A stretch of 64,000 nt of DNA from an uncultured Clostridia bacterium (lineage in GTDB: Bacteria; Bacillota; Clostridia; Oscillospirales; Ruminococcaceae): contig CALXBC010000001.1 of the NCBI GenBank assembly GCA_944386455.1, positions 62,001 through 126,000 of the forward strand. The letters run 5' to 3'. The notes under the pieces are model-generated. The model worked only from the letters and a program-made list of their open reading frames with translations. It made no database searches and was not told the origin of the DNA. Shown here in pieces: positions 1 to 64,000 of the stretch (position 1 is the stretch's first letter; the number at the start of each line of letters is the position of its first letter). The position numbers and the translations under genes were made by a program.

Positions 1-72
1 ATCATACTGCCGATATACTCCCGCCGACAGAAAATCCCATTTCGGAATAGGTCCGCAGAAAGGAAGAATCCC

Positions 73-2844
73 ATGTTTCATTTGAACAGCGGTTATGCTG
101 GAATTAAAACCAAAGAACGTTACGGACAGGTCTTTCTCATTGCAATTATTACTGCCGCACTCTTTTTTCTGCCCTTTTTAATCATGGATAACGGCTTGTT
201 TCTCTTCTACGGGGACTACAATGTCCAGCAGATTCCCTTTTATAAGCTGGCGCATGAGGCAGTTCGAAGCGTGAACATCTTCTGGAGCCATTATACCGAT
301 CTTGGTGCGAATTTTATCGGGTCCTACAGCTTTTATCTGCTGGGAAGCCCTTTTTTCTGGCTGACCATTCCTTTTCCAAATGCGTGGGTTCCCTATCTCA
401 TGGCGCCGCTGTTCGTGCTCAAATTCGGCTGCAGTGCCGTCACCGCCTATGCCTATATCCGAAAGTTTACTAAAACAAGTGAAATGGCTCTGCTGGGCGG
501 GCTCATTTATTCTTTTTGCGGCTTCAATATCTACAACATATTCTTCAATCATTTTCAGGAAGCAGTCGTGTTTTTCCCCCTTCTGCTGATCGGCCTGGAA
601 GAATTTGTCGTCAATAACCGCCGCGGCGTATTCGCTCTTGCGGTCTGTCTGTGTGCTGTTGTAAACTATTTCTTTTTTGCCGGCGAAGTAATCTTTTTAT
701 TCATTTATTTCTTTGTCCGCTGTTTGGATAAAGACTTTGAAGCCACACTCAGCAAATTTTTCCTGCTAGCGTTTGAGTCCGTGATCGGTGTTCTCTGCGC
801 AATGTTTCTGCTGCTTCCGTCTCTGCTTGCGATCATGGGGAACGGCAGGCTGGAAGATATTCTCACCGGCTGGAACTTTCTGCTTTATGGTGATGTGCAG
901 CGGTATCCGCTCATCTTTGAAAGCTTTTTCCTTCCGCCCGACATTCCGGCACGTCCCAATTTTTTCCCCGACTCCAACGCAAAATGGTCGTCGGTCGCCG
1001 GATATCTGCCACTGTTTAGCTGTGCCGGTGTGATTGCTTTCCTGAAATCGAAAAAAAAGCATTGGGCGTCCCGTATCACCAAGATTTGTATTGTATTTGC
1101 CTTTATCCCCGGGCTGAACGCCATGTTCACCATGTTCAACTACAATTATTATGCCCGCTGGTTTTATATGCCGCTTTTGCTGATGGCCCTGATGACCGTC
1201 CTGTCGTTGGAAAACCGAAAAATCGACCTGCTTGGCGGCATCAAATGGACAGCAGTCTTTATCGCAGTCTTCTCTGTGATCGGCGTCATACCCTCCACAA
1301 TTAAACAGGATGAAAACGCAGTGCACGCCTCGTTAGCCGACAGCCTGCTGGTGTGGGGCGGCATACTGCTGATCTTTGCGGCCATGGCGGTTTTGCTTTC
1401 CACGGTATTGCGGCTGCGGAAAAAAGACGAAAAGGTAAAACGCAATCTTTCCCTCTATACGCTTTTTGTCATTGTGCTTTCTGTAGTCGGAATCCTGCCG
1501 ATCGCATGGTACGCCAAAGAGCATGACAACTTCTCTGACATTTTTCACTTCCTGCCGCCGTTCCCGGAACGCTTTTGGGCATATATCGTCATTGGGATTA
1601 TTGGTTTGGCACTTGGCGTATTTGCCCTTTCCTTCCGAAAAAAGCGTGAAATTTTCTTCAAAGCCGCTGCTCTCGGTGTTTGTTTTATCACTGTTGCGTA
1701 TGCGATCGTATTCATTGCCTTTGGCAAAAGTCATTCCTATACCTATTATGACGTCGTGACCCAGGGGATTGAAGGACGCGAATTGATTAACCTGCCGCAG
1801 GAGGAAGGGGAATTTTACCGCATTGACGTCTATGACGGCATGGACAACTATCCGATGTTCTGGGGATATCCTACCATTCAGGCATTCCACAGCATTGTTC
1901 CCGCCTCTGTTCTGGAATTTTATCCTTCCATTGGGGTGGAGCGCGGCGTCGGTTCCCGGCCGGAACTGAAGTTTTACGGTCTGCGCGGCCTGACCTCGGT
2001 AAAATATCTGTTAACTGACAACACCAGCGATACTCCATACATTCCGGGATTTGAACTGACCGATCATCAGGACGGCTTTGACATTTATGAAAACAAATAC
2101 TATATTCCAATGGGCTTTACTTATGATCAATACATTACCCAGCAGACCTTTGATGACAATACTGTCGAAGAGCGCGACCGTCTTCTGCTGGAAGGGATCC
2201 TGTTAAGCGAGGAGCAAATTGAAAAATACGGCGATATGTATACGGAGCTTACTTATGAAGATATCCCGTATTTCAGTGATGATGAGTTGGGAGAAGTGTG
2301 TGAAGCACGGCAGGAAGAATGCTGTTCCAGCTTTGTCACAGACAACAGGGGCTTTACCGCTAAAATCACACCGTCAAAAGATACCCTTGTATTTTTCAGC
2401 GTGCCTTATGATGAGGGCTGGAGTGCTACTGTCAACGGAAAACCTGTCGAAGTGGAAAAGGTCAACGTTGGCTTTATGGCGGTTCCGGTAGAAGCAGGAA
2501 AGGAAAACGTCATTCGTTTTGAGTACACCACGCCGGGGCTGTTTGCGGGCATTCTGATTTCTGTGATCGCCTTCTTGCTGCTGCTTGCTTATTATCTGCT
2601 GTTCCGTTATCTGCGGAAAAAGCATCCGGAAAAATACGGCATACAAAAATATGCACATCTGAAATATATCAACGCCGTCGATATGATCAAGGCAGAGAAG
2701 GCGTACACCTATAATGTGATAGAAAACTGCCGCATTCTGTCTGCTGCTGCGGAACCCAATGCAGAAGAGAAATTGAATGCTCCGCCGTCAGAAACAAAGC
2801 CGCCGGAGCAGGACGATACACCTGCAGAGCCGCCACAGGAATAA
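73..2844 (+). CDS. YfhO family multi-spanning membrane protein
   Basis: A 923-residue polytopic membrane protein. Many hydrophobic segments fill roughly residues 15-560; a soluble extracytoplasmic-looking domain follows to about 820, then one more membrane helix (about 822-844) and a polar Pro/Glu-rich cytoplasmic tail. This layout and the phrases around residues 20-60 (LPFLIMDNGLFLFYGDYN) match the YfhO family, GT-C-fold relatives linked in Bacillus and Listeria to glycosylation of teichoic acids. Family function is known only for a few members; the substrate here is inference. The ATG at 73 has an AGGAAG ribosome site at 61-66. The gene converges on htrA and shares a terminator that begins inside its stop codon. 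Confidence 0.85.
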   Translation: MFHLNSGYAGIKTKERYGQVFLIAIITAALFFLPFLIMDNGLFLFYGDYNVQQIPFYKLAHEAVRSVNIFWSHYTDLGANFIGSYSFYLLGSPFFWLTIPFPNAWVPYLMAPLFVLKFGCSAVTAYAYIRKFTKTSEMALLGGLIYSFCGFNIYNIFFNHFQEAVVFFPLLLIGLEEFVVNNRRGVFALAVCLCAVVNYFFFAGEVIFLFIYFFVRCLDKDFEATLSKFFLLAFESVIGVLCAMFLLLPSLLAIMGNGRLEDILTGWNFLLYGDVQRYPLIFESFFLPPDIPARPNFFPDSNAKWSSVAGYLPLFSCAGVIAFLKSKKKHWASRITKICIVFAFIPGLNAMFTMFNYNYYARWFYMPLLLMALMTVLSLENRKIDLLGGIKWTAVFIAVFSVIGVIPSTIKQDENAVHASLADSLLVWGGILLIFAAMAVLLSTVLRLRKKDEKVKRNLSLYTLFVIVLSVVGILPIAWYAKEHDNFSDIFHFLPPFPERFWAYIVIGIIGLALGVFALSFRKKREIFFKAAALGVCFITVAYAIVFIAFGKSHSYTYYDVVTQGIEGRELINLPQEEGEFYRIDVYDGMDNYPMFWGYPTIQAFHSIVPASVLEFYPSIGVERGVGSRPELKFYGLRGLTSVKYLLTDNTSDTPYIPGFELTDHQDGFDIYENKYYIPMGFTYDQYITQQTFDDNTVEERDRLLLEGILLSEEQIEKYGDMYTELTYEDIPYFSDDELGEVCEARQEECCSSFVTDNRGFTAKITPSKDTLVFFSVPYDEGWSATVNGKPVEVEKVNVGFMAVPVEAGKENVIRFEYTTPGLFAGILISVIAFLLLLAYYLLFRYLRKKHPEKYGIQKYAHLKYINAVDMIKAEKAYTYNVIENCRILSAAAEPNAEEKLNAPPSETKPPEQDDTPAEPPQE

Positions 2845-2890
2845 AATAAAACCGTTCCAAAAGCGTTTGCTTTTGGAACGGTTTTATTTT
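2843..2890. terminator. Bidirectional intrinsic terminator between yfhO-like gene and htrA
   Basis: Perfect 22-bp inverted repeat (2843-2864 and 2869-2890) with a 4-nt GTTT loop. Both outer ends are A/T rich, so it gives a U-tract on either strand and serves both convergent genes. The left arm starts within the TAA stop of the upstream gene. Confidence 0.9.
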
Positions 2891-2900
2891 ATAGATAGAA

Positions 2901-4274
2901 TTACTCCGGCTTCTCCTCCTGCAATGTCAGCTCAAAGCTGTAACGCTCTCCACGGCGTTCCACTTCAACCGTTACGGTCTGTCCCACCTTGCAGTTGTTG
3001 ATTTCATTTTTCAGCGTCTCCGCATCGTCAATGCTGACCCCGTTAAATGACACGATTCGGTCACCTACCTGAAAACCACTCGACGCATCATTGACTTGTG
3101 AAACATAAACGCCCGTTTTGGATAGCCGGTAAGTCATTGCAGTTTCTGCATCTGAGATATCAAGGATGCCAAGTCCCAGGCTGATTCTGCCGCTAACATA
3201 GCCGTTTTCCATGATTTCCTCAATCACTTGCTTTGCAGTGTTGATGGGAATGGCAAATCCCAGTCCTTCAATATCACTGCCGGAGGATTTTGCATTGACA
3301 ATACCAATCAATTCACCGTATTGATTAAACAGTCCGCCGCCGGAGTTGCCGGGATTAATGGCAGCATTTGTCTGAAGCAGCGTCATCGTTTCTCCGTCGA
3401 TTGTGATACTGCGGTCCAGCGCGCTGATAATGCCGCTGGTTACAGTACCGCCCAGCTCGCCAAGCGGGTTGCCAATCGCAATTGCGGGTTCCCCGACTAC
3501 AAGTTCGGAAGAATCCCCATACACAGCCGCAGTCAGATTGCTGGCATCAATTTTTAAAACCGCAATATCTGTTTTGGAATCTTTTCCAATCAACGTTGCA
3601 TCATAAGATGTTCCGTCTCTCAGGCTGACGGTGATCTTGCTTGCTCCGTCAATCACATGGTTATTGGTCACAATATAGCCGTCTGATGTGATAATCACAC
3701 CGCTGCCGGCTCCTTCGGAGACGTATTGCTGCATAAAATTGCCCGTTACTACAGATTCTGTTCGGATCTCCACCACCGAATCGGCTGCAAGCTTTGCAAC
3801 ATCTGCAACGGATAGTGCATTACTGTCCGTGCTGCCGCCGGTTGCTGTCCGCTGGACAGACTGATAAATCACTTTATCACTTGAAGCTGTATCAGAATTT
3901 GCAAGCTGATTTCCAAAATAAGCACCCGTAAATCCGACAGCACCGCATAAAATAACCGCCACTGCCGCAATCGCAGTAAATCCAGCATAACGATGCGGCT
4001 TTTTTGGTTTTTTCATTTTCTGCTGCGTGGATAAGACAGGGGATTGATATCCCGGCCAGGAATACCCCTGCTGCGGTGTCCAGCTCTGATTCGGTGCGTC
4101 CGTCTGCTGCCATGCCTGATGATTCAGCGGCTCTGTATCAATATAACCGGTTGAGCTGTCGTTCTGCCCGGCCGCATTGACATTCCATCCTGTTTCCTGA
4201 TAAGCGCTCTGTTCAGAATTCTGATTTTCCTCAGGCTCATGGTTCATATTATAATTGTTAAATTCATCCATCAT
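2901..4274 (-). CDS. htrA: HtrA/DegP-type membrane-anchored serine protease with PDZ domain
   Basis: 457 residues. An N-terminal cytoplasmic region (1-90) rich in Asn, Gln and Pro is followed by a single membrane helix (about 97-122), a trypsin-like domain (about 150-350) and one PDZ domain (about 360-450). The catalytic triad is visible: His206 in TNNHVIDG, Asp236 in SKTDIAVL and Ser311 in NPGNSGGG. Family members degrade misfolded proteins at the outer face of the membrane. The start codon at 4274 lies behind an AGAGAGGAT ribosome site; a second Met follows directly. It appears monocistronic, ending at the shared terminator. Confidence 0.93.
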   Translation of the reverse strand: MMDEFNNYNMNHEPEENQNSEQSAYQETGWNVNAAGQNDSSTGYIDTEPLNHQAWQQTDAPNQSWTPQQGYSWPGYQSPVLSTQQKMKKPKKPHRYAGFTAIAAVAVILCGAVGFTGAYFGNQLANSDTASSDKVIYQSVQRTATGGSTDSNALSVADVAKLAADSVVEIRTESVVTGNFMQQYVSEGAGSGVIITSDGYIVTNNHVIDGASKITVSLRDGTSYDATLIGKDSKTDIAVLKIDASNLTAAVYGDSSELVVGEPAIAIGNPLGELGGTVTSGIISALDRSITIDGETMTLLQTNAAINPGNSGGGLFNQYGELIGIVNAKSSGSDIEGLGFAIPINTAKQVIEEIMENGYVSGRISLGLGILDISDAETAMTYRLSKTGVYVSQVNDASSGFQVGDRIVSFNGVSIDDAETLKNEINNCKVGQTVTVEVERRGERYSFELTLQEEKPE

Positions 4275-4442
4275 TGTTTTTCATCCTCTCTTGTTTTGAT
4301 GTCTTAAGTATATCCATCCAAAGTGAAAACCAGATGAAAACAAGAGAAAAAGAACATGAAGTTTCAAAAACCTTTTATGAACTCTGATAACAAAAAATGA
4401 ACGAAAAATATCAAAAATTGTTTAAGGCTGATCGATACAAGC

Positions 4443-4472
4443 AAAACGGCATAGACCAAGCTATGCCGTTTT
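4443..4472 (-). terminator. Intrinsic terminator downstream of the GH29-like gene
   Basis: Perfect 12-bp stem (4443-4454 and 4461-4472, AAAACGGCATAG arm) with a 6-nt loop, 28 bases after the stop of the minus-strand gene. The rest of 4275-4499 is AT-rich and presumably holds the htrA promoter; I see no gene in it. Confidence 0.75.
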
Positions 4473-4499
4473 CATCAGCAATCTTATAACCCTAAAGAA

Positions 4500-5453
4500 C
4501 TATACTGTTTTTAACACCCGCAAGACTCTGAGCTGCTCCGGATCAATATGTCCGTCACGATAACCGCAGATATCAATCGTGATAATACCGCCGATGCGAT
4601 GAATTTGATCGACATAATCGAACATCCAGCCAGGTGTGTATTTGCAGCCCGGTTTTCCCCATCCGTCAGGCTTGGAATTTTCAGGTGCTTCTCCCAAGAA
4701 GGAAAGAATATGCCACCGTGACTGATTGACAAACGGTCCGTAAGGCAACGCACCAAAATCGATCAACTCTCCCGCTGTAAACTCATTGTTCATTGCACAC
4801 TTTCTGACTTCTCTCACCTGGCAGCCATAGCGATCAAGACAGCCGTATACATTTTGCGCAACCACAGCGTCTGGATTTCCCGCCCGAAACGCATCAGCAA
4901 AATATGCAAGTTCCTTTTCTGTATATCCAATCCAGCAGCCGTCCTGCCACCATCCTTTGATTTTGTCACCGTATCTCATACTGTATTCTCTCGCGACAGC
5001 CGCCCAGTTTTCCACAAACGGCTTCCGTTCCTCAACCATGTGTTCTCCAATCACAAGCGGAAAAATCTTGCTTGCGCGTTCGTCTCGAATCGGCCCGTCC
5101 CCTGTAAAATAAAGCAACAGCGCAATATCATACTTCGCTAATGCCTGATACATTCGTTCCACAAAATCAACTTTAGGACACGCTTCTCCATTTTGATACC
5201 CAGTTAGCTGATTAAAAGTTTCGTTTGGAGCCAACAGATACTTTGTCTGCTGCATCAGGGTCAAAATCAGCCAGCCCGCTCCCGCTTCATGAAGCTGATA
5301 GGCAAACAAATCACAGTCAAAATCCTCGATGCACTCATCCCAGGAAGTATGCCTTCCCATGCTGCGTGGCTTTTCAGGGTGATTCATCGCACCTTCCAAA
5401 TAGTGAAGAAACACACCCCATTTTCTCTCATACATCCAATCTGTCTTATGCAT
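4500..5453 (-). CDS. GH29 (alpha-L-fucosidase)-like hydrolase
   Basis: A 317-residue cytosolic protein without signal peptide. The order of motifs follows the GH29 TIM barrel: KWGVFLHYL near the start, a FDxxxFAxQLxEAGAGWLILT stretch where GH29 enzymes have their FDaxxWaxlaKeAGAkYxvlT segment, and YGDKIKGWWQDG near the middle, where the Asp would be the family nucleophile. It is shorter than typical fucosidases (about 450 residues) and lacks a C-terminal beta domain, so substrate and even activity are uncertain. I place the start at 5453 because GGGAGGA sits 7 bases before that ATG, while an ATG two codons upstream would leave no spacing. It follows a broken sugar permease gene, suggesting it was the last gene of a sugar-uptake operon. 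Confidence 0.6.
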   Translation of the reverse strand: MHKTDWMYERKWGVFLHYLEGAMNHPEKPRSMGRHTSWDECIEDFDCDLFAYQLHEAGAGWLILTLMQQTKYLLAPNETFNQLTGYQNGEACPKVDFVERMYQALAKYDIALLLYFTGDGPIRDERASKIFPLVIGEHMVEERKPFVENWAAVAREYSMRYGDKIKGWWQDGCWIGYTEKELAYFADAFRAGNPDAVVAQNVYGCLDRYGCQVREVRKCAMNNEFTAGELIDFGALPYGPFVNQSRWHILSFLGEAPENSKPDGWGKPGCKYTPGWMFDYVDQIHRIGGIITIDICGYRDGHIDPEQLRVLRVLKTV

Positions 5454-5480
5454 TTTCATATCCTCCCATATTTATTCATA

Positions 5481-5606
5481 TTAGTTTGCCATACCGCTAA
5501 GGGTAACACTTCTGACGATTGTCCGCTGAAAAATCAGAAAAAGGATCAATAAGGGAATCGATGCCAGCACGGCTGCCGCGTTACGGATAACATTCACTAA
5601 CAGTGC
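5481..5606 (-). pseudogene. C-terminal remnant of a sugar ABC transporter permease (CUT1, MalG/UgpE type)
   Basis: About 41 codons with no start, reading ALLVNVIRNAAAVLASIPLL and onward through a hydrophobic stretch to TIVRSVTLSGMAN and TAA at 5481. The ending (hydrophobic helix, LIFQ, then a GSVKG-like tail) is that of carbohydrate ABC permeases of the MalG/UgpE group. The rest of the gene is gone: the codon just upstream is the TAG of a different small ORF in the same frame, so a deletion has joined the two. Family match is by eye. Confidence 0.6.
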
Positions 5607-5759
5607 CTATTCTCTTTTGATAAAGCTCAATACAACGCATACCGCCATCAGCACAGCGGCAATCAGAAGTATGATATCATTATGAATTGCAAGGCTGATG
5701 ACTGCCAATATGGATGTAAGAATCAATAAAACTTTCAGCAACAGCTCCTTTTTAACCAT
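5607..5759 (-). CDS. Small hydrophobic protein with two predicted membrane helices
   Basis: A 50-codon ORF, ATG at 5759, stop TAG at 5607-5609. The peptide begins MVKKELLLKVLL and ends VVLSFIKRE: lysines, a helix at about 5-24, a short polar turn (HND), a second helix at about 29-46, and a charged end. This charge pattern fits a hairpin membrane protein with both ends in the cytoplasm. The sequence before the ATG is AAAGGCAGGGGGGTT, similar to the G-run before lgt in this window. I do not recognise a family. Its stop abuts, in frame, a permease remnant, so it may also be the surviving 5' part of another gene. Confidence 0.5.
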   Translation of the reverse strand: MVKKELLLKVLLILTSILAVISLAIHNDIILLIAAVLMAVCVVLSFIKRE

Positions 5760-5815
5760 AACCCCCCTGCCTTTCTTGAGTTTTCATGATGAAAATAAAA
5801 ATATTTGCAAGCCAG

Positions 5816-5837
5816 CCGGACAGCTTCGCCTGTCCGG
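5816..5837 (-). terminator. Hairpin downstream of the secreted beta-propeller gene
   Basis: 8-bp perfect stem CCGGACAG / CTGTCCGG with a 6-nt loop, about 90 bases past the stop of the minus-strand gene ending at 5924. The T-tract on the minus strand is some bases away, so terminator function is only likely. A weaker 7-bp hairpin lies at about 5864-5894. Confidence 0.45.
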
Positions 5838-5923
5838 TCATTATTTTTCCATAAACAGTACACCCCCGGCACAGATTGCTTCTATTGCCGAGGGCACCAT
5901 TATATATAATAAAGTCAGAAATA

Positions 5924-8407
5924 TCAGTAATTTTTCCTGCCCTTGCTTGCAGCCAGTCCGACCGCCAGTGCAGTCAGGCCCAGTAATGCAACACATACTG
6001 CCGGCAGGCTGCTTTCACCCAAATCCGGGACACCTTCGGTGTCATCCTGTGCGGGCGGCATCTGGGGATCATCCGTATCAGGTTCAGCATCGGAATCGGT
6101 GTCGTCATTGCCGCCGTTCCCATTATCCTTAGCGGTAACAGCATAAGCGGCTACCGTTCCGGAAACCTCGCAGGCTGCGAGCAGCATCGGCTTGCCGTCC
6201 AGCATCAAAAAGCTCAGGCCTTCAGGTGATACGTCTCCTTTGATGGTTTCACTAAAATCACGGGTGTTGATATAGTTGACATAGAACACATTTTCGGGAT
6301 CAGTCACATCATACACCATGACCCCGCCGATTCGCTCCAAAGCAATGAACGCATAAATTTTTCCATCAACCTGTCCAATGGTGACTGCCTCCGGCTCCGG
6401 TCCTTTTTTGGCGCTGCGGCTGTCAAGCTCAATATCATCGTTTGAGCAATTAAACCATTCGGGAAGATAATTCGCTGTCTTTACTTCAAAATCGTTTCCG
6501 CTGTCATAAACCTGTTCCATCGTCTGTGCGTTGTAGATCGAGAAAGAACGTCCTCCAAACAGGTATTCCTTGTCCGCATCCGGAACTGTTGTGCAGTTCT
6601 TGTCCAGGACCCGAACCTTTTCAGCTTCGGTTCCATCATCAGCTGTCAATGCTTCTTTTGCTTCATTGACATAGTCTCCCCATTCTCTGGCATCGCCCTC
6701 GTTTGCAGTTACCAGATAGGTGACGCCGTTTGCCTCAAACAGGCTGATGGCATCGGGCATATAGACGCCGACTGCATCAGAATAAGTCTTTGCGGCATAC
6801 TGACCGTCTTCCAGCAAATCAACCGCATTTTCTTCCGCGCCGAGATCCTTGAAGCCCATGCTCCGGACTGCAGTGACTGCTTTGCTTTCCAAATCCACTG
6901 TAGCAATCGCATTGGCCTCCTGTAGGGAAACATAAGCCGTGCTGCTGTCAGCGGAAACTACGATGTATTCCGGCTCCAGATCGACTGCCGCGGCATTCAT
7001 CCTGCCATCGACCAAGCCAATGAGTACGCCGTTTTGTGCAAGTTCTTCGGAACTGAAATCTGCAAAGCCGGCATTGACCACAGTATTGGCTTCAAGATCA
7101 ATAATGGATATCGTTCCGGCAGGATCAGTCGTTCCTTCAGCATAGCCTTCCCGCGGCTCTCCCTCGTTTGCGGAGAGGACAAGCCTGCCGTCAGGCGAAA
7201 AAGTGACCATATCCGGCTGCACGCCGACCTCATAGGATCGGATCAGTTCAAAATCATAGTCCAGAATGACGACTCTCCCGTTGTCTGCATAGTCTTTTGC
7301 CTGAAGTGCCACAGCGATGCGGTCGTTCACGGTATCCACTGCCACACTGGTCATATCTCCATATGTAAAGCCGTCAATGATTGTCTTCAAATTTTTGGTT
7401 CCTGTCTTTGTCAGTCCATTTTCAGTCACATCCAGACAATAAAGCAGGCCATCCTGACCATTGACAACATATGCTTCTTCCCGATCCGGATTGTATGACA
7501 CGATCTCAGCTACCGCGCCGTCAGGATTGGAGTCGCCGATTGATACATTGTTGAGCCGCTCCAGCGCCAGAGCTGCATTATCCTCAAAGCTGTTTTCACG
7601 GAAAGCGCCCTGTGCAGGTTCTTCAGGCGCTTCGGGGCCTTCGCCTTCTCCCGTTGACTGGCTTCCGGAAGCGGAAGGAACCTTATCCGGAGCTACTTCC
7701 TCACTGTAGTCAATAATTTCCGCGTCTGTTTGATTATCATCTGTGTCAGTATAATTTAAACGACGTATTGCTTTCTTTTTAGACTGTTCTGCCAAAACCG
7801 CTGTTTCATATACCGGCGGAGTCTGCGCAACGGCCTCGTCTGCATCATTGCCCTGCACTGCCAGAAGGTCTACATAACCGTCGGGACGGTTTGCATCCGT
7901 CACCGCTCCCGCAAAGCTGTCATCTAATGTAACATCCTTACACAGCAGCACAACAGAAACCCCTTTATTATGCAATGCGAGTTCCCACTCCTGATCGCCG
8001 TCAGGCACCTGATAGTTGGTCCCGCCTGTTGCGGTGCCGCGCACCAGATAATGTCCTTTTGCAGGGATGGTGCCGGTCAGGGAAAGGGTAAACCATTGCT
8101 CGCCCTGTTCCTTTCCGTCCGCAGAGGAACGATATTGCAGCTCCCAGCCCTTTAAATCTACAGCCGTGTCACAGGGATTGTACAGCTCGATAAAGCTATG
8201 GCTGGCCGCACCGTCGTCGCTGCCGCCGTAAACCTGGTTGATCATCACGTGAGGTATGTTGACATCATATGTCCCTGCCGCGGTATAGGGTGTGCCTGTC
8301 TGAACTCCTTCTGCTGCGGAAATCGTAAGCCCGCTGGACGCCAGGGAAATTGTCATAGCAGCTGCCATCACTGCGGACAGCCATCTTTGCCCTCGGAAAT
8401 CTTTCAT
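5924..8407 (-). CDS. Secreted, C-terminally anchored lamin-tail plus beta-propeller protein (choice-of-anchor I family)
   Basis: 827 residues. A signal peptide (1-32, ending ISAA) is followed by a lamin-tail domain (about 50-190: INQVYGG, FIELYNP, DLKGWELQY), a low-complexity Glu/Pro segment (about 230-265), a large repeat-rich region (about 280-760) with propeller-like phrases such as PDMVTFSPDGRLVLSANEGE and VTYLVTANEGDAREWG, an Asp-rich linker and a membrane helix (about 797-818) before RKNY. This order matches proteins annotated as choice-of-anchor I, some of which carry alkaline-phosphatase-like propellers. No LPXTG motif is present, so anchoring is by the helix. The start has AAGGAG 8 bases upstream. 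Role at the cell surface is not established. Confidence 0.75.
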   Translation of the reverse strand: MKDFRGQRWLSAVMAAAMTISLASSGLTISAAEGVQTGTPYTAAGTYDVNIPHVMINQVYGGSDDGAASHSFIELYNPCDTAVDLKGWELQYRSSADGKEQGEQWFTLSLTGTIPAKGHYLVRGTATGGTNYQVPDGDQEWELALHNKGVSVVLLCKDVTLDDSFAGAVTDANRPDGYVDLLAVQGNDADEAVAQTPPVYETAVLAEQSKKKAIRRLNYTDTDDNQTDAEIIDYSEEVAPDKVPSASGSQSTGEGEGPEAPEEPAQGAFRENSFEDNAALALERLNNVSIGDSNPDGAVAEIVSYNPDREEAYVVNGQDGLLYCLDVTENGLTKTGTKNLKTIIDGFTYGDMTSVAVDTVNDRIAVALQAKDYADNGRVVILDYDFELIRSYEVGVQPDMVTFSPDGRLVLSANEGEPREGYAEGTTDPAGTISIIDLEANTVVNAGFADFSSEELAQNGVLIGLVDGRMNAAAVDLEPEYIVVSADSSTAYVSLQEANAIATVDLESKAVTAVRSMGFKDLGAEENAVDLLEDGQYAAKTYSDAVGVYMPDAISLFEANGVTYLVTANEGDAREWGDYVNEAKEALTADDGTEAEKVRVLDKNCTTVPDADKEYLFGGRSFSIYNAQTMEQVYDSGNDFEVKTANYLPEWFNCSNDDIELDSRSAKKGPEPEAVTIGQVDGKIYAFIALERIGGVMVYDVTDPENVFYVNYINTRDFSETIKGDVSPEGLSFLMLDGKPMLLAACEVSGTVAAYAVTAKDNGNGGNDDTDSDAEPDTDDPQMPPAQDDTEGVPDLGESSLPAVCVALLGLTALAVGLAASKGRKNY

Positions 8408-8534
8408 AATCGCTTCTCCTTCATTTTATCATTCAATACTATTGTATCAAATAATTTGTTAAGGATGTCAGCAGAGTTATGTAATATCTGTGTAAGGTTC
8501 CCGAACATATCATGCAATTCTCCAAACAATAACG

Positions 8535-8565
8535 AACGTCCTGTCACCATTTGTGACAGGACGTT
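8535..8565 (-). terminator. Terminator of the hydE-hydG-hydF-TM1266 operon
   Basis: Perfect 13-bp stem (AACGTCCTGTCAC at 8535-8547, its complement at 8553-8565) with a 5-nt loop, 6 bases beyond the last stop codon of the maturation operon. A loosely T-rich tail follows on the minus strand. Confidence 0.8.
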
Positions 8566-8570
8566 ACAAA

Positions 8571-8816
8571 TCAAAAACTGGAATATGCCGTTTTTACAGA
8601 TACACCGTCCAGCCGTCCCAGCTTCCCGGTCAGGGCGCTGATAATATCCTGTGGTGCATCCAATGCGATGCTGATGACAGAAATTCCCTTTGCCTTATAG
8701 GGAATCCCCATGCGCCCGATAATGTATGGGCTGTACTGGTGCAGCAGCTCGTTAAGCGGTGCCACGGAATCCGGATTCTCCACAATAACCGCCGCAATCG
8801 CAACCCTTGTTTCCAT
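8571..8816 (-). CDS. TM1266-type putative iron-only hydrogenase system regulator
   Basis: 81 residues with an ACT-like alpha/beta fold pattern: METRVAIAAVIVENP, a central YIIGRMGIPYK segment, and GKLGRLDGVSVKTAYS at the end. This matches the TM1266 family, small proteins encoded with [FeFe]-hydrogenase maturation genes and thought, without firm proof, to regulate them. I take the ATG at 8816 because GGAGGAAG lies 5 bases before it at 8821-8828; an ATG at 8834 would overlap the hydF stop and has no ribosome site. It is the last gene of the operon, 14 bases after hydF. Confidence 0.85.
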   Translation of the reverse strand: METRVAIAAVIVENPDSVAPLNELLHQYSPYIIGRMGIPYKAKGISVISIALDAPQDIISALTGKLGRLDGVSVKTAYSSF

Positions 8817-8830
8817 TTTGCTTCCTCCAT

Positions 8831-10030
8831 TCATTCTGCATCCAGCTGCTGCAGCAGCTGCGGAAAAACCGCAAGGCTCCGCCGCAGAATACCTTGCATA
8901 TAAGCGATCGTGATCCCGTAATTGGTAAACGGGACCCCACTGTCAATCGCGCATTTCATGCGGTATCTGACTTCCCGCTCATTGAGCATGCAGCCGCCGC
9001 AGTGGATAATCAATGCATACCGTGAAAGCTCTTCCGGGAATTCGGTGCCGGACACGGTCTCCAGCTTCAGCTCTTTACCCGTATACTGCCGCAGCCACCG
9101 TGGAATTTTGACGGTTCCGATATCATTGCACTGACGGTGATGCGTACAGCCCTCTGCAATCAGCACCGTGTCCCCGTCTTTCAGGGACTCTACCGCCTTG
9201 ACGCCCCGCACCGCAGTATCCAAAAACCCCTTATACCGTGCCATCAGAATGGAAAACGAGGTCAGCGGGACATCCTGCGGCGTGTCTGCGGCTGCCTTTG
9301 CAAAGACCTGACTGTCCGTGATCACCATAGCAGGACGGCTGTTCAGGCTTTCCAGCGCCCGGCTTAGCCCTGTTTCCTTCACCACGACCGCATATGCATC
9401 GGCATCCAGAACATCCCGCAGTGTTTGCTGCTGCGGCAAAATCAGCCTGCCCTTCGGCGCCGCCTCGTCGATCGGTGTCACCAGCACGACCAGATCAGAT
9501 GGCTTCAGCAAATCCCCCACAATACGGCGGCTGCTTTCCCCCGCTTTTGCCAATGCGCCCAGCCGCGCCTTAAGCGCCTGTACCCCTGCACCGGTTTTGG
9601 CACTGACGGCCAACGCGTCTGCCGGAACTGCCGCCGCATGATCCGCCTTGTTATATACGACCACACAGGGAATCTCTTTTTCCGCAATCCGCCGAAGCAG
9701 TTCTGTGTCGTCAGCAGTTTCCCCGGCTTCGGCGTCGATCACCATGACGGCGATATCTGTCTTGTTGAGCACCTGCTTTGCTTTTTTGACGCGGAGTGCG
9801 CCAAGTTCGCCCTCATCATCAAACCCCGGGGTGTCAATGATCATGACCGGCCCCAGCGGAAGCAGCTCCATTGATTTATAAACCGGGTCGGTAGTTGTTC
9901 CTTTGGTATCAGAGACTACCGCAAGATCCTGACCGGTCACGGCGTTCACAAGGCTGGACTTTCCCGCGTTGCGTCTGCCGAAAAATCCAATATGAATCCG
10001 GTTGGCCGACGGTGTGTCATTTAAACCCAT
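8831..10030 (-). CDS. hydF: [FeFe]-hydrogenase H-cluster maturation GTPase HydF
   Basis: 399 residues. HydF is the scaffold on which the 2Fe subcluster is assembled and from which it is passed to apo-hydrogenase. The N-terminal GTPase domain shows G1 (GRRNAGKSS, residues 18-26), G3 (DTPG, 66-69) and G4 (NKAD, 127-130). The C-terminal part has the cluster ligands in the family pattern CxH ... HCxxC: Cys295-Thr-His297 and His343-Cys344-Gly-Gly-Cys347. AAGGAG precedes the ATG at 10030 by 9 bases. The gene lies between hydG and the TM1266-type gene in one operon. Confidence 0.96.
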   Translation of the reverse strand: MGLNDTPSANRIHIGFFGRRNAGKSSLVNAVTGQDLAVVSDTKGTTTDPVYKSMELLPLGPVMIIDTPGFDDEGELGALRVKKAKQVLNKTDIAVMVIDAEAGETADDTELLRRIAEKEIPCVVVYNKADHAAAVPADALAVSAKTGAGVQALKARLGALAKAGESSRRIVGDLLKPSDLVVLVTPIDEAAPKGRLILPQQQTLRDVLDADAYAVVVKETGLSRALESLNSRPAMVITDSQVFAKAAADTPQDVPLTSFSILMARYKGFLDTAVRGVKAVESLKDGDTVLIAEGCTHHRQCNDIGTVKIPRWLRQYTGKELKLETVSGTEFPEELSRYALIIHCGGCMLNEREVRYRMKCAIDSGVPFTNYGITIAYMQGILRRSLAVFPQLLQQLDAE

Positions 10031-10065
10031 TGTAACGGCTCCTTTCTTTCCGCAGTTCAGCTGAT

Positions 10066-11511
10066 TTAAAAACGGAAGTCCCGTATGCCCTGTTCAATTT
10101 TTGCAAGGTGATCCTTACATACCTCGCGTACCTTTTCCTTTGGAATGTTGTCAAGCTCCGCCTGAATCAAGGCCTCGCCGATCGCACGGGTCTCCTCTCC
10201 CGCATAATCCATCAGATATTCTTTCAGGGTCATCAGCGCATTCGGGTGGCAGCAGTTCTGGATCTGCCCTGATTTGCACAAAGACATGAAGCGGTCGCCG
10301 GTCCTTCCTTCCCGATAACATGCTGTACAGAACGACGGAATATAGCCCAGCTCCATCAGCCAGCGCACAACCTCATCCAGCGTGCGCTGGTCGGACACGT
10401 CGAACTGCTCGGTATCGGTCGGACGCTCCTCTTCCGTATAGCCGCCGACCGAGGTGCGGGAACCGCCGCTGATCTGGGAAACGCCAAGACGGATCACCCG
10501 TTCCCTGACTGACTGGCTTTCTCTGGTGGAAATAATCATTCCTGTATAGGGCACGGCAATTCGAATCAACGCACAGATCTTTGCAAAGATATCATCGCTG
10601 ATGCCGTTGTCAAAAGCAGTGGGGTCGATATCATCGGCGTGCTTGATCCGCGGTACACTGATGGTGTGCGGTCCAACGCCATGGACTGCTTCCAGATGCT
10701 CGGCATGCATCAGCAATCCGGCAAATTCATAGCGATACAGCTCCAGCCCGAACAGCACGCCCAATCCGACATCGTCGATACCGCCTTCCATGGCGCGGTC
10801 CATCGCTTCGGTGTGATAGTTATAATCATGCTTCGGTCCGGTCGGGTGAAGCTTCAGATAGCTCTCCTTGTGATAGGTTTCCTGAAACAGAATATAGGTT
10901 CCGATCCCGGCCTCTTTCAGCTTTCGGTAATTTTCCACCGTTGTTGCCGCAATATTGACATTGACCCGGCGGATCGCCCCGTTTTTATGCTTAATGGAGT
11001 ATATGGTATGGATACATTCCAAAATGTACTCGATCGGATTCATCTTTGGATCTTCCCCGGATTCAATGGCCAGCCGCTTGTGCCCCATATCCTGTAATGC
11101 GATGACCTCTTTTGCCACTTCCTCCTGGGTCAGCTTTTTCCGCGGAATATGGTGATTTTTTTTATGATAAGGACAGTAGACACAGCCATTGACGCAATAA
11201 TTGGAAAGATACAGCGGAGCAAAAATGACAATACGGTTTCCGTAAAATGCCTTTTTGATTTCCTCTGCCAGCGCATACATCTGCTCCACCTTTTCGGGAA
11301 TGTCACAGGCCAGCAGGACCGACGCTTCCCGATGCGTAAGCCCCGAGCAGAAGGTCCCCTTTTCCGTCACGCGGGGACGCGCCTTTTCCAAGATGCTGTC
11401 GATCAATGCCACGTTATTCTTATTCTCATCTGCATACCGCAGTGTGTCAAGAATCTCCTCGTGATTGATAAATTCATCTGCACATAAAGACTTTGGATTG
11501 TAAGCAAACAT
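10066..11511 (-). CDS. hydG: [FeFe]-hydrogenase maturase HydG (tyrosine lyase, radical SAM)
   Basis: 481 residues from the chosen start. HydG cleaves tyrosine to give the CO and CN ligands of the H-cluster, delivered on an Fe-Cys synthon. The radical SAM motif is NYCVNGCVYC (CX3CX2C, about residues 106-113), and the C-terminal auxiliary cluster site is present as CTAC followed 22 residues later by another Cys (near SGQIQNC). I start at the ATG at 11511 because AAAGGAAA lies about 8 bases upstream; ten more codons can be read upstream but lack a ribosome site. hydF follows after 35 bases and hydE precedes. Confidence 0.96.
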   Translation of the reverse strand: MFAYNPKSLCADEFINHEEILDTLRYADENKNNVALIDSILEKARPRVTEKGTFCSGLTHREASVLLACDIPEKVEQMYALAEEIKKAFYGNRIVIFAPLYLSNYCVNGCVYCPYHKKNHHIPRKKLTQEEVAKEVIALQDMGHKRLAIESGEDPKMNPIEYILECIHTIYSIKHKNGAIRRVNVNIAATTVENYRKLKEAGIGTYILFQETYHKESYLKLHPTGPKHDYNYHTEAMDRAMEGGIDDVGLGVLFGLELYRYEFAGLLMHAEHLEAVHGVGPHTISVPRIKHADDIDPTAFDNGISDDIFAKICALIRIAVPYTGMIISTRESQSVRERVIRLGVSQISGGSRTSVGGYTEEERPTDTEQFDVSDQRTLDEVVRWLMELGYIPSFCTACYREGRTGDRFMSLCKSGQIQNCCHPNALMTLKEYLMDYAGEETRAIGEALIQAELDNIPKEKVREVCKDHLAKIEQGIRDFRF

Positions 11512-11592
11512 GTTGAAATTTCCTTTCTTTCGGGTCAGCAAACGACTTTCCCGTTGGTATGGTTTATGCTAAAGGGAACGGCAGACCGCCCT

Positions 11593-12645
11593 TTAAATCA
11601 ATTGCCTGAAATCGCCGCGATCAGTCACGATCCGGCATCCGATACTTGCAAACCGCTCTTTCAGCCGCTGAATGCTTTCCGCGGCTTCATCACCGGTGCA
11701 AAGCTTATTGTTGTAAAGCAAGTATTTTTTTCGCACCGCAGCAGGTGATAAATTCGGCATCACAACATTTGCCCCGGCAAGGATTCCCTTTTCTCTTCCC
11801 TCCGGGTCCAGTGTTCCCAGCGCTGTAGTCGCAGGAAGCAGAGCATTCGGCAGCATCAGCCGCAGCAGTCCCAGCATAAACAGGGTCAGTTCGACCGTTC
11901 CTGCCGGCTGATTGCCAAAGGGCGTGTCCTTATGAGGAATAAACGGCCCGATTCCCACCATCTGCGGATTCAGTTCCTTTAAAAAAAGCATGTCCTCCGC
12001 CAGATTCTCCGCTGTCTGGCCGGGGGAACCAACCATAAAGCCGCTCCCGGTCTGATACCCAATCCGCTTTAGCGTGTAAAGACATTCCTTGCGGTTGGAA
12101 AGCTGAAGCTCCGGGGGATGCAGCACCGCATAGTGCCGCTCCGAAGCAGTTTCATGCCGCAGCAGATAACGGTCGGCACCCGCTTCAAACAAACATCGGT
12201 AGCTCTCCTTGCTCCGCTCCCCCAGCGATAGCGTGACCGCACAGTCAGGATAGTTGTCTTTGATATTCTGAATGATACTGCACAGCACATTGTCGGTATA
12301 AAACGGGTCTTCCCCGCCCTGAAGCACAAAAGTCCGAAAGCCCAAATCATATCCCGTATCGACACAGCCGAGAATTTCTTCTCTGGACAAGCGGTAACGC
12401 TGGGCGCAGCGGTTGCTCCGCCGGATCCCGCAGTAATAGCAGTCATTTTTACAATAACTTGAAATCTCAATCAGCCCGCGGATATAGACCATATCCCCGT
12501 AAACCGCATGGCGGATCTCCCGTGCTGCTGCAAACAGATACTGCGCACTGTCATCATCCCGATTACGGATAAGTCGTATCCATTCGTCTCTGGATAACGT
12601 ATGATTCTTTCGGAGCTTGTCAATCAATTCCCGCTCGTTTAGCAA
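11593..12645 (-). CDS. hydE: [FeFe]-hydrogenase maturase HydE (radical SAM)
   Basis: About 350 residues from the proposed TTG at 12643-12645. HydE acts on the HydG product during assembly of the dithiomethylamine bridge. The radical SAM motif is SSYCKNDCYYC (CX3CX2C, about residues 65-72), placed as in Thermotoga HydE. The open frame extends to an ATG at 12696, but that ATG lies inside the right-hand arm of an intrinsic terminator, and a GGAAGGGAG ribosome site lies at 12657-12665, between the terminator and the TTG (spacing about 11). The shorter form also matches the family length (near 350). First gene of the hydE-G-F-TM1266 operon, behind a structured leader. Confidence 0.93.
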   Translation of the reverse strand: MLNERELIDKLRKNHTLSRDEWIRLIRNRDDDSAQYLFAAAREIRHAVYGDMVYIRGLIEISSYCKNDCYYCGIRRSNRCAQRYRLSREEILGCVDTGYDLGFRTFVLQGGEDPFYTDNVLCSIIQNIKDNYPDCAVTLSLGERSKESYRCLFEAGADRYLLRHETASERHYAVLHPPELQLSNRKECLYTLKRIGYQTGSGFMVGSPGQTAENLAEDMLFLKELNPQMVGIGPFIPHKDTPFGNQPAGTVELTLFMLGLLRLMLPNALLPATTALGTLDPEGREKGILAGANVVMPNLSPAAVRKKYLLYNNKLCTGDEAAESIQRLKERFASIGCRIVTDRGDFRQLI

Positions 12646-12684
12646 AGCAGCACGGTCTCCCTTCCGTAGAGATTTAGGACAAAC

Positions 12685-12713
12685 AAAAAATCCCATGCCA
12701 AAGAAAGCATGGG
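12685..12713 (-). terminator. Intrinsic terminator (attenuator) in the hydE leader
   Basis: On the minus strand CCCATGC, an 8-nt loop and GCATGGG (12692-12698 with 12707-12713) are followed by A and six T. It sits between the hydE promoter and the hydE ribosome site, so it would stop transcription before the operon unless an alternative fold prevents it. Confidence 0.75.
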
Positions 12714-12829
12714 ACCAAGAGATACGACACAGCTTGCACCTGCCATATTGATCTTGACAATACTTCTTTCGGCTCAGAAATTCTTTACCATCAGAAATTT
12801 TATCATATAGAAAAATTTATCCGAAACAA
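12714..12829 (-). promoter_or_regulatory. hydE operon promoter and structured 5' leader (candidate riboswitch)
   Basis: Minus-strand promoter TTGTTT (12824-12829), 16-bp spacer, TATGAT (12802-12807), giving a transcript start near 12795. The leader to the terminator is about 110 nt and can fold: GCC ... GGC closes an internal loop (GAAAGAA) and a GTATTG / CAATAT hairpin (about 12743-12778), followed by a CAG ... CTG hairpin. I could not assign it to a known riboswitch class by eye. Confidence 0.5.
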
Positions 12830-12863
12830 CCTGTTTTCTGCTTATTCTGAATCGTTGCAAACA

Positions 12864-12912
12864 ACGGTATGAACCTGGACATTTCATAAAGGATGTTCCA
12901 GGTTCATACCGT
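12864..12912 (-). terminator. Terminator of the tRNA-Ser gene
   Basis: 15-bp perfect stem (ACGGTATGAACCTGG arm at 12864-12878, complement at 12898-12912), extended by ACAT/ATGT with one bulge. It begins 7 bases after the tRNA CCA end and is followed on the minus strand by TTGTTTGC. Confidence 0.8.
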
Positions 12913-12919
12913 CGCTCGT

Positions 12920-13012
12920 TGGCGGAGAAGGAGGGATTCGAACCCTCGATGCGCTATCAACGCATACACGAGTTCCAGTCGTGCGCCATAAACCGGGCTA
13001 GGCGACTTCTCC
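12920..13012 (-). tRNA. tRNA-Ser (anticodon GGA)
   Basis: 93 nt. Acceptor stem GGAGAAG pairs with CTTCTCC, discriminator G, and the CCA end is encoded (12920-12922 on the plus strand is TGG). The anticodon stem CACGA/TCGTG holds loop CTGGAAC, anticodon GGA, reading UCC/UCU codons. The long variable arm (ATGCG ... CGCAT) is typical of tRNA-Ser, and the T-loop GGTTCGAATCC is intact. Confidence 0.97.
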
Positions 13013-13023
13013 ATTGCCTTAAT

Positions 13024-13052
13024 AGTATAGCAAAGACAGGGACGTTTGTCAA
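13024..13052 (-). promoter_or_regulatory. Promoter of tRNA-Ser
   Basis: Minus-strand TTGACA (13047-13052), 17-bp spacer, TATACT (13024-13029): a near-consensus vegetative promoter ending about 11 bases before the tRNA. Confidence 0.85.
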
Positions 13053-13086
13053 GACTTCTTTTTTATTTTTTGCTGTTTTCCCGCTC

Positions 13087-13812
13087 TTATTCTCCAAAAC
13101 CGCCATTGACGCCAATCACCTGCCCCGTGATGAAATCCGCTTTGTCCGAGGCCAGAAAAAGTAGCAGCTGTGCTACATCCCGTACGCTTCCCAAACGGTT
13201 CAGAGGGGTTTCTTCCTTCAATGCCTCCATCGTTTCTTCGTCGTGACAACGATTCATCTGGGTGTCAATGACCCCGGGTGCTACACAGTTGACCGTGATG
13301 CCCGACAGCCCGACCTCCTTGGCTAACGCCTTTGTCAGTCCGATCACCGCTGCCTTTGACGCAGAATAATGCACCTCGCAGGACGCTCCCTTTTGTCCCC
13401 AGACAGAGGAGACATTGATGATTTTCCCGCTTTTTCGACGGATCATGTCCCGCAGCACCGCCTGGCAGCAATACATGGTTCCTTTGACATTGACTGCAAA
13501 CATTCTGTCCCATTCTTCTTCGGTGATATCGGTAAACAGCTTCTGCTGTGCGATTCCCGCGTTGTTAATCAGCACATCCGCCTTGCCGAAGCGCTCGATA
13601 GCCATTCGGATCAGCGCATAGGCTTCTTCTCTTTTGGAGATGTCCGCTCTGAATGCTTCCACATTAGGAAACCGCTCTGCAAGTGCAAGAGCCGGCGCCG
13701 CGGTTTGGCAGTAATTTGCCGCAACGTTCCATCCGTTTTCTGCAAACAATTCAGCCGTATCATATCCAATCCCACGAGATGCGCCGGTAATGATCACCGT
13801 TCTTGCCGCCAT
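13087..13812 (-). CDS. Short-chain dehydrogenase/reductase, 3-oxoacyl-ACP reductase (FabG)-like
   Basis: 241 residues, the normal FabG length. NADP-binding TGASRGIG at residues 9-16, NNAG near 87, catalytic Ser in NVSSVWGQ and YSASK (Tyr-x-x-x-Lys), with PG near the C-terminal substrate loop. It could be FabG of fatty-acid synthesis or a related SDR; no fatty-acid genes are nearby, so I leave the symbol empty. AAAGGAAGG precedes the ATG. It follows ruvX by 25 bases and seems to be the end of a pyrD-ruvX-fabG transcript. Confidence 0.8.
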   Translation of the reverse strand: MAARTVIITGASRGIGYDTAELFAENGWNVAANYCQTAAPALALAERFPNVEAFRADISKREEAYALIRMAIERFGKADVLINNAGIAQQKLFTDITEEEWDRMFAVNVKGTMYCCQAVLRDMIRRKSGKIINVSSVWGQKGASCEVHYSASKAAVIGLTKALAKEVGLSGITVNCVAPGVIDTQMNRCHDEETMEALKEETPLNRLGSVRDVAQLLLFLASDKADFITGQVIGVNGGFGE

Positions 13813-13837
13813 GCCGGGACCTTCCTTTCTGCTGTTT

Positions 13838-14278
13838 CTACCGACCGTCCGAGGCCGTTTCCTTTTGATTCCTTCTGAAATTCAGATAGCTTTCCAAAAT
13901 AATGGTCGCCGCAACCGCGTCAACGACATCCTTTCTTTTTTTTCCGCGGGTGTTGGTCTCGTTCAGATACTGATGCGCCGAAACGGTTGTGGAACGTTCA
14001 TCCCAAAGCCGCACCGGTACCTCGACCAGTTCCTGGAGCTGCCGGGCAAACTTCTGACATTTTTCCGCCCGTTCTCCCACAGTCCCGTTCATATTCTGCG
14101 GGAATCCTACGACAACTTCCTTCACATCATATTCTTTCACCGCATATGCAACCTTTTGAACCACCGATGAAAAGCTTTTGTCGTGAATGACGCCAACGGG
14201 GGATGCCAGAAATTCTGTTTTATCACAAACGGCTAGCCCGGTTCTGGCATCGCCGTAGTCTACTGCCATAATTTTCAT
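13838..14278 (-). CDS. ruvX: Holliday junction resolvase-like protein RuvX/YqgF
   Basis: 146 residues from the chosen start. The RNase H-like fold of YqgF is clear: MKIMAVDYGDARTGLAV at the start (catalytic Asp), VVGFPQNMNGTVGERA in the middle, LWDERSTTVSA and KDVVDAVAATIILESYL at the end (Asp). Family members have been linked to pre-16S rRNA 5'-end processing. The ATG at 14278 is preceded by AAAGGAAC; 22 upstream codons can be read but have no ribosome site and overlap pyrD. Spacing to pyrD is 19 bases. Confidence 0.93.
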   Translation of the reverse strand: MKIMAVDYGDARTGLAVCDKTEFLASPVGVIHDKSFSSVVQKVAYAVKEYDVKEVVVGFPQNMNGTVGERAEKCQKFARQLQELVEVPVRLWDERSTTVSAHQYLNETNTRGKKRKDVVDAVAATIILESYLNFRRNQKETASDGR

Positions 14279-14297
14279 ATTGTACGTTCCTTTCCGC

Positions 14298-15212
14298 CTA
14301 TTCCCAGGGCTGTACCTGTCCCACCAGATCCGAAACATGTGCAATGTGATTTTCGTCCAGATACTGCTCTATGCCCTCGATCACCTTAAGCGGCGCAAAC
14401 GGATCTGCGAAGATAGCGGCTCCCATCTGGACGGCAGAGGCGCCTGCAAGCATCATTTCAACTGCGTCCTGCCACTTTGCAATTCCTCCCATCCCGACAA
14501 CCGGGATCCTGACAGCGTTCGCAACCTGCCACACCATCCGCACCGCGATGGGAAAAACAGCAGGACCGGATAGTCCGCCCACATTGTTTTTCAGTATCGG
14601 ACGCCTTGTTTTGATATCTATCCGCATTCCCAGCACCGTATTGATCAACGAGACCGCATCTGCACCTTCGGCCTCAACAGCCCGTGCAATATCGGCGATG
14701 CTGGTCACATTGGGAGACAGCTTGACCATAAGCGGCTTTGTTGTGGCCTGCCGTACCTTTCCTGTAATATCTGCCGCGCTCTGGCAGGATGTGCCAAAGG
14801 CTGCACCGCCCTGTTTGACATTCGGGCAGGAGATATTCAGTTCGATCATATCGACTGCAGTATTTTCGAGCTTCCGCGCGATTTCCACGCAGTCCTCAAC
14901 AGTAGAGCCAGCCACATTCGCAATAATACGGGTGCCCTTTGTTAGAAGATTCGGCAGCTCAAATTCAATAAAATGGTCGATCCCGGGATTTTGCAGGCCG
15001 ACCGAGTTGAGCATGCCGGATGGAGTCTCTGCGATTCGCGGGGGCGGATTCCCATCCTTTTCAAGCAGCGTCATCCCTTTTACTGCGATTCCTCCCAGTT
15101 TGGAAAGCGGATAGAACTGCTCATATTCCCGTCCAAATCCAAATGCACCAGAGGCGGGAATTACGGGATTCTGAAAGGTCACACCCGCTACTTTAACAGA
15201 TAAATCAGCCAT
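14298..15212 (-). CDS. pyrD: Dihydroorotate dehydrogenase, class 1B catalytic subunit
   Basis: 304 residues, a FMN-binding TIM barrel that oxidises dihydroorotate to orotate in pyrimidine synthesis. Visible motifs are NPVIPASGAFGFG near the start, NISCPNVKQGG (class 1B region), KLSPNVT, GGLSGPAVFP and VGMGGI near the FMN phosphate site. Class 1B enzymes need PyrK as NAD-linked partner; no pyrK is in the window. I start at 15212 because AAAGGA lies 8 bases upstream; 18 further codons upstream are open. It precedes ruvX. Confidence 0.94.
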   Translation of the reverse strand: MADLSVKVAGVTFQNPVIPASGAFGFGREYEQFYPLSKLGGIAVKGMTLLEKDGNPPPRIAETPSGMLNSVGLQNPGIDHFIEFELPNLLTKGTRIIANVAGSTVEDCVEIARKLENTAVDMIELNISCPNVKQGGAAFGTSCQSAADITGKVRQATTKPLMVKLSPNVTSIADIARAVEAEGADAVSLINTVLGMRIDIKTRRPILKNNVGGLSGPAVFPIAVRMVWQVANAVRIPVVGMGGIAKWQDAVEMMLAGASAVQMGAAIFADPFAPLKVIEGIEQYLDENHIAHVSDLVGQVQPWE

Positions 15213-15297
15213 CGTTGTCATCCTTTCTCTGCCCGTGGCAGACAAGCTATTTTTATTATACCGCATTCCGAATTTCTACGCAACCCTAAATTGGCAT

Positions 15298-15987
15298 TCA
15301 CTCCCACTGTTCTCCATTCAGCCGCTGCTGCAGCTGCTTTAACATTGACTGACGCTGTCGGTAATCAGGCAGAGCACCTGACACCACAGCCCAGAAACGA
15401 GCAGAATGATTGTGCTCTCTGATATGCGCCAGCTCATGTACCACTACATAGTCTACCGCAGACAGCGCAGCAAAAATCAGCTTCCAGGAAAAACAAATCC
15501 CGTTTTTGCCGGAACAGGAGCCCCAGCGCGTCTTAGCGGAGGTGATCTTCACAGAAGAAGGACGCACCCCCATCAAAGCAGCATAATAATGCACCCGCTC
15601 CGTTATAACGGCTTCTGCCAGCTGTTTATAAAGCGCAACCAGCAACGGACGCAGCTGTGAAAACGGACGCGCCGGCAAAAGAAAACGCGCTCCGTCAAAC
15701 AACGGCGCGGCATCCGGATCGTCGGCAGTCTGCACCGGGTATTCTTTTCCGAGGAACAGCAGCCTCTGGCTGCGAAGCGGGTCAAAGTTTTCTTTTTTTC
15801 GGTTTTCCTCTAAAACACGCTGTCTGGTCTCTGTGATCCAGTTGGATTTACGCGCCACAAACGCATCCACCGTCGCAGGTGCAAGCTGCCGGGGTGCTTT
15901 GACCAGCACGCCGGCAGCTTTTGTAATTTCAATGCTGATGGTTTTCCGCTTCATGCGGACTAATTCGTACTCTATTTTATCTGCCAT
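15298..15987 (-). CDS. YgjP/SprT-like zinc metallopeptidase (DUF45, M48 family)
   Basis: 229 residues. The zinc motif is VVHELAHIREHNHSARFW (HExxH plus a downstream His), preceded by KTRWGSCSGKNGICFSWKL, the hallmark RWGSCS segment of the YgjP-like metal-dependent hydrolases. The N-terminal half is a less conserved, beta-rich region with RKSNWI. Substrates of the family are unknown. It lies 12 bases after the hydantoinase gene, so it probably shares its transcript; the ribosome site (TTGGAAGC) is weak. Confidence 0.88.
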   Translation of the reverse strand: MADKIEYELVRMKRKTISIEITKAAGVLVKAPRQLAPATVDAFVARKSNWITETRQRVLEENRKKENFDPLRSQRLLFLGKEYPVQTADDPDAAPLFDGARFLLPARPFSQLRPLLVALYKQLAEAVITERVHYYAALMGVRPSSVKITSAKTRWGSCSGKNGICFSWKLIFAALSAVDYVVVHELAHIREHNHSARFWAVVSGALPDYRQRQSMLKQLQQRLNGEQWE

Positions 15988-15999
15988 GCTTCCAACAAT

Positions 16000-18048
16000 T
16001 CAGCTCCAAACCGCTATATTGGTTCCAAGATAAACCTCCGAAACAGAAGCCTGTGCCATATCGTCCGATACTGCATAGGCCAGCTCTGCTGCCGGATCGC
16101 CGCCGCGTTCTGCCAGCAGTCTCCGCACCTGCTCCATTCCGGCTGCAATCGCTTTTTGCACCGCCTCTTCCTTATCTGTAAAGGAATAATTCTCCTCACC
16201 GCCGTACACCATAAAGCCATCGGTTTCATCAGACAACGTGACAGGCAGCACCTTCAGCTCGACCCGTGCTTTGACATTGCCCGCAACCGCTCCGACCGCG
16301 TTGGTTACTCCTGCATATTCGGGGATCACTGCATTTGTTCCAAGCCTTTTTGCAACCTGCGGCAAAAAGACATGGATCGGCGCGCCGACACCGATCAGGC
16401 AGGACGGTGTTTCAAACGGGACAGCCAGCAAGCCCGTTTCTTGTGAGAAGCTTTTGTCAATCAGCATCTGCAGGCCGGGCTCAATCCCGTTTTTCTTATA
16501 ATACGGATCGCTGTTTTCCAGCAAAATCCGAATGATGTTGCAATACAGCTTGCGCTCGACTTCCTCATACACCCTGTTGCAGAGGGAGTCCACATCTGTT
16601 TCCAGACAGTGCGCAGCATATTCGGCTCCCAGCAGTGCCGCGTCTTTGTCGAATGTGGTAAAATCTCCGCGGATATGCATGATGTCAGTCGGCGTCAGCC
16701 CGGCATGAAGTAGGATTCCCTCTTCCTCCAGCCGCCGGAAATCCAGGGTATAGATATCCAGACCGGCGGCCGCTGCGGCGTCTTCCATAATCAGCGGACC
16801 GTTTTTCAAAACATGGCAAAACGCCTTCTCTTCCTCACTGTATTTTGAGCTATCTGTGATATCCCGCATCAGACAGTACCACTCATGCAGCAAGCGGGTC
16901 TGATGGGTTCGGCCGCTGTCCAGCAGTTCTCGAAGCCGGGTACGCACCTGCGGATACTGGGACGACAGTACGCTCAGCGGAATGACCCGCTCGGTGTCAA
17001 GCACCAGCTTTCCGTCATAAAAGCGGACGGCACTGTCTCCGCCCAGCCCAAAGGTATCCACATATAAGCCCTTGATATAGGTCTTCCAATCTCCTACCGA
17101 AATACCTTCCTCAGCACGGACAGGCTGTCCGTTGCGAACCAATGCAATATCAGTAGTGGTACCGCCCATATCAATGATAACGCAGTTCGGCGCTTCCGCC
17201 GTATCCACGGCGCCAATCACGCTGGCGGCAGGGCCGCACAGCAGCGTTTCCACCGGATGGGAAGCGGCGAATTCCTCTGACATCAGGCTGCCGTCACTGC
17301 GCATGATCACCACAGGAGCTGATATCTGCCGTTCCTTTAACGCATCGTGTACCGCGCGCAGGAACTCCTGAATCACAGGCACCAGCCGCGCGTTGAGCAA
17401 TGCCCCTGCTCCCCGCTGCATGGAACCCAAGTCGGAAGAAAGCTCGTTTCCGCAGGTCACCGGAATAGAGAGCTTTTCTTCGATTATTTTTTTTGCCTGC
17501 TGTTCCAGTACGCCTCCATTGCGCATGGCATAAATCTCAACGATGCCAACCCCATCACAGTCCCCGAACCGTTCCTCTACGGTAGACGCAAGCTTTTCCC
17601 AGTCCGGTTCCCGCAGGATGCTTCCTGCAAGGTTGGTGATGCGGTCTTCATAGTAAATATCGTTTAAATTCCGAAACCCATACTGCACGCCCACTTTGTC
17701 CACGACCCTTTTATCACCGCCGAGAAAAAGCAGCTTTGCGCGCCCGCCTTTATTTTCCACACAGGCATTGGTGGCAAGAGTAGTCGACAGCCCAACGATT
17801 TCCACCCGCTGCAAAAGCTCTGCCGGCAGCTTGTCCAGAACATTGCAAATCCCTTCCAGCAGGTTCTGACGGGTTGTCAGACTTTTTCCCGCAGCAAGCA
17901 CCTTTTTTTCCTGTAAATCATAGATCACACCGTCGGTGCAAGTACCGCCGGTATCAATCCCCAATCCAATTTTTTTCTGCATCATATCAGCGGGAGCATC
18001 GGAACGCCCCCAACCAGCCTTTCTGATTCCAATTTTGACAAATAACAT
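16000..18048 (-). CDS. Hydantoinase/oxoprolinase family protein (HyuA-type)
   Basis: About 682 residues. The N-terminal ATP-site phrase GLGIDTGGTCTDGVIYD and the internal IIDMGGTTTDIALV identify the hydantoinase A/5-oxoprolinase/acetone carboxylase beta family, which couples ATP hydrolysis to lactam opening or ketone carboxylation. A HyuB-type partner, normally next door, is missing here, and the protein has an extended middle (residues about 330-480). Start choice is uncertain: the ATG at 18048 has AAAAGG 7 bases upstream, while the Met pair at 17982/17985, just before QKKIGLGIDTGGT, lacks a ribosome site. Divergent from spoVAC. Confidence 0.82.
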   Translation of the reverse strand: MLFVKIGIRKAGWGRSDAPADMMQKKIGLGIDTGGTCTDGVIYDLQEKKVLAAGKSLTTRQNLLEGICNVLDKLPAELLQRVEIVGLSTTLATNACVENKGGRAKLLFLGGDKRVVDKVGVQYGFRNLNDIYYEDRITNLAGSILREPDWEKLASTVEERFGDCDGVGIVEIYAMRNGGVLEQQAKKIIEEKLSIPVTCGNELSSDLGSMQRGAGALLNARLVPVIQEFLRAVHDALKERQISAPVVIMRSDGSLMSEEFAASHPVETLLCGPAASVIGAVDTAEAPNCVIIDMGGTTTDIALVRNGQPVRAEEGISVGDWKTYIKGLYVDTFGLGGDSAVRFYDGKLVLDTERVIPLSVLSSQYPQVRTRLRELLDSGRTHQTRLLHEWYCLMRDITDSSKYSEEEKAFCHVLKNGPLIMEDAAAAAGLDIYTLDFRRLEEEGILLHAGLTPTDIMHIRGDFTTFDKDAALLGAEYAAHCLETDVDSLCNRVYEEVERKLYCNIIRILLENSDPYYKKNGIEPGLQMLIDKSFSQETGLLAVPFETPSCLIGVGAPIHVFLPQVAKRLGTNAVIPEYAGVTNAVGAVAGNVKARVELKVLPVTLSDETDGFMVYGGEENYSFTDKEEAVQKAIAAGMEQVRRLLAERGGDPAAELAYAVSDDMAQASVSEVYLGTNIAVWS

Positions 18049-18198
18049 TATATGCCTTTTCACTTTTGATTTCTTTGACTATTTTTTAATATTTGGAAAG
18101 AAAAGCGTTCCGCCGCCGTATATTTTTACAATTTTCATAAAAAATAAGTATTGCCTCTCATTGAACCATATTTTTAGAATTTAAGGAGTACCATCAAT

Positions 18199-18642
18199 AT
18201 GAAACCGACTGCAAAAGAATATGACAAACTCAACCAGCAGGCCTCCAAAAACACCAAAAGCTACATTACCATTCCAAAGGCGTTTGTCATCGGCGGGCTG
18301 ATCTGCATGCTTGGTCAGGCTTTTATCGACCTGTACCAGCATTTCGGCGTGGAGAAGTCAGTCGCTTCTACCCTTTGTTCTGTGACATTGGTCTTTCTCG
18401 CCTCGCTGCTGACAGGATTAAATGTGTATAACAAAATCGCCAAGCATGGCGGGGCCGGTACATTAGTGCCCATCACCGGCTTTTCCAATGCAGTTACCTG
18501 CTCGGCCATGGAGTTTAAAAGCGAGGGTCTCATCCTCGGACTGGGTGCAAAAATATTTACTATCGCAGGTCCTGTTATCGTCTACGGTCTTGCAGCATCA
18601 GCGCTGTACGGTCTGATTCTCTGTATCATCCGCTTGTTTTAG
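18199..18642 (+). CDS. spoVAC: Stage V sporulation protein AC (DPA channel subunit)
   Basis: 147 residues, the usual size. Motifs include YITIPKAFVIGGLICMLGQ, the GLNVYNKIAKHGGAGTLVPITGFSNAV stretch (seen in two parts around residues 74-100) and about five hydrophobic helices. SpoVAC forms part of the spore inner-membrane channel for dipicolinic acid uptake during sporulation and release at germination. AAGGAGT lies 9 bases before the ATG. First gene of a spoVAC-AD-AE operon. Sporulation operons of this type are normally read by the forespore sigma G; I could not see a convincing promoter in 18064-18198. Confidence 0.96.
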   Translation: MKPTAKEYDKLNQQASKNTKSYITIPKAFVIGGLICMLGQAFIDLYQHFGVEKSVASTLCSVTLVFLASLLTGLNVYNKIAKHGGAGTLVPITGFSNAVTCSAMEFKSEGLILGLGAKIFTIAGPVIVYGLAASALYGLILCIIRLF

Positions 18643-18682
18643 ACCACTCAAATTTAAAGAAAGGAACGGTATTTCATACCGC

Positions 18683-19714
18683 ATGGCGATTCATATGTCT
18701 CATAAATTAAGCCGCTCCACCATACGGCTGACCAATTCTCCGGCCATTGTAGCCTCCGCGGCAGTGGGCGGAAAAAAAGAAGGCGAGGGTCCGCTTGCTT
18801 CCTGCTTTGATATTCTCTGCGACGATACCACCTTCGGAGAAAAAACGTGGGAAAAAACAGAAAGCCGTATGCAAAAGGACGCTGTAAACAAAGCACTGGA
18901 AAAAGCGCATCTATCCACTGCGGATATCGACTTTCTGTTTGCGGGCGACCTGCTCAATCAATGCATCAGCTCCACCTACGGACTGCGGGATCTGGAGATT
19001 CCGTTTCTCGGCGTGTTCGGCGCCTGCTCCACCATGGCAGAGTCACTCGCACTTGCCTCTCTGTTTGTAGATAACGGGATCGCCGTACATGCTGCCGCGG
19101 TCACGTCCTCCCACTTCTGCTCGGCAGAACGCCAATTCCGTCTCCCGCTGGCATACGGAGGACAGCGTCCTCCGACATCACAGTGGACTGCAACCGCTTC
19201 CGGCGCGGCAATTATTGCCAACGATGCAAACGGACCATTCGTCAAGGAAATTTGCATCGGCAAAATCACCGATATGGGAATCACCGATGCGAACAATATG
19301 GGAGCGGCCATGGCACCGGCGGCCGCACAGACGCTCCAGACCTTTTTCCAGGATACCGGAACTTCTCCCGCCGACTATGATCTGATCCTGACGGGAGATT
19401 TGGGACAGGTCGGCAGCAGTCTGCTCAAGGAGCTGCTCAACCGGGAAAACATCAGCATTCTGGATAATCACAACGACTGCGGCCTGATGATATACGATCT
19501 GGAGAGACAGGACGTCCATGCAGGAGGCTCCGGCTGCGGCTGCTCCGCTTCTGTATTATGCGGCCATATTCTAAATGAGATCCGCCAAAAGCATCTCAAT
19601 GAGGTGCTGTTTATAGCAACCGGAGCGTTGATGTCTCCCACCAGTGTTCAGCAGGGAGAAAGCATCCCCGGTATTGCCCATCTGGTCCATTTGTCCTCCG
19701 TGAAATGGGCATAA
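18683..19714 (+). CDS. spoVAD: Stage V sporulation protein AD
   Basis: 343 residues with the thiolase-like fold of SpoVAD: FLFAGDLLNQCISSTYGLR, GVFGACSTMAESLALA, LTGDLGQVGSSLLKELL and GGSGCGCSASVLCGHIL. SpoVAD binds dipicolinic acid and acts with SpoVAC and SpoVAE. The ribosome site AAAGGA (18660-18665) is unusually far (17 bases) from the ATG at 18683, and a perfect 6-bp hairpin (18667-18681) fills the gap; an ATG at 18695 is a second candidate. Lies 40 bases after spoVAC. Confidence 0.95.
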   Translation: MAIHMSHKLSRSTIRLTNSPAIVASAAVGGKKEGEGPLASCFDILCDDTTFGEKTWEKTESRMQKDAVNKALEKAHLSTADIDFLFAGDLLNQCISSTYGLRDLEIPFLGVFGACSTMAESLALASLFVDNGIAVHAAAVTSSHFCSAERQFRLPLAYGGQRPPTSQWTATASGAAIIANDANGPFVKEICIGKITDMGITDANNMGAAMAPAAAQTLQTFFQDTGTSPADYDLILTGDLGQVGSSLLKELLNRENISILDNHNDCGLMIYDLERQDVHAGGSGCGCSASVLCGHILNEIRQKHLNEVLFIATGALMSPTSVQQGESIPGIAHLVHLSSVKWA

Positions 19715-19750
19715 TGTATAATATTAGGAAAGGAACGATACGAGGCAAAA

Positions 19751-20146
19751 ATGCGGTCGTATCTCATCATCACTGAGATGGAAATGGTTCTGATGTACCT
19801 GAAGGTTTTCCTGGTCGGCGGTCTGCTCTGTGCAGTCGGCCAGGTATTGATTGATTATACCAAGCTGACGCCTGCCCGCATCTTGGTCTCTTATGTTGTG
19901 GCGGGCGTTGCCCTCGGTGCGGTTGGCATATATGAGCAGCTGGTCGAGTTTGCGGGTGCCGGGGCTACAGTTCCTTTGACAGGATTTGGCTATCTTCTGG
20001 CCAAAGGCGTCAAGGAAGCAGTGGCAGCCAACGGATTTCTCGGTATCCTGACCGGCGGGCTGACGGCAGCTTCAGCGGGGATTGCGGCCGCGATCCTGTT
20101 CGGTCTGATTATGGCACTGTTGTTCAAGCCACAGGATAAAAGCTGA
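19751..20146 (+). CDS. spoVAE: Stage V sporulation protein AE (SpoVAEb type)
   Basis: 131 residues. The core begins at MYLKVFLVGGLLCAVGQVLID and continues with AGAGATVPLTGFGYLLAKG and a Gly/Ala-rich C-terminal helix, the SpoVAEb signature and a distant relative of SpoVAC. The ATG at 19751 has GAGG five bases upstream; an internal ATG at about 19778 would give a size closer to the usual 115-120 residues. Third and last gene of the operon, ending at a bidirectional terminator. Confidence 0.93.
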   Translation: MRSYLIITEMEMVLMYLKVFLVGGLLCAVGQVLIDYTKLTPARILVSYVVAGVALGAVGIYEQLVEFAGAGATVPLTGFGYLLAKGVKEAVAANGFLGILTGGLTAASAGIAAAILFGLIMALLFKPQDKS

Positions 20147-20175
20147 TTTGTTCCAACATCCGCCGGTGGTCAAAT

Positions 20176-20213
20176 AAAAACTGGGTGCCAAATAGAAAAT
20201 GCACCCAGTTTTT
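20176..20213. terminator. Bidirectional terminator between spoVAE and the ThuA gene
   Basis: Stem AAAAACTGGGTGC (20176-20188) and GCACCCAGTTTTT (20201-20213), 13 bp, 12-nt loop, A and T tracts on both sides. Serves the convergent spoVA operon and the LacI-controlled operon. Confidence 0.9.
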
Positions 20214-20219
20214 GTTATT

Positions 20220-20957
20220 TTACTTTCTTTTTTCTTCCAATGTAGTGTCGATGTGAGGACAGGTAAGCTCTGCCAATTCATTTGCGGGAGCTGTCCATTC
20301 CACCGCATTCTGAATGATGCGGCGGACATATGGATTATTGAACGCTCCATTGGTTTCATGACCCGGCTGAAAATAGAAAATCTTTCCATAACCGCGTGTA
20401 AAAGTACAACCGCTGCGGAAAACCTCGCCGATGTCAAACCATCCCTCAAACACAACGGAATCCGGCTTCGGAATATCAAAAAATTCACCGTAGCATTCTT
20501 CCAGGCCCAGTTCAAAATTCAGTGGAATACCTTTTGCGATCGGATGCCCGGGATCCGTGCAGAAAAGCCGCTCATAGGTGTCATCCCGCCAGCGCAGGTT
20601 ACAGGATGTCCCCATCATCCGCCTGAATATTTTGGAATGATGGCCCGAATGAAGGACAATAAGTCCCATTCCCTTCAGAATACGCTCCTGGATTTTACTG
20701 ACCAGAGCATCGTCAACACTGGCATGTGCTGCATGTCCCCACCAGACTAAAACATCCGTATTGTTTAACACCTCATCAGGAAGTCCCTGCTCCGGCTGAT
20801 CTAGTGTAGCAGTCCGAACTGAGACCTTATCCCCAAGTTCCCGTATGATATCCGCAAGGGTATTGTGGAGCCCATTCGGGTGAAAAGGAGCCATTGCTTC
20901 CCGAATGCCTTCCTGCTGTTCGTGTACATTTTCATTCCACACTGTTACCCGTATCAT
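20220..20957 (-). CDS. ThuA-domain protein (trehalose utilisation type)
   Basis: 245 residues. MIRVTVWNENVHEQ at the start, TDVLVWWGHAAHASVDD, MGLIVLHSGHHSKIFRRMMG and the ending region with YGKIFYFQPGHETNGAF are ThuA family phrases, a class I glutamine-amidotransferase-like fold. ThuA proteins occur with sugar 3-oxidation pathways (trehalose and sucrose via 3-keto sugars in rhizobia), with biochemical role still loosely defined. Start at 20957 chosen because GGGAGG lies 10 bases before it. Last gene of the LacI operon; a GTG start at 20981 would overlap the upstream gene. Confidence 0.85.
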   Translation of the reverse strand: MIRVTVWNENVHEQQEGIREAMAPFHPNGLHNTLADIIRELGDKVSVRTATLDQPEQGLPDEVLNNTDVLVWWGHAAHASVDDALVSKIQERILKGMGLIVLHSGHHSKIFRRMMGTSCNLRWRDDTYERLFCTDPGHPIAKGIPLNFELGLEECYGEFFDIPKPDSVVFEGWFDIGEVFRSGCTFTRGYGKIFYFQPGHETNGAFNNPYVRRIIQNAVEWTAPANELAELTCPHIDTTLEEKRK

Positions 20958-20977
20958 TTTTGCTGTTCCTCCCTTTG

Positions 20978-22030
20978 TCACTCAAAATCCACGACCTGTT
21001 CCAGCTCGTCGGAGCGAAATGCCGCTTCCATCAGACGCATCACCCGCATCACCTCGTCCAAACGGATCAACTGCTTTTCTTTTCCGTCCAAAACAGCGGT
21101 AATATTACTGTAAAAATCCCGAATGTCCGCATGAACGTGCGGATAAACCGTCCGTTTGATGGTATCGTCCGTGCGAGGCGCCATTGTTTTGGTCAGACCG
21201 GCAGCTGTTTTTATCGGCACCGCATCAGAATTATCCCAGCTTTCAATATTGACGATCTCAGCATCAGAGCCGAAATCCTGAATCAGTGCAGTTCCATTTA
21301 CCCCCTGCATATACCATCTTGGCATATTAATAAAATTGCTGGTTCCGACCTCCACCAAAGCGGTTTTGCCGCTCTCAAAGGTCATAATCATCCGAAAGCC
21401 GTCGTCCACTTCTTCATTGGTTACATGATGCATTTTGGCATATACTTTGCTGACTTTTTCAGGAACAAACTGCAGCATCTGGTCAAGCAGATGCACCCCC
21501 CAGTCAAGCATCATGCCGCCGCCGTGGATTTTTTCTTTCCGCCAGTCTCCGGGGATCCCTCTGGAACCGTGTACCCGTGACTCAATGCTGAACACGTCGC
21601 CTAAAAGGCCTTCCTCATAGATTTTCTTCATGGTCAGATAGTCTTCATCCCATCGACGGTTCTGATGGACGGTAAACAGCTTGCCGCTCTTATCTGCGGC
21701 ATCTATCATCTCCTGAAGGTCCGCGCTGGAAAGCGTAACAGGCTTTTCAGAAATCACATTCTTTCCCGCCTGCAGCGCTTTGACCGCATAAGGTTTATGC
21801 CAGTCATTTGGAACCGCAAGAAGCAGAACATCAACCTTTTCATCTTCCAAAACAGCGTCAAAGGAAGGATAGGTATGATATCCCTGCTGTCTGGCTTCCA
21901 CCATTTTTGCTTCATCAATATCATATATGCCGTATAAGAAAATCCGATCAAAATCGCTTAGTAGGCTGGCATGCCAATGTCCCATCCCCCCGTAGCCGAT
22001 CAAGGCGACGGCGTATTTTCCGTTAACCAT
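20978..22030 (-). CDS. Gfo/Idh/MocA family oxidoreductase (distal copy)
   Basis: 350 residues. N-terminal Rossmann motif VALIGYGGMGHWHASLL, substrate/cofactor motif SEKPVTL (EKP, near residue 97) and a C-terminal beta sheet domain with GGGMMLDWGVHLLDQM. Such enzymes oxidise a sugar or polyol hydroxyl with NAD(P). It sits between a TIM-barrel isomerase and ThuA in one operon, as ThuB does beside ThuA. Substrate unknown. AAGGAG lies 11 bases before the ATG. Confidence 0.9.
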   Translation of the reverse strand: MVNGKYAVALIGYGGMGHWHASLLSDFDRIFLYGIYDIDEAKMVEARQQGYHTYPSFDAVLEDEKVDVLLLAVPNDWHKPYAVKALQAGKNVISEKPVTLSSADLQEMIDAADKSGKLFTVHQNRRWDEDYLTMKKIYEEGLLGDVFSIESRVHGSRGIPGDWRKEKIHGGGMMLDWGVHLLDQMLQFVPEKVSKVYAKMHHVTNEEVDDGFRMIMTFESGKTALVEVGTSNFINMPRWYMQGVNGTALIQDFGSDAEIVNIESWDNSDAVPIKTAAGLTKTMAPRTDDTIKRTVYPHVHADIRDFYSNITAVLDGKEKQLIRLDEVMRVMRLMEAAFRSDELEQVVDFE

Positions 22031-22085
22031 TTTGTTTTCGCTCCTTATCGCTCTGCTTCTCTATTTCGTATGAAGATGAAAGGGC

Positions 22086-23051
22086 TCAGGCCCACCACAT
22101 ATCGCCTTTGCTCTGGAAAATCAATACATCCTTCAAAAAGGCAATTGCCTTCTCCAATCCCTCATACTGGTTCATGAGACTGTCTTCATGCTCGATGCTG
22201 ATTGCATAATCATATCCGACCATCCGCAGATTACTGATGATATCCTTCCACTGCTGGGCGTCCATGCCATAGCCGACGCTGCGGAAAATCCAGGAGCGGT
22301 GGATTTCGTCGCTGTACGGCTTGGTATCCAGCACGCCTGTTTTGGCGGTATTAATTGCATCAATTCTGGTGTCCTTTGCATGGAAATGAAAAATTGCGGG
22401 TCCCAGTTCCCGGATCACCGATACAGGATCCATCCCCTGCCAGACCAGATGGCTGAAGTCCAGATTTGCACCCATTTCCGGGCCGACCGCCTCACGCAGA
22501 CGCAGCATGCTTTGTGTGTTATAAACGCAAAAGCCCGGGTGAAGCTCAAGACCGATCTTATTGACGCCGTGCTCCTTTGCAAACGCGACCGTTTTTTTCC
22601 AATAGGGGATCAGAACCTCATTCCACTGCCAATCCAGTATTTTCCCAAAATCGTCCGGCCAGGGACAGGTGACCCAGTTTGGATATTTTGAATCCTCGCA
22701 GTCGCCCGGGCAGCCCGAAAATGTATTGATCTGGTGAATCCCCATTTTTTCTGCCAGCAGAATCGTATCATGAATGCAATCATCGAATTTCTTGGCGACC
22801 TCTTTGTCCGGATGAATCGGATTCCCGTGACAGCTGAATGCAGAAATCTCAATGCTGTGACGAGCCATTGTCGCTTTGAATTCTTCAAATTTTTTCTCAT
22901 CACGTACGAGCACCGAAGCATCACAATGCGCTGTTCCCGGGAATCCACCCGTTCCCAGCTCGATCATCTGTACGCCCTGGGACTCCAGATAAGATAATGC
23001 ATCATCCAGACTTTTATCTGCTAGAGCCGGAGAAAATACGCCTAATTTCAT
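22086..23051 (-). CDS. Sugar phosphate isomerase/epimerase (xylose isomerase-like TIM barrel), first copy
   Basis: 321 residues of the AP-endonuclease-2/xylose isomerase-like fold: MKLGVFSPALADKSLDD, VQMIELGTGGFPG, INTFSGCPGD, GVNKIGLELHPGFCVYN, GANLDFSHLVWQGMDP, FHFHAKDT and YAISIEHEDSLMNQYEGLE. The metal-binding Glu, Asp, His and Glu positions of the family are all present. Members act on unphosphorylated as well as phosphorylated sugars, including 3-keto sugars. AAAGGAAG precedes the ATG. Follows the second isomerase by 14 bases. Confidence 0.9.
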   Translation of the reverse strand: MKLGVFSPALADKSLDDALSYLESQGVQMIELGTGGFPGTAHCDASVLVRDEKKFEEFKATMARHSIEISAFSCHGNPIHPDKEVAKKFDDCIHDTILLAEKMGIHQINTFSGCPGDCEDSKYPNWVTCPWPDDFGKILDWQWNEVLIPYWKKTVAFAKEHGVNKIGLELHPGFCVYNTQSMLRLREAVGPEMGANLDFSHLVWQGMDPVSVIRELGPAIFHFHAKDTRIDAINTAKTGVLDTKPYSDEIHRSWIFRSVGYGMDAQQWKDIISNLRMVGYDYAISIEHEDSLMNQYEGLEKAIAFLKDVLIFQSKGDMWWA

Positions 23052-23065
23052 ACCGAATCTTCCTT

Positions 23066-23791
23066 TCAGAATGTAAATTTACTCTTTAGATTATCCATGC
23101 TTTTTTTGGAATCCGTAAAACCATCCGGCTTTGGGTCATCATTTTCAACTATCGCCCATTTTGCATCGATCTCTTTTGCAGTGTTGAGAATCATTTGAAT
23201 ATCGATATCGCCTTCTCCGATCGACTGCAAACCGTTCTCATTGCCATCCTTGAGATGGATCAGGGAAATCCGGCTGCTGTAGTCCAGCAAGAACTTTCTG
23301 GTGTCTGCACCCCCATTGGTAGACCAAAAGGTATCTACTTCCAGTTCAATGCCCGGCGCTTCCTCCGCCAGAATTTCCAGCCAGTACTTGCCGTTATCTT
23401 TCTGAAATTCCTGCGAATGATTGTGGTATCCCAGCGTCATTCCGTGGTCTGCATAAATGGGCTGTACCTGATTGAACTTTTTCGCCAGCTCATGTACATC
23501 AGCTGCACTGGAAAGTGTATACCATGGTACAATCACATGACTGCACCCCAGCGTCTGATGAAGCGCAACCGTCTCTTCCGGATGCCCGAATACATCTTCC
23601 CATCCCGTGTGCGTGCTGCAGCATACAAGTCCGAGACGGTCCAAATGCTCTTTCAATTCCTTTGGACTGTGGCCGTAATATCCTGCGAATTCCACGCCGT
23701 CATATCCGCAGTCAGCCACATGCTCCAGCACGGCGATAAAGTCTTTCTGGCTTTCTTTTCTTAAACTGTAGAGCTGAATTCCTAATTTCAT
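23066..23791 (-). CDS. Sugar phosphate isomerase/epimerase (TIM barrel), second copy
   Basis: 241 residues, shorter than its neighbour and only distantly similar to it: MKLGIQLYSLRKESQKDF, GYDGVEFAGYYGHSPKEL, LGCSHVIVPWY, LGYHNHSQEF, IELEVDTFWSTNGG, ISLIHLKDGN and WAIVENDDP. The conserved metal ligands (Glu, Asp, His, Glu) are present. Proteins of this type include inosose and 3-keto-sugar isomerases and components of C-glycoside cleaving systems. AAAGGAAA precedes the ATG. Lies between the proximal Gfo/Idh gene and the larger isomerase. Confidence 0.9.
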   Translation of the reverse strand: MKLGIQLYSLRKESQKDFIAVLEHVADCGYDGVEFAGYYGHSPKELKEHLDRLGLVCCSTHTGWEDVFGHPEETVALHQTLGCSHVIVPWYTLSSAADVHELAKKFNQVQPIYADHGMTLGYHNHSQEFQKDNGKYWLEILAEEAPGIELEVDTFWSTNGGADTRKFLLDYSSRISLIHLKDGNENGLQSIGEGDIDIQMILNTAKEIDAKWAIVENDDPKPDGFTDSKKSMDNLKSKFTF

Positions 23792-23817
23792 TGTGTTTTC
23801 CTTTCTGACCGCTTCTT

Positions 23818-24903
23818 TTAGTTTAAATATACCGGTTTTCCGGTTTTAGCAGACTCATAGATCGCTTCCAGAATCTGTGTGACAACAAATGCTTGTTCCG
23901 GCTTCACCACGATCTCTGTTCCCTTCGCGATCGCATTGTAGAAAATCTGCTGTTCGATTTCCTCTGGCGTGCCGCCACCGGCGCCGTCAAAAAATGCAAC
24001 ACCGCCTGTGCTAAAATCCGGCTTTTCAATATATTGTTTTCCATAACGTACGCCATTGATGCGAACGCCGTCCTTCATATCCGCACCTGCCTTGGTTCCG
24101 CAAAGAACGGTCGACGCTTCCTGAAAGTCCAGAATATTCAGCGCCCAGCTGGATTCGAGGACGATGGTCGCGCCGTTTTCCATCACGATATAGCCAAAGG
24201 CAGAGTCCTCGACCGTGTATTTTTCCGGGTCCCAGTCTCCCCAGGCATTTCCGGTTTCTTTCTGATCTCCCAGTTTTTTAAATACCGAGCCGACCACCAT
24301 TTTCGGCTTGTAATTGTTCATCATCCAAAGGGTCAGGTCGAGCGCATGAGTGCCGATGTCAATCAACGGACCGCCGCCCTGCTCATACTCATTCAGAAAT
24401 ACTCCCCAAGTGGGGACTGCTCTTCTTCTGAGTGCCAGCGCCCTTGCATAATAAATCTCTCCAAGGTCTTCATTATCACAGGCGCGCTTTAAAAACTGCG
24501 AATCCTGCCTGTACCGGTTTTGGTATCCAATCGTCAGAATCCTGCCCGTTTCTTTTGCAGCGTCCAGCATTTTCTTTGCTTCCGCTGAATTGATCGCCAT
24601 TGGTTTTTCACAGATGACATGTTTACCGGCGTGCAGAGCGTCGACTGTGATAAAGCTGTGGGAACGGTTCGGCGTGCATACATGAACGGCTGTGATGGAA
24701 GGATCCTTCAGCAGATCTTTATAATCGGTATATACAGCTGCATCCTGTGTGCCAAAATCTGCTTTTGCTTTTTCTGCGCGTTCTTTGACAATGTCACAAA
24801 ACGCAACCATTTCAACATTTTCCAGCTTTTTCACAGACGGCATATGCTTGCCGTTTGCAATACCTCCGCAGCCGATAATACCAACCTTGATTTTTTCTGA
24901 CAT
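23818..24903 (-). CDS. Gfo/Idh/MocA family oxidoreductase (proximal copy)
   Basis: 361 residues. VGIIGCGGIANGKHMPSV is the dinucleotide site, ICEKPMAI the EKP motif, and PLIDIGTHALDLTLWMMNN the C-terminal domain signature. It shares only the family pattern with the copy at 20978-22030, so the two probably act on different steps or substrates. AAAGGAG precedes the ATG. It directly follows the LacI gene. Confidence 0.9.
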   Translation of the reverse strand: MSEKIKVGIIGCGGIANGKHMPSVKKLENVEMVAFCDIVKERAEKAKADFGTQDAAVYTDYKDLLKDPSITAVHVCTPNRSHSFITVDALHAGKHVICEKPMAINSAEAKKMLDAAKETGRILTIGYQNRYRQDSQFLKRACDNEDLGEIYYARALALRRRAVPTWGVFLNEYEQGGGPLIDIGTHALDLTLWMMNNYKPKMVVGSVFKKLGDQKETGNAWGDWDPEKYTVEDSAFGYIVMENGATIVLESSWALNILDFQEASTVLCGTKAGADMKDGVRINGVRYGKQYIEKPDFSTGGVAFFDGAGGGTPEEIEQQIFYNAIAKGTEIVVKPEQAFVVTQILEAIYESAKTGKPVYLN

Positions 24904-24933
24904 AGTTTTTTTCTCCTTTGCAATTATATTTTA

Positions 24934-25920
24934 TTATATGGTTTCCCTGAATATTAAACTGTGTTCCAGGATTATCCGCCTGTTCACAGTCTGCCCCCTC
25001 TGGATCCGTTCCAACAGCAGCCGCACTGCATATTTGCCCAGTTCAAACTGAGGCTGGGAAATTGTGGACAGCGCCGGATAAAAAAAGGAAGCAACTGCAA
25101 TATCATCGCAGCCGATAACAGCCATATCCTGTGGAACCCGATAGCCGGCATCATGCAGTCCCCGCATCAATCCGATCGCAATACTGTCTGCAACCGCAAA
25201 TACCGCAGTCGGACTGTCATTTTTCCCGATCAAACGCAAAGCAGAGCGCATCCCGCTCTTAAAGCTGTAAGAATCCAAAATGATATTTTCTTCCCGAATG
25301 GGCAGATGAGATTCCCGAAGTGCCCGAAAATATCCTTGTTTTCTTTCTTCCGAGGATACTGTGTTTTGATTGGAGCCAACAAACGCAATATTCCGATGGC
25401 CGCCGTGTATCAAAGCAAGCGTAGCATCATAACCGGCTTTTTCGTTGTCAATACTGACAAAAGGGGTGTTTGATCCGGTCACATACTCTCCGCATTGAAC
25501 CACCGGATAATGTCTGGATAAGTTTGTCATTTCCCTGCCGTCCAAAGTGGAAGAAAGAAAAACAGCACCATCTGCCAGCTTCGTTTTAAGTAAGGACAGA
25601 TATTTTTCTTCGGTATCGCGCTTATCATCCATCATACAGATTAATATATTATATTGCTCCTTGGCGGCTTCCAGTTCCATTCCACGCAATATTTTGGAAT
25701 AAAACTGGTTGGACAGCGTTGGTACCAGCACCAGAATATTTTTAGTCTGTGACTTTCTCAGGCTGTTGCCGAGCATATTAGGGCTGTAATCCAGCTTTTT
25801 GATTGCAGCTTTGACTTTTGCAGCGGTCTTTGCCGTTACGGCACGATCCCTGTTTAACACTCTGGAAACTGTGGCAACAGAAACCCCGGCTTCTTTTGCC
25901 ACATCTTTAATCGTAGCCAT
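24934..25920 (-). CDS. LacI family transcriptional regulator of the sugar operon
   Basis: 328 residues. The helix-turn-helix ATIKDVAKEAGVSVATVSRVL (read as residues 2-22) with the hinge LGNSLRKSQTKNI is typical, and a periplasmic-binding-like sensor domain follows (VLVPTLSNQFYSKILRG, VIGCDDIAVASFFYPALSTI). It is the first gene of the operon it presumably controls; two 14-bp palindromic operators lie 23 and 57 bases before its start. The effector sugar cannot be read from sequence. AAAGGGG precedes the ATG. Confidence 0.93.
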   Translation of the reverse strand: MATIKDVAKEAGVSVATVSRVLNRDRAVTAKTAAKVKAAIKKLDYSPNMLGNSLRKSQTKNILVLVPTLSNQFYSKILRGMELEAAKEQYNILICMMDDKRDTEEKYLSLLKTKLADGAVFLSSTLDGREMTNLSRHYPVVQCGEYVTGSNTPFVSIDNEKAGYDATLALIHGGHRNIAFVGSNQNTVSSEERKQGYFRALRESHLPIREENIILDSYSFKSGMRSALRLIGKNDSPTAVFAVADSIAIGLMRGLHDAGYRVPQDMAVIGCDDIAVASFFYPALSTISQPQFELGKYAVRLLLERIQRGQTVNRRIILEHSLIFRETI

Positions 25921-25942
25921 TACCCATCCCCTTTCTGCAAAA

Positions 25943-25956
25943 TGTAACGGATTACA
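25943..25956. promoter_or_regulatory. LacI-type operator 1
   Basis: TGTAACGGATTACA, an imperfect palindrome with arms TGTAA/TTACA and a central CG-containing core, as LacI-family sites have. It lies 22 bases upstream of the LacI start. Confidence 0.75.
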
Positions 25957-25976
25957 TTTTGCATTTTACCATATTC

Positions 25977-25990
25977 TGTAACGAATTACA
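25977..25990. promoter_or_regulatory. LacI-type operator 2
   Basis: TGTAACGAATTACA, differing from operator 1 at one base and 34 bp away, about three helical turns, which would allow binding on the same face. Confidence 0.75.
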
Positions 25991-26030
25991 AGTATATATT
26001 ATCCAAACATAAAATATTTTTTTATGCATA

Positions 26031-26066
26031 TTTAACAATCCTTGCTGTTTAGCAAGGATTGTTAAA
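26031..26066 (-). terminator. Terminator after the ECF substrate-binding gene
   Basis: Perfect 16-bp stem (TTTAACAATCCTTGCT and complement) with a 4-nt GTTT loop, 25 bases after the ecf gene stop. It separates that operon from the LacI promoter. Confidence 0.8.
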
Positions 26067-26090
26067 TAATATAATTCAATTTTTAATGGG

Positions 26091-26651
26091 TTAATACCGG
26101 ACTGGGGTTTCAGCAGGCTGCTCCATCCTGACGGCCTTTTGAATCGACAGCACAATCACTGGAATCAGAAGCAGTTGAACTGCAACCCCCGGCAGTCCTG
26201 CCAGAAAAGACGTGAAAACGGTGATCACCGCAGGTGCAGTGCCCGATGTCACAAAACCTGAAACCAACAATATCCCTGCATACACCAGCCTGCCAGCTAC
26301 CATGGATAAAACCAGGCTTAGGTAAATATTCCATATTTCGCTCAAACCGGTTTTCCGAAACAAAAGTGAAAATCCACCTGAACAGGCGCCATACGCCGCA
26401 AGCTCAAAAGTCATAAAAACTGTCATCGGCATTTGCGGCATTCCTGTTGTCACCATACCCAAAAACGGCGCCGTTATACCAATCGCTATACCATAAACCG
26501 GTCCCAGCAGAAGGCCGGCAATCAAAACACCAAAATGCATGGGCAAAAACAGCTTACCGCCGCCCGGAACAAAGTGAAACACATAGGGCAATACGATATT
26601 GAGTGCAATCAGCATGCCGCCAATTACCAGCTTTTTCATCTTTTTTGACAT
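26091..26651 (-). CDS. ECF transporter S (substrate-binding) component, substrate unknown
   Basis: 186 residues, about six membrane helices, positively charged N-terminus (MSKKMKKL). Phrases LFLPMHFGVLIAGLLLGP, AIGITAPFLGMVTTGMP and FMTFELAAYGACSGGF fit S components of energy-coupling factor vitamin transporters; the shared A and T modules are not in the window. The substrate cannot be assigned by eye. AAGGGAAA precedes the ATG, and the gene lies 16 bases behind the aldo/keto reductase gene, so it is likely co-transcribed. Confidence 0.8.
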   Translation of the reverse strand: MSKKMKKLVIGGMLIALNIVLPYVFHFVPGGGKLFLPMHFGVLIAGLLLGPVYGIAIGITAPFLGMVTTGMPQMPMTVFMTFELAAYGACSGGFSLLFRKTGLSEIWNIYLSLVLSMVAGRLVYAGILLVSGFVTSGTAPAVITVFTSFLAGLPGVAVQLLLIPVIVLSIQKAVRMEQPAETPVRY

Positions 26652-26667
26652 TGTTTTTATATTTCCC

Positions 26668-27801
26668 TTATTTGGTCAGGATTTCCTCCACCCGCTTTAA
26701 ATTCTGTCTGATTTTCAGCTTCTGCGGACACCTTTCTTCACACGCTCCGCATCCCTGACAATCCTTCAGCGTCTTTCCGCCATCTTCAATGTATCGTCTC
26801 ATCTCCGTGCGTGCGTGTTCCTTTAACCCATAGACATTGTAATAGGTGAACAGCTGAAAAATCCGCGGAATATCAATTCCCGCAGGACACGGCTGACAAT
26901 AGGCACAGCCTGTGCAGTACAGGTCGCTGAACTTTTTCAGCTGTTCTGCCGCTTCGCCGAGGGTTCTCCATTCATCCGCGGAAAAAGAGCGTCCGTCACT
27001 GGCTATTGCGGTATTCTCTTCTACCATTTTGATGTCACTCATTCCAGACAGAGCACAGCACAGATCCGGATTGCCGAGCACAAAACGAAACGCCATTTCA
27101 TAAGTTGCGATCGGCGGTTTTCCTGTAAGTTTCTCATATAAATCAGTGGGAGCCGCAAGTCTTCCTCCGCCGACCGGCCCCATTGCTATGGTTCCCATCC
27201 CTTTGGAATGCGCATATGTAATCATTTCTTCATTCAGCCGGTCCAGCACATTGTACTGTACCAGCATGCTCTCCATGGGAACGCCATGCTCCTGGGATGT
27301 GTCGATGATATACCGGATCACTTCCGGTCTGTCATGAAAGGAAAAGGAAATATGCCTGATCAGGCCCTCTTCTTTTGCCTTTCTCGCTTCCTCCAGCAGA
27401 TGATATCTCAGCACCACATTATCATAGGTATCTCCGTTGAGCGCCCAAAAATGATAAAAATCGATATAATCGGTATCCAGCTTTTTCAGGCTGATTTCCA
27501 GGCAACGACGGTAATCGTCCGAAGAGTGAACGTCGTCCATCGAAATTTTGGTAGAGATCAGCACCTTGTCTCTGACATCCTTCAGCGCCCGTCCAACAGC
27601 AAATTCGCTGTTGGAATGACAATAGGTCGGCGCAGAATCAAAATAATTGACCCCGCGTTCATACGCACGGCGCAGCATTTCATCCGACTTGTCACAGTCG
27701 ATCGTCCACGCTCCGTTTATCTCCAGCTCAGGCAGTCTCATACAGCCATAGCCCAGTGCTGATATCTTCTCTCCTGTTTTTCCAAAGTCGCGGTAAATCA
27801 T
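26668..27801 (-). CDS. Aldo/keto reductase with C-terminal 4Fe-4S ferredoxin-like domain
   Basis: 377 residues. The N-terminal two thirds is the AKR barrel: YGCMRLPELE, the Asp/Tyr of the active site in NYFDSAPTYCHSN, Lys in DKVLISTK and HFWALNG. The C-terminal part holds CTGCAYCQPCPAGIDI and CQGCGACEERCP, two Cys-rich motifs suggesting Fe-S clusters. This fusion is common in anaerobes, probably coupling a ferredoxin or flavin donor to carbonyl reduction. Substrate unknown. The ribosome site is weak. Confidence 0.9.
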   Translation of the reverse strand: MIYRDFGKTGEKISALGYGCMRLPELEINGAWTIDCDKSDEMLRRAYERGVNYFDSAPTYCHSNSEFAVGRALKDVRDKVLISTKISMDDVHSSDDYRRCLEISLKKLDTDYIDFYHFWALNGDTYDNVVLRYHLLEEARKAKEEGLIRHISFSFHDRPEVIRYIIDTSQEHGVPMESMLVQYNVLDRLNEEMITYAHSKGMGTIAMGPVGGGRLAAPTDLYEKLTGKPPIATYEMAFRFVLGNPDLCCALSGMSDIKMVEENTAIASDGRSFSADEWRTLGEAAEQLKKFSDLYCTGCAYCQPCPAGIDIPRIFQLFTYYNVYGLKEHARTEMRRYIEDGGKTLKDCQGCGACEERCPQKLKIRQNLKRVEEILTK

Positions 27802-27836
27802 ATTATCACCGTCCCTGTATCAATTTTTCAAAAGAT

Positions 27837-28424
27837 TCACTCTTTCCAGATCCGACTGTGCCTGTCCTCGCCAGTCACTTTACGGACTGCTTTGCATGGA
27901 TTGCCCACTGCGACCACGCCATCCGGAATATCCTTGGCAACTACACTTCCTGCGCCGATCACCACATTGCTTCCAATCGTAACACCCGGCAAAACCGTCA
28001 CATGACCGCCGATCCAAACACTGTCCCCTACCGTAATAGGCAAGCCATATTCCAGTTCCCGGTCGCGAAGCTGCGCATCCAACGGATGTCCGGCTGTGTA
28101 AAATCCGCAGTCCGGGGCAATAAAGACATGACTGCCAAACGTTACTTTCGCAACATCAAGAATCGTCAGTCCATGATTGGCATAAAAATAATCACCAATC
28201 TCAATATTGTATCCGTAATCGCACCAGAAAGACTGTTCAATATGAAAATGCTCTCCTGTTTTTCCTAAAATCTTTTTCATCAGTTCTTTTCTCTCTGCCA
28301 GTGCAGAAGGCTTCAGCAGATTAAACTCCTGACACAGATCCATACAAGCCAGATGCTCGGAAAACAGTTCTTCTCCCCCGGCATAATATAAATAGCCGGC
28401 CAGCATTTTTTCTTTTTCCGTCAT
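27837..28424 (-). CDS. maa: Sugar O-acetyltransferase (maltose/galactoside acetyltransferase family)
   Basis: 195 residues. MTEKEKMLAGYLYYAGGEEL at the start is the usual N-terminal domain, and a left-handed beta helix follows: FWCDYGYNIEIGDYFYANHG, IAPDCGFYTAGHPLD (active His), VWIGGHVTVLPGVTIG and VVIGAGSVVAKDIPDGVVAVG. It transfers acetyl from acetyl-CoA to sugar hydroxyls, probably for detoxification. It lies between folD and the aldo/keto reductase gene with short gaps. Confidence 0.92.
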   Translation of the reverse strand: MTEKEKMLAGYLYYAGGEELFSEHLACMDLCQEFNLLKPSALAERKELMKKILGKTGEHFHIEQSFWCDYGYNIEIGDYFYANHGLTILDVAKVTFGSHVFIAPDCGFYTAGHPLDAQLRDRELEYGLPITVGDSVWIGGHVTVLPGVTIGSNVVIGAGSVVAKDIPDGVVAVGNPCKAVRKVTGEDRHSRIWKE

Positions 28425-28448
28425 AAGCGGCTTTCTCTCCTCCTAGGT

Positions 28449-29306
28449 TCATTTCAAATTGTGTTGTACCTTGGCAGCCGTCAGAGTATTGCGCATCAGG
28501 GTCGCGATCGTCATCGGTCCGACGCCGCCCGGCACCGGAGTGATGAAACCTGCAACATCCTTTGCAGATTCAAAGTCAACATCGCCGCAGAGCTTGCCGT
28601 TTTCGTCACGGTCCATTCCGACATCAATAACCACCGCTCCCGGCTTGATCATGTCTCCGGTCACAAACTTTGCTTTTCCAATTGCCACCACCAAAATATC
28701 TGCTGTTTTACAAATTTCCTTCAAGTTCTTTGTCTTGGAATGACAAATCGTTACCGTGCCGCTCTCGTGCAAAAGAAGCATGGCCATAGGCTTTCCGACA
28801 ATATTGCTTCTGCCGATAACGACGCAGTTTTTTCCTGTTATCTCCACCCCGGTGGAATGGATCAGATCCATGCACCCCGATGGTGTACAAGGGAGAAAAT
28901 CAAAGTCTCCTATCATAATTTTGCCGACATTTGCAGCATGAAATGCATCGACATCCTTTTCAGGTGAAATCGCCGCAATCACCTTGTGCTCATCAATCTG
29001 TTCCTGCAAGGGAAGCTGAACCAGAATGCCGTTGATGTCCGGCTTTTGATTCAGCCGTTCTACCAGCGCAAGCAGCTGCTCCTCAGAGGTATCCGCCGGC
29101 AATGCGTATTCTTCCGAATGAAAGCCTACCGCCGCACAGGCCTTTTTCTTATTGTTTACATAAACGCGGGATGCAGGGTCATCGCCGACGATCACCACCG
29201 CCAGTCCCGGAATAATTCCTTTTTCTGCAAGCTCCGCCGTCTCAGCGGCAACCGCTGCTTTCACCTGGGCGGACACTGCTTTTCCATCAATGATATTTGC
29301 TGCCAT
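28449..29306 (-). CDS. folD: Bifunctional methylenetetrahydrofolate dehydrogenase/cyclohydrolase FolD
   Basis: 285 residues from the chosen start. [16 protein letters not shown], the catalytic [14 protein letters not shown] (Lys), [42 protein letters not shown] and [15 protein letters not shown] are the FolD motifs. It interconverts methylene- and formyl-THF in one-carbon metabolism. The ATG at 29306 has AAGGGTG about 9 bases upstream; 23 further upstream codons are open but unlike the family. Confidence 0.96.
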
Positions 29307-29392
29307 AATAAAACACCCTTTCCAATCCTCAACGCCGCCCGGATAAGGCGATACACCGGACAGCATACAGATCAACGCGAACCGACTGCCGC

Positions 29393-30541
29393 TTATACTT
29401 CCGGCTTATCCTTCTCATCCTGTTCTGCTTCGCCGTCCGCAGTTTCAGATTCTGAAGCTTCCTCCGCTTCAGACAGCTGTGTATCCTGCCCTTCTTCTGT
29501 TGATTCAGGCTCTGAATCAGGCAGCTGTGCTTCAGTTTCCTCCGCGGTTTCTTCCGTAGTTTCTTCTTCAGGATCATCCAAAGGAAGCCCCGCTTTTTTC
29601 CTCATCTTTCTCTCTTTATAGAGCTGCGCTTCTTTCTCCATTGCAGCCAGTTCTTCCTGCCAGCCCTGCGTTTGAACATATGGCTTTAAATATTCGGGAT
29701 CGCCGCTGCGGGCAATCTTCCGGCGAACCACAATAATGAACGCCACAGAAAAAACCACAAGCAGGCCGGCAAGCAGCTGCGACACCCGCAGATTGCCAAG
29801 CATCAGGCTGTCTGTACGCAATCCCTCAATAAACATCCGCTCGAAGCCATACCATGCCAGATAGGAGAAAAACACTTCTCCGTCAAATTTCCTGCGTTTT
29901 GACACCAGAAAATGCAGCAGGAAAAATCCCGCAATACACCAAAGAGATTCATATAAAAAGCAGGGATGTACAGGATCCCAGGGACTGAACGAGCTTCCCG
30001 TGCTGGATAAGCTGGAATAGTCATTCACGATTTTCTCGCTCCACATCCCCCACGGAAGATCTGTATTGCTTCCATAGGCTTCGATATTGACAAAATTTCC
30101 CCATCGGCCGATTGCCTGTCCAATCAAGAAGCCAATCCCCGCAACATCCAGCATTGCGGAAAACTTGACCTTTCTCCATTTACAGACCAGACCGCCTGCC
30201 AGTACCGCACCGATCAGGCCGCCGTAAATCGCAAGACCGCCTTCCCAAATTTTAAAAATGTCCAGCAGGTTATCCTTATAATTGTCCCAGCTGAATATGA
30301 CATAATACAAACGGGCGCCAATCACGCCGCCGATAATTCCGCCGATTACCACATCAATCATTTTATCCGGATTGATGCCAAACCGTTTCGCGTTGCGCAG
30401 TCCATACCACAATGCCAGCAAAAATCCGACTGCAATGATAATCCCATACCAGGCGATCGAAAAATCGCCAATGGAAAACGCCGTCTGATTCATCGTAAAC
30501 TTGATGCCAAGCTTTGGAAACTCTAACTCATACAATGCCAT
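29393..30541 (-). CDS. lgt: Prolipoprotein diacylglyceryl transferase with long acidic C-terminal tail
   Basis: 382 residues. The first 285 or so are Lgt: seven hydrophobic helices, [27 protein letters not shown], and the signature [13 protein letters not shown]. Lgt adds the diacylglyceryl group to the lipobox cysteine of lipoproteins at the membrane. The last 65 residues are a Glu/Asp-rich tail (for example [18 protein letters not shown]) without hydrophobic segments, which most Lgt proteins lack. The start has CGGGGGTT directly before the ATG. It follows ymfH by 60 bases. Confidence 0.95.
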
Positions 30542-30601
30542 AACCCCCGATATATTCTTTTATCCGCCATATGTAGCGACGGAAGCTCCGCCGCATTTCT
30601 G

Positions 30602-31882
30602 CTACTGTTTTACCGGCTCAATCACCGAAATGGCAGAGCGGTCTGCCTGAAGTGAAAAAGAAAAACGCTTTTCGATATCTGCGGGGGTAACGCCCGCCGC
30701 CGTATGAATCAAATCGAACACACCGACTCCCTCAAAATAAGAGGAAACCAGCAGATTTGCCACATCATCAACATCGTTGAGGCCTCGTATTGCCTTCCCA
30801 TAAACCGAACGCTTGACCCTTTCTACATCCTCGGCAGGAATCCCCTCTTTCCGAAAGTGTTCAATTTCCTTCAAAAGCTCCTCATACACTCTGCGCGGTT
30901 CCTTGGATTCGCCTCCGAAAATACAGCTAAGATATCCGCGGCCGGAATGCACTTCACATTCAAATGAATCGTTGATCAGACCGCTGTCATACAGTCTGCG
31001 GTAAAGCGCACTGCCACTTCCCGCAATCACCTTCATCAGAATTTCCAATTCTATCTCCGCCTTGAGCATCGCCATTCTGCTTTCCGGCTGTTCCTTAAAT
31101 CCGATATTAAACAACGGGATCGCAACCTCAAGCTGTTGGACGGCATCATGCTTTGCCACCGTCAGCGGTTCGTCCACTGTCTTCCGTTCGATGTTAATGG
31201 CAGCCGCAGGCTTGAGCTTTTCATCAATCACCGCCATTGCTTCATCAACATCGAAATTACCTGCAACGGCCAGCACCATGTTGTGAAGATTATAAAAGGT
31301 ATGATAGCAGCGGTACAGCAGCTTGTCGTCGATCCTGGCAATCGAGTCCACTGTTCCCGCGATGTCAATTCGCACAGGATGCTTATGATAGAGCGCGGTC
31401 AAAAGGTTAAAAAACACCCGCCAGTTCGGCTCATCATCGTACATTCGAATTTCCTGTCCAATGATGCCCTGTTCTTTTTGAACGGTCTGGGCTGTAAAAT
31501 ACGGGTCTTGCACAAAGGACAGCAGATATCCGAAGGACTCCTTAAAATGGTCTGCACAGGAAAATAAATAACAGGTCTTGTCAAAGCTGGTAAACGCATT
31601 TGCCGAGGCTCCCGTTTTGGCAAACAGAGTAAAGGCATCGCCTTCCTCACTTTCAAACAGTTTATGCTCCAGAAAATGCGCCACTCCTTCCGGCACGTCG
31701 ATAAAATCGTCGTCAGAATCCGTCTTAAAGCAGGTGTCGATTGAGCCGTACTTTGTTCCAAACAAAGCATATGCGGTGCTGTACCCTTTCATCGGATACA
31801 AAAACACCTTCAGACCGGAGCTGTGTGTATATTCAATATAAGATTCTTTCAGCTTTTCGTCTCTGACGGTTTGATATTCCAT
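30602..31882 (-). CDS. ymfH: M16 family peptidase, YmfH-like (active subunit)
   Basis: 426 residues. The inverted zinc motif HxxEH is present as HFLEH (His69, Glu72, His73) with the downstream Glu in a QEIRMYDDEPNW segment. It shows the two M16 domains, the second with KRSVYGKAIRGLNDV. Such YmfF/YmfH pairs are cytosolic peptidases of uncertain role, frequent next to fabG- or lgt-type genes in Firmicutes. Its ATG overlaps the stop of the upstream M16 gene by one base (TAATG), so the two are translationally coupled. Confidence 0.9.
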   Translation of the reverse strand: MEYQTVRDEKLKESYIEYTHSSGLKVFLYPMKGYSTAYALFGTKYGSIDTCFKTDSDDDFIDVPEGVAHFLEHKLFESEEGDAFTLFAKTGASANAFTSFDKTCYLFSCADHFKESFGYLLSFVQDPYFTAQTVQKEQGIIGQEIRMYDDEPNWRVFFNLLTALYHKHPVRIDIAGTVDSIARIDDKLLYRCYHTFYNLHNMVLAVAGNFDVDEAMAVIDEKLKPAAAINIERKTVDEPLTVAKHDAVQQLEVAIPLFNIGFKEQPESRMAMLKAEIELEILMKVIAGSGSALYRRLYDSGLINDSFECEVHSGRGYLSCIFGGESKEPRRVYEELLKEIEHFRKEGIPAEDVERVKRSVYGKAIRGLNDVDDVANLLVSSYFEGVGVFDLIHTAAGVTPADIEKRFSFSLQADRSAISVIEPVKQ

Positions 31883-33180
31883 TATGCTTTGCCTCCTTTT
31901 TCAGCATCATCTTCCGCAGTCAGCAGATAAACCGTGTCAAGCTTCATGTTTACTGCCGCCTGAATCACAGCGTCACGGGAAATGCCCGCTATTTTTTCTG
32001 CTTCTGCTTCGGGAGAGTTCTGCGTTCCATACAGTACCTGAGACAGATACCAGCCCTCGACCGCCCCTGCGGAATCACCGACCGAGCGGAAGGAGTTCAC
32101 CATGCTCAGCTTTGCATGCTGAAGCTCTTCTTCGGTAAATTCTCCGTTTCTGATACAGTCAAGCTGACGCAGAATTTCAGCTTTTGCTTTTTCGATATTC
32201 TGATGCTCTACACCACAGTCCACAAATGCCAGTCCTTTTGACACATTCGGACGTGCAGCGCAGTAATAGCACAGGCTCATTTTTTCCCGTACATTCAAAA
32301 ACAGCTTGGACGAAGGCGTTCCGCCATATAAGGCCAGCATCAGCCGCACCGCATCAATCGCCTCGTCATCCGGGCGAACAGCCGTACGAAAGCCGAGCAC
32401 CAGCTTGGACTGTGCAACGTTCATCCGATCGGTTTCTTCCTTAAGCACAGCCTCTTTTTTGACAGTAAAGACATCGAACCGCCGCGGATTTCGTTTGATC
32501 TCGGAAAAAGCCTGTTCCAAAATTTGTTTTGCCTGATTCGGATCGCCGCAGCCCACAAACATCACCTCAATCCGTGCTGTTTCAAGCAGTCCGGCATAGG
32601 CTTCTGCCGCTGAACGCGGTGATATCTTTTTCACATCCTCAATATAGCCATACTTGTTGACTCCGGCAGGTTCTCCGGCGCATAAAACCGACATTGCCCG
32701 GTTGAGCGCATAATACCGCTTTTCATTGATCTCTGACTCGATCAGATCAATCAGGGACTGCTTTTCCAGCTCAATATCCGTTTCCCTGAATGCACCTTCT
32801 TCCATCACAGGCTCCAGCACAACCTCGGCCAAAATTCTGCCGGCTTCTTTCAGGAGCGGTTCTGCATTAAGTGCATAGCTGTCATCGATCACATCAGCGG
32901 AAAGCGTCATCACCTGACAGTCTCCCACCGCTGTTACTCCATAACCGACCCGCATTCCGTAAAACATGGCGAGCTTTTTGGAAAATTCAGTAAAATCGGG
33001 GCAGCTTTTTGTTCCTTTCCGCAGAACGCCGGGTATCAGCGCATTGACAGAGGCTGTCTCCCTTTCCAGCGGCAAAATCAGGCTGACGGATATGCGGTTT
33101 GTCTTATAGCGGCCGTCAACCACGCTGTTAAACCAAATTCCGTCTCCGATCCGGGTACGTCTGCAATTAAATTGCTCCAT
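31882..33180 (-). CDS. ymfF: M16 family peptidase homologue, YmfF-like (probably inactive)
   Basis: 432 residues with the M16 two-domain layout (VNALIPGVLRKGTKSCPDF, KLVLGFRTAVRPDDEAIDAV, GTPSSKLFLNVREKMSLCYY, RSVGDSAGAVEGWYLSQVL) but no HxxEH zinc motif in the N-terminal domain, so it is likely the non-catalytic partner of YmfH. AAGGA lies 8 bases before the ATG. It is the first gene of a possible ymfF-ymfH-lgt-folD-maa-AKR-ecf transcript. Confidence 0.88.
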   Translation of the reverse strand: MEQFNCRRTRIGDGIWFNSVVDGRYKTNRISVSLILPLERETASVNALIPGVLRKGTKSCPDFTEFSKKLAMFYGMRVGYGVTAVGDCQVMTLSADVIDDSYALNAEPLLKEAGRILAEVVLEPVMEEGAFRETDIELEKQSLIDLIESEINEKRYYALNRAMSVLCAGEPAGVNKYGYIEDVKKISPRSAAEAYAGLLETARIEVMFVGCGDPNQAKQILEQAFSEIKRNPRRFDVFTVKKEAVLKEETDRMNVAQSKLVLGFRTAVRPDDEAIDAVRLMLALYGGTPSSKLFLNVREKMSLCYYCAARPNVSKGLAFVDCGVEHQNIEKAKAEILRQLDCIRNGEFTEEELQHAKLSMVNSFRSVGDSAGAVEGWYLSQVLYGTQNSPEAEAEKIAGISRDAVIQAAVNMKLDTVYLLTAEDDAEKGGKA

Positions 33181-33323
33181 TGCGGAATCCTTCCTTTCAA
33201 AATATCCTTTGATATCGTCAATCCGTCTGTCCAGACAGCTGACTGAATTAGCATGTTCTAAAATAACAGATTACATTCATTCTATCACATCTTATCTGAT
33301 GCTTCCATAAAAATTGTGTAAAT

Positions 33324-33689
33324 TCAGGGAGAATATCCCAGCACAAACGCAGCCGCAGTATCGTCCGTATGGCTCAGGCTCAGCGTAAAAGACAGACCTG
33401 CCTGTTCAGCCAGTTTTTTTGCCCTGCCTTCCAAACAGAAATAAGGCCTTCCCAAAGAGTCACGCAATACGGAAACCTCTGACAGCGCAAATCCTCTTAC
33501 GCCGGTTCCCAGCGCTTTGGAAAATGCCTCCTTTGCTGCAAAATTGGCAGCCACTGTCTCGGCGCGAAAACCCCGTTCTTCAAACAGCGAACGCTCTGCA
33601 ACGCTAAAAACCCTCGTTAAAAAACGAGGGTTTGCCATTGCTTTTTTCACTCTGTCAATCCTGACCAGGTCGATTCCCGTAGTTAGCAT
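33324..33689 (-). CDS. acpS: Holo-[acyl-carrier-protein] synthase
   Basis: 121 residues, normal AcpS length. TGIDLVRIDRV (Asp for Mg), FSVAERSLFEE, NFAAKEAFSKALGTG (Glu and Lys of the active site) and SLSHTDDTAAAFVL are all present. It moves 4'-phosphopantetheine from CoA to acyl carrier protein. The start lies inside the upstream membrane protein gene, a 35-base overlap, and has only a weak GGCGG ribosome site, pointing to translational coupling. Confidence 0.94.
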   Translation of the reverse strand: MLTTGIDLVRIDRVKKAMANPRFLTRVFSVAERSLFEERGFRAETVAANFAAKEAFSKALGTGVRGFALSEVSVLRDSLGRPYFCLEGRAKKLAEQAGLSFTLSLSHTDDTAAAFVLGYSP

Positions 33690-34194
33690 ATCCGCCTACC
33701 GTCCTTGGAAGATAAGATTTGATCCCCTGAATGATTCGATCGTCGGGATTAAATACCAACAGGCAGTGTCCCAGCGTACCATGGCGGAATTCAGCATAAT
33801 ACACGCCCTCCGATGTCTCGCTCTCACAAGCAAGAATACGGCTGTCGTAGTTTCTGTTCACATGTTCTTCGGGCTTATAGGGGCCGAATGCCTCAAAGGT
33901 TTTTGCACTGACTGTAACCAAACGCTTCCGTTTCCGCTGAGCAATGATTTTATCCACATCAATCTCACCGTTTGTCAGAATATATTCATATTCTATGCTC
34001 ATGCCGGAAATCAGCCAGTAAGCCCCGTAAATCGCACCGCAGAGAATCAAAAACGCAAGCGCGCCGATAAATACCATACCAAAAGTAAAGCAAAGCACGG
34101 CGATCACGACAACTGCCAGTATAATACCGACCTTTTTTGCAGTATCAGTGCCAGTTGGCTTTTTTTTCACCAAATGTTCAATAAAAACGTCCAT
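33655..34194 (-). CDS. Two-helix membrane protein, DUF6106-like
   Basis: 179 residues. A Lys-rich start (MDVFIEHLVKKKP) precedes two adjacent membrane helices (about 20-45 and 47-68), then a cytosolic domain with EYEYILTNGEIDVDKIIAQRKRKRL, a phrase shared with a Clostridia family that I recall as DUF6106; function unknown. The end (YANYGNRPGQD) overlaps acpS. GGAGGA lies 10 bases before the ATG, and a good promoter lies just upstream. Confidence 0.75.
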   Translation of the reverse strand: MDVFIEHLVKKKPTGTDTAKKVGIILAVVVIAVLCFTFGMVFIGALAFLILCGAIYGAYWLISGMSIEYEYILTNGEIDVDKIIAQRKRKRLVTVSAKTFEAFGPYKPEEHVNRNYDSRILACESETSEGVYYAEFRHGTLGHCLLVFNPDDRIIQGIKSYLPRTVGGYANYGNRPGQD

Positions 34195-34252
34195 CAGGGA
34201 CAGTCCTCCGTTTCAAGTGCAGACAGCGGTCTGCAGCTGTTTCAATAGTTTT

Positions 34253-34280
34253 ATTATAGCATGGTTTTTAAAGATAACAA
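34253..34280 (-). promoter_or_regulatory. Promoter of the DUF6106-like gene and acpS
   Basis: Minus-strand TTGTTA (34275-34280), 16-bp spacer, TATAAT (34253-34258); predicted start near 34246, about 50 bases before the ATG. Confidence 0.65.
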
Positions 34281-34325
34281 TAAATTTTTTGTTAAATTAT
34301 CATGCGGCAAATAAATATTGTCACT

Positions 34326-36482
34326 TCATTGTTTATCAAGCTCTTTCGGCCGTTTCATTGTCAGAGAGATCCGTTTGCGCTTTTCATCCACATCCAGCAC
34401 CCAGACGGTCACAATATCGCCCACCTTGACCGCATCCAGCGGATGCTTGATATATCGGTCACATATCTGGGAGATGTGTACCAGCCCGTCCTCATGAACA
34501 CCAATATCAACAAAAACGCCAAAATCCACTGCGTTGCGGACCGTACCTTTCAGCTCCATTCCTTTTTTCAGGTCGGAAAGTTCCAATACATCACTGCGCA
34601 GCAGCGGTTTGGGCAGTTCGTCCCGCGGATCGCGTCCCGGCTTTACCAATTCATTGATAATGTCGTTCAGGGTCGGCTCTCCGACGCCCAGCTTTTCTGC
34701 CAGTGCAGAAACTCCGACAGCTTCCACTCTTTCCCGCAGTGCAGAAAAATCGGCTGCACTTTTATCATAACCGCATTCATCCAACAGTCCCCGGCATGCA
34801 TGATAGGACTCCGGATGCACCCCGGTATTGTCCAGCAGGTTCTCCGCGCCGGGAATCCGCAAGAAGCCCGCGCATTGCTCAAACGCCTTTTTCCCAAGCT
34901 TCGGCACCTTCAGCAGCTGCTTTCTGTCATGAAACGCACCGTTTTCTTCGCGGTAGGCCAAAATATTTTTTGCAACCCCGGCATTGATTCCCGCCACCCG
35001 GGACAGCAACGGAGCAGAAGCCGTGTTCAAATCCACGCCTACTGCATTTACGCAGCTTTCTACCACGCCGCCGAGCGCCTCATCCAGCCGTTTCTGGGGC
35101 ATGTCATGCTGATACTGTCCGACGCCGATCGCTTTGGGATCGATTTTGACCAGTTCCGCCAGCGGGTCCTGAAGCCGTCTGGCGATCGAGACCGCACTGC
35201 GCAGCGACACATCATATTCCGGAAATTCCGCCGCCGCAAGCTTGGACGCAGAATAAACCGACGCCCCCGCTTCAGATACGATCATATAAGAAATAGGGTG
35301 CTTCTGCCGCTTGATCAAATCTGCAACAAACGCCTCGCTCTCACGGGACGCGGTACCGTTCCCAATCGCAATCGTAGTGACGCCGTATTTGTCGATCAGC
35401 TCTGTCAGCTTGTCCGCAGCTTCCTCCAGCTTTCTCTGGGGCGGCGTGGGATAGACAACCGTCGTATCCAGCACCTTCCCGGTATCATCTACGACTGCGA
35501 TTTTACAGCCGGTACGGTATGCAGGGTCCAGCCCCAGCGTCACGCTCCCCTTGACCGGCGGCTGCATCAGAAGCTGACGCAGATTTAGGGAAAAGACCTT
35601 GATTGCCTGCTCGTCCGCGTTTTCTGTCAGCTGACTGCGGATTTCACGCTCCAGCGACGGGAAAATCAGCCGGTCATAGCTGTCCTCCGCAGCGCTTCTG
35701 ACCGCCTCGGAACAAGCATTATCGGCTGTTATCACTTCTTTCAGGATGATCCCGACCGCCTCTTCTTTGTTGGCCTCGACAACGGCCTTCAAAAATCCTT
35801 CCCGCTCCCCGCGGTCGATAGCCAGCACGCGATGACCAGGAATGCGATTAACCTGTTCAGAAAAATCATAATACATGGTGTAGACCGAATCGGCGTCCGG
35901 ATCAGCCGCCTTTGTGGTCAGCCGTCCGCTGCGATACAAACAGGCACGCAGCCGTTTTCGCAGCCCTGCATCATCGGAAATGTCCTCCGCGATAATATCC
36001 AGCGCCCCCTGCAATGCGTCCTCCGCGGCCGGGAGTTCATTCTCCTCGCTAATATATGCGGCAGCTTCATCCAGCGGGATCACGCCGTTTTTCTGTGCCA
36101 TAATCAAATCTGCGAGCGGCTGCAGCCCTTTTGCGCGAGCAACAGAGGCTCGCGTTTTCCTTTTGGGCCTGTAGGGGCGATAAATGTCCTCGGCTTCTGC
36201 CAGCGTCTGCGCTGCCGAAATTGCCGCCGCCAGTTCCTCTGTCAGCATGCCTTGTTCTTCAATAGAGCCAGTAATTTCTTCTTTTCTTTTTTCCAAATTT
36301 CGCAGATAGCCGAGCCGGTCGAACAATTCACGCAGGACCTGATCGTCCAGAGAACCGGTCGCCTCTTTTCGATAGCGCGCAATAAACGGAATCGTATTGC
36401 CATCGTCAATCAGGCCGACTGCGTTTTCGACCTGAAACGGCTTTAGATGAAATTCTTCTGTAAGCTTTTGTAAAATGTCCAT
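34326..36482 (-). CDS. tex: Tex family S1 RNA-binding protein
   Basis: 718 residues from the chosen start. N-terminal Tex domain with NTIPFIARYRKEATGSLDDQ, the RNase H/YqgF-like domain (LGLDPAYRTGCKIAVVDDTG), helix-hairpin-helix segments (VGVDLNTASAPLLSRVAGI) and a C-terminal S1 domain (LKKGMELKGTVRNAVDFGVFVD and on) in the last 85 residues. Tex proteins act in transcription and RNA metabolism. AAAGGAAA precedes the ATG at 36482; 11 further codons upstream are open without ribosome site. Separate from acpS by an AT-rich gap. Confidence 0.95.
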   Translation of the reverse strand: MDILQKLTEEFHLKPFQVENAVGLIDDGNTIPFIARYRKEATGSLDDQVLRELFDRLGYLRNLEKRKEEITGSIEEQGMLTEELAAAISAAQTLAEAEDIYRPYRPKRKTRASVARAKGLQPLADLIMAQKNGVIPLDEAAAYISEENELPAAEDALQGALDIIAEDISDDAGLRKRLRACLYRSGRLTTKAADPDADSVYTMYYDFSEQVNRIPGHRVLAIDRGEREGFLKAVVEANKEEAVGIILKEVITADNACSEAVRSAAEDSYDRLIFPSLEREIRSQLTENADEQAIKVFSLNLRQLLMQPPVKGSVTLGLDPAYRTGCKIAVVDDTGKVLDTTVVYPTPPQRKLEEAADKLTELIDKYGVTTIAIGNGTASRESEAFVADLIKRQKHPISYMIVSEAGASVYSASKLAAAEFPEYDVSLRSAVSIARRLQDPLAELVKIDPKAIGVGQYQHDMPQKRLDEALGGVVESCVNAVGVDLNTASAPLLSRVAGINAGVAKNILAYREENGAFHDRKQLLKVPKLGKKAFEQCAGFLRIPGAENLLDNTGVHPESYHACRGLLDECGYDKSAADFSALRERVEAVGVSALAEKLGVGEPTLNDIINELVKPGRDPRDELPKPLLRSDVLELSDLKKGMELKGTVRNAVDFGVFVDIGVHEDGLVHISQICDRYIKHPLDAVKVGDIVTVWVLDVDEKRKRISLTMKRPKELDKQ

Positions 36483-36637
36483 ATAAGAGGGATTTCCTTT
36501 CTGTGCCAGCATCATTCGCCGCAGAAATCAGCGAATGCTTTGTATCTTATTATATCAGTAAATTTCAATCATTTCAATCAAAAAGAATGCCAAAACATCA
36601 GCGGTATTTTCGGTTAAAATATTGTTTCGGATAAAGA

Positions 36638-36670
36638 AAAAGCCGAAAAGAAAACTTCCCTTCGGCTTTT
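36638..36670 (-). terminator. Terminator-like hairpin upstream of tex
   Basis: 10-bp stem AAAAGCCGAA (36638-36647) with TTCGGCTTTT (36661-36670), 13-nt loop. On the minus strand it ends in TTTTTC, so it can stop readthrough from the EF-G-like gene into tex. Confidence 0.7.
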
Positions 36671-36706
36671 CATCTTACAGACAAAACTACAGCGCTATCT
36701 GATAAA

Positions 36707-36729
36707 AAACGGTGAGCCAATCTGCCGTT
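36707..36729 (-). terminator. Weak terminator downstream of the EF-G-like gene
   Basis: On the minus strand AACGG, a 12-nt loop and CCGTT followed by TTTTA. Short stem, but a good T-tract; may act together with the hairpin at 36638-36670. Confidence 0.45.
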
Positions 36730-36855
36730 CCCTTTTTCATCCGGCACGGTCTAGCGGGGACACAGACAGTTTTCAAAGGACCAAACACCGCATTGCTGGA
36801 AACTTTTCCCGATAAACTTTGATAGTCTCAGCCATTGCGCAGCTGATCCGCCCTC

Positions 36856-38928
36856 CTATGCATTGGTTCCAAACAGTTTTTTGGCATTTTCAATGACCTG
36901 TGCTTCCAAGTTGGATGGCAGCTGCTCATACCGCTCAAAGTTGAACTCGAACCAGCCGCTGCCCTGCGTCATCTGGCGCACCAGCGTAGTGAAGTCCTGC
37001 ATCTCGCTGACCGGCACTTCTGCTTCGATCAGAGTGATATCATCCCCCTGCGGTGTCATACCAAGTACACGCCCGCGGCGTTTGTTCAACTCGCCCATCA
37101 TGTCTCCCGTGTTGGCATCAGGCACATAGACCTTCAGCGCACCGATGGGTTCAAGCAGGACAGGAGAAGCCTGCGGCAGCCCAGCCTTATAAGCCAATGC
37201 CGCTGCCATCTTAAAGGACATTTCAGAGGAATCGACCGGATGATAGGAACCATCCAGAAGCGTTGCTTTCAAGCCAACAACCGGATATCCGGCCAGTACA
37301 CCCTTTTGGATACACTCGCGCAGCCCCTTTTCCACCGCCGGGAAAAAGCCCTTGGGGACAGCACCGCCAAAGACCTTTTCCTCAAATAAAAGATCTTCGC
37401 CGTCATACGGCTCAAATTCGATCCAGACATGCCCGTACTGTCCATGACCGCCGGTCTGTTTTTTATGCTTTCCTTCAACCTTTACCTTTTTGCGGATGGT
37501 TTCCCGATATGCCACAATCGGCGGCTCCAGCGAAACATTGACGCCGAATTTTGATTTCAGCTTAGCAACAATCACATCCAGGTGCTGTTCTCCCAGCCCG
37601 GAAATCAGCTGTTGATGAGTCTCATTGTTGATCTCATAGGCAAGAGTCAAATCTTCCTCCAGCAGTCTGTGCAGACCGTTGGCGACCTTGCTTTCGTCTC
37701 CTTTCTGAGTGACGATCGCCATCGTATAACACGGCTTTGGCACCTCATATCCTGCAAACTTGCAGGCAAGGCCTTCCGCGCAAAGTGTATCTCCTGTTTT
37801 GGCACTGAGCTTGGTCAGTACACCGATATCCCCCGCGGAGAGCTCGCTGATCTCCTCCTGTTTCTTTCCTTTGAGGGAAATCAGCTTCCCCAGCTTTTCC
37901 ATTTCTCCTGTCGTGGTATTCAAAAGACTCTGATCGCCCCGCAGAACACCGGATACCACCTTGACATATGACATTTTTCCAACAAAAGGGTCTGCAACCG
38001 TTTTGAACACAAACGCAGCCGGCGGTCCGGCAGGATCGCATTTGATTTCAATCACATCACCGTTCTTTGTCTCTGCCGCCTCGCCAGCGCTGTCAGCAGC
38101 AGATGAAAACATCTTCACAATTCCGTGAAGCAACATGTCAATCCCGTCCAAGCTGGCAGCAGACCCGCAGAAGACCGGCGCGATTGCACCGGATCTGACG
38201 CCGCTTTTCACACCGGCAGACAATTCTTCCAGCGTAAACTGTTCACCGGAAAAGTACTTTTCAAACAACTCCTCATCGGTCTCCGCCACAGCTTCACTGA
38301 TTGCGGCCAGCAGTCCCTCATAACGGTGCTCCAGATCCGGCATTTCGACCTCTGATGCATTGCCCTTACCGTCGTATTGATACGCCTTTCTTTTCAGCAA
38401 ATCAATATAACAGACCACCTTATGATCTTCCACATACGGTACGACCAGCGGACAGACAGACGGCCCGAACGCTGCCTTCAGCTGTTCAAGGACTTTATAA
38501 AAATCCGCATTCTCGCTGTCCAGCTTGGACACAAAAAATGCCCGGGCTTTTCCTGCAGCAGCAGCCTGCTTAAATGCTTTTTTGGCTCCGACCGTAACTC
38601 CCGATTTTCCAGACAGTACGATCATAACATTATCCGCCGCACGGATTCCTTCCGACATTCCAAGGGCAAAATCAAACAATCCCGGTGTGTCAAGCAAATT
38701 GATTTTTGTATTCTCATATTCCAACGGCGCCAGTGCAGTATTCAGACTGGACTTCCTTTTTATTTCTTCAGGGTCACAGTCACAAACTGTGTTTCCATCT
38801 GCGATCTTTCCCAATCTGTCCGTCGCTTTGGCAAAGAACAGCATTGCTTCCGCCAGCGAGGTTTTGCCGGAGCCGCCATGGCCGACTAAAGCAATGTTTC
38901 TGATAGTTTCTGGGGTGTGCTGTTTCAT
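36856..38928 (-). CDS. Elongation factor G-like translational GTPase (EF-G2 subgroup)
   Basis: 690 residues with all EF-G domains: P-loop GHGGSGKT (16-23), DTPG (80-83), domain II, and domains III-V (SGLGEQHLDVIVAKLK, GGHGQYGHVWIEFEP, EPIGALKVYVPDANTGDMMGELNKRRG). The G4 motif is SKLD (134-137) instead of NKxD, and the effector region is unlike canonical FusA, as in the EF-G-like paralogues of Clostridia and Thermotogae. Canonical fusA would sit with rpsL/rpsG, so this is an accessory factor; role uncertain. AAAGGAGAGG precedes the ATG. Confidence 0.9.
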   Translation of the reverse strand: MKQHTPETIRNIALVGHGGSGKTSLAEAMLFFAKATDRLGKIADGNTVCDCDPEEIKRKSSLNTALAPLEYENTKINLLDTPGLFDFALGMSEGIRAADNVMIVLSGKSGVTVGAKKAFKQAAAAGKARAFFVSKLDSENADFYKVLEQLKAAFGPSVCPLVVPYVEDHKVVCYIDLLKRKAYQYDGKGNASEVEMPDLEHRYEGLLAAISEAVAETDEELFEKYFSGEQFTLEELSAGVKSGVRSGAIAPVFCGSAASLDGIDMLLHGIVKMFSSAADSAGEAAETKNGDVIEIKCDPAGPPAAFVFKTVADPFVGKMSYVKVVSGVLRGDQSLLNTTTGEMEKLGKLISLKGKKQEEISELSAGDIGVLTKLSAKTGDTLCAEGLACKFAGYEVPKPCYTMAIVTQKGDESKVANGLHRLLEEDLTLAYEINNETHQQLISGLGEQHLDVIVAKLKSKFGVNVSLEPPIVAYRETIRKKVKVEGKHKKQTGGHGQYGHVWIEFEPYDGEDLLFEEKVFGGAVPKGFFPAVEKGLRECIQKGVLAGYPVVGLKATLLDGSYHPVDSSEMSFKMAAALAYKAGLPQASPVLLEPIGALKVYVPDANTGDMMGELNKRRGRVLGMTPQGDDITLIEAEVPVSEMQDFTTLVRQMTQGSGWFEFNFERYEQLPSNLEAQVIENAKKLFGTNA

Positions 38929-39186
38929 TTGAATCCTCTCCTTTGCAGATTGACTGCGACAAATTTATGTTAACCGCTATGAAAATACAAATCCCAAAAC
39001 GAAAGGAAGCATTTCCGGCCGGTCAAACACTGTAAAATATTCTGCCGTTTTATCCATATGAAAACGCCGTCTTGCAATATTCCAACAGGTCGATAACATC
39101 ATCATACCGCGGTTTCATCAGCAGCACATCAATACAATGTAAATCATTTGTAAATATTGAATAAAATAAATATCTATAACAGACTT

Positions 39187-39215
39187 ATTATATCATGTTC
39201 ATACATGATAAACAA
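39187..39215 (-). promoter_or_regulatory. Promoter of the EF-G-like gene with operator-like inverted repeat
   Basis: Minus-strand TTGTTT (39210-39215), 17-bp spacer, TATAAT (39187-39192). The spacer is almost entirely a perfect inverted repeat, TATCATGT-N4-ACATGATA (39191-39210), placed where a repressor would block RNA polymerase. Confidence 0.75.
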
Positions 39216-39324
39216 GTAGAATTTTCTGCTTTCATGTATAAAATAAGAATCCTGCTGTGTGAAATTTGCACAAACAAAAGCCGATCCCAGAAACAAGTCA
39301 GCTTCATAACGCAGGAATCAAAAA

Positions 39325-39353
39325 CGGGTACAGCCGTTTGTTAGCTGTACCCG
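39325..39353 (-). terminator. Terminator downstream of ftsZ (end of the division cluster)
   Basis: 10-bp perfect stem CGGGTACAGC / GCTGTACCCG with a 9-nt loop; on the minus strand five T follow. It is about 225 bases after the ftsZ stop. Confidence 0.75.
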
Positions 39354-39578
39354 CATTTGTTATTTTTAATCTTTTGAAAAATATACCATCATGACATTTT
39401 CGGAAAGTATCCGAAAAGATATCACATAGAGGAGATTATACTCCTTTTGTTTGCGGCTTATATACTTGTCCCAGCCATTTGGAACAAACAAGCTGAAACA
39501 ATAACCATCGTTCTTGCAGGTGCTTCATGTTTTCTTAACATATCTATACTGACAAGCGATGATATTTGCTGCCATAAT

Positions 39579-40646
39579 TTATTTCTTAAACATTTTAAAA
39601 ATATCATCAAAGTCAGTATCAAAATCCCACTTTTTACCGTCTGAATCAGAAGCAGAAGTGCCTAGGCCAACTTCAGGCTTTTCATCCTTGCTGCCTTCAA
39701 AGCCAGTCGCAACAACCGTGATTTTCATTTCATCTTCATAGGATTCATCAAAAACGACGCCCCAGAAAATAGAAGCATCCGGATGAGCAGCCTTCGTAAT
39801 CATCTGTGTAGCAAAATCCGCATCTTCCAGATCGATGTCAGGAGACGCAGTCATATTGATAATGATACCACGGGCGCCATTAATGGAAGTTTCCAGCAGC
39901 GGACTGGAGATTGCCATGGTGGCTGCCTGTTCCGCCTTATCTTTGCCCTGCCCATGGCCTACGCCCATATGCGCAAAACCGGCGTTTTTCATAACCGCCT
40001 TTAAGTCCTCAAAATCAAGATTAACATAACCAGCCACATTAATTAAATCAGAAATGCTTTGCACGCCCTGACGGAGGACATCATCCGCTGCCGCAAAAGC
40101 ATTGCGCAGCGTCAGCTTCTGGTCCGGCAGCTGTTTCAGACGCTCATTTGGGATTACAACCAGACAGTCCACCTTTTCTTTTAATGCAGCCACACCTTTT
40201 TCTGCCTGTGCCATCCGCCGCTTTCCCTCAAACGAAAAAGGCTTAGTCACAATGCCGACCGTCAGTATGCCCAGATCACGGGCGATTTCTGCCACGACCG
40301 GAGCAGCGCCTGTGCCTGTGCCGCCGCCCATGCCGGCAGTAATGAAAATCATCTGCGTTCCCTTCAGAGCAGCCTCAATTTCTTCTCTGCTCTCTTCCGC
40401 AGCTTTAGAACCGGTTTCCGGATTTCCGCCTGCGCCGCCGCCGCGGGTCAGTTTTTCTCCAATCTGGATTTTATTGGTCGCTTTTGAATTGAGCAGCACC
40501 AGCTTGTCCGTATTGACCGCAATAAACTCGACGCCCTTCATCCCGGCGCTGACCATTCCGTTGACTGCATTTCCGCCGCCGCCGCCGACACCGACGACCT
40601 TAATATCAATCACATCTGTGTTATCATTATCCAACATAAAATCCAC
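39579..40646 (-). CDS. ftsZ: Cell division protein FtsZ
   Basis: 355 residues, tubulin-like GTPase that forms the Z ring. N-terminal [15 protein letters not shown], the tubulin signature GGGTGTG (107-113), RMAQAEKG and the T7-loop region [11 protein letters not shown] are intact. The start is GTG at 40646 with AGGAGG 8 bases upstream. The C-terminal linker is very short (about 25 residues) and the end, [15 protein letters not shown], differs from the usual IPxFLRKR-type peptide that binds FtsA, SepF and others. No ftsA is adjacent. Last gene of the cluster, with a possible own promoter at 40720-40748. Confidence 0.97.
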
Positions 40647-40719
40647 CTGATTGTCCTCCTGTTCACCAATTTCTATATCAAATCAAAAGCTGATCGCAGA
40701 AAAATATACTTATGTTAAT

Positions 40720-40748
40720 AATCTATCAGATTTTCGCATAAAAAGCAA
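40720..40748 (-). promoter_or_regulatory. Possible promoter for ftsZ
   Basis: Minus-strand TTGCTT (40743-40748), 17-bp spacer, TAGATT (40720-40725), in the 187-base gap between divIB and ftsZ. Two of six -10 bases deviate from consensus, so support is moderate. Confidence 0.4.
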
Positions 40749-40833
40749 GTCCTAAGCAGAAAAATTATCAATAAATTTATATTTCGGACAGCAGAATTTC
40801 GTATTTGTTTTCACAATGCATGAAATCTGATTT

Positions 40834-41793
40834 TTACTCCGTCACAGCAGAGGAAACGCCGCCGCCCGAAGCAGTGTTCATTCCCGATTCAGCCGAGGAG
40901 ACGCCGCTTTCGCCAGAAACAGCGGAAGAGCTTCCGACCGGCTCCGTGCCGGATGTGGTGCTTTCAGAGGATGCCGGATCTGAACTGAGATCACCCGGTA
41001 TAAAATGGACTGTTCCCGCCTTGGAAGCATCAATCACCCCTGTTTCCGCAGCATCGAGCTTGGTCTCAATGATATTTTTTGCAAAATTTAATTTGTAATT
41101 CAGCTCTGAAACACTTCCCAGTTTAATCATCAGCTTATTCTGATATGTCAGGGACAGATCCACCGGATTTTCTATATCAACCGCGGTAATCCCCGTCAAG
41201 CCTGCGGCTGCAAGCGCCGTATTGATTTTATCCAGCAAAACGAATTTTTCATCTTTTTCTCTGTCAATATAAGAACCAATCTTCATATTTGAGACAGTGA
41301 GTCCCTTTACTTCGATCCCCCCTGACAGCTGTTCCTTTGATACATTTTGTTTCAAAATCCGTCCGTTTTTGCTCACAACAGTATATCCGGTCTCGTCCGG
41401 TGTATAGTAGGCTTCAACTGCATCTGTAACTGCAATCGTCAGACTGTTTGGAAATTTTCGGGATATTGTTACGCTGTCGATATCGCCAAAAGCAGCAAGC
41501 AGGCTTTGTTCTGCTTTTTCCGGGTTAATGCGAAACAGATTGTTTCCCTTTTCAATACCGCTTTGCTGAATAATTTCTTCCGAACTATGAAGTTTGTTTC
41601 CTGTAACTTCTATGGTTTCTATGTTAAAAAAAACGGTTACCGACAGAGTAATGCCGGAGATCAGCACAAAAAACAGCAAAAGCAGATAATACAGAGTATA
41701 ACTGCGTTTTTTCCGTTTTCTGCGCCGAGCTCCGCTTGCAGTACGGGCTGCTTCCCGTGAAGGGACGCTCCTGGTCTTTTTTACTTCCTTCAT
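40834..41793 (-). CDS. ftsQ: Cell division protein DivIB/FtsQ
   Basis: 319 residues. A basic cytoplasmic start (RRRKRKKR), one membrane helix (about 36-58), a POTRA domain (FFNIETIEVTGNKLHSSEEI), the FtsQ/DivIB beta domain and a Ser/Thr/Gly-rich C-terminal tail (last 50 residues). It links the divisome proteins FtsL and DivIC/FtsB at the septum. The ATG at 41793 is chosen since GGAAGGA lies 9 bases upstream, whereas the ATG at 41802 would touch it. Between murA and ftsZ. Confidence 0.9.
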   Translation of the reverse strand: MKEVKKTRSVPSREAARTASGARRRKRKKRSYTLYYLLLLFFVLISGITLSVTVFFNIETIEVTGNKLHSSEEIIQQSGIEKGNNLFRINPEKAEQSLLAAFGDIDSVTISRKFPNSLTIAVTDAVEAYYTPDETGYTVVSKNGRILKQNVSKEQLSGGIEVKGLTVSNMKIGSYIDREKDEKFVLLDKINTALAAAGLTGITAVDIENPVDLSLTYQNKLMIKLGSVSELNYKLNFAKNIIETKLDAAETGVIDASKAGTVHFIPGDLSSDPASSESTTSGTEPVGSSSAVSGESGVSSAESGMNTASGGGVSSAVTE

Positions 41794-41859
41794 TGATTTC
41801 ATTCCTTCCGGCCGGAACCTGGTATAATATCCTTATCTTCCACATATATTGATATTAAT

Positions 41860-43116
41860 CTAATCTGTCCAATACACCTGTGCACCCATAGCTTTCAAAT
41901 TCCCCTCAATATCTTCATAACCGCGTTGTACATGACACATGTTGCTGATTATGGTCTTGCCCTGTGCAGCAAGTCCGGCGATAATCAACGCCGCCCCGCC
42001 CCGCAGATCAGTGGCCTGTACAGAAGCGCCATATAGACTGGGAACTCCCTGAACCACAGCGATTTTTCCTTCCGTCCGAATATTCGCCCCCATCCGAATC
42101 AATTCTCCGGCATGGCGAAAGCGGTTTTCAAATATATTTTCCACAAAAACCGTTGTGGAATCCGAAAGGGTAGAAAGCGCCATCAACGGCGCCTGCGCAT
42201 CGGTTGGGAAACCGGGATAGGGCATGGTGCGGATCGTACCACCGCCGTTCAATCTTTTTGGAGCTTTCAAAAAAATGGTATCGTCCGAGCAGCGGATCAT
42301 GCATCCCATTTCTTCTAATACCGGAAGCACGCTTCCGATATCGTCCGGCCGGGTATGTAAAAGCTGAACCTCTCCGCCTGTAACCGCCGCACAGCACAAA
42401 TAAGTCACTGCGACGATCCGGTCCGGAATCACTTTATGCTCGCTCCCATATAAGGTCTCCACGCCGTCAATCCAAATTCTGCTTTTGCCTGCGCCATAGA
42501 TTTTCGCACCGCAGCGGTTCAAAAATTCCGCCAGATCAACGATTTCCGGTTCCTGCGCCGCATTGTTGATCACAGTCTGCCCACGGGCCGTTGCTGCGGC
42601 AAGTATGATATTTTCCGTGGCGCCAACACTCGGAAATGACAGCGAAATATTGCTGCCCTTCAGCCGTCCATCTGAAACACAGTTCAGATATCCATGCTCT
42701 TCCCGAATGTCCAGTCCAAGCTGACGCAGCGCCGACAAATGCAAATCGATCGGACGGGCTCCCAAATCACACCCACCCGGGAAGCTGATCCTGACCCTGC
42801 CCAGTCTCGCAGCGATTGCGCCCAGAAAAACAATAGAGGAGCGCATCTCCTGCATTAAGTCATCCGGGACATCAAAATGAGACAGATTTTCGGTATTGAC
42901 TGTCACCGTCGAGCCTTCCCGCCGGATACCGCATCCAAGATAAGAAAGTATCTTGCAGGCCGCGTCCACGTCGGATAAAGCCGGGCAGTTATGTAACACA
43001 CACTCCCCGCCGCTGAGGATGGTCGCCGCCAAAAGCGGCAGGGAACTGTTTTTGGCGCCGTGAACCGCAATTTCGCCGCTTAATGGAATGCCGCCGTCTA
43101 TCACTAGCTTATTCAC
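41860..43116 (-). CDS. murA: UDP-N-acetylglucosamine 1-carboxyvinyltransferase
   Basis: 418 residues from GTG at 43116, exactly the family length. It adds enolpyruvate to UDP-GlcNAc, the first committed step of peptidoglycan synthesis. VHGAKNSSLPLLAA, the fosfomycin-binding Cys116 in PGGCDLGARPIDLHL, and PGFPTDAQAPLMAL are present. The GTG has AAGGAG 8 bases upstream; the frame is open for 30 more codons but those are unlike MurA. A weak promoter (TTCACA-N18-TAGTAT) may lie in the 164-base gap behind murG. Confidence 0.96.
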   Translation of the reverse strand: MNKLVIDGGIPLSGEIAVHGAKNSSLPLLAATILSGGECVLHNCPALSDVDAACKILSYLGCGIRREGSTVTVNTENLSHFDVPDDLMQEMRSSIVFLGAIAARLGRVRISFPGGCDLGARPIDLHLSALRQLGLDIREEHGYLNCVSDGRLKGSNISLSFPSVGATENIILAAATARGQTVINNAAQEPEIVDLAEFLNRCGAKIYGAGKSRIWIDGVETLYGSEHKVIPDRIVAVTYLCCAAVTGGEVQLLHTRPDDIGSVLPVLEEMGCMIRCSDDTIFLKAPKRLNGGGTIRTMPYPGFPTDAQAPLMALSTLSDSTTVFVENIFENRFRHAGELIRMGANIRTEGKIAVVQGVPSLYGASVQATDLRGGAALIIAGLAAQGKTIISNMCHVQRGYEDIEGNLKAMGAQVYWTD

Positions 43117-43280
43117 TTCAAACACTCCTTCAAAAAGCATTCCCGTTGCCACGACAAAAACAAATGTGGCCTGTGCAGATTTCGCGCAAGCCATTTTTGC
43201 TGCCATACAGCGCCCTTTTGCAAGGCCGGTGGCAAAGGGTTTTGTACGCTATACTATGCTTTTCTCGGGAATTATGTGAA

Positions 43281-44411
43281 TTATCTGCCCTTTTGATTTA
43301 AAATCCGGCGGATTTCCTGATAAATCCGGTCTGAAGTATCCAATATCGCCAACTCCGACGCATGCCGTGCATACTCCTTAAGCAGCTCCGGATGCTGATA
43401 AAAATTTTCCAGAACAGAAAAAAGTTTCTTTTTATTATAATTTTTTTCTTCTATTACAATTGCCGCGCCATGGTCAGCTAAAACCATCGCGTTATGATAT
43501 TGGTGATTTTCCGTCACATTGGGAGACGGGACAAGGACTGAAGGTTTTCCCGCTGCTTCCAGTTCGCTCAGGGTAATCGCGCCTGCCCGGCATACCACAA
43601 GATCGGCAGCAGCCAGACAAACATCCATGTTGTCAATATAATCCCGAATATCCAGGCGGGGATTTTCAGCAGGCGTGATCCCGCGTTCTTTTAAAAGCTT
43701 TGGAAAAACGTCTTTTCCCAGCCGCCCCATCGCGTGAATATGATTGACATCGCCATGCTTTTGATGCCACTCCATAATATCGGCGACGATCTCGCTCAGT
43801 TTGACAGAGCCCAGACTGCCTCCAAACGACAGAATACAAAGCTTATCGTCCAAGCCAAGTTCTGCACGTGCTTCCTGCTTCTGTTTAAAAATGATGCTTT
43901 CGCGAATCGGATTTCCGACCACCAGATAGCGTTTCCCGTCCGGAAGGTGTTCCCTTGCCTTTTCAACCGCCAAAAATATGATGTCAGCATGCTTTGCCAG
44001 TATTTTGTTTGTGACACCAGGGTATGCATTCTGCTCATGGACTGCGGTCAGAATTCCCATCTGCGCAGCTTTTCTGACAACCGGCCCGCTGACATAACCG
44101 CCGGTACCAATTACGATATCCGGCCGAAAGGCGCTGATGATCTTTTTGGTCTTTGGCCCTGCGGAGACTGCGTACCGGACTGCATTGATATTGTGCAGAA
44201 TATTTTTTGGCGACAAGCTCCGGTGAATACCCTGAACTTCCACTGCCGCAAAAGCAAATCCCGCCTTTTTGACCAGTCCTGCTTCCATTCCGTTCGGAGT
44301 GCCCACAAATAAAATTTCGGAATCCGGTTCTTCCTTCTTTATTTTTTGTGCGATCGCAATTGCCGGATTGATGTGTCCGGCCGTTCCGCCGCCCGATAAA
44401 ATCGCCCGCAT
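43281..44411 (-). CDS. murG: UDP-GlcNAc:lipid I N-acetylglucosaminyltransferase MurG
   Basis: 376 residues, GT-B fold. GGGTAGHINPAIAIA at the start, the membrane-association loop, HEQNAYPGVTNKILA, LSFGGSLGS and VVCRAGAITLSELEAAGKPSVLVPSP are MurG motifs. It makes lipid II on the inner face of the membrane. The ATG at 44411 has GGAGAG 7 bases upstream. It follows ftsW after 39 bases. Confidence 0.96.
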   Translation of the reverse strand: MRAILSGGGTAGHINPAIAIAQKIKKEEPDSEILFVGTPNGMEAGLVKKAGFAFAAVEVQGIHRSLSPKNILHNINAVRYAVSAGPKTKKIISAFRPDIVIGTGGYVSGPVVRKAAQMGILTAVHEQNAYPGVTNKILAKHADIIFLAVEKAREHLPDGKRYLVVGNPIRESIIFKQKQEARAELGLDDKLCILSFGGSLGSVKLSEIVADIMEWHQKHGDVNHIHAMGRLGKDVFPKLLKERGITPAENPRLDIRDYIDNMDVCLAAADLVVCRAGAITLSELEAAGKPSVLVPSPNVTENHQYHNAMVLADHGAAIVIEEKNYNKKKLFSVLENFYQHPELLKEYARHASELAILDTSDRIYQEIRRILNQKGR

Positions 44412-44450
44412 ATAACTACTCTCCTGTCCATCCTTTCTTGCTGCCAATCG

Positions 44451-45596
44451 TCAGCTTGGTTCTGTCTTTACGCAGTACCGGGACACATTGAGCACGACTC
44501 CCATCTGGAACAGCTGGAGCAGCAGTGCCGTGCCGCCATAGCTGAAAAACGGAAGACTGATTCCGGTGTTTGGAATCGTGTTTGATACAACCGCAATATT
44601 CAGCATCGCCTGCAGGCCAATCTGAACGACCAGGCCCACCACCAGCATTGTTCCAAACTTATCCTGCGCCTTGGACGCAATGACAAAGCCGCGGTAGACA
44701 AGCATCACAAACAGCAAAATAACAATTGCCGCCCCAATAAAGCCAAGTTCCTCACAAACTATGGAAAAGATGAAATCATTGGCTGGTTCCGGCAAGTACA
44801 TATACTTCTGGCGGGACTGCCCCAGTCCCAGCCCGAACAGGCCACCCGATCCAATTGCCAGCAGGGACTGCACCGTCTGGTAGGTGCCGTCCTTCGGATC
44901 CGAAAACGGATCCAGCCAGCCGTTTAAACGGACTGATACATAATCGATCCCCTTGATTGCCACGATTGCAACAACACCCAATATAGCAATCGCAATTGCC
45001 AGGCCAAAATAACGGTATTTGGTTCCGCCGACGAACATCATCGTCAGCCCGATCGCCATGATCAGGATTGTGCCAGACAGATGCGGCTCCAGCAGCATTA
45101 CAACTGCAACCGCGCCCAAAAAGCCCAAAAACGGCAGTACACCATACACAAAGGTACCCATTCTTTTGTAATTAACAGAAATCAGATAGGCAAACAGCAG
45201 AATGATCGCGAACTTCATTATCTCAGACGGCTGAATCGTAATGCCGAAAACATTCAGCCAGCGTTTGGCATTATTTAAACCGTTTTCATCTCCTGCTGGT
45301 ATAATCAAAACTAAAATCAACAAAAAGTATGATCCGCCAAAAATCCAAAACACAAATTTTTTCAGAATGTGATAATCGATTTTGGAAATAATCAGCATTC
45401 CAATGACGCCTACAACAGCAAACAGCAGCTGTTTTTTTATCAGACGGAAAGAATCTCCATTATAGTGATAATAAGAATAAGCATAACTCGCCGAAAAGAG
45501 CATCACCAGTCCAAATGTGAGCAGGATCATGACAAGCACAAAAAAAGTGATGTCCATGCTGCCAACCTTTTTCACCCTGTCCTTAACCCGTCTCAC
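44451..45596 (-). CDS. ftsW: SEDS glycosyltransferase FtsW/SpoVE/RodA family
   Basis: 381 residues, ten predicted membrane helices. LFSASYAYSYYHYNGDSF, GITIQPSEIMKFAIIL, LEPHLSGTILIMAIG, GLGLGQSRQKYMYLPEPANDFIFS and NTGISLPFFSYGGTALLLQL are SEDS motifs, with the catalytic Asp in the large extracellular loop region. Its place between mraY and murG indicates FtsW or SpoVE, the septal peptidoglycan polymerase that pairs with the class B PBP. GTG start at 45596 with GGAGTGA about 10 bases upstream. Confidence 0.95.
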   Translation of the reverse strand: MRRVKDRVKKVGSMDITFFVLVMILLTFGLVMLFSASYAYSYYHYNGDSFRLIKKQLLFAVVGVIGMLIISKIDYHILKKFVFWIFGGSYFLLILVLIIPAGDENGLNNAKRWLNVFGITIQPSEIMKFAIILLFAYLISVNYKRMGTFVYGVLPFLGFLGAVAVVMLLEPHLSGTILIMAIGLTMMFVGGTKYRYFGLAIAIAILGVVAIVAIKGIDYVSVRLNGWLDPFSDPKDGTYQTVQSLLAIGSGGLFGLGLGQSRQKYMYLPEPANDFIFSIVCEELGFIGAAIVILLFVMLVYRGFVIASKAQDKFGTMLVVGLVVQIGLQAMLNIAVVSNTIPNTGISLPFFSYGGTALLLQLFQMGVVLNVSRYCVKTEPS

Positions 45597-45625
45597 TCAA
45601 AACTCACTCCAAACGTTATCTTCTC

Positions 45626-46642
45626 TTAATTCAGGCTCAGATACACCGACCATACGCCCAGCGCACTGAATATCAATGTGATTGCCGAAAAGACAAACAC
45701 GATCTTATTCTCGCTCCAGCCGCTCATCTCAAAATGGTGATGAATGGGAGCCATCTTAAAGATCCGTTTGCCCGTCAGCTTAAAGCTGCCGATCTGCAAA
45801 ATGTCGGAAATTGTCTCAATCAGATAAATGATCCCCACAAAAACCAGTATCACGGGATTGCCCACACCGAATGCAAGCGCGACAACCATACCGCCCAGAA
45901 ACATTGAGCCAGTGTCACCCATAAATATTTTGGCCGGGTGAAAATTCCAAACCAAAAAACCGACGCAGCCAGCAGCAAGGGCAACAGCCATCAAGCCCAT
46001 CTTTGCCTGATTGAGCAGACTGCAGATGAAAATAAACGCAATTCCCACCACAAAAGTGACAGAACTTGCAAGTCCGTCGATCCCATCAGTCAGATTGACG
46101 GCGTTGACCGCACCCACGATCACAAAGACCATAGCAGGATAATAAAACCAGCCCAGATCCCACTGTCCGATAAACGGGATCGGTATAATGGTGGAATGAT
46201 CCCCCGCAAGATACACACAGGCAAGATATGCAACTGCGATCAAAAACTGCATGACCAGCTTCTGCTTGGCGTTGAGTCCCAGGTTCCGCTTTTTCACCAT
46301 TTTGATATAGTCGTCCACAAAACCGACAAACCCATAGGCGAACGCCATAAAAAGTCCCGCCCAGAGCCGTGCTTCTGCCGTAACGGTTCCATCCGCCATA
46401 TTCTCTGTGCCGCTGAACTTTAAAATCAGGTATCCTGCCGCCACAGCAATCAGGATCCCGGTTCCAAACATCAGGCCGCCCATAACAGGTGTTCCCTGTT
46501 TGTTCTTGTGCCAGGTCGGACCGACTTCCTTGATTGTCTGTCCAAGCTTCAGTCTCCTCAGCACCGGGATCAGGATAAATCCCAGCAGCGCTGTCACTCC
46601 GAATGCAATGACCGCCGTAATCAAACTTGCATATCCAGCCAT
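45626..46642 (-). CDS. mraY: Phospho-N-acetylmuramoyl-pentapeptide transferase MraY
   Basis: 338 residues, about ten helices. PTWHKNKQGTPVMGGL, FVDDYIKMVKKRNLGL (the DDxxK site), NLTDGIDGLAS, FMGDTGSMFLGG and FKMAPIHHHFEMSGWSE are all present. It makes lipid I from UDP-MurNAc-pentapeptide. GGAGAG lies 8 bases before the ATG. murF is 4 bases upstream and ftsW 29 bases downstream, with no murD in between. Confidence 0.98.
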   Translation of the reverse strand: MAGYASLITAVIAFGVTALLGFILIPVLRRLKLGQTIKEVGPTWHKNKQGTPVMGGLMFGTGILIAVAAGYLILKFSGTENMADGTVTAEARLWAGLFMAFAYGFVGFVDDYIKMVKKRNLGLNAKQKLVMQFLIAVAYLACVYLAGDHSTIIPIPFIGQWDLGWFYYPAMVFVIVGAVNAVNLTDGIDGLASSVTFVVGIAFIFICSLLNQAKMGLMAVALAAGCVGFLVWNFHPAKIFMGDTGSMFLGGMVVALAFGVGNPVILVFVGIIYLIETISDILQIGSFKLTGKRIFKMAPIHHHFEMSGWSENKIVFVFSAITLIFSALGVWSVYLSLN

Positions 46643-46646
46643 TTTG

Positions 46647-48008
46647 TCAACTCTCCCCGCAAATTTTCTCCATGAGCTCTTCCAGTTTCATCCCGCGGCT
46701 TGCCTTAAACAGCAGACAGTCGCCGGGCCGAACTGTTTCACGGACTGCACGAACAAGATCGTCCCGCTGCGGATAAAACATCGCGTTATCCATTCCTGCT
46801 TCTTTGGCACCTTTTACGATATACGCCGCATCTGTGCCCGTGCAGAACAACAAATCCGCCTTGCTCTGCGCTACAGCCCTTCCAACATCATAATGCGCCC
46901 TGACAGAATAGCTGCCAAGTTCCAGCATATCAGACAACACCGCAATACGGCGGCCGGTACAGCCTACCGCAGACAGTGCATGCAGCGCAGCCAGCATGGA
47001 ATCCGGACTGGCATTATAACAGTCCTCGATTACCATCATACCACGCCTGTCAACAATCCGCTGCCGCATTCCGGCGGGCGTGTATTGCTCCAGCGCGGCA
47101 ACAGCTGCCTGCGGGTCCACATCATTGATCAGACCAACCGCAAAGGCAGCCAGTGCATTGAGTACGTTGTGCTTTCCAATCGCAGGAAGTACCGTGTGCG
47201 CCTTTTTTCCATAAAAAACAATGTCAAACTCCGTTGTCAGCCCGGTTTCCTGAATATTAACCGCACGGATATCCGCATGGGGGCTGTCAATCCCGTAGGT
47301 GATGATCTCGCGCTCCAGTTCATCAGCCGCTTGACTCAGCAGGTCATTGTCCGAATTAAGCAGTAAAGGCGCATGCTCATCCATCCCGTCCAGAATTTCC
47401 AATTTGGCCTTCAGGATTCCTTCCCGGCTGCCAAGATTTTCAATGTGAGAAACGCCAATGTTGGTAATGACTCCCATGTTGGGTGCAGCCGCTTTTGCCA
47501 GGCGGCTGATCTCGCCAAAGTGAGACATGCCCATTTCGATTACCGCCGTCTGATAACTGCTGTCCAGCCGCAGAAGGGTACGCGGCAGTCCGATTTCATT
47601 GTTAAAATTCCCTTCTGTTTTCAGCGTTTTGTACCTGCTTTCCAGCACCGCGGCAACCATTTCCTTGGTCGTGGTCTTTCCCACGCTGCCGGTAATTCCT
47701 ACCACGGTAACAGGAAATCTGCGGCGATACCAGCCTGCAAGATCCAAATAAGCCTTTCTGGTATCCGACACCCGGACCACACATTTTCCTTTGATATCCC
47801 GATCTGCTAAAACGGCGGCAGCGCCTGCTTCAAACGCCTTTGCAACAAAATCATGTCCGTCAAACCGTTCTCCCCGGATAGGAATAAACAGACTGCCCTT
47901 TGAAATGTCTCTGGTGTCTGTCGATACCTCCGTAATTTCACAGTCCGCACCGCTTTCCTGTCTGCCGCCGACTGCTTTTATAATATCCGCTAAGGTTAGT
48001 TTTTCCAA
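46647..48008 (-). CDS. murF: UDP-MurNAc-tripeptide-D-Ala-D-Ala ligase MurF
   Basis: About 453 residues. ATP site GITGSVGKTTTKEM, NIGVSHIENLGSREGI, AIGKHNVLNALAAFAVG and IEDCYNASPDSMLAAL match Mur ligases, and the N-terminal domain (VSTDTRDISKGSLFIPIRGERFDGH) is that of MurF. I prefer the TTG at 48008, which has GGAGG exactly 8 bases upstream; the ATG at 48023 contains that GGAGG in its first codons and has no ribosome site of its own. Confidence 0.95.
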   Translation of the reverse strand: MEKLTLADIIKAVGGRQESGADCEITEVSTDTRDISKGSLFIPIRGERFDGHDFVAKAFEAGAAAVLADRDIKGKCVVRVSDTRKAYLDLAGWYRRRFPVTVVGITGSVGKTTTKEMVAAVLESRYKTLKTEGNFNNEIGLPRTLLRLDSSYQTAVIEMGMSHFGEISRLAKAAAPNMGVITNIGVSHIENLGSREGILKAKLEILDGMDEHAPLLLNSDNDLLSQAADELEREIITYGIDSPHADIRAVNIQETGLTTEFDIVFYGKKAHTVLPAIGKHNVLNALAAFAVGLINDVDPQAAVAALEQYTPAGMRQRIVDRRGMMVIEDCYNASPDSMLAALHALSAVGCTGRRIAVLSDMLELGSYSVRAHYDVGRAVAQSKADLLFCTGTDAAYIVKGAKEAGMDNAMFYPQRDDLVRAVRETVRPGDCLLFKASRGMKLEELMEKICGES

Positions 48009-48038
48009 AAAAACAGCCTCCATACCAGAATACTGACT

Positions 48039-49475
48039 TTATTCCAGCGTTTTTAATGCTTCCGCCACAATTTCCCGTTCGTCAAAGTGAATCTTTTCTG
48101 TTCCAATAACCTGATAGTCCTCATGGCCCTTTCCTGCAAGTACGATCACATCTCCGGGCTGTGCGTGACCGACAGAATAAAAAATGGCATCTCTGCGGTT
48201 TGGAATCACAACATATGGAGTTCGTGCGCGTTCTACCCCGGGCAGAATGTCTTCAATAATCTGTTCCGGGTCTTCCGTTCGCGGATTGTCCGAAGTCACA
48301 ATCACAAAGTCAGAATATCTCGCAGCAGCCTCTCCCATGAGCGGGCGTTTTCCCCGGTCACGGTCTCCGCCGCAGCCAAACAGCGTCACTAAGCGTCCGC
48401 GTGCAAACCGCTTCATGCTCGGCAGAATATTTTCCAATCCGTCCGGCGTATGCGCATAATCACAGATCACCGTAAAATCACGCCCCGTGGGGATGATCTC
48501 GCTTCTTCCTTTTACCCCGGCGCAATGGTTTAGAGTTTCCGTGATCCGCTCGATCGAAATTCCTACTTCCCGGCAGACAGCCGCAGCAGCCAGAGCATTC
48601 TGCACCGAGTACAGGCCAGGCATCGGAAAGTTTACGCGGCTGGTAATATTGCTGCAGGAGAAATGGAAAGACACCCCCTGAGGTGTACATTCAATGCTGT
48701 CTGCATAAAAATCGGCATTGGGATTTTCCAGAGAACAGGTTACGGTCCGGCAGCCCGCCAGCAAAGAGAGCTGTTTGCCATACGAGTCATCAATGTTGAT
48801 GATGCCGACATCCGTCATGTCAAACAACCGTCTTTTGGCCGCAAAATAATTTTCCATTGTTTTGTGATAATCCAGATGATCCTGAGACAGGTTTGTAAAA
48901 ACCGCCGCATTAAAATGAGTGTCCCCGACGCGATACTGATCCAGCGCATGGGAAGATACTTCCATCACAACATATTCGCATCCTGCATCCGCCATTTGAC
49001 GGAACAGCGCCTGCAAATCATAGGCATCGGGCGTAGTCCGCTCTGTTGGATATATCTGATCGCCGATCTCGTTTTGAATGGTGCCAATCAGGCCTGCCTT
49101 GATCCCGCAGGCAGTCAGAATATTTTTGATAAGCGTCGTGACTGTTGTTTTCCCATTCGTTCCTGTCACACCAATCATCTTCAGCTGCTGTGCAGGATTT
49201 CCAAACCAGTTTCCGCAAATGGTACCATATGCTTTTCTGGTATTGCCGGTTATGATTTGGCATTCAAGTCCGAGATCATGTTCGCATACAACGGCCGAAG
49301 CTCCTTTTGCAACGCTTTCTGCCGCATGGTCATGTCCGTCAAAATGTTCCCCCGCAATACAAACGAACAGACTTCCCTTTTCTACCTTGCGGGAATCACA
49401 GGTCACGCCGGTGATCTCACAGTCAAAGGATGGTATGCCGCATTCCACATGGTGGAGCAGTTGCTTCAGTTTCAT
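48039..49475 (-). CDS. murE: UDP-MurNAc-tripeptide synthetase MurE, meso-DAP type
   Basis: 478 residues. GVTGTNGKTTVTTLIKNIL is the ATP site, KRRLFDMTDVG and CDYAHTPDGLENIL are family motifs, and TSDNPRTEDPEQI contains DNPR, the signature for meso-diaminopimelate as substrate. Thus the peptidoglycan should be A1gamma type. The ATG at 49475 is preceded by AAAGGA at a longish 12 bases; an ATG at 49508 has no ribosome site. Follows the PBP gene closely. Confidence 0.96.
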   Translation of the reverse strand: MKLKQLLHHVECGIPSFDCEITGVTCDSRKVEKGSLFVCIAGEHFDGHDHAAESVAKGASAVVCEHDLGLECQIITGNTRKAYGTICGNWFGNPAQQLKMIGVTGTNGKTTVTTLIKNILTACGIKAGLIGTIQNEIGDQIYPTERTTPDAYDLQALFRQMADAGCEYVVMEVSSHALDQYRVGDTHFNAAVFTNLSQDHLDYHKTMENYFAAKRRLFDMTDVGIINIDDSYGKQLSLLAGCRTVTCSLENPNADFYADSIECTPQGVSFHFSCSNITSRVNFPMPGLYSVQNALAAAAVCREVGISIERITETLNHCAGVKGRSEIIPTGRDFTVICDYAHTPDGLENILPSMKRFARGRLVTLFGCGGDRDRGKRPLMGEAAARYSDFVIVTSDNPRTEDPEQIIEDILPGVERARTPYVVIPNRRDAIFYSVGHAQPGDVIVLAGKGHEDYQVIGTEKIHFDEREIVAEALKTLE

Positions 49476-49513
49476 TTTAATACCCAATCCTTTCTGCCGT
49501 TCAGCCATCTTTA

Positions 49514-51751
49514 TTATCCGTCACTTGCCGTTGTGCGGCATTCAACCTCAATCACAGTGCCGATCGGTACTTTTTCGCCTTCACCAACTGACTGTGAAAC
49601 CACTTTTGCCCCGGTGGCATTTGCGGCGCCGCCGTTGAGTTTAATATTCAGGTGGAGATTCGTCAATACCGTATTGGCGGTTGAAGGCGACAATCCCACC
49701 AGCTTTGGCACCGTCACTGTGGTCTCAGCGGCGTCATCCTCTGTATAAAGGATCACCTTTCCCTGTTGAGACAAGCTTGTGCCGCGGGCAGGCACCTGTT
49801 TGACAACCGTATTCCCGCTGCCTTTTACAACTGCCTTCAAGCGGTCGTTTGTCACTTCGTTCTGTGCCTTCAGGATGTCCATCCCCACATAATTTCCGAC
49901 CGGGACCTCCTGCTGTGCCAGTTCTTCCTCTGTATACTGCGGCTCATATCCCAGATAAGGCAGGGTGTCCGCCATCACAGAAGCACATGCAGGCCCGGCG
50001 ACCACGCTGCCGTAATAGCCTTTGGACACATCCGGCTCGTCGACCACAATCAAAACAGCGATCTCAGGATCATCAACCGGCGCAAAGGTACAGAAGGATG
50101 AAATATATTTTTTATTGACGGCATCGTTTTTCTTCTGTGAGGTACCGGATTTTCCGCCGATCCGATACCCCTTTACATAGGCGTTGCTGCCGCCGTTGGC
50201 CGCAACAACACCCTCCAGCAGCGGGCGCATTGCTTCCGACGTTTCCTCGGATATGACCTGTCGTTTCACATCGGTTTCCACGTTTTTGACTACGTTGCCG
50301 TCCTCATCCAGGATTTTCTGCACAACATGCGGTGTTACCAGCTTACCGCCGTTGACAACCGCAGCCATAACAGTAATCATTTGAATCGGCGTCACAACAT
50401 TTGACTGTCCGAACGAACACGACGCAAGGTCAACGATGCTCATTGCCCTTCCATCAGAATAAGTCTGACAGGCCTGTTCTCCCGGCAGGTCGATGCCTGT
50501 TTTGGAGCCGGTAGCCAGCCCGAAAGAGCGAACATACTTGGTAAAAAGATCTGCTCCCAGCATTTGTCCGATTTCGATAAAAGCCGGGTTGCAGGAGTTG
50601 ACGACTGCCTGTGCAAAATTTTCTGTACCATGACCGCTTCGCACATGGCAATGCATCGTCTCGCTGGCCACTTTTTTGGAGCCCGTGCAATGGAATGAAG
50701 TATCCATGGTAACTTTTTTCTCTTCCAAAGCGGCAGAAGCCGTAACCACCTTAAAGACAGAACCGGGTTCATAAAGCTCCGTGATCGCTTTATTCCGCCA
50801 CTGCCGCTCCCAAGCGGCAGATCTTGCTTCCTTCAGTGCGGCGCCTTCCAGACCTTCCAATGTTGCGGCCAAAGCAGAATCAGTAATTTCATATGGCTCA
50901 TTCAGATTAAAGTCCGGTTTGGAGGACATTGCCAGGATTTCTCCGGTGTTGACATTCATCACAATACCTGCGGCACGATTTGCGGGGTTAAACTGGCTGA
51001 CCGTTGCATCCAGTGCCTTTTCCAGGAAATTCTGGATAGAATAGTCCAATGTCAAAACCAGGCTGTTTCCGTCCTTTGGCTCATACATTTTTTCATAGGT
51101 CAGCGGCATATCCGTTCCATTTGCATTTTTGGCCGAAACAATCCGCCCAGGCGTCCCTGTCAGATATTCGTCATATTTTGCCTCGATTCCATACAGCCCC
51201 TGGTTGTCGGAGCCCGTGAACCCGATAACCGATGACGCCAGCTCATTATAGGGATAATACCGTTTGCTGTCCTCCACCAAATGAATACAGGAGATATCAT
51301 GCTCCTTGGCAAAGGCGCGGATTTCGTCAGCCTCAGGTTCCTCGACCTTTTTTTTGATAACCTCGTAGTAATTCTGTTTTTTGCTTTTTTCGATAATGGA
51401 GTCTTTTTCTACTTCTAATATTGTTGACAGGTTTTCTGCGATTAAAGCACGCTGATTTTCTCTTTCAGTTTCATCTTTAATCGCATTCAGGTCGTTTGGA
51501 GATATAAAAACCGTCCACACCGTGGCGCTGCGGGCAATCGCCTTCATGTTTCTGTCATAAATGGTGCCGCGTTTGCCGGTCACCGTAATATCGCGCATCT
51601 GGTTTTCCAGTGCTTTCGTCTGATAAAAATCGCTTTTAATCACAGACTCGTAAAACAGATTGACGAGTACTGCTGTAAAACCAAGTAAGATCAGTGCAAT
51701 GACCACCCGGTTGAGCCTGTTTTTGATTTTTTGTGTTGGACCCTTCGACAA
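49514..51751 (-). CDS. Class B penicillin-binding protein with two PASTA domains (FtsI/SpoVD type)
   Basis: 745 residues. One N-terminal membrane helix (about 15-35), a PBP dimerisation domain with GKRGTIYDRNMK, and a transpeptidase domain with SVFK (331-334), SCN (386-388) and KSGT (534-537). Two PASTA domains follow (about 612-740), which sense muropeptides or help septal placement. By position it partners FtsW in septal wall synthesis; whether it is vegetative PBP2x/FtsI or sporulation SpoVD cannot be settled, since both share this locus in Firmicutes. Confidence 0.94.
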   Translation of the reverse strand: MSKGPTQKIKNRLNRVVIALILLGFTAVLVNLFYESVIKSDFYQTKALENQMRDITVTGKRGTIYDRNMKAIARSATVWTVFISPNDLNAIKDETERENQRALIAENLSTILEVEKDSIIEKSKKQNYYEVIKKKVEEPEADEIRAFAKEHDISCIHLVEDSKRYYPYNELASSVIGFTGSDNQGLYGIEAKYDEYLTGTPGRIVSAKNANGTDMPLTYEKMYEPKDGNSLVLTLDYSIQNFLEKALDATVSQFNPANRAAGIVMNVNTGEILAMSSKPDFNLNEPYEITDSALAATLEGLEGAALKEARSAAWERQWRNKAITELYEPGSVFKVVTASAALEEKKVTMDTSFHCTGSKKVASETMHCHVRSGHGTENFAQAVVNSCNPAFIEIGQMLGADLFTKYVRSFGLATGSKTGIDLPGEQACQTYSDGRAMSIVDLASCSFGQSNVVTPIQMITVMAAVVNGGKLVTPHVVQKILDEDGNVVKNVETDVKRQVISEETSEAMRPLLEGVVAANGGSNAYVKGYRIGGKSGTSQKKNDAVNKKYISSFCTFAPVDDPEIAVLIVVDEPDVSKGYYGSVVAGPACASVMADTLPYLGYEPQYTEEELAQQEVPVGNYVGMDILKAQNEVTNDRLKAVVKGSGNTVVKQVPARGTSLSQQGKVILYTEDDAAETTVTVPKLVGLSPSTANTVLTNLHLNIKLNGGAANATGAKVVSQSVGEGEKVPIGTVIEVECRTTASDG

Positions 51752-51814
51752 AGTATTGACCTCCTGTGATTTCTAATAACACCTGTGTCAGAATCTGTCC
51801 TTAACTGCGAAAAC

Positions 51815-51843
51815 AAGGGTCAAGAATTTTGTTCTCAACCCTT
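51815..51843 (-). terminator. Imperfect hairpin between ftsL and the PBP gene
   Basis: Minus-strand AAGGGT..GAA / TTC..ACCCTT arms with a 2x2 internal mismatch, 5-nt loop, then TTGTTTTCG. Could be a leaky terminator that lowers expression of downstream genes. Confidence 0.35.
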
Positions 51844-51870
51844 TGCTGTTTCTTAATAATATGTATTGTT

Positions 51871-52356
51871 TTACCAACCGATGTATTCCATCATGTCCAC
51901 AAAAAAGTTTTTGATTTTCTGCCAAACAGATGGTTCTGTTTCTTCTTTTACTTCAACCCGGTTCCCTTCTGTCAGTGTTACATACTCCACCTGAGCGGGA
52001 TCGAGCTTTTCCAGTCCCAGCTCTGTTGCTGCGTATTCCTCCACATTTTTCAAAGAAAGCTGCTTTTCCAGCTCTGTTGTCAAACGGACATTCTCGCTTT
52101 CCAGTTCATCCAGTTTCTTGGACGCGCTGGTGACCTGCGCGCTCAGTTCCGTCAATTGGGCACGGCTGTACATAATGGAGGAAGCCATCACCAGAACCAC
52201 AGCCATACAAGCCAACACCTTGACCGGACTTGTGCGTTTTACCGGCTTTGCCTTTGGAACCTTTACGATTTTGGGCTGTCTAAGTTCTTCCTGTTGTTTC
52301 GGCTGCTGATAAGCCAGATTGGAATGATTTTTCATCGCCGTCCCAAACGAAGCCAA
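51871..52356 (-). CDS. ftsL: FtsL/DivIC-type cell division protein
   Basis: 161 residues. A basic, Gln-rich cytoplasmic stretch, one membrane helix (about 47-63), then a coiled coil (AQLTELSAQVTSASKKLDEL and on) with LESENVRLTTELEKQ and EYAATELGLEKLDPAQVEYV, the usual FtsL ending, plus an extra 30-residue tail. It bridges FtsQ and the septal synthase. The first codon at 52356 is TTG with GGCGGAG upstream; the ATG seven codons later has a poorer site. Located between rsmH and the PBP gene. Confidence 0.85.
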   Translation of the reverse strand: MASFGTAMKNHSNLAYQQPKQQEELRQPKIVKVPKAKPVKRTSPVKVLACMAVVLVMASSIMYSRAQLTELSAQVTSASKKLDELESENVRLTTELEKQLSLKNVEEYAATELGLEKLDPAQVEYVTLTEGNRVEVKEETEPSVWQKIKNFFVDMMEYIGW

Positions 52357-52404
52357 AATGCGGCTCCGCCTTTTTCCTTTCTTTTAAACTTCCTGTAATT
52401 TGAT

Positions 52405-53328
52405 TTACAGTTTTTCCAAAATTCTTAGTTTTGCGCTTTGACTGCGGCTGTTTTCTGCCAATTCTTTTTCTGAAGGCAGCAGCGGTTTTTTGTTCACCAG
52501 CCTGGCGCGCGGCTTACGCCCGCAGACGCAGACCGGAAAATCCGGGGGACAGATACATCCCTGACACCAGCCGGCAAATTTTTGTTTGACTATTCTGTCT
52601 TCCAGGGAATGAAAGGTCAACACCACAAGCCTGCCGCCGGGATAAAGCAGCTCGAACGCTGCGTCCAGCCCCTGATTCAAGCATTCCAATTCATCATTCA
52701 CTGCGATCCGAATCGCCTGAAAGCTGCGCTTGCAGGGGTTTTTGTCTCTTTTTGCAGCCGCAGGCATTGATGACTTGATAATATCTGCCAACTGCAAAGT
52801 AGTTTCAATCGGCTTTTCTGCCCTGGCGCGAACGATATTCCGCGCAATGCTGCGGGAATAGCGTTCTTCCCCATATTCATGGAGAATCCGCTCCAATTCT
52901 TCGGCCGGCCATTCATTGACAATATCTCTTGCCGACATGCCCTTGCCGCTCATCCGCATATCCAGAGGGGCGTCGCTTCGGTAAGAAAAGCCGCGTTCCG
53001 CCTGATCCAGCTGATAGGAGGACACGCCCAGGTCGAGCAGCACCCCGTCCAGACCGAATACATTCTGTTCCGAGCACACCTGTGCGAGCTGGCTGAAATT
53101 TGCCTGGACTACCCTTGCAGTGGGATAAGGTGCCAGCCGTTGGGCTGCCGTTTTTACCGCTTCCGGGTCACGGTCCAGCGCCAAAAGCCGTCCGGTTGTC
53201 AGCCGTTGTGCAATTTGGATCGAATGTCCGGCGCCGCCGGCAGTACCGTCCGCATAGCTTCCATCCTGGCGAATCCGCAGTCCGTCGATACATTCCTGCA
53301 GCATGACGGAATAGTGCCGGAACTCCAT
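52405..53328 (-). CDS. rsmH: 16S rRNA (cytosine1402-N4)-methyltransferase RsmH
   Basis: 307 residues. FRHYSVMLQECIDGL at the start, GTAGGAGHS (SAM site), LLDLGVSSYQLDQAERGFSY, DMRMSG, RIAVNDELECLNQGLDAAF and LVVLTFHSLEDRIVKQ are RsmH/MraW motifs. The ATG at 53328 has GGAAAGG upstream; the long upstream extension in frame overlaps mraZ and is spurious. Second gene of the cluster. Confidence 0.97.
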   Translation of the reverse strand: MEFRHYSVMLQECIDGLRIRQDGSYADGTAGGAGHSIQIAQRLTTGRLLALDRDPEAVKTAAQRLAPYPTARVVQANFSQLAQVCSEQNVFGLDGVLLDLGVSSYQLDQAERGFSYRSDAPLDMRMSGKGMSARDIVNEWPAEELERILHEYGEERYSRSIARNIVRARAEKPIETTLQLADIIKSSMPAAAKRDKNPCKRSFQAIRIAVNDELECLNQGLDAAFELLYPGGRLVVLTFHSLEDRIVKQKFAGWCQGCICPPDFPVCVCGRKPRARLVNKKPLLPSEKELAENSRSQSAKLRILEKL

Positions 53329-53350
53329 GAAAACCGCCCTTTCCTTAAGA

Positions 53351-53773
53351 TCAGAATCCGATCTCATCCATGATATCCACAATTGAAGTGGTATCCAGCT
53401 CAGAGCAGATTTCATCCCAGTGCTGCCTGTTCCAGATCTCGCAGTGGTTGGACGCGCCAATGACCATAACGTCCTTGTCCAGTCCCGCATATTCCCGCAG
53501 CACAGCCGGAATCATGATCCTGCCCTGCTTGTCCGGTTCTGCCTCGGCTGCACTTGCAAAAAAGAACCGCTGCAGGTTTCTTGCCTTAGACATCGGCAAA
53601 GCCTTGACCTTGTCCTCAAAATTTTTCCATTCTTCCTTGGAATAAACCAGCAGGCATTTATCGTCAAAACCTTTTGTCAGAATAAAAGTGTCTCCCATAT
53701 CTTCCCGGAGCTTGGCAGGAAAATTCAACCGGCCCTTCACGTCAATACTATAGCTGTATTCACCGATCAGCAT
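53351..53773 (-). CDS. mraZ: Transcriptional regulator MraZ
   Basis: 140 residues with two AbrB-like half domains: LIGEYSYSIDVKGRLNFPAK and AAEAEPDKQGRIMIPAVLREY, each with the DxKGR/DxQGR core. MraZ binds tandem GTGG repeats upstream of its own operon. AAAGGAGG lies 8 bases before the ATG at 53773; the 24-codon extension upstream crosses the MraZ boxes and is not coding. First gene of the division cluster. Confidence 0.97.
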   Translation of the reverse strand: MLIGEYSYSIDVKGRLNFPAKLREDMGDTFILTKGFDDKCLLVYSKEEWKNFEDKVKALPMSKARNLQRFFFASAAEAEPDKQGRIMIPAVLREYAGLDKDVMVIGASNHCEIWNRQHWDEICSELDTTSIVDIMDEIGF

Positions 53774-53831
53774 TTCCCGCACCTCCTTTGCAAGCAGTGA
53801 CTGCTTTTTACCCCCGGAAAAGAATTTTTGT

Positions 53832-53878
53832 CCACTTTTCCCCACTTTTATCCACTTTAGTAATAATTATACCCACTT
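53832..53878 (-). promoter_or_regulatory. Four MraZ boxes
   Basis: AAAGTGG repeats on the minus strand at 53832-53838, 53842-53848, 53852-53858 and 53872-53878. Three are spaced exactly 10 bp apart around the transcript start, and the fourth, 20 bp further, lies in the promoter spacer, so MraZ binding should repress. Confidence 0.85.
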
Positions 53879-53894
53879 TTCGAATAAAATGCAA
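53866..53894 (-). promoter_or_regulatory. Promoter of the mraZ division and cell wall cluster
   Basis: Minus-strand TTGCAT (53889-53894), 17-bp spacer, TATAAT (53866-53871). Transcript start expected near 53859, giving an 86-base leader before mraZ that contains the MraZ boxes. The remaining gap up to serC (53895-54087) is AT-rich with no gene visible. Confidence 0.85.
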
Positions 53895-54087
53895 TAGCTT
53901 TGAGAAAAAAAGCAAAATATTTTTTCACTCAAAAAGGCGCTTTATCGGCAAAATATAACAGAAAGTGTCATATCAAAGCAAAAACTGACAGGCTAAAATA
54001 TTTTTTATGCAAAACAACCGATTATAGGGTATCCAAAACCCGGATTGTCAATTATTTGACAAAATAAAGAAAAAACAGTTTTCACAA

Positions 54088-54171
54088 TTGACTATTTCAA
54101 AATAAAATTCTATAATATAGTTATTCCTTTCATCATTCGGACGAGGGGCCTTATTCTGATGCCTTCGTCCG
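54088..54171 (+). promoter_or_regulatory. Promoter and leader hairpin of serC-serA
   Basis: TTGACT (54088-54093), 17-bp spacer, TATAAT (54111-54116), start near 54124. The leader has a 10-bp hairpin (54138-54147 with 54162-54171, one G-U pair) without a T-tract, so a role in mRNA stability is as likely as regulation. Confidence 0.75.
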
Positions 54172-54205
54172 CGGAAAGCTATTATTTTATATTGGGGGAA
54201 CTTTT

Positions 54206-55297
54206 ATGAGCAGAGTTTACAACTTCAGCGCCGGTCCGTCTATGCTGCCGGAATCCGTGCTGAGAAAAGCAGCGGACGAAATGCTGGATTATCAGGGAAG
54301 CGGCCAGTCGGTCATGGAGATGTCCCATCGTTCCAAGACCTATCAGGCAATTATTGACGGCTGTGAGGCACTTCTGCGGGAAGTGATGCAGATCCCGGAT
54401 AATTACAAGGTCCTCTTTTTGCAGGGCGGCGCCTCTTCTCAGTTTGCCATGATCCCGCTGAACCTGATGAACGGATCTGGCAAAGCGGATTATGTCATCA
54501 CCGGCCAATGGGCTAAAAAAGCATTTCAGGAAGGCTCTCGCTATGGGGAGTGCAAAGCAGTCGCTTCCTCTGCGGATAAGACTTTTTCCTATATTCCGGC
54601 GCTTGATCCGTCCACCTTTACCAAAGATGCAGATTACTTTTACATATGTATGAACAACACCATTTACGGAACCTGCTACAGTGAGGCACAACTGCCTGAT
54701 ACCGGGAGTGTTCCGCTGATTGCTGATATCAGTTCCTGTATTCTGTCTGCTCCGCTGGACGTATCCAAATTCGGTATGGTCTATGCAGGCGCCCAGAAAA
54801 ATATGGGACCTGCCGGCTTGACAGTGGTCATTATTCGGGAAGATCTGATCGGGCATGCGCGCGACATCACACCGACCATGTTCAATTATCAGATCCATGC
54901 GGACAACGGCTCCATGTACAACACGCCGCCGACCTATGCGATCTATATCTGCAAGCTGGTGCTGGAGTGGATCCGCGATGAAATCGGCGGTCTGGAAAAT
55001 ATGAAGAAACGCAATGAAGAAAAGGCAAAACTGCTATATGATTTTCTTGATTCTTCTGAGATGTTTCAGGGCACAGTGGAAAAGGGCAGTCGCTCTCTGA
55101 TGAACGTTCCGTTTGTCACCGGAAACGAAGAGCTTGACGCCAAATTTGTCAAGGAGTCCTCTGCAGCCGGACTGATTAATCTGAAGGGACATCGTACAGT
55201 AGGCGGAATGCGTGCCTCCATTTACAACGCAATGCCGATTGAAGGCGTAAAAGCATTGGTCGAATTTATGAAAAAGTTTGAAGCGGAAAATAAATAA
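54206..55297 (+). CDS. serC: Phosphoserine aminotransferase
   Basis: 363 residues. VYNFSAGPSMLPESVL, GSGQSVMEMSHRSK, FLQGGASSQFAMIPLNL, the PLP Lys in YAGAQKNMGPAGLTVVI, and NTPPTYAIY are SerC motifs. It converts 3-phosphohydroxypyruvate and glutamate to phosphoserine. GGGGGAA precedes the ATG at 54206. serA follows after 24 bases, so both serine-pathway enzymes are co-expressed; serB is not here. Confidence 0.97.
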   Translation: MSRVYNFSAGPSMLPESVLRKAADEMLDYQGSGQSVMEMSHRSKTYQAIIDGCEALLREVMQIPDNYKVLFLQGGASSQFAMIPLNLMNGSGKADYVITGQWAKKAFQEGSRYGECKAVASSADKTFSYIPALDPSTFTKDADYFYICMNNTIYGTCYSEAQLPDTGSVPLIADISSCILSAPLDVSKFGMVYAGAQKNMGPAGLTVVIIREDLIGHARDITPTMFNYQIHADNGSMYNTPPTYAIYICKLVLEWIRDEIGGLENMKKRNEEKAKLLYDFLDSSEMFQGTVEKGSRSLMNVPFVTGNEELDAKFVKESSAAGLINLKGHRTVGGMRASIYNAMPIEGVKALVEFMKKFEAENK

Positions 55298-55321
55298 CTG
55301 TTTTTGAGAGGAAATGATCTC

Positions 55322-56485
55322 ATGTTTAATATTAAAACACTGAATAAAATCTCGCCGGTAGGTCTGGATAAATTTGACCGTTCCAAATATACATGGGGCG
55401 ATGACATTGAAAATCCTGACGCCATACTGGTTCGTTCCGCGTCCATGCACGACATGGAAATGCCCAAAAGTCTTCTCGCGATTGCACGGGCAGGCGCCGG
55501 AGTCAACAACATCCCGGTCGACAAATGCGCAGAGGAAGGCATCGTTGTTTTCAACACCCCCGGTGCAAACGCCAATGCGGTCAAAGAATTGGTGCTGCTG
55601 GGAATGCTGATCTGCTCCCGTAAGGTGACGAACGCGCTGGAATGGGTCAAAACCCTGTCTGGGAAGGGTGAAGAAGTGGGCAAGCTGGTGGAAAAAGGAA
55701 AAAGTCAGTTTGCCGGCCCCGAACTTGCAGGCAAAACTCTTGGTGTGATTGGTCTGGGCGCAATCGGCGTCAAGGTAGCAAATGCTGCAACCCATCTGGG
55801 AATGGATGTCCTTGGATATGATCCTTATATTTCTGTGGACGGCGCGTGGGAGCTTTCCCGTTCTGTCAAGCACGCCAAAACATTGAAAGAAATCTTTGAA
55901 GCCTGCGACTATATCACGCTGCATGTTCCCTGCAACGCGGAGACCAAAGGAATGATTAATTCCGAATCCATCGCAACCATGAAAAACGGCGTGCGTATCC
56001 TGAATTTTGCCAGAGGCGAACTTGCTGTTAACGCTGACATTTTGAATGCGCTGGAAAGTGGTAAGGTTGCCGCTTATGTGACGGATTTTGCAGCTGATGA
56101 GCTGATCGGAAAAGAAGGTGTCGTTGTGCTTCCGCATCTGGGTGCTTCTACCCCGGAATCGGAGGACAACTGTGCAAAAATGGCCGCGGCGGAAATCATC
56201 GACTATCTGGAAAACGGCAATATCAAAAATTCTGTCAACATGCCGGCTGCCTCCATGCCGAAGAGCGGCAAAGCCAGAGTCTGCATCATTCATAAGAACA
56301 TCCCTGCCATGGTAGCGCAGATCACGGCCGTCTTTTCTGACAACGGACTGAATATCGAAAATATGCAGGATAAATCGAGAAAAGATATCGCATATACTCT
56401 GCTTGATATCGCTCAGCCCGTCGGTACAGAAATTGCCGACAAGCTGGATGCAATTGACGGAGTTGTTAAGGTAAGAATCATCTAA
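55322..56485 (+). CDS. serA: D-3-phosphoglycerate dehydrogenase (short ACT-domain form)
   Basis: 387 residues from ATG at 55322, with GAGAGGAAA about 9 bases upstream. NAD site LGVIGLGAIGVKVANAATHL, RSASMHD, catalytic Arg in NFARGELAVN, Glu, and His in VLPHLGAST. A C-terminal ACT domain (about 320-387, ARVCIIHKNIPAMVAQITAV) suggests serine feedback control; the intervening ASB domain of the long form is absent. First enzyme of serine synthesis. Ends at a strong terminator. Confidence 0.96.
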   Translation: MFNIKTLNKISPVGLDKFDRSKYTWGDDIENPDAILVRSASMHDMEMPKSLLAIARAGAGVNNIPVDKCAEEGIVVFNTPGANANAVKELVLLGMLICSRKVTNALEWVKTLSGKGEEVGKLVEKGKSQFAGPELAGKTLGVIGLGAIGVKVANAATHLGMDVLGYDPYISVDGAWELSRSVKHAKTLKEIFEACDYITLHVPCNAETKGMINSESIATMKNGVRILNFARGELAVNADILNALESGKVAAYVTDFAADELIGKEGVVVLPHLGASTPESEDNCAKMAAAEIIDYLENGNIKNSVNMPAASMPKSGKARVCIIHKNIPAMVAQITAVFSDNGLNIENMQDKSRKDIAYTLLDIAQPVGTEIADKLDAIDGVVKVRII

Positions 56486-56518
56486 AACCGGCCGCATAAC
56501 AAAATGAATACAAATATA

Positions 56519-56548
56519 GACCGGGACGTTTCCGTCCCGGTCTTTTTT
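56519..56548 (+). terminator. Terminator of serC-serA
   Basis: 10-bp perfect stem GACCGGGACG / CGTCCCGGTC with TTTC loop (56519-56542), followed by six T. Confidence 0.95.
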
Positions 56549-56622
56549 CAAACCAAATCTTTTCCAGTGGACAGTATTTCTACTGATACCAAAAATTGAC
56601 TAGAAAATTACAAAAATATTTC

Positions 56623-56651
56623 TTGCCAAACAAGATGCGAACCCTTATAAT
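56623..56651 (+). promoter_or_regulatory. Promoter of the MATE exporter gene
   Basis: TTGCCA (56623-56628), 17-bp spacer, TATAAT (56646-56651); start near 56659, 36 bases before the chosen ATG. It shows that the longer reading frame from 56596 is not the real start. Confidence 0.75.
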
Positions 56652-56694
56652 ATACCCGGCGGTTCGTCATTTTTCTGGAAACGGGGTCTTTTTT

Positions 56695-58080
56695 ATGCAG
56701 CGCGATATGACGGTTGGCAGCCCATTTAAAGTGGTTTTAAATTTCACCATTCCCATATTTATTGGGAATGTGTTTCAGCAATTTTATAATATGGCAGATG
56801 CTGTTATCGTCGGCAAATTTGTCGGCACTGACGCTCTGGCCGCGGTAGGCTCGACCGGAACCATTATGTTTTTGATTTTCGGCCTTATCACCGGGATGTC
56901 TGTAGGCTTCACTGTCCTGACTTCACAGTATTACGGTGCCGGCGATATGGACGGAATGCGGCGCAGCGTCGGCTCTGCTGTCGTTTTGTCAGCGGTGATC
57001 ACAGTGGCTATGACGTTGGTTACTGTATTGGGCATGCGCTGGATTCTGACCATCATGCAGACGCCGCAAAATATTTTTGATGACGCTTATGCCTATATCG
57101 TTATTATATGTGCAGGTATTTTCACTCAAGTACTGTACAATCTGTTGTCCAGCATCCTTCGCGCACTAGGAAACAGCAAAACGCCCTTATACTTTCTGAT
57201 TCTGGCTGCCCTTCTGAACATTGTTTTGGATTTGGTGCTGGTCATTGTATTTCATATGGGAACCGCCGGCGCTGCCTACGCCACCGTAATCTCACAAGGA
57301 ATATCCGGTCTGCTCTGCCTGATCTATATCATAAAAAAAGTGCCCCTGCTTAAGCTGCGCCGCTCTGATTTTAAGCTTGACTGGTTCCTAATCAAAAACC
57401 AGCTCCGGGTAGGTTGTCCAATGGCGCTGCAATTTTCCATTACTGCAATCGGAACCACAATGGTACAGGTCTCGCTCAATCTTCTGGGGTCTGTCTATGT
57501 TGCCGCATTTACTGCTGCGGGCAAAATCGAACAGGTCGTCACTCAATCATATGTGGCACTTGGCACGACGCTTGCTACCTATGCCGCCCAAAACATCGGC
57601 GCCCAAAAATACCAGCGAATCCGTGACGGTTTTCGCGCGGCAACCATCATGAGCCTCGTGTATTCTGTGGTAATTGGCATTTTGGTCGCATTTGCAGGCA
57701 AACAGCTGACCTATCTGTTTATTGAAGTGGACAATCCGGTCATTATTGAATATGTGGATGTATATTTGAAATGTGTAACGGCTTTCTTCATCCCGCTTTC
57801 CATCATCTATCTGTATCGGAACGGCATCCAGGGCATGGGATATGGTCTGCTGCCAATGATGGGCGGCATTGCAGAACTGGTCGGCAGAGCAATTCTGGCT
57901 ATCGCAGGCTTTGTTTCCCGCAGCTATCTTGTTATCTGTCTGGCCAGTCCGGCCGCATGGGTATTGGCTGCCGGGCTGTTATTATGGAGCTATTACCACA
58001 TAATGAAACAGTATCGGGAGATTCCTTCTCTTTCTGAGACAGAGCAGTCCTATCCATGTAAAACCCCGCAGACCAAATGA
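56695..58080 (+). CDS. MATE family efflux transporter
   Basis: 461 residues, twelve predicted helices in two similar halves. MTVGSPFKVVLNFTIPIFIGNVFQQFYNMAD (read around residues 5-35), GTDALAAVGSTGTIMFLI, MSVGFTVLTSQYYGAGD and the second-half counterparts (AAFTAAGKIEQVVTQSYVALG) are typical. MATE proteins export cationic drugs or metabolites with Na+ or H+. The ATG at 56695 fits the promoter position; the ribosome site (ACGGGG) is modest. Monocistronic. Confidence 0.93.
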   Translation: MQRDMTVGSPFKVVLNFTIPIFIGNVFQQFYNMADAVIVGKFVGTDALAAVGSTGTIMFLIFGLITGMSVGFTVLTSQYYGAGDMDGMRRSVGSAVVLSAVITVAMTLVTVLGMRWILTIMQTPQNIFDDAYAYIVIICAGIFTQVLYNLLSSILRALGNSKTPLYFLILAALLNIVLDLVLVIVFHMGTAGAAYATVISQGISGLLCLIYIIKKVPLLKLRRSDFKLDWFLIKNQLRVGCPMALQFSITAIGTTMVQVSLNLLGSVYVAAFTAAGKIEQVVTQSYVALGTTLATYAAQNIGAQKYQRIRDGFRAATIMSLVYSVVIGILVAFAGKQLTYLFIEVDNPVIIEYVDVYLKCVTAFFIPLSIIYLYRNGIQGMGYGLLPMMGGIAELVGRAILAIAGFVSRSYLVICLASPAAWVLAAGLLLWSYYHIMKQYREIPSLSETEQSYPCKTPQTK

Positions 58081-58111
58081 TCTGCATAATAAGGAAGTAT
58101 CATTGACTTGT

Positions 58112-58145
58112 AGCGGAAGGTACATCTTTGGATATGCCTTCCGCT
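58112..58145 (+). terminator. Terminator after the MATE gene
   Basis: 9-bp stem AGCGGAAGG (58112-58120) / CCTTCCGCT (58137-58145), 16-nt loop, then CACTATTTT on the plus strand. It also separates the gene from the convergent ABC operon. Confidence 0.65.
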
Positions 58146-58190
58146 CACTATTTTAGTTGGACCGATGTATATCGCGCTTTTGCCATCTTG

Positions 58191-59351
58191 TTATAAGGTG
58201 TGAAGCGCATCAATCGGTTGCAGGCGGGATGCCTTTGCCGCCGGATAGCCGCCAAACAGTACACCGATTACCGCACAGAAAGCAATAGCGGCGATACCGA
58301 CTCCCCAATTCATCCCTACCGATGTAGCAGAAATAAGGCTGTAAATTTCTATTGTACCAAATGACAGGAGCAACCCGATGATCCCCCCGAGCACAGAGAG
58401 AATACAGGCTTCACAGAGAAACTGAAGCATAATGTGCTTTCTCTTGGCACCGACCGCCTTGCGGATACCGATCTCACGGGTGCGTTCCGTCACGGATACC
58501 AGCATGATATTCATAATACCGATGCCTCCGACAAGAAGGGAAATGGCAGCGATCCCTGCGAGAAGCAGGGACATGGTATTGGTAACATCGTCCATTGTAT
58601 CAAGCACATCCGACTGATTGCTGACATCATAGGAGTCTTCGTCGCGCATGGCCTGCAAAAGGAACATCTCTACACTGCTGATTGCCGCGTTGACTGTGCT
58701 TTCGCTTGTCGCTTTGATATAAAAGCTGTTTACACTTGTCTGCCCGGTCATACGGGAAGCGGTTGAATAGGGGATGAGTATTCTGTTATCATCCGAACCT
58801 GCAAGGCTGGAGCCCTGTTCTTCCAGCACTCCCACTACCTTGTAAATACTGTCGCCGATGATGATGGTTCCGTTTACGGCGTCCCAAGTATCAAACAGGT
58901 CGGTTGCAACTTCCGTGCCGATCACACAGATATTTGTGTTCCATTCAATATCCGATTCCACGATTTTTCGGCCGCGCTGAATATCGATGTCCTGCACGTC
59001 AAAATAGGACGGTGTAATTCCAACAACCGAGTAGTTGCCGGTATTGCTGTTCTTTTTCACGGTTTGGTTTGTGGAAATAACAGGGGCTGCACCGCTGATG
59101 GTAGGATAGGAAGCAAGGCTTTCCACATCGTCAGCTGAAACGGAAACATCTTCACTGGATATGGTCGCCGTAATCTGCTGCGATCCCATGCTGGAAATAC
59201 TATCCGTGATGCCGCTAGTCGCACCCTGCGTGATAGAAACAAGGATAACGACCGCCATAACGCCGATAATGATACCGAGCATTGTCAGAAAAGAGCGCAT
59301 TTTATTGTTAAAAATCCCCTTTAAGGAGAGCTTTATGATTTTCCAAGTCAT
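58191..59351 (-). CDS. MacB-type ABC transporter permease
   Basis: 386 residues. An N-terminal membrane helix (about 18-40, FLTMLGIIIGVMAVVILVSI), a large extracytoplasmic MacB core domain, and three C-terminal helices with LLVGGIGIMNIMLVSVTERTREIGIRKAVGAKRKHI, here about residues 270-305, the FtsX/MacB coupling region. Such permeases export peptides or lipids with an ATPase and an adaptor. Its ATG overlaps the ATPase stop by 4 bases (ATGA). Last gene of the sigma/adaptor-ATPase-permease operon. Confidence 0.93.
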   Translation of the reverse strand: MTWKIIKLSLKGIFNNKMRSFLTMLGIIIGVMAVVILVSITQGATSGITDSISSMGSQQITATISSEDVSVSADDVESLASYPTISGAAPVISTNQTVKKNSNTGNYSVVGITPSYFDVQDIDIQRGRKIVESDIEWNTNICVIGTEVATDLFDTWDAVNGTIIIGDSIYKVVGVLEEQGSSLAGSDDNRILIPYSTASRMTGQTSVNSFYIKATSESTVNAAISSVEMFLLQAMRDEDSYDVSNQSDVLDTMDDVTNTMSLLLAGIAAISLLVGGIGIMNIMLVSVTERTREIGIRKAVGAKRKHIMLQFLCEACILSVLGGIIGLLLSFGTIEIYSLISATSVGMNWGVGIAAIAFCAVIGVLFGGYPAAKASRLQPIDALHTL

Positions 59352-60025
59352 ACGGCGGCCTCCTTATCACTCAACCGTCCGTCGCGAACGTAGACCTTTC
59401 GCTCAGCCTGATTTGCTACGTTGATGTCATGGGTAATCAGTATAATGGTATTCCCGGCCTTCCACAAATCCTGAATAATGCCCATGATCTCCTTGCCGGA
59501 CGCAGTATCCAGGTTGCCGGTCGGCTCGTCTGCCAGAATGATAGACGGTTCGCTTGCCAGAACACGGGCAATGGCAACCCGCTGCTGCTGGCCGCCGGAG
59601 AGCTGGGAGGGCTTATGCTGCATACGTTCTTCCAAGCCCACTTGTTTCAGTGTCTTAAGTACCCTTTCATGACGCTCTGCGGGCGAGATCTTCCGGTACA
59701 AAAGCGGCATTTCCACATTTTCATAAGCTGTCAAATCCGGAAGCAGATTGAACTGCTGAAAGATAAAGCCGATTTTTATGCCGCGAATTTCACTCAGCTG
59801 ATCTTCCGTGCAGTTGTCTACATATTCTCCGTCAAGGATATAATCTCCGCTGTCGGGGATGTCCAGGCAGCCAATAATATTCATCAGTGTCGATTTTCCG
59901 CTGCCGGAGGGGCCAAGAATCGATACAAATTCATGAGGCTTCACATGAAGGCTGACATCCTGCAAAACAGGCACGTCAATTTCACCGAGGGTATAGGACT
60001 TGTAGATGTGCTTGAGTCTGATCAT
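59348..60025 (-). CDS. MacB/LolD-type ABC transporter ATP-binding protein
   Basis: 225 residues. Walker [10 protein letters not shown] (about 39-47), Q-loop [18 protein letters not shown], signature [15 protein letters not shown], Walker [13 protein letters not shown] and the H-loop ITHD. It powers the adjacent permease. It starts 11 bases after the adaptor gene and overlaps the permease start, so all three are co-translated. Confidence 0.95.
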
Positions 60026-60036
60026 GGCAGTCCCTC

Positions 60037-61797
60037 CTAGTTGCCCATTCCAGGGAATCCTCCGCCGCCTTGCGGCATCTGGCTGGGATCAAAGTTTTCA
60101 AAATCAAAATCGCCAAAGTCCATTCCTCCGCCGGGGAATCCGCCTCTGCCTCCGAATCCGCCGCCTTCCCCTTCACTGTCAAAGCCCGTCAGGGTAGATG
60201 TGATTTGGGTAATGACAATCAAGTCGCCTTCAGCAAGCTCATCGCTTTCAATCATCATGTAGCTGCCGTCCGACATACCGGTTTCAACCGTAACCTTGGT
60301 CAGAGCATTGAGATCAATCTCCCCTTCTTCATAGGATGTGCCCAACTCGGCACCGGAAGGAGCAAGATAGACATAATTATCGTCGCCGGAGGTGCCGACT
60401 GCATCTACGGGGACAAGCAGACCGTCACCGCTGTCCTCGATCACAATTTCGGCAGATGCGCTCATACCGGGATATACACCCTCAGCGTAATCAACGGTTG
60501 CTGTAATTTGATACGCAGTTGTGCCGCCGCTTGCAGAACCGTTGTAGGAAACGGCTGTCACCGAGCCGGTGTAATCTCCGTCAACTGCATCGATGGTGAA
60601 AGAAACTTCCTGATCCAATGCAACAGAAGAGATGTTCAGTTCATCAACAGCAATTCCCATCGTAAAGCCGTCTTTCCCCATAACCATAGCAACAGAGCCG
60701 CCCGCAGCAACTTCGGTGCCGGATTTGACAGGAAATTCAATTAAAACGCCGTCACAGGGAGCCGTAATTTCTTCGTCTCCGTTGTCGCTCGTAACCACGG
60801 CAAGGACATCGCCTTCTGCGACCTCGTCTCCTACGGTAAAGTTGACAGACGCAATCTCTCCCGCATAAGCAGAAGTAAGAGTCTCCTGCGTAACAGGGGT
60901 CAGTGTTCCGCTGCCGCTGATCGTTGTTGATACATTGCCATAGGTGATTTCTTCCACCTGATAGGTGGTAATTCTTGTGGAGGATGCCGCACTGAAAATT
61001 TTTGGTAAAACAATTGCAGCGACGATAATAACCGCAAGAACCACAGCGATTATTACAATCGGTTTTGTATATTTGAAGCCCGCCTTTTTGGGGACGGTGT
61101 TTTGGCTTGGCTTGGCAGTTGATTTCATGCTCTTTTGTTCCTTTCTGGTGTTTGATAAAGCGGGGGGCTTTCCCTGCTGCCGCATGATAAGAATATAATC
61201 GTGTTCCAGGGCAGCAATCAGGGCCGGCGGAATTTTTATCATTTCAAACGGTTTTCCATCAGGGCTTTTAAACTGTGTTGATAAGTACACAGAATCCCGC
61301 ATCCCCATTTTTTTCATTTCAGATGTCCCCTGTGCTTTTAAGGATATTGCCGCCATCCTCTTTTTTGCCTGCTCAGGCGATATCCCCGTGAGTTTCGATA
61401 TAGCAGCGGCATTTAACCCTCCAATTGCTGTAAGCAGATAAAGACACCGTTCCTCATAGTCCAGCTGTTTGATACCATCAATCAAAGCAGCATATTTTTT
61501 TGAAATAGAAGGGATCGGAAGCGCTTCATAATCTTCTTCGCTATCAATTCCTTGAGATGCCAATTGAAAGATTTCAGCAGAGGCCAAAGCAATTAAGCTT
61601 TCTTTTGGCGCATCCGAAGATTTTATAATCTGTTCCACTATCTTTTTCCATCCGCTCAATAACAATGGGGCTGCTGTGCTCACGTCCTGTGTGATGTGAT
61701 AGCAGACAAACCACAATCGTCGAAGTTCAATTGGATAGAGCTCGCAGAACGTTTTGAAGTTGCCCTTCTTCAATCTGTAATACTGGGTGTAGTCCAT
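60037..61797 (-). CDS. Sigma-factor-like domain fused to a MacA/HlyD-type membrane adaptor
   Basis: 586 residues. Residues 1-160 read as an ECF-type sigma factor: a region-2-like segment (FCELYPIELRRLWFVCYHI to about residue 56) and a region-4-like helix-turn-helix (LDYEERCLYLLTAIGGLNAA to about 155). Residues 160-245 are a linker, 246-268 a membrane helix (YTKPIVIIAVVLAVIIVAAI), and 275-540 a barrel-sandwich adaptor domain (lipoyl-like TAPCDGVLIEFPVKSG), ending in a Gly/Asp/Phe-rich tail. Met224 (ATG at 61126-61128) has AGAAAGGA 10 bases upstream, so a 363-residue adaptor alone may also be made. The first ATG has GAGAG close upstream. The adaptor would link the MacB-type permease to the outside; a working sigma domain would be tethered to the membrane. 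Domain calls are by eye. Confidence 0.8.
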   Translation of the reverse strand: MDYTQYYRLKKGNFKTFCELYPIELRRLWFVCYHITQDVSTAAPLLLSGWKKIVEQIIKSSDAPKESLIALASAEIFQLASQGIDSEEDYEALPIPSISKKYAALIDGIKQLDYEERCLYLLTAIGGLNAAAISKLTGISPEQAKKRMAAISLKAQGTSEMKKMGMRDSVYLSTQFKSPDGKPFEMIKIPPALIAALEHDYILIMRQQGKPPALSNTRKEQKSMKSTAKPSQNTVPKKAGFKYTKPIVIIAVVLAVIIVAAIVLPKIFSAASSTRITTYQVEEITYGNVSTTISGSGTLTPVTQETLTSAYAGEIASVNFTVGDEVAEGDVLAVVTSDNGDEEITAPCDGVLIEFPVKSGTEVAAGGSVAMVMGKDGFTMGIAVDELNISSVALDQEVSFTIDAVDGDYTGSVTAVSYNGSASGGTTAYQITATVDYAEGVYPGMSASAEIVIEDSGDGLLVPVDAVGTSGDDNYVYLAPSGAELGTSYEEGEIDLNALTKVTVETGMSDGSYMMIESDELAEGDLIVITQITSTLTGFDSEGEGGGFGGRGGFPGGGMDFGDFDFENFDPSQMPQGGGGFPGMGN

Positions 61798-61862
61798 CTG
61801 CTCTCACGGCCTTTCCGAACGATTTCTTATATCATAATTTGAATAAAGCTGTGCGCTTATTT

Positions 61863-61920
61863 ATTATAATAGTCTACTGTGCTAAAGCGGCGCTAAAGAT
61901 ATATGTGAACACTGTGTGAA
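61863..61920 (-). promoter_or_regulatory. Response-regulator-type promoter of the sigma/adaptor-ABC operon
   Basis: Minus-strand TATAAT (61863-61868) lacks a consensus -35. Instead there are two direct-repeat pairs with 11-bp period: CTTTAGC (61881-61887 and 61892-61898) over the -35 position and TTCACA (61904-61909 and 61915-61920) upstream. Such tandem half-sites are typical of OmpR-family activators. Confidence 0.65.
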
Positions 61921-61977
61921 ACGGCCATCTGTTTTTTGCATATTCTTGAAACAGAATCGGAGTCAAAATAAATAAAA

Positions 61978-62000
61978 AACCTGCGAATATGTCGCAGGTT
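61978..62000 (-). terminator. Terminator of the two-component operon (hairpin copy 1)
   Basis: 9-bp stem AACCTGCGA / TCGCAGGTT with loop ATATG, followed on the minus strand by TTTTTATTTATTTT. Confidence 0.7.
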
Positions 62001-62246
62001 TCAGCCTGTAGAAAAACTACAAATTAAAAAAATTGTCACGCAGGCGGACATGCGCCGCCGGAGTGGCTCCTTGAGAGAAAACCGGCGGTGAGCAGAGACA
62101 AAGTCTCCTGCGGAGCCGGTTTTCGACTGAAAAGGGGGAGTCGGGGGAAAAACACAGAACAAGGCTTTGCCGCAGTGATTGTGTTTGTCCCTTGAGAGCG
62201 TGTCGACTTTTTCGACACGCTCCAACCTGCGAATATGTCGCAGGTT
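61978..62246. repeat. Hairpin-rich intergenic element bounded by a duplicated 23-bp hairpin
   Basis: The same 23-bp hairpin occurs at 61978-62000 and 62224-62246, starts exactly 246 bp apart. Between them are further fold-backs: TGTAG/CTACA (about 62007-62021), CCGCCGG/CCGGCGG, an ACCGG/CCGGT pair enclosing GAGAC/GTCTC, and a perfect 11-bp hairpin (62196-62222). No transposase. It looks like a MITE-like or REP-like insertion with duplication of the terminator; whether it is repeated in the genome cannot be seen here. A 74-codon minus-strand ORF across it is probably spurious. Confidence 0.55.
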
Positions 62247-62268
62247 TCTTGCTTTTCTGCTTTTTTCT

Positions 62269-63474
62269 TTATTTGAGCGTAGCCTTAAATCCTATATATG
62301 TTGCATCTTTTTTATAGACAACGATATCGCCCCTATGTTTCCTTGCAATCCCCTTGGCAATCGAAAGCCCTATGCCAAAACCACCGTTAAAGGTTCTGGC
62401 TTTATCCGCCCGATAAAACCGGTCAAAGAATCGGTTCAGTTCCTCATTTTCCACATTCCGATACGAATTTTCAACGGTTATGATCGGATACCGCCCTTTT
62501 GTATAAATGCTCACTTGGATAACGCCGTTCAAATCGCAGTATTTGATGGCATTATCCAAAAGGATACACAACAGCCTGCGAATCAACCCCTCATCGCCGT
62601 GATACCGGATAGATGGCTGGATAGCAGTGATGAGATTTTTCTGCTTTTCAGCTGCAAGCCCGGCAAATTCCGAAACTGTATCTGACGCCACCTCGCTCAA
62701 ATTAAATTCTGCCATTGTAAGATTCGAGTTGTCCTCATCCATCCGCGATAGAGCTACAAGCTGATTGATGAGCGCCCCCATCCGCTCGCCTTCGCTGCGG
62801 ATGTCATCGAGCCATTCATTTTTGCCAAGTTCCGATTCTACGATGTCTACGTTAGAAAGAATTAACGTAAGCGGCGTTTTTAATTCGTGGTTTGCATCGG
62901 TTACAAACTGTTTTTGCTTCTCATAGCTTTCTGCGGCAGGCTTCACCGCTTTTTTTGAAATGAAGAGAATGAGCAGCAGAATCAAAATAAAGCTTCCGGC
63001 CAAAACGAAAAAAACCGTGTAAAGCAAGCGGTTGGTCATCGCTTTGTTCATTTCGCCATTCACAAAAACCACTAACCGGCCGTACTCGGTTTCCGATACT
63101 TTATATCGGTAAGCCGATATAAAGCCTCTTTCTCTTCCCATATTCAAGGTTCTTTTCGCATAGTCCCTCGCCTCATCTTCTGAAACGGAAGATATATGCT
63201 CAATATTTTCCTGAAGAATATTGCCGTTGTCATCTACCCACACAGTAAAAAAACGGGTGCCAAATCGCGTTTCAGGTGTTAAAAATTGATTCTGTGGAAA
63301 GCCTCCGGGAGGAGCTGGATTTTCCCTTCTGTCCAAATCCGGAAATACACCGTCATTCATAGCGATCACATCTGCCAGCATGTCCAAGGAATGATTCAGC
63401 TGTGATCTGCTGATAAAATAGATACCGCCGAAAATCAATGCAAATACGATACCAACTGAAACAGCGGTAATCAT
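62269..63474 (-). CDS. Sensor histidine kinase
   Basis: 401 residues from ATG 63474. Two membrane helices (about 1-22 and 150-173) flank a 125-residue sensor domain with a Pro-rich stretch (PAPPGGFPQNQ). HisKA has His196 in TDANHELKTPLTLILS; the ATPase domain has DNAIKYC, NGGFGIGLSIAKGIA and ends FKATLK. The natural start is probably the ATG at 63503, overlapping the regulator stop as ATGA and reading MIYKLRK, but the frame then breaks in a run of six A and ends at a TGA overlapping the ATG at 63474. One more A would restore a typical KLRKKFVMITAVSV start. Partner of the adjacent regulator. Confidence 0.9.
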   Translation of the reverse strand: MITAVSVGIVFALIFGGIYFISRSQLNHSLDMLADVIAMNDGVFPDLDRRENPAPPGGFPQNQFLTPETRFGTRFFTVWVDDNGNILQENIEHISSVSEDEARDYAKRTLNMGRERGFISAYRYKVSETEYGRLVVFVNGEMNKAMTNRLLYTVFFVLAGSFILILLLILFISKKAVKPAAESYEKQKQFVTDANHELKTPLTLILSNVDIVESELGKNEWLDDIRSEGERMGALINQLVALSRMDEDNSNLTMAEFNLSEVASDTVSEFAGLAAEKQKNLITAIQPSIRYHGDEGLIRRLLCILLDNAIKYCDLNGVIQVSIYTKGRYPIITVENSYRNVENEELNRFFDRFYRADKARTFNGGFGIGLSIAKGIARKHRGDIVVYKKDATYIGFKATLK

Positions 63475-63499
63475 GACAAATTTTTTCGCAGTTTATAAA

Positions 63500-64000
63500 T
63501 CATGCCCTATCCTCCAGCATATAACCAGCATTGCGGACAAAACGAATTTCAATCGGCGCTTTGATAGCCGCTATTTTTTTGCGAAGATTAGAGATATGCA
63601 CCCACACGACGCTGGTATCAACATTTGCATCCCAGCCCCATATATGTGTGATAAATTGCTCGGTAGAAATAATCGTATGCGGCTGCTGCATCATCATTTC
63701 CGTTATCTGAAACTCTTTCCCGCCGAGTGTTTGTGTGTTTCCGCCATAACACAGTTCATAGGTGGATCGATTGAGGATGACTTCCTTATAAGCCAGAAGG
63801 TCCGGGACATAGTTGTCCTTTCGGCGCAGCATCGCGCGGACACGGGCAAGCAATTCCGATGTGGAAAAAGGCTTTGGCAGATAGTCATCAGCCCCGGCAT
63901 CCAAACCTTCTACCCGCTGTGACACTTCAGTACGGGCAGTCAGAAACAGAGCAGGCGTTGTCACTTTTTCTTTTCGCAATCGTTTCAGCACTTCAATACC
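63500..64000 (-). CDS. OmpR/PhoB-family response regulator (partial, N-terminus beyond window)
   Basis: The last 166 codons of the gene. The receiver domain end shows FLTAR (Thr switch) and DYLPKPF (conserved Lys); the phospho-acceptor Asp lies beyond the edge. The winged-helix output domain includes YELCYGGNTQTLGGKEFQI and VWVHISNLRKKIAAIKAP, ending RNAGYMLEDRA. Its TGA overlaps the ATG of the kinase (63500-63503). It probably activates the sigma/adaptor-ABC operon through the direct repeats upstream of it. Confidence 0.92.
   Translation of the reverse strand, partial: GIEVLKRLRKEKVTTPALFLTARTEVSQRVEGLDAGADDYLPKPFSTSELLARVRAMLRRKDNYVPDLLAYKEVILNRSTYELCYGGNTQTLGGKEFQITEMMMQQPHTIISTEQFITHIWGWDANVDTSVVWVHISNLRKKIAAIKAPIEIRFVRNAGYMLEDRA

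Follow-up and report, generated by a model that had tools for sequence, protein, structure and literature searches.

The minus strand of the window, by which we mean the whole 64,000-nucleotide stretch of DNA analysed here, carries a hydE-hydG-hydF-TM1266 operon that is recognized by the profiles TIGR03956, TIGR03955, TIGR03918 and TIGR03959. Its leader, of about 115-125 nt, lies between hydE and a tRNA gene with its own long hairpin, and the features of the locus are as follows:

8571-8834, minus strand: TM1266-family gene, last in the operon, proposed RNA-binding regulator (TIGR03959, E 2e-33)
8831-10030, minus strand: hydF (TIGR03918, E 1.3e-169)
10066-11541, minus strand: hydG, given as its longest frame, with ATG 11511 the likely start (TIGR03955, E 1.1e-280)
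11523-11560, minus strand: second, weaker twin-CUGA hairpin, adjoining the hydG Shine-Dalgarno sequence AAAGGA (model R2, 21.6 bits, E 0.098)
11593-12645, minus strand: hydE, from its probable TTG start (TIGR03956, E 4.9e-175)
12689-12716, minus strand: intrinsic terminator, 11 pairs with a T-run immediately 3' (terminator search)
12691-12710, minus strand: 3' side of the antiterminator, made up of the terminator 5' arm, its loop and the first part of its 3' arm (duplex, complementarity)
12716-12756, minus strand: intervening variable hairpin (minimum-free-energy fold; no sequence conservation seen in relatives)
12760-12779, minus strand: 3' strand of the twin-CUGA hairpin, forming the 5' side of the antiterminator (-17.6 kcal/mol when paired with 12691-12710)
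12762-12797, minus strand: twin-CUGA hairpin, proposed regulator-binding element (model R1, 38.7 bits, E 1.1e-6; strict scan; sequence-only pattern)
12923-13012: tRNA gene upstream of the hydE leader

The product of the last gene scores above the cut-offs of both family models (114 bits against TIGR03959, curated cut-off 60.8; 107.4 bits against PF21699, cut-off 27) and matches 2nzc (E 1.1e-12). A long hairpin with a T-rich tail directly after the tRNA gene (12865-12910, minus strand) is probably the terminator of that gene.

The initial annotation had described a foldable leader that ends in an intrinsic terminator before hydE, and both parts of this description hold. At -40.1 kcal/mol the fold of the 125-nt leader is more stable than those of shuffled sequences (-26.9 +/- 3.3 kcal/mol, z -4.07), and its minimum-free-energy structure runs from the twin-CUGA hairpin through the variable hairpin to the terminator at 12716-12689. 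ATG 12696, with which the longest hydE frame opens, does sit within a terminator arm, the 3' one. The suspicion that an automated start call would be wrong here is probably justified, because within this frame the match to the HydE profile TIGR03956 sets in only at residue 24, and an in-frame TTG at 12645 is preceded by AAGGGAG (12663-12657), which resembles a Shine-Dalgarno sequence; judged from these sequence features, TTG 12645 rather than ATG 12696 is the probable start of hydE. The promoter placed before the leader stands in part: a weak TTGTTT-16 nt-TATGAT, ending a few nucleotides before the hairpin, can be seen by eye, whereas the consensus promoter scan reported none at the hydE leader and located a strong promoter at 13052-13024, preceding the upstream tRNA gene. 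Among 86 terminator-type hairpins, 32 have a hexamer resembling a -10 element that ends within 20 nt of them, only a modest excess over the 20-27 counted in the other 20-nt bins. As in transcription attenuators in general, the intrinsic terminator is located between the (weak) promoter and hydE.

Direct DNA similarity between the window leader and other hydE upstream regions gave little (best non-self match L070, E 6e-4), and the family was recognized after that by comparing leader structures by eye. The conserved portion is a hairpin of about 33 nt with the consensus CUGA-N4-RAAG-loop-CUGA-N4'-AAAG, which we name the twin-CUGA hairpin. It is two-fold symmetric, with one half-site occurring twice, back to back, and a 4-bp stem flanked at either end by a GA/AA internal loop closed by CU/AG; the stem sequence is free and the internal loops are strongly conserved. 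The window copy reads UUUCU-GA-UGGU-AA-AG-AAUUU-CU-GA-GCCG-AA-AGAAG. Conserved structure in the leaders of relatives had been named in the initial annotation as a check on its reading, and such structure was found among the 110 hydE loci that we compared, 30 of them from relatives (the window's own locus, L002, included) and 80 from species genomes. A strict scan demanding pairing returned 21 matches in 643,511 bases (20 without L001, a duplicate of the window locus), all upstream of hydE and on the same strand, while five shuffled sets gave 0, 1, 0, 0 and 0. When the sequence pattern alone was used and no pairing was demanded, 32 matches were obtained in the 110 loci, every one upstream of hydE on the same strand and none elsewhere in these loci, and N4 and N4' proved complementary at four of four positions in 24 of them and at three of four in the other 8. 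The covariance model R1, built from 22 sequences with the window leader among them, was run on 100 of the 110 loci and gave 64 matches, all on the hydE strand. Of these, 6 come after hydE and 58 precede it, the latter in 56 loci, 36 of which contributed nothing to the R1 training set. Pair counts over the 98 matches of alignment A3, drawn from 85 loci hand-picked among those with model matches, gave 95.6% of cells paired and 239 double changes against 72 +/- 6.5 in shuffled alignments, although such counts are biased because alignment A2 was selected for N4 pairing and A3 was fitted to the model. The strict scan, the sequence-only pattern and the comparison of tails with terminators described below are therefore the fairer tests.

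The initial annotation could match the leader to no known class, and the search of Rfam 15 agrees: at the gathering cut-off the window yields only tRNA and no family matches its leader, nothing matches in 12 relative loci, and among 20 loci there are only tRNAs and one Gut-1 RNA, all in L025 and outside the leader. That Gut-1 RNA (RF01706; L025 3732-3808, minus strand) lies next to two tRNA genes near the hyd locus. Among bacterial attenuators the PyrR binding site RF00515 came closest when E-value mode was used, scoring 18.0 bits for the window leader and 27.2 bits for that of L048; it was rejected since both scores are well under the gathering threshold of 54. A NiCo-type or other known riboswitch, considered for the L034, L036 and L048 leaders, was dropped after Rfam gave no match. 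A leader-peptide attenuator, suggested by a 5-codon frame seen by eye in the hairpin, was set aside because that frame does not belong to the shared motif. It is very likely that the leader is a real and uncatalogued attenuator RNA.

A terminator-like hairpin follows within 170 nt for 88 of 120 distinct twin-CUGA hairpins, against 2-7 of 120 in shuffled sequence. The hairpin 3' strand and tail are complementary to the 5' arm and loop of the same leader's terminator, with a mean tail-terminator duplex of -13.9 kcal/mol compared with -10.16 +/- 0.30 kcal/mol for swapped terminators (200 permutations, best -11.2). In the window this antiterminator duplex comprises 18 pairs. When the growing transcript is folded, the hairpin is kept until position 12705, a partial rearrangement appears at 12700, the antiterminator forms at 12698 and 12695, and from 12692 onward the hairpin and the terminator are present together. 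The hairpin and the antiterminator are thus mutually exclusive by computation, as expected of an attenuator, and antitermination must be kinetic since the terminator fold beats the antiterminator in the full transcript. The remaining 32 hairpins have no terminator, and by our reading of the list 23 of them lie about 30 nt or less from a start codon, mostly before hydG, with a Shine-Dalgarno sequence in, or directly after, the hairpin 3' strand; at such a hairpin a switch would act on translation. Taken with its conserved element and genomic placement, the tail-terminator complementarity strongly supports the earlier suggestion of an attenuator that controls H-cluster assembly.

The reach of the element is broader than the initial annotation had said. 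In the 2.1-Mb window genome the hydE leader is the top match of R1 (at the score listed above; it is in the training set), and the hairpin of the hydG leader, a weaker second copy outside the training set, is the only other match of R2 at E <= 5. Scanning 291 genomes of the class gave matches in 69 at E <= 0.1, and 40 matches in 38 genomes at E <= 1e-3, of which 36 lie, on inspection, directly before TM1266, hydE or hydG. The other four precede an aspA-hydF pair (G149; aspA named from sequence alone), a nifHDK-like operon with siderophore-type ABC genes and hydE as its last gene (G128) and an SsuA-like ABC operon (G217), or fall within a coding frame (G175); many of the weaker matches (E 0.001-0.1) are off-target. 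Across the phylum 32 of 398 genomes match R2 at E <= 0.01, and among the 28 loci inspected 22 are before TM1266, hydE or hydG and 6 are elsewhere. Of those 6, five are within open frames of at least 120 codons (L207 being antisense to one) and L210 is a short repeat; all six had been excluded from the 120-hairpin terminator analysis before the open frames were checked.

TM1266 is the gene that most closely accompanies the element. It is present in 179 of the 291 class genomes and HydG in 187, and among the 38 genomes with a match at E <= 1e-3 TM1266 occurs in 35 (Fisher p 1e-5, kinship ignored) and HydG in 31 (p 0.02). The three without TM1266 are G175, in which the match falls in a coding frame, G074, in which the contig ends 0.3 kb past hydG, and G250, a genome that is 93% complete. 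The co-location of hairpin and TM1266 is partly due to operon structure, given that hydE follows shortly after a TM1266-like gene in 67 of the 110 hydE loci. Fifteen loci have a hydE leader that no TM1266-like gene closely precedes, and for every one of them TM1266 is found elsewhere in the genome, a result that is weak on its own since 38 of the 46 genomes in the same comparison carry TM1266 anyway. TM1266 and HydG occur together in 146 genomes, but a whole-genome hairpin match at E <= 1e-3 is seen in no more than 28 of these; in many of them the hairpin must therefore either have drifted out of reach of the model or be missing. The strongest point for TM1266 as the reader is that four genomes of 98-100% completeness (G073, G248, G290 and G115) carry the leader before TM1266 and lack HydE, HydF and HydG at thresholds of 1e-40 (1e-60 for HydG). 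There the leader and TM1266 are followed by an ABC transporter in G073, G248 and G290 and by a small membrane protein in G115.

The family is annotated as "iron-only hydrogenase system regulator, putative" and a structure has been solved. The predicted structure of TM1266 (mean pLDDT 93.5) is beta-alpha-beta-beta-alpha-beta with no DNA-binding domain, and its matches include the TM1266 structure 2nzc, at E 2.9e-10, and the C-terminal domains of NikR, at E 1.6e-5 or weaker. The ACT-like fold of the NikR C-terminal domain is a symmetric oligomer. TM1266 differs from NikR in lacking the DNA-binding domain, and no RNA-binding function is annotated for it in the family libraries searched. The combination of an ACT-like, symmetric-oligomer fold, no DNA-binding domain and a near-symmetric hairpin before its gene makes TM1266 the best candidate, and on balance we favor the view that the hairpin is read by TM1266.

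We propose a model for the hydE leader in which the twin-CUGA hairpin would act as the receptor of a hairpin/antiterminator/terminator switch. A free hairpin would release its 3' strand for pairing with the terminator 5' arm and loop, allowing the polymerase to read into hydE-hydG-hydF-TM1266. When the hairpin is held, the antiterminator would be blocked, the terminator would form and the operon would be off, a direction of control that we infer. The second hairpin, at hydG, adjoins the Shine-Dalgarno sequence, which would be hidden in the held state. The holder would most likely be the TM1266 protein, which, being encoded in the operon, would serve as a feedback regulator, and it may answer a small signal tied to H-cluster assembly. 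We consider it likely, with a fair measure of doubt, that the hydE leader is an uncatalogued attenuator whose hairpin is held by TM1266, a symmetric NikR-C-like ACT protein, with the held state being off. The wider reading has slightly better than an even chance in our estimation: that the TM1266 family comprises a new group of RNA-binding attenuation proteins, in which a free-standing NikR-C-like ACT domain reads the twin-CUGA hairpin and couples hydE, hydG, aspA-hydF, the nifHDK-like/siderophore-type cluster and sulfonate-type and other transporter operons to one small signal through termination or Shine-Dalgarno masking.

The proposed arrangement has precedents among protein-dependent leaders. 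PyrR attenuators of pyr operons place a protein-binding hairpin, an antiterminator and a terminator in the leader and have the regulator encoded in the operon, a layout that the hydE leader shares, but the scores against RF00515 are sub-threshold and the conserved loop, the protein and the genes are different here. The RAT antiterminators read by BglG, SacY and LicT are near-symmetric hairpins of about 30 nt with two internal loops, recognized by a homodimer, and the twin-CUGA hairpin resembles them in size and form; however, the RAT overlaps the terminator and leads to antitermination when bound, whereas the twin-CUGA hairpin is separate from the terminator, precedes hyd genes and would lead to termination when held.

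The initial annotation had offered either a riboswitch or a protein-dependent attenuator, and of these the second is now favored because the element accompanies TM1266 even in genomes without HydE, HydF and HydG. As a riboswitch, the hairpin itself would bind a small molecule or metal ion at two equal sites and TM1266 would be a co-regulated enzyme or sensor of the same pathway. This would account for the strongly conserved internal loops, the tandem copies in some leaders and the transporter operons among the targets; small aptamers do exist among RNAs, and mutually exclusive antiterminators and terminators are also found in metabolite riboswitches with transcriptional expression platforms, from which the leaders searched differ in matching no Rfam class and in having a protein companion. 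We nevertheless regard a riboswitch as rather unlikely, as the conserved part is limited to a hairpin of some 33 nt with a free stem sequence and TM1266 is nearly always in the genome, even where HydE, HydF and HydG are missing. Recognition of the hairpin by some other RNA-binding protein that most of these bacteria possess is improbable: a two-fold-symmetric hairpin would suit many dimers and TM1266 has the annotation gap mentioned above, but the element tracks hyd and TM1266 genes and not a general regulon. It is very improbable, and already disfavored, that the site is a DNA operator whose conserved CTGA..AAAG copies serve a DNA-binding protein as direct repeats, or simply a constitutive terminator that folds by chance, given that N4 and N4' are complementary though unconserved, that all 64 R1 matches are on the strand of the gene and that the tails complement their terminators.

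The targets of the element comprise H-cluster assembly, aspartate ammonia-lyase, siderophore-type transport together with nifHDK-like genes, and ABC transporters that are SsuA-like or unclassified. As the signal, a metal would fit these targets and so would a sulfur/nitrogen precursor, and we make no choice between them. To our knowledge, the control of [FeFe]-hydrogenase active-site assembly in anaerobes is poorly known. In the one paper collection searched we found no description of the hydE leader or of a TM1266 mechanism. One paper reports aspartate ammonia-lyase as a nitrogen source for the H-cluster bridge (PMC11736057), and two others include TM1266 homologues, that of Thermotoga neapolitana in an expression table with hydE and hydG from a CO2 experiment (PMC7039931) and that of Clostridioides difficile among expression data (PMC11633334); the terms looked for were not found in a fourth (PMC9431212). 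A small, previously uncatalogued RNA switch precedes H-cluster assembly genes in many anaerobic bacteria, with TM1266 as its constant companion and probable reader. The conserved RNA target before its own operon makes TM1266 function directly testable, the leader offers a reporter for its signal, and the element provides a genome-wide marker of the TM1266 regulon that extends to transporter and nifHDK-like operons whose assignment is otherwise difficult.

Seven leaders (L120, L107, L109, L160, L163, L086 and L068) carry two tandem twin-CUGA hairpins, possibly for cooperative binding. In the leaders of L034, L036, L043 and L048 another conserved hairpin (CCAGACCACAAGGAnnnCCUGAAGGGnACGGUGCAGC), which may be a second copy that has diverged, separates the first one from the terminator. 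Behind the leaders in L220 (G199) and L185 (G128), NifH-like, nitrogenase-component-1-like and siderophore-type ABC genes form one operon. An ABC transporter operon follows the leader in L186 (G217), L187 (G240), L188 (G073), L222 (G248) and L223 (G290), with TM1266 as its first gene in G248, G290 and G073; two of the five substrate-binding proteins are SsuA/NMT1-like and three have no Pfam or NCBIfam match. In L221 (G115) the leader and TM1266 are followed by a 171-aa membrane protein that by eye resembles an ECF transporter S component, with no family match, and genes resembling, again by eye, those of an NADP-reducing hydrogenase adjoin in this genome without HydE, HydF or HydG.

Follow-up and report, generated by a model that had tools for sequence, protein, structure and literature searches.

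Analysis of a 64,000-nucleotide stretch of Clostridia DNA (here called the window) revealed a degenerate ECF sigma domain joined through a linker and a membrane helix to a MacA/HlyD-type adaptor in a single frame on the minus strand (positions 60037 to 61797). Our combined results moderately favor the reading that this is an old, conserved fusion heading a two-component-regulated, MacAB-like export operon and having two translation starts, the long form of which would be a PhyR-like, membrane-tethered binding module. The fusion, the homology of its parts, the degeneracy of the sigma part, the conserved internal start, and the anatomy of operon and promoter were all computed directly. The parts are of known kinds and their combination is new; in the open-access papers searched, no published sigma-like domain joined to a transporter or adaptor was found.

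The frame runs for 586 amino acids from an ATG start with zero internal stops, as an earlier reading made from the letters alone (the sequence-only reading) had described. All of its features lie on the minus strand. Sigma region 2-like helices (residues 1 to 85; 61543 to 61797) are followed by a sigma region 4-like helix-turn-helix (residues 100 to 158; 61324 to 61500) and by a helical segment (residues 159 to 207; 61177 to 61323; pLDDT about 90), conserved in the alignment with the pattern L..F..P....F..I.IP..L..AL.H, which falls outside the sigma match. The membrane helix (residues 247 to 267; 60997 to 61059) has basic residues on its N-terminal side, and the sigma part is therefore placed in the cytoplasm. 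The extracytoplasmic residues 275 to 535 (60193 to 60975) are an HlyD/MacA-type adaptor, as previously claimed: after the helix come Biotin_lipoyl (1.4e-8) and HlyD_3 (3.6e-7) domains, both above the Pfam cut-off, and a match to RND_mfp with an E value of 7e-25 that yet lies just under the curated cut-off. Like the MacA, HlyD, and YknX adaptors, the protein combines a membrane helix with biotin-lipoyl and HlyD domains and is encoded in an adaptor-ATPase-permease operon with a two-component system; unlike them, it carries about 220 extra N-terminal cytoplasmic residues.

Residues 1 to 160 are a true ECF sigma homolog. The HMM check suggested by the sequence-only reading succeeded for the adaptor and only partly for the sigma part: a single-sequence search of Pfam gave a weak Sigma70_r4_2 match (E 0.0012), under the cut-off, and no region 2 match. 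A family profile made from an alignment of 13 relatives matches SigW collinearly in region 2 (6 to 51) and region 4 (105 to 156), with SigE also matching in the latter, and hhalign comparison of the family's N-terminal part with 21 ECF sigma factors from related genomes gave Prob 99.1 and an E value of 5.1e-18 over 178 columns. The AF2 model of residues 1 to 222 (pLDDT 90.2) contains the sigma2 and sigma4 folds. Its top PDB match is SigW-RsiW (Z 11.4, rmsd 3.9, 144 residues); the list is led by ECF sigmas in the closed form that they take when bound to an anti-sigma (SigW-RsiW, CnrH-CnrY, and RpoE-NepR), after which comes PhyR. The region 2 and region 4 patterns noted earlier were thus recovered in both profile and fold; the sequence profile evidence matters here because Foldseek E values for the model are only 4e-3. 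The Pfam family PhyR_sigma-like (PF22233) matched 5 of the 13 members weakly (best E 1.5e-4).

Sigma region 2.2 touches the beta-prime clamp of RNA polymerase. When the 13 family members were scored against 21 canonical ECFs, the core-binding aspartate, which is D or E in all 21 of the latter, was found to be proline in 12 members and leucine in the other; the region 2.2 glutamine, present in 19/21 canonical ECFs, occurs in 2/13 members; and the D..Q[ED] core-polymerase motif is replaced in every member. The recognition-helix arginine that contacts the -35 element, present in 14 canonical ECFs, is gone in 12/13 members (one has lysine), and the family does not show the basic -35 recognition helix V[KR]SR. 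Basic residues K145 to R147 are kept in this helix in the window and one close relative (L007), and the window's sigma part may accordingly retain some DNA binding. The N-terminal domain is under new constraints rather than in mere decay, since W29 and W50 are invariant throughout the family alignment, and its dN/dS of about 0.08 to 0.43 indicates purifying selection (0.23 between the window and L007 and 0.21 between L008 and L014, with the adaptor tighter, at 0.08 to 0.10). Because the polymerase and -35 contacts are degenerate and the operon promoter is of a housekeeping/response-regulator type, the sigma part probably serves, tethered to the transporter, as a PhyR-like binding module that does not itself drive transcription; that the N-terminal part is a non-transcribing binding module of some kind we hold with good confidence. 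The sequence-only reading had offered instead a membrane-tethered transcription factor. On such a view, the protein would be an active ECF sigma factor, freed by proteolysis upon transporter engagement. Its sigma homology is genuine, fused and proteolysed ECFs exist (PMC8999054), canonical fusions of an ECF domain, membrane helix, and extracytoplasmic part were found in the same order, and K145 to R147 are retained in the window; the family-wide replacement of the core-polymerase and -35 residues, together with a sigma-A-like promoter bearing its own response-regulator-type repeat, nevertheless makes this quite unlikely.

The best-known sigma mimic is PhyR. In the alphaproteobacterial general stress response, PhyR uses a degenerate ECF sigma fold as a binding mimic or decoy (PMC8103513). 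The fusion resembles it in having an ECF sigma fold whose contacts to polymerase and promoter are degenerate, and differs in having no receiver domain (no Response_reg match), in its C-terminal membrane adaptor, and in that no NepR-like partner was identified. The order of sigma domain, membrane helix, and extracytoplasmic part is shared with ECF48, ECF52, ECF53, and IutY/ECF243, for which proteolytic release has been proposed (ECF52) or shown (IutY) (PMC8999054). Those proteins, however, are regarded as working sigma factors carrying anti-sigma parts, whereas the sigma part in the window is degenerate and its C-terminal part is a transporter adaptor.

Twelve further genomes, mainly from one Clostridia family of gut bacteria, carry the fusion as an open frame; 10 of these are clearly distinct, and N-part identities are 27 to 71%. 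One genome-collection scan yielded nine more full-length fusions (L007 and G011 are one and the same contig), and three others, G668, G631, and G519, came from a search of 397 genomes from the window's family, which also turned up two broken copies. No further fusions outside the family were found among 391 genomes drawn class-wide, a draw that held few of the family, and no plasmid-borne copies were found. The deepest branches of the adaptor tree bear the fusion. Some adaptors in the same family are without the N-terminal extension; those of L011 and L012 (Mediterraneibacter MAGs), L019 (Mordavella), and L013 fall within the fused clade, near the window, their own grouping being weakly supported, and derived loss is the best interpretation of their state. 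L013 retains the fusion's 5' end, its ribosome site CGGAAAGGCCGTGAGA, and its 3' end, with about 260 nt between them missing, and is a decayed copy; upstream of L011 and L012, DNA alignment to N-part sequence did not rise clearly above shuffles. These patterns point to a fusion that was ancestral in the family, with loss or breakage of the sigma part on several later occasions. Losses or breaks in at least three places indicate that the N-terminal part is dispensable for transport.

Merging of two genes by stop-codon loss or assembly error, the other explanation offered by the sequence-only reading, could appeal to two copies that are not intact, G493 with a frameshift and a TGA between the parts, ahead of the adaptor, and G028 with a frameshift. 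Every other frame is open, deepest branches included, the N-terminal part is under purifying selection, and in L018, which has no internal ATG, the adaptor would be obtainable only from the fusion, barring a GTG start. A sequencing error or recent stop loss is ruled out by the distribution of open frames and the adaptor tree, on which G493 and G028 are derived, and gene merging in general is scarcely credible.

L011 and L012 hold the whole two-component/exporter cassette, with an adaptor lacking the sigma part, in MAGs labelled as Lachnospiraceae, which suggests that the cassette may have moved between families. Between the window and L007 (61040 to 61797), the N-part dS is 0.70, about twice that of all flanking genes (0.29 to 0.43). 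This rise, absent between L008 and L014, may reflect recombination or relaxed constraint.

An ATG with a good Shine-Dalgarno site at codon 224 had been noted earlier, and an internal start there is well supported by its conservation among relatives, whether or not they have the sigma part. The ATG (61126 to 61128, minus strand), which would begin a short adaptor form, is preceded by AGAAAGGA (61139 to 61146, minus strand) at a distance of 10 nt. The window contains 9 copies of the combination AGAAAGGA-N10-ATG, where 0.58 would be expected; the remaining 8 lie at the 5' ends of listed open reading frames or no more than about 20 codons away from them. The combination is base-identical in 8 of the 12 open relatives (L007, L008, L009, L010, L014, L015, L016, and L059), is kept in the broken copies G028 and G493 and in the adaptor-alone copies L011, L012, and L013, and is represented by close variants in L057 and L017 and a weak one in L060. 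The identity of AGA-AAG-GAA across lineages goes beyond amino-acid conservation, since AGA makes up 14 to 58% of Arg codons in the genes compared. Most relatives have a GGAGG-type site of their own at the upstream start; that of the window is weaker. With a ribosome site at the upstream start and a conserved one at the internal ATG, both starts are probably used, and the long and short products proposed by the sequence-only reading are likely, although not universal, given L018. Internal in-frame initiation yields an N-terminally shortened product in the case of Cas11b (PMC11899642); the comparable start predicted here is deduced from conservation alone.

The fused gene heads an operon, as claimed before, with a MacB/LolD-like ABC ATPase (59348 to 60025) and a MacB-like permease (58191 to 59351) downstream. 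Upstream, also on the minus strand, lie genes for a sensor histidine kinase (62269 to 63474; HisKA and HATPase_c) and an OmpR-type response regulator (63500 to 64000, cut by the window end; Response_reg and Trans_reg_C). ATPase and permease share the operon at all loci compared, and two-component genes adjoin most loci, in the same or the other orientation. A scan of the upstream region found the direct repeat TTTAGCGCCGCTTTAG (61882 to 61897, minus strand), a putative response-regulator-type operator and the sole exact copy in the window's genome, followed by the operon promoter's -10 box, TATAAT (61863 to 61868, minus strand). A repeat of the TTTAG-N6-TTTAG type is present in 15/17 upstream regions, relaxed in L019 to TTAAG-N6-TTTAAC, usually just ahead of a TATAAT- or TATGAT-like box and with or without a sigma part; a lone match to the pattern scanned for (TT[TA]AG-N5-7-TT[TA]A[GC] in 420 nt) could be chance, but its position and the -10 box recur. 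Repeat, -10 box, and adjacent two-component genes together suggest that a response regulator, by inferred binding, and the housekeeping sigma factor run the operon.

We propose that one mRNA made from this promoter would carry two in-frame starts, giving a long protein in which the cytoplasmic, PhyR-like sigma domain leads through one membrane helix into the adaptor, and a short protein that is the plain adaptor. From the features above we infer the making of both products, the binding function, the direction of signaling, and the partner. The sigma-like domain, no longer initiating transcription, would act as a protein-binding module that links exporter assembly or state to a partner in the cytoplasm. 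The most plausible partner would be an anti-sigma-type or polymerase-related protein, or failing that the exporter's own ATPase. An anti-sigma-type partner in particular is a tentative suggestion. More speculative still, the long isoform might sequester or release such a protein depending on how the exporter is assembled or loaded with substrate, with the short isoform setting the number of signaling-free exporters; one gene would then supply a component of the pump together with a reporter of its status. In the survey, which covered the zf-HC2 class, such anti-sigma proteins occurred in 7/9 genomes with an intact fusion and 7/16 without. The window genome's single zf-HC2 protein was rejected as the cognate partner, having recognizable relatives in just 2/24 other genomes, and zf-HC2 proteins do not regularly accompany the fusion.

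The sigma-like part might also work inside the exporter alone and have no link to transcription: as a regulator or scaffold on the cytoplasmic side, it would contact the MacB-like ATPase or determine adaptor stoichiometry. The degenerate sigma residues, the operon shared with ATPase and permease, the lack of a consistent anti-sigma partner, and adaptors without the sigma part in some lineages all fit this possibility, which we consider somewhat doubtful: contact with the ATPase is a proposal, and the closed ECF fold, kept as in anti-sigma-bound states, would have no obvious reason. For the tethered binding module that we prefer, the arrangement suggests an unrecognized link between transporter and sigma-type signaling and, if so, a new way of wiring transport to gene control; ECF folds would be reusable as tethered binding modules in Clostridia, and annotation from one start alone would miss a product.

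Other sigma-domain fusions were also seen. In other genomes from the same taxonomic order, eight loci (L021, L022, L024, L026, L030, L034, L035, and L041) encode a canonical ECF sigma domain whose frame continues through a likely membrane helix into parts that look extracytoplasmic, for example leucine-rich or Big-like repeats. In L082 (G000:C2), L042, and L027, one of which sits in the window's own genome, the ECF sigma domain bears a long C-terminal extension (about 350 aa) with no obvious membrane helix. In L032 (G159:C5, minus strand), a degenerate sigma-like domain shares a single frame with a membrane helix and a secreted-type cyclophilin; a family search of 12 genomes found this one copy and no further sigma-cyclophilin fusions like it. 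Its similarity to the N-terminal part of the adaptor family (hhalign Prob 92.6, E 4.6e-7) marks it as a parallel case to the adaptor fusion.
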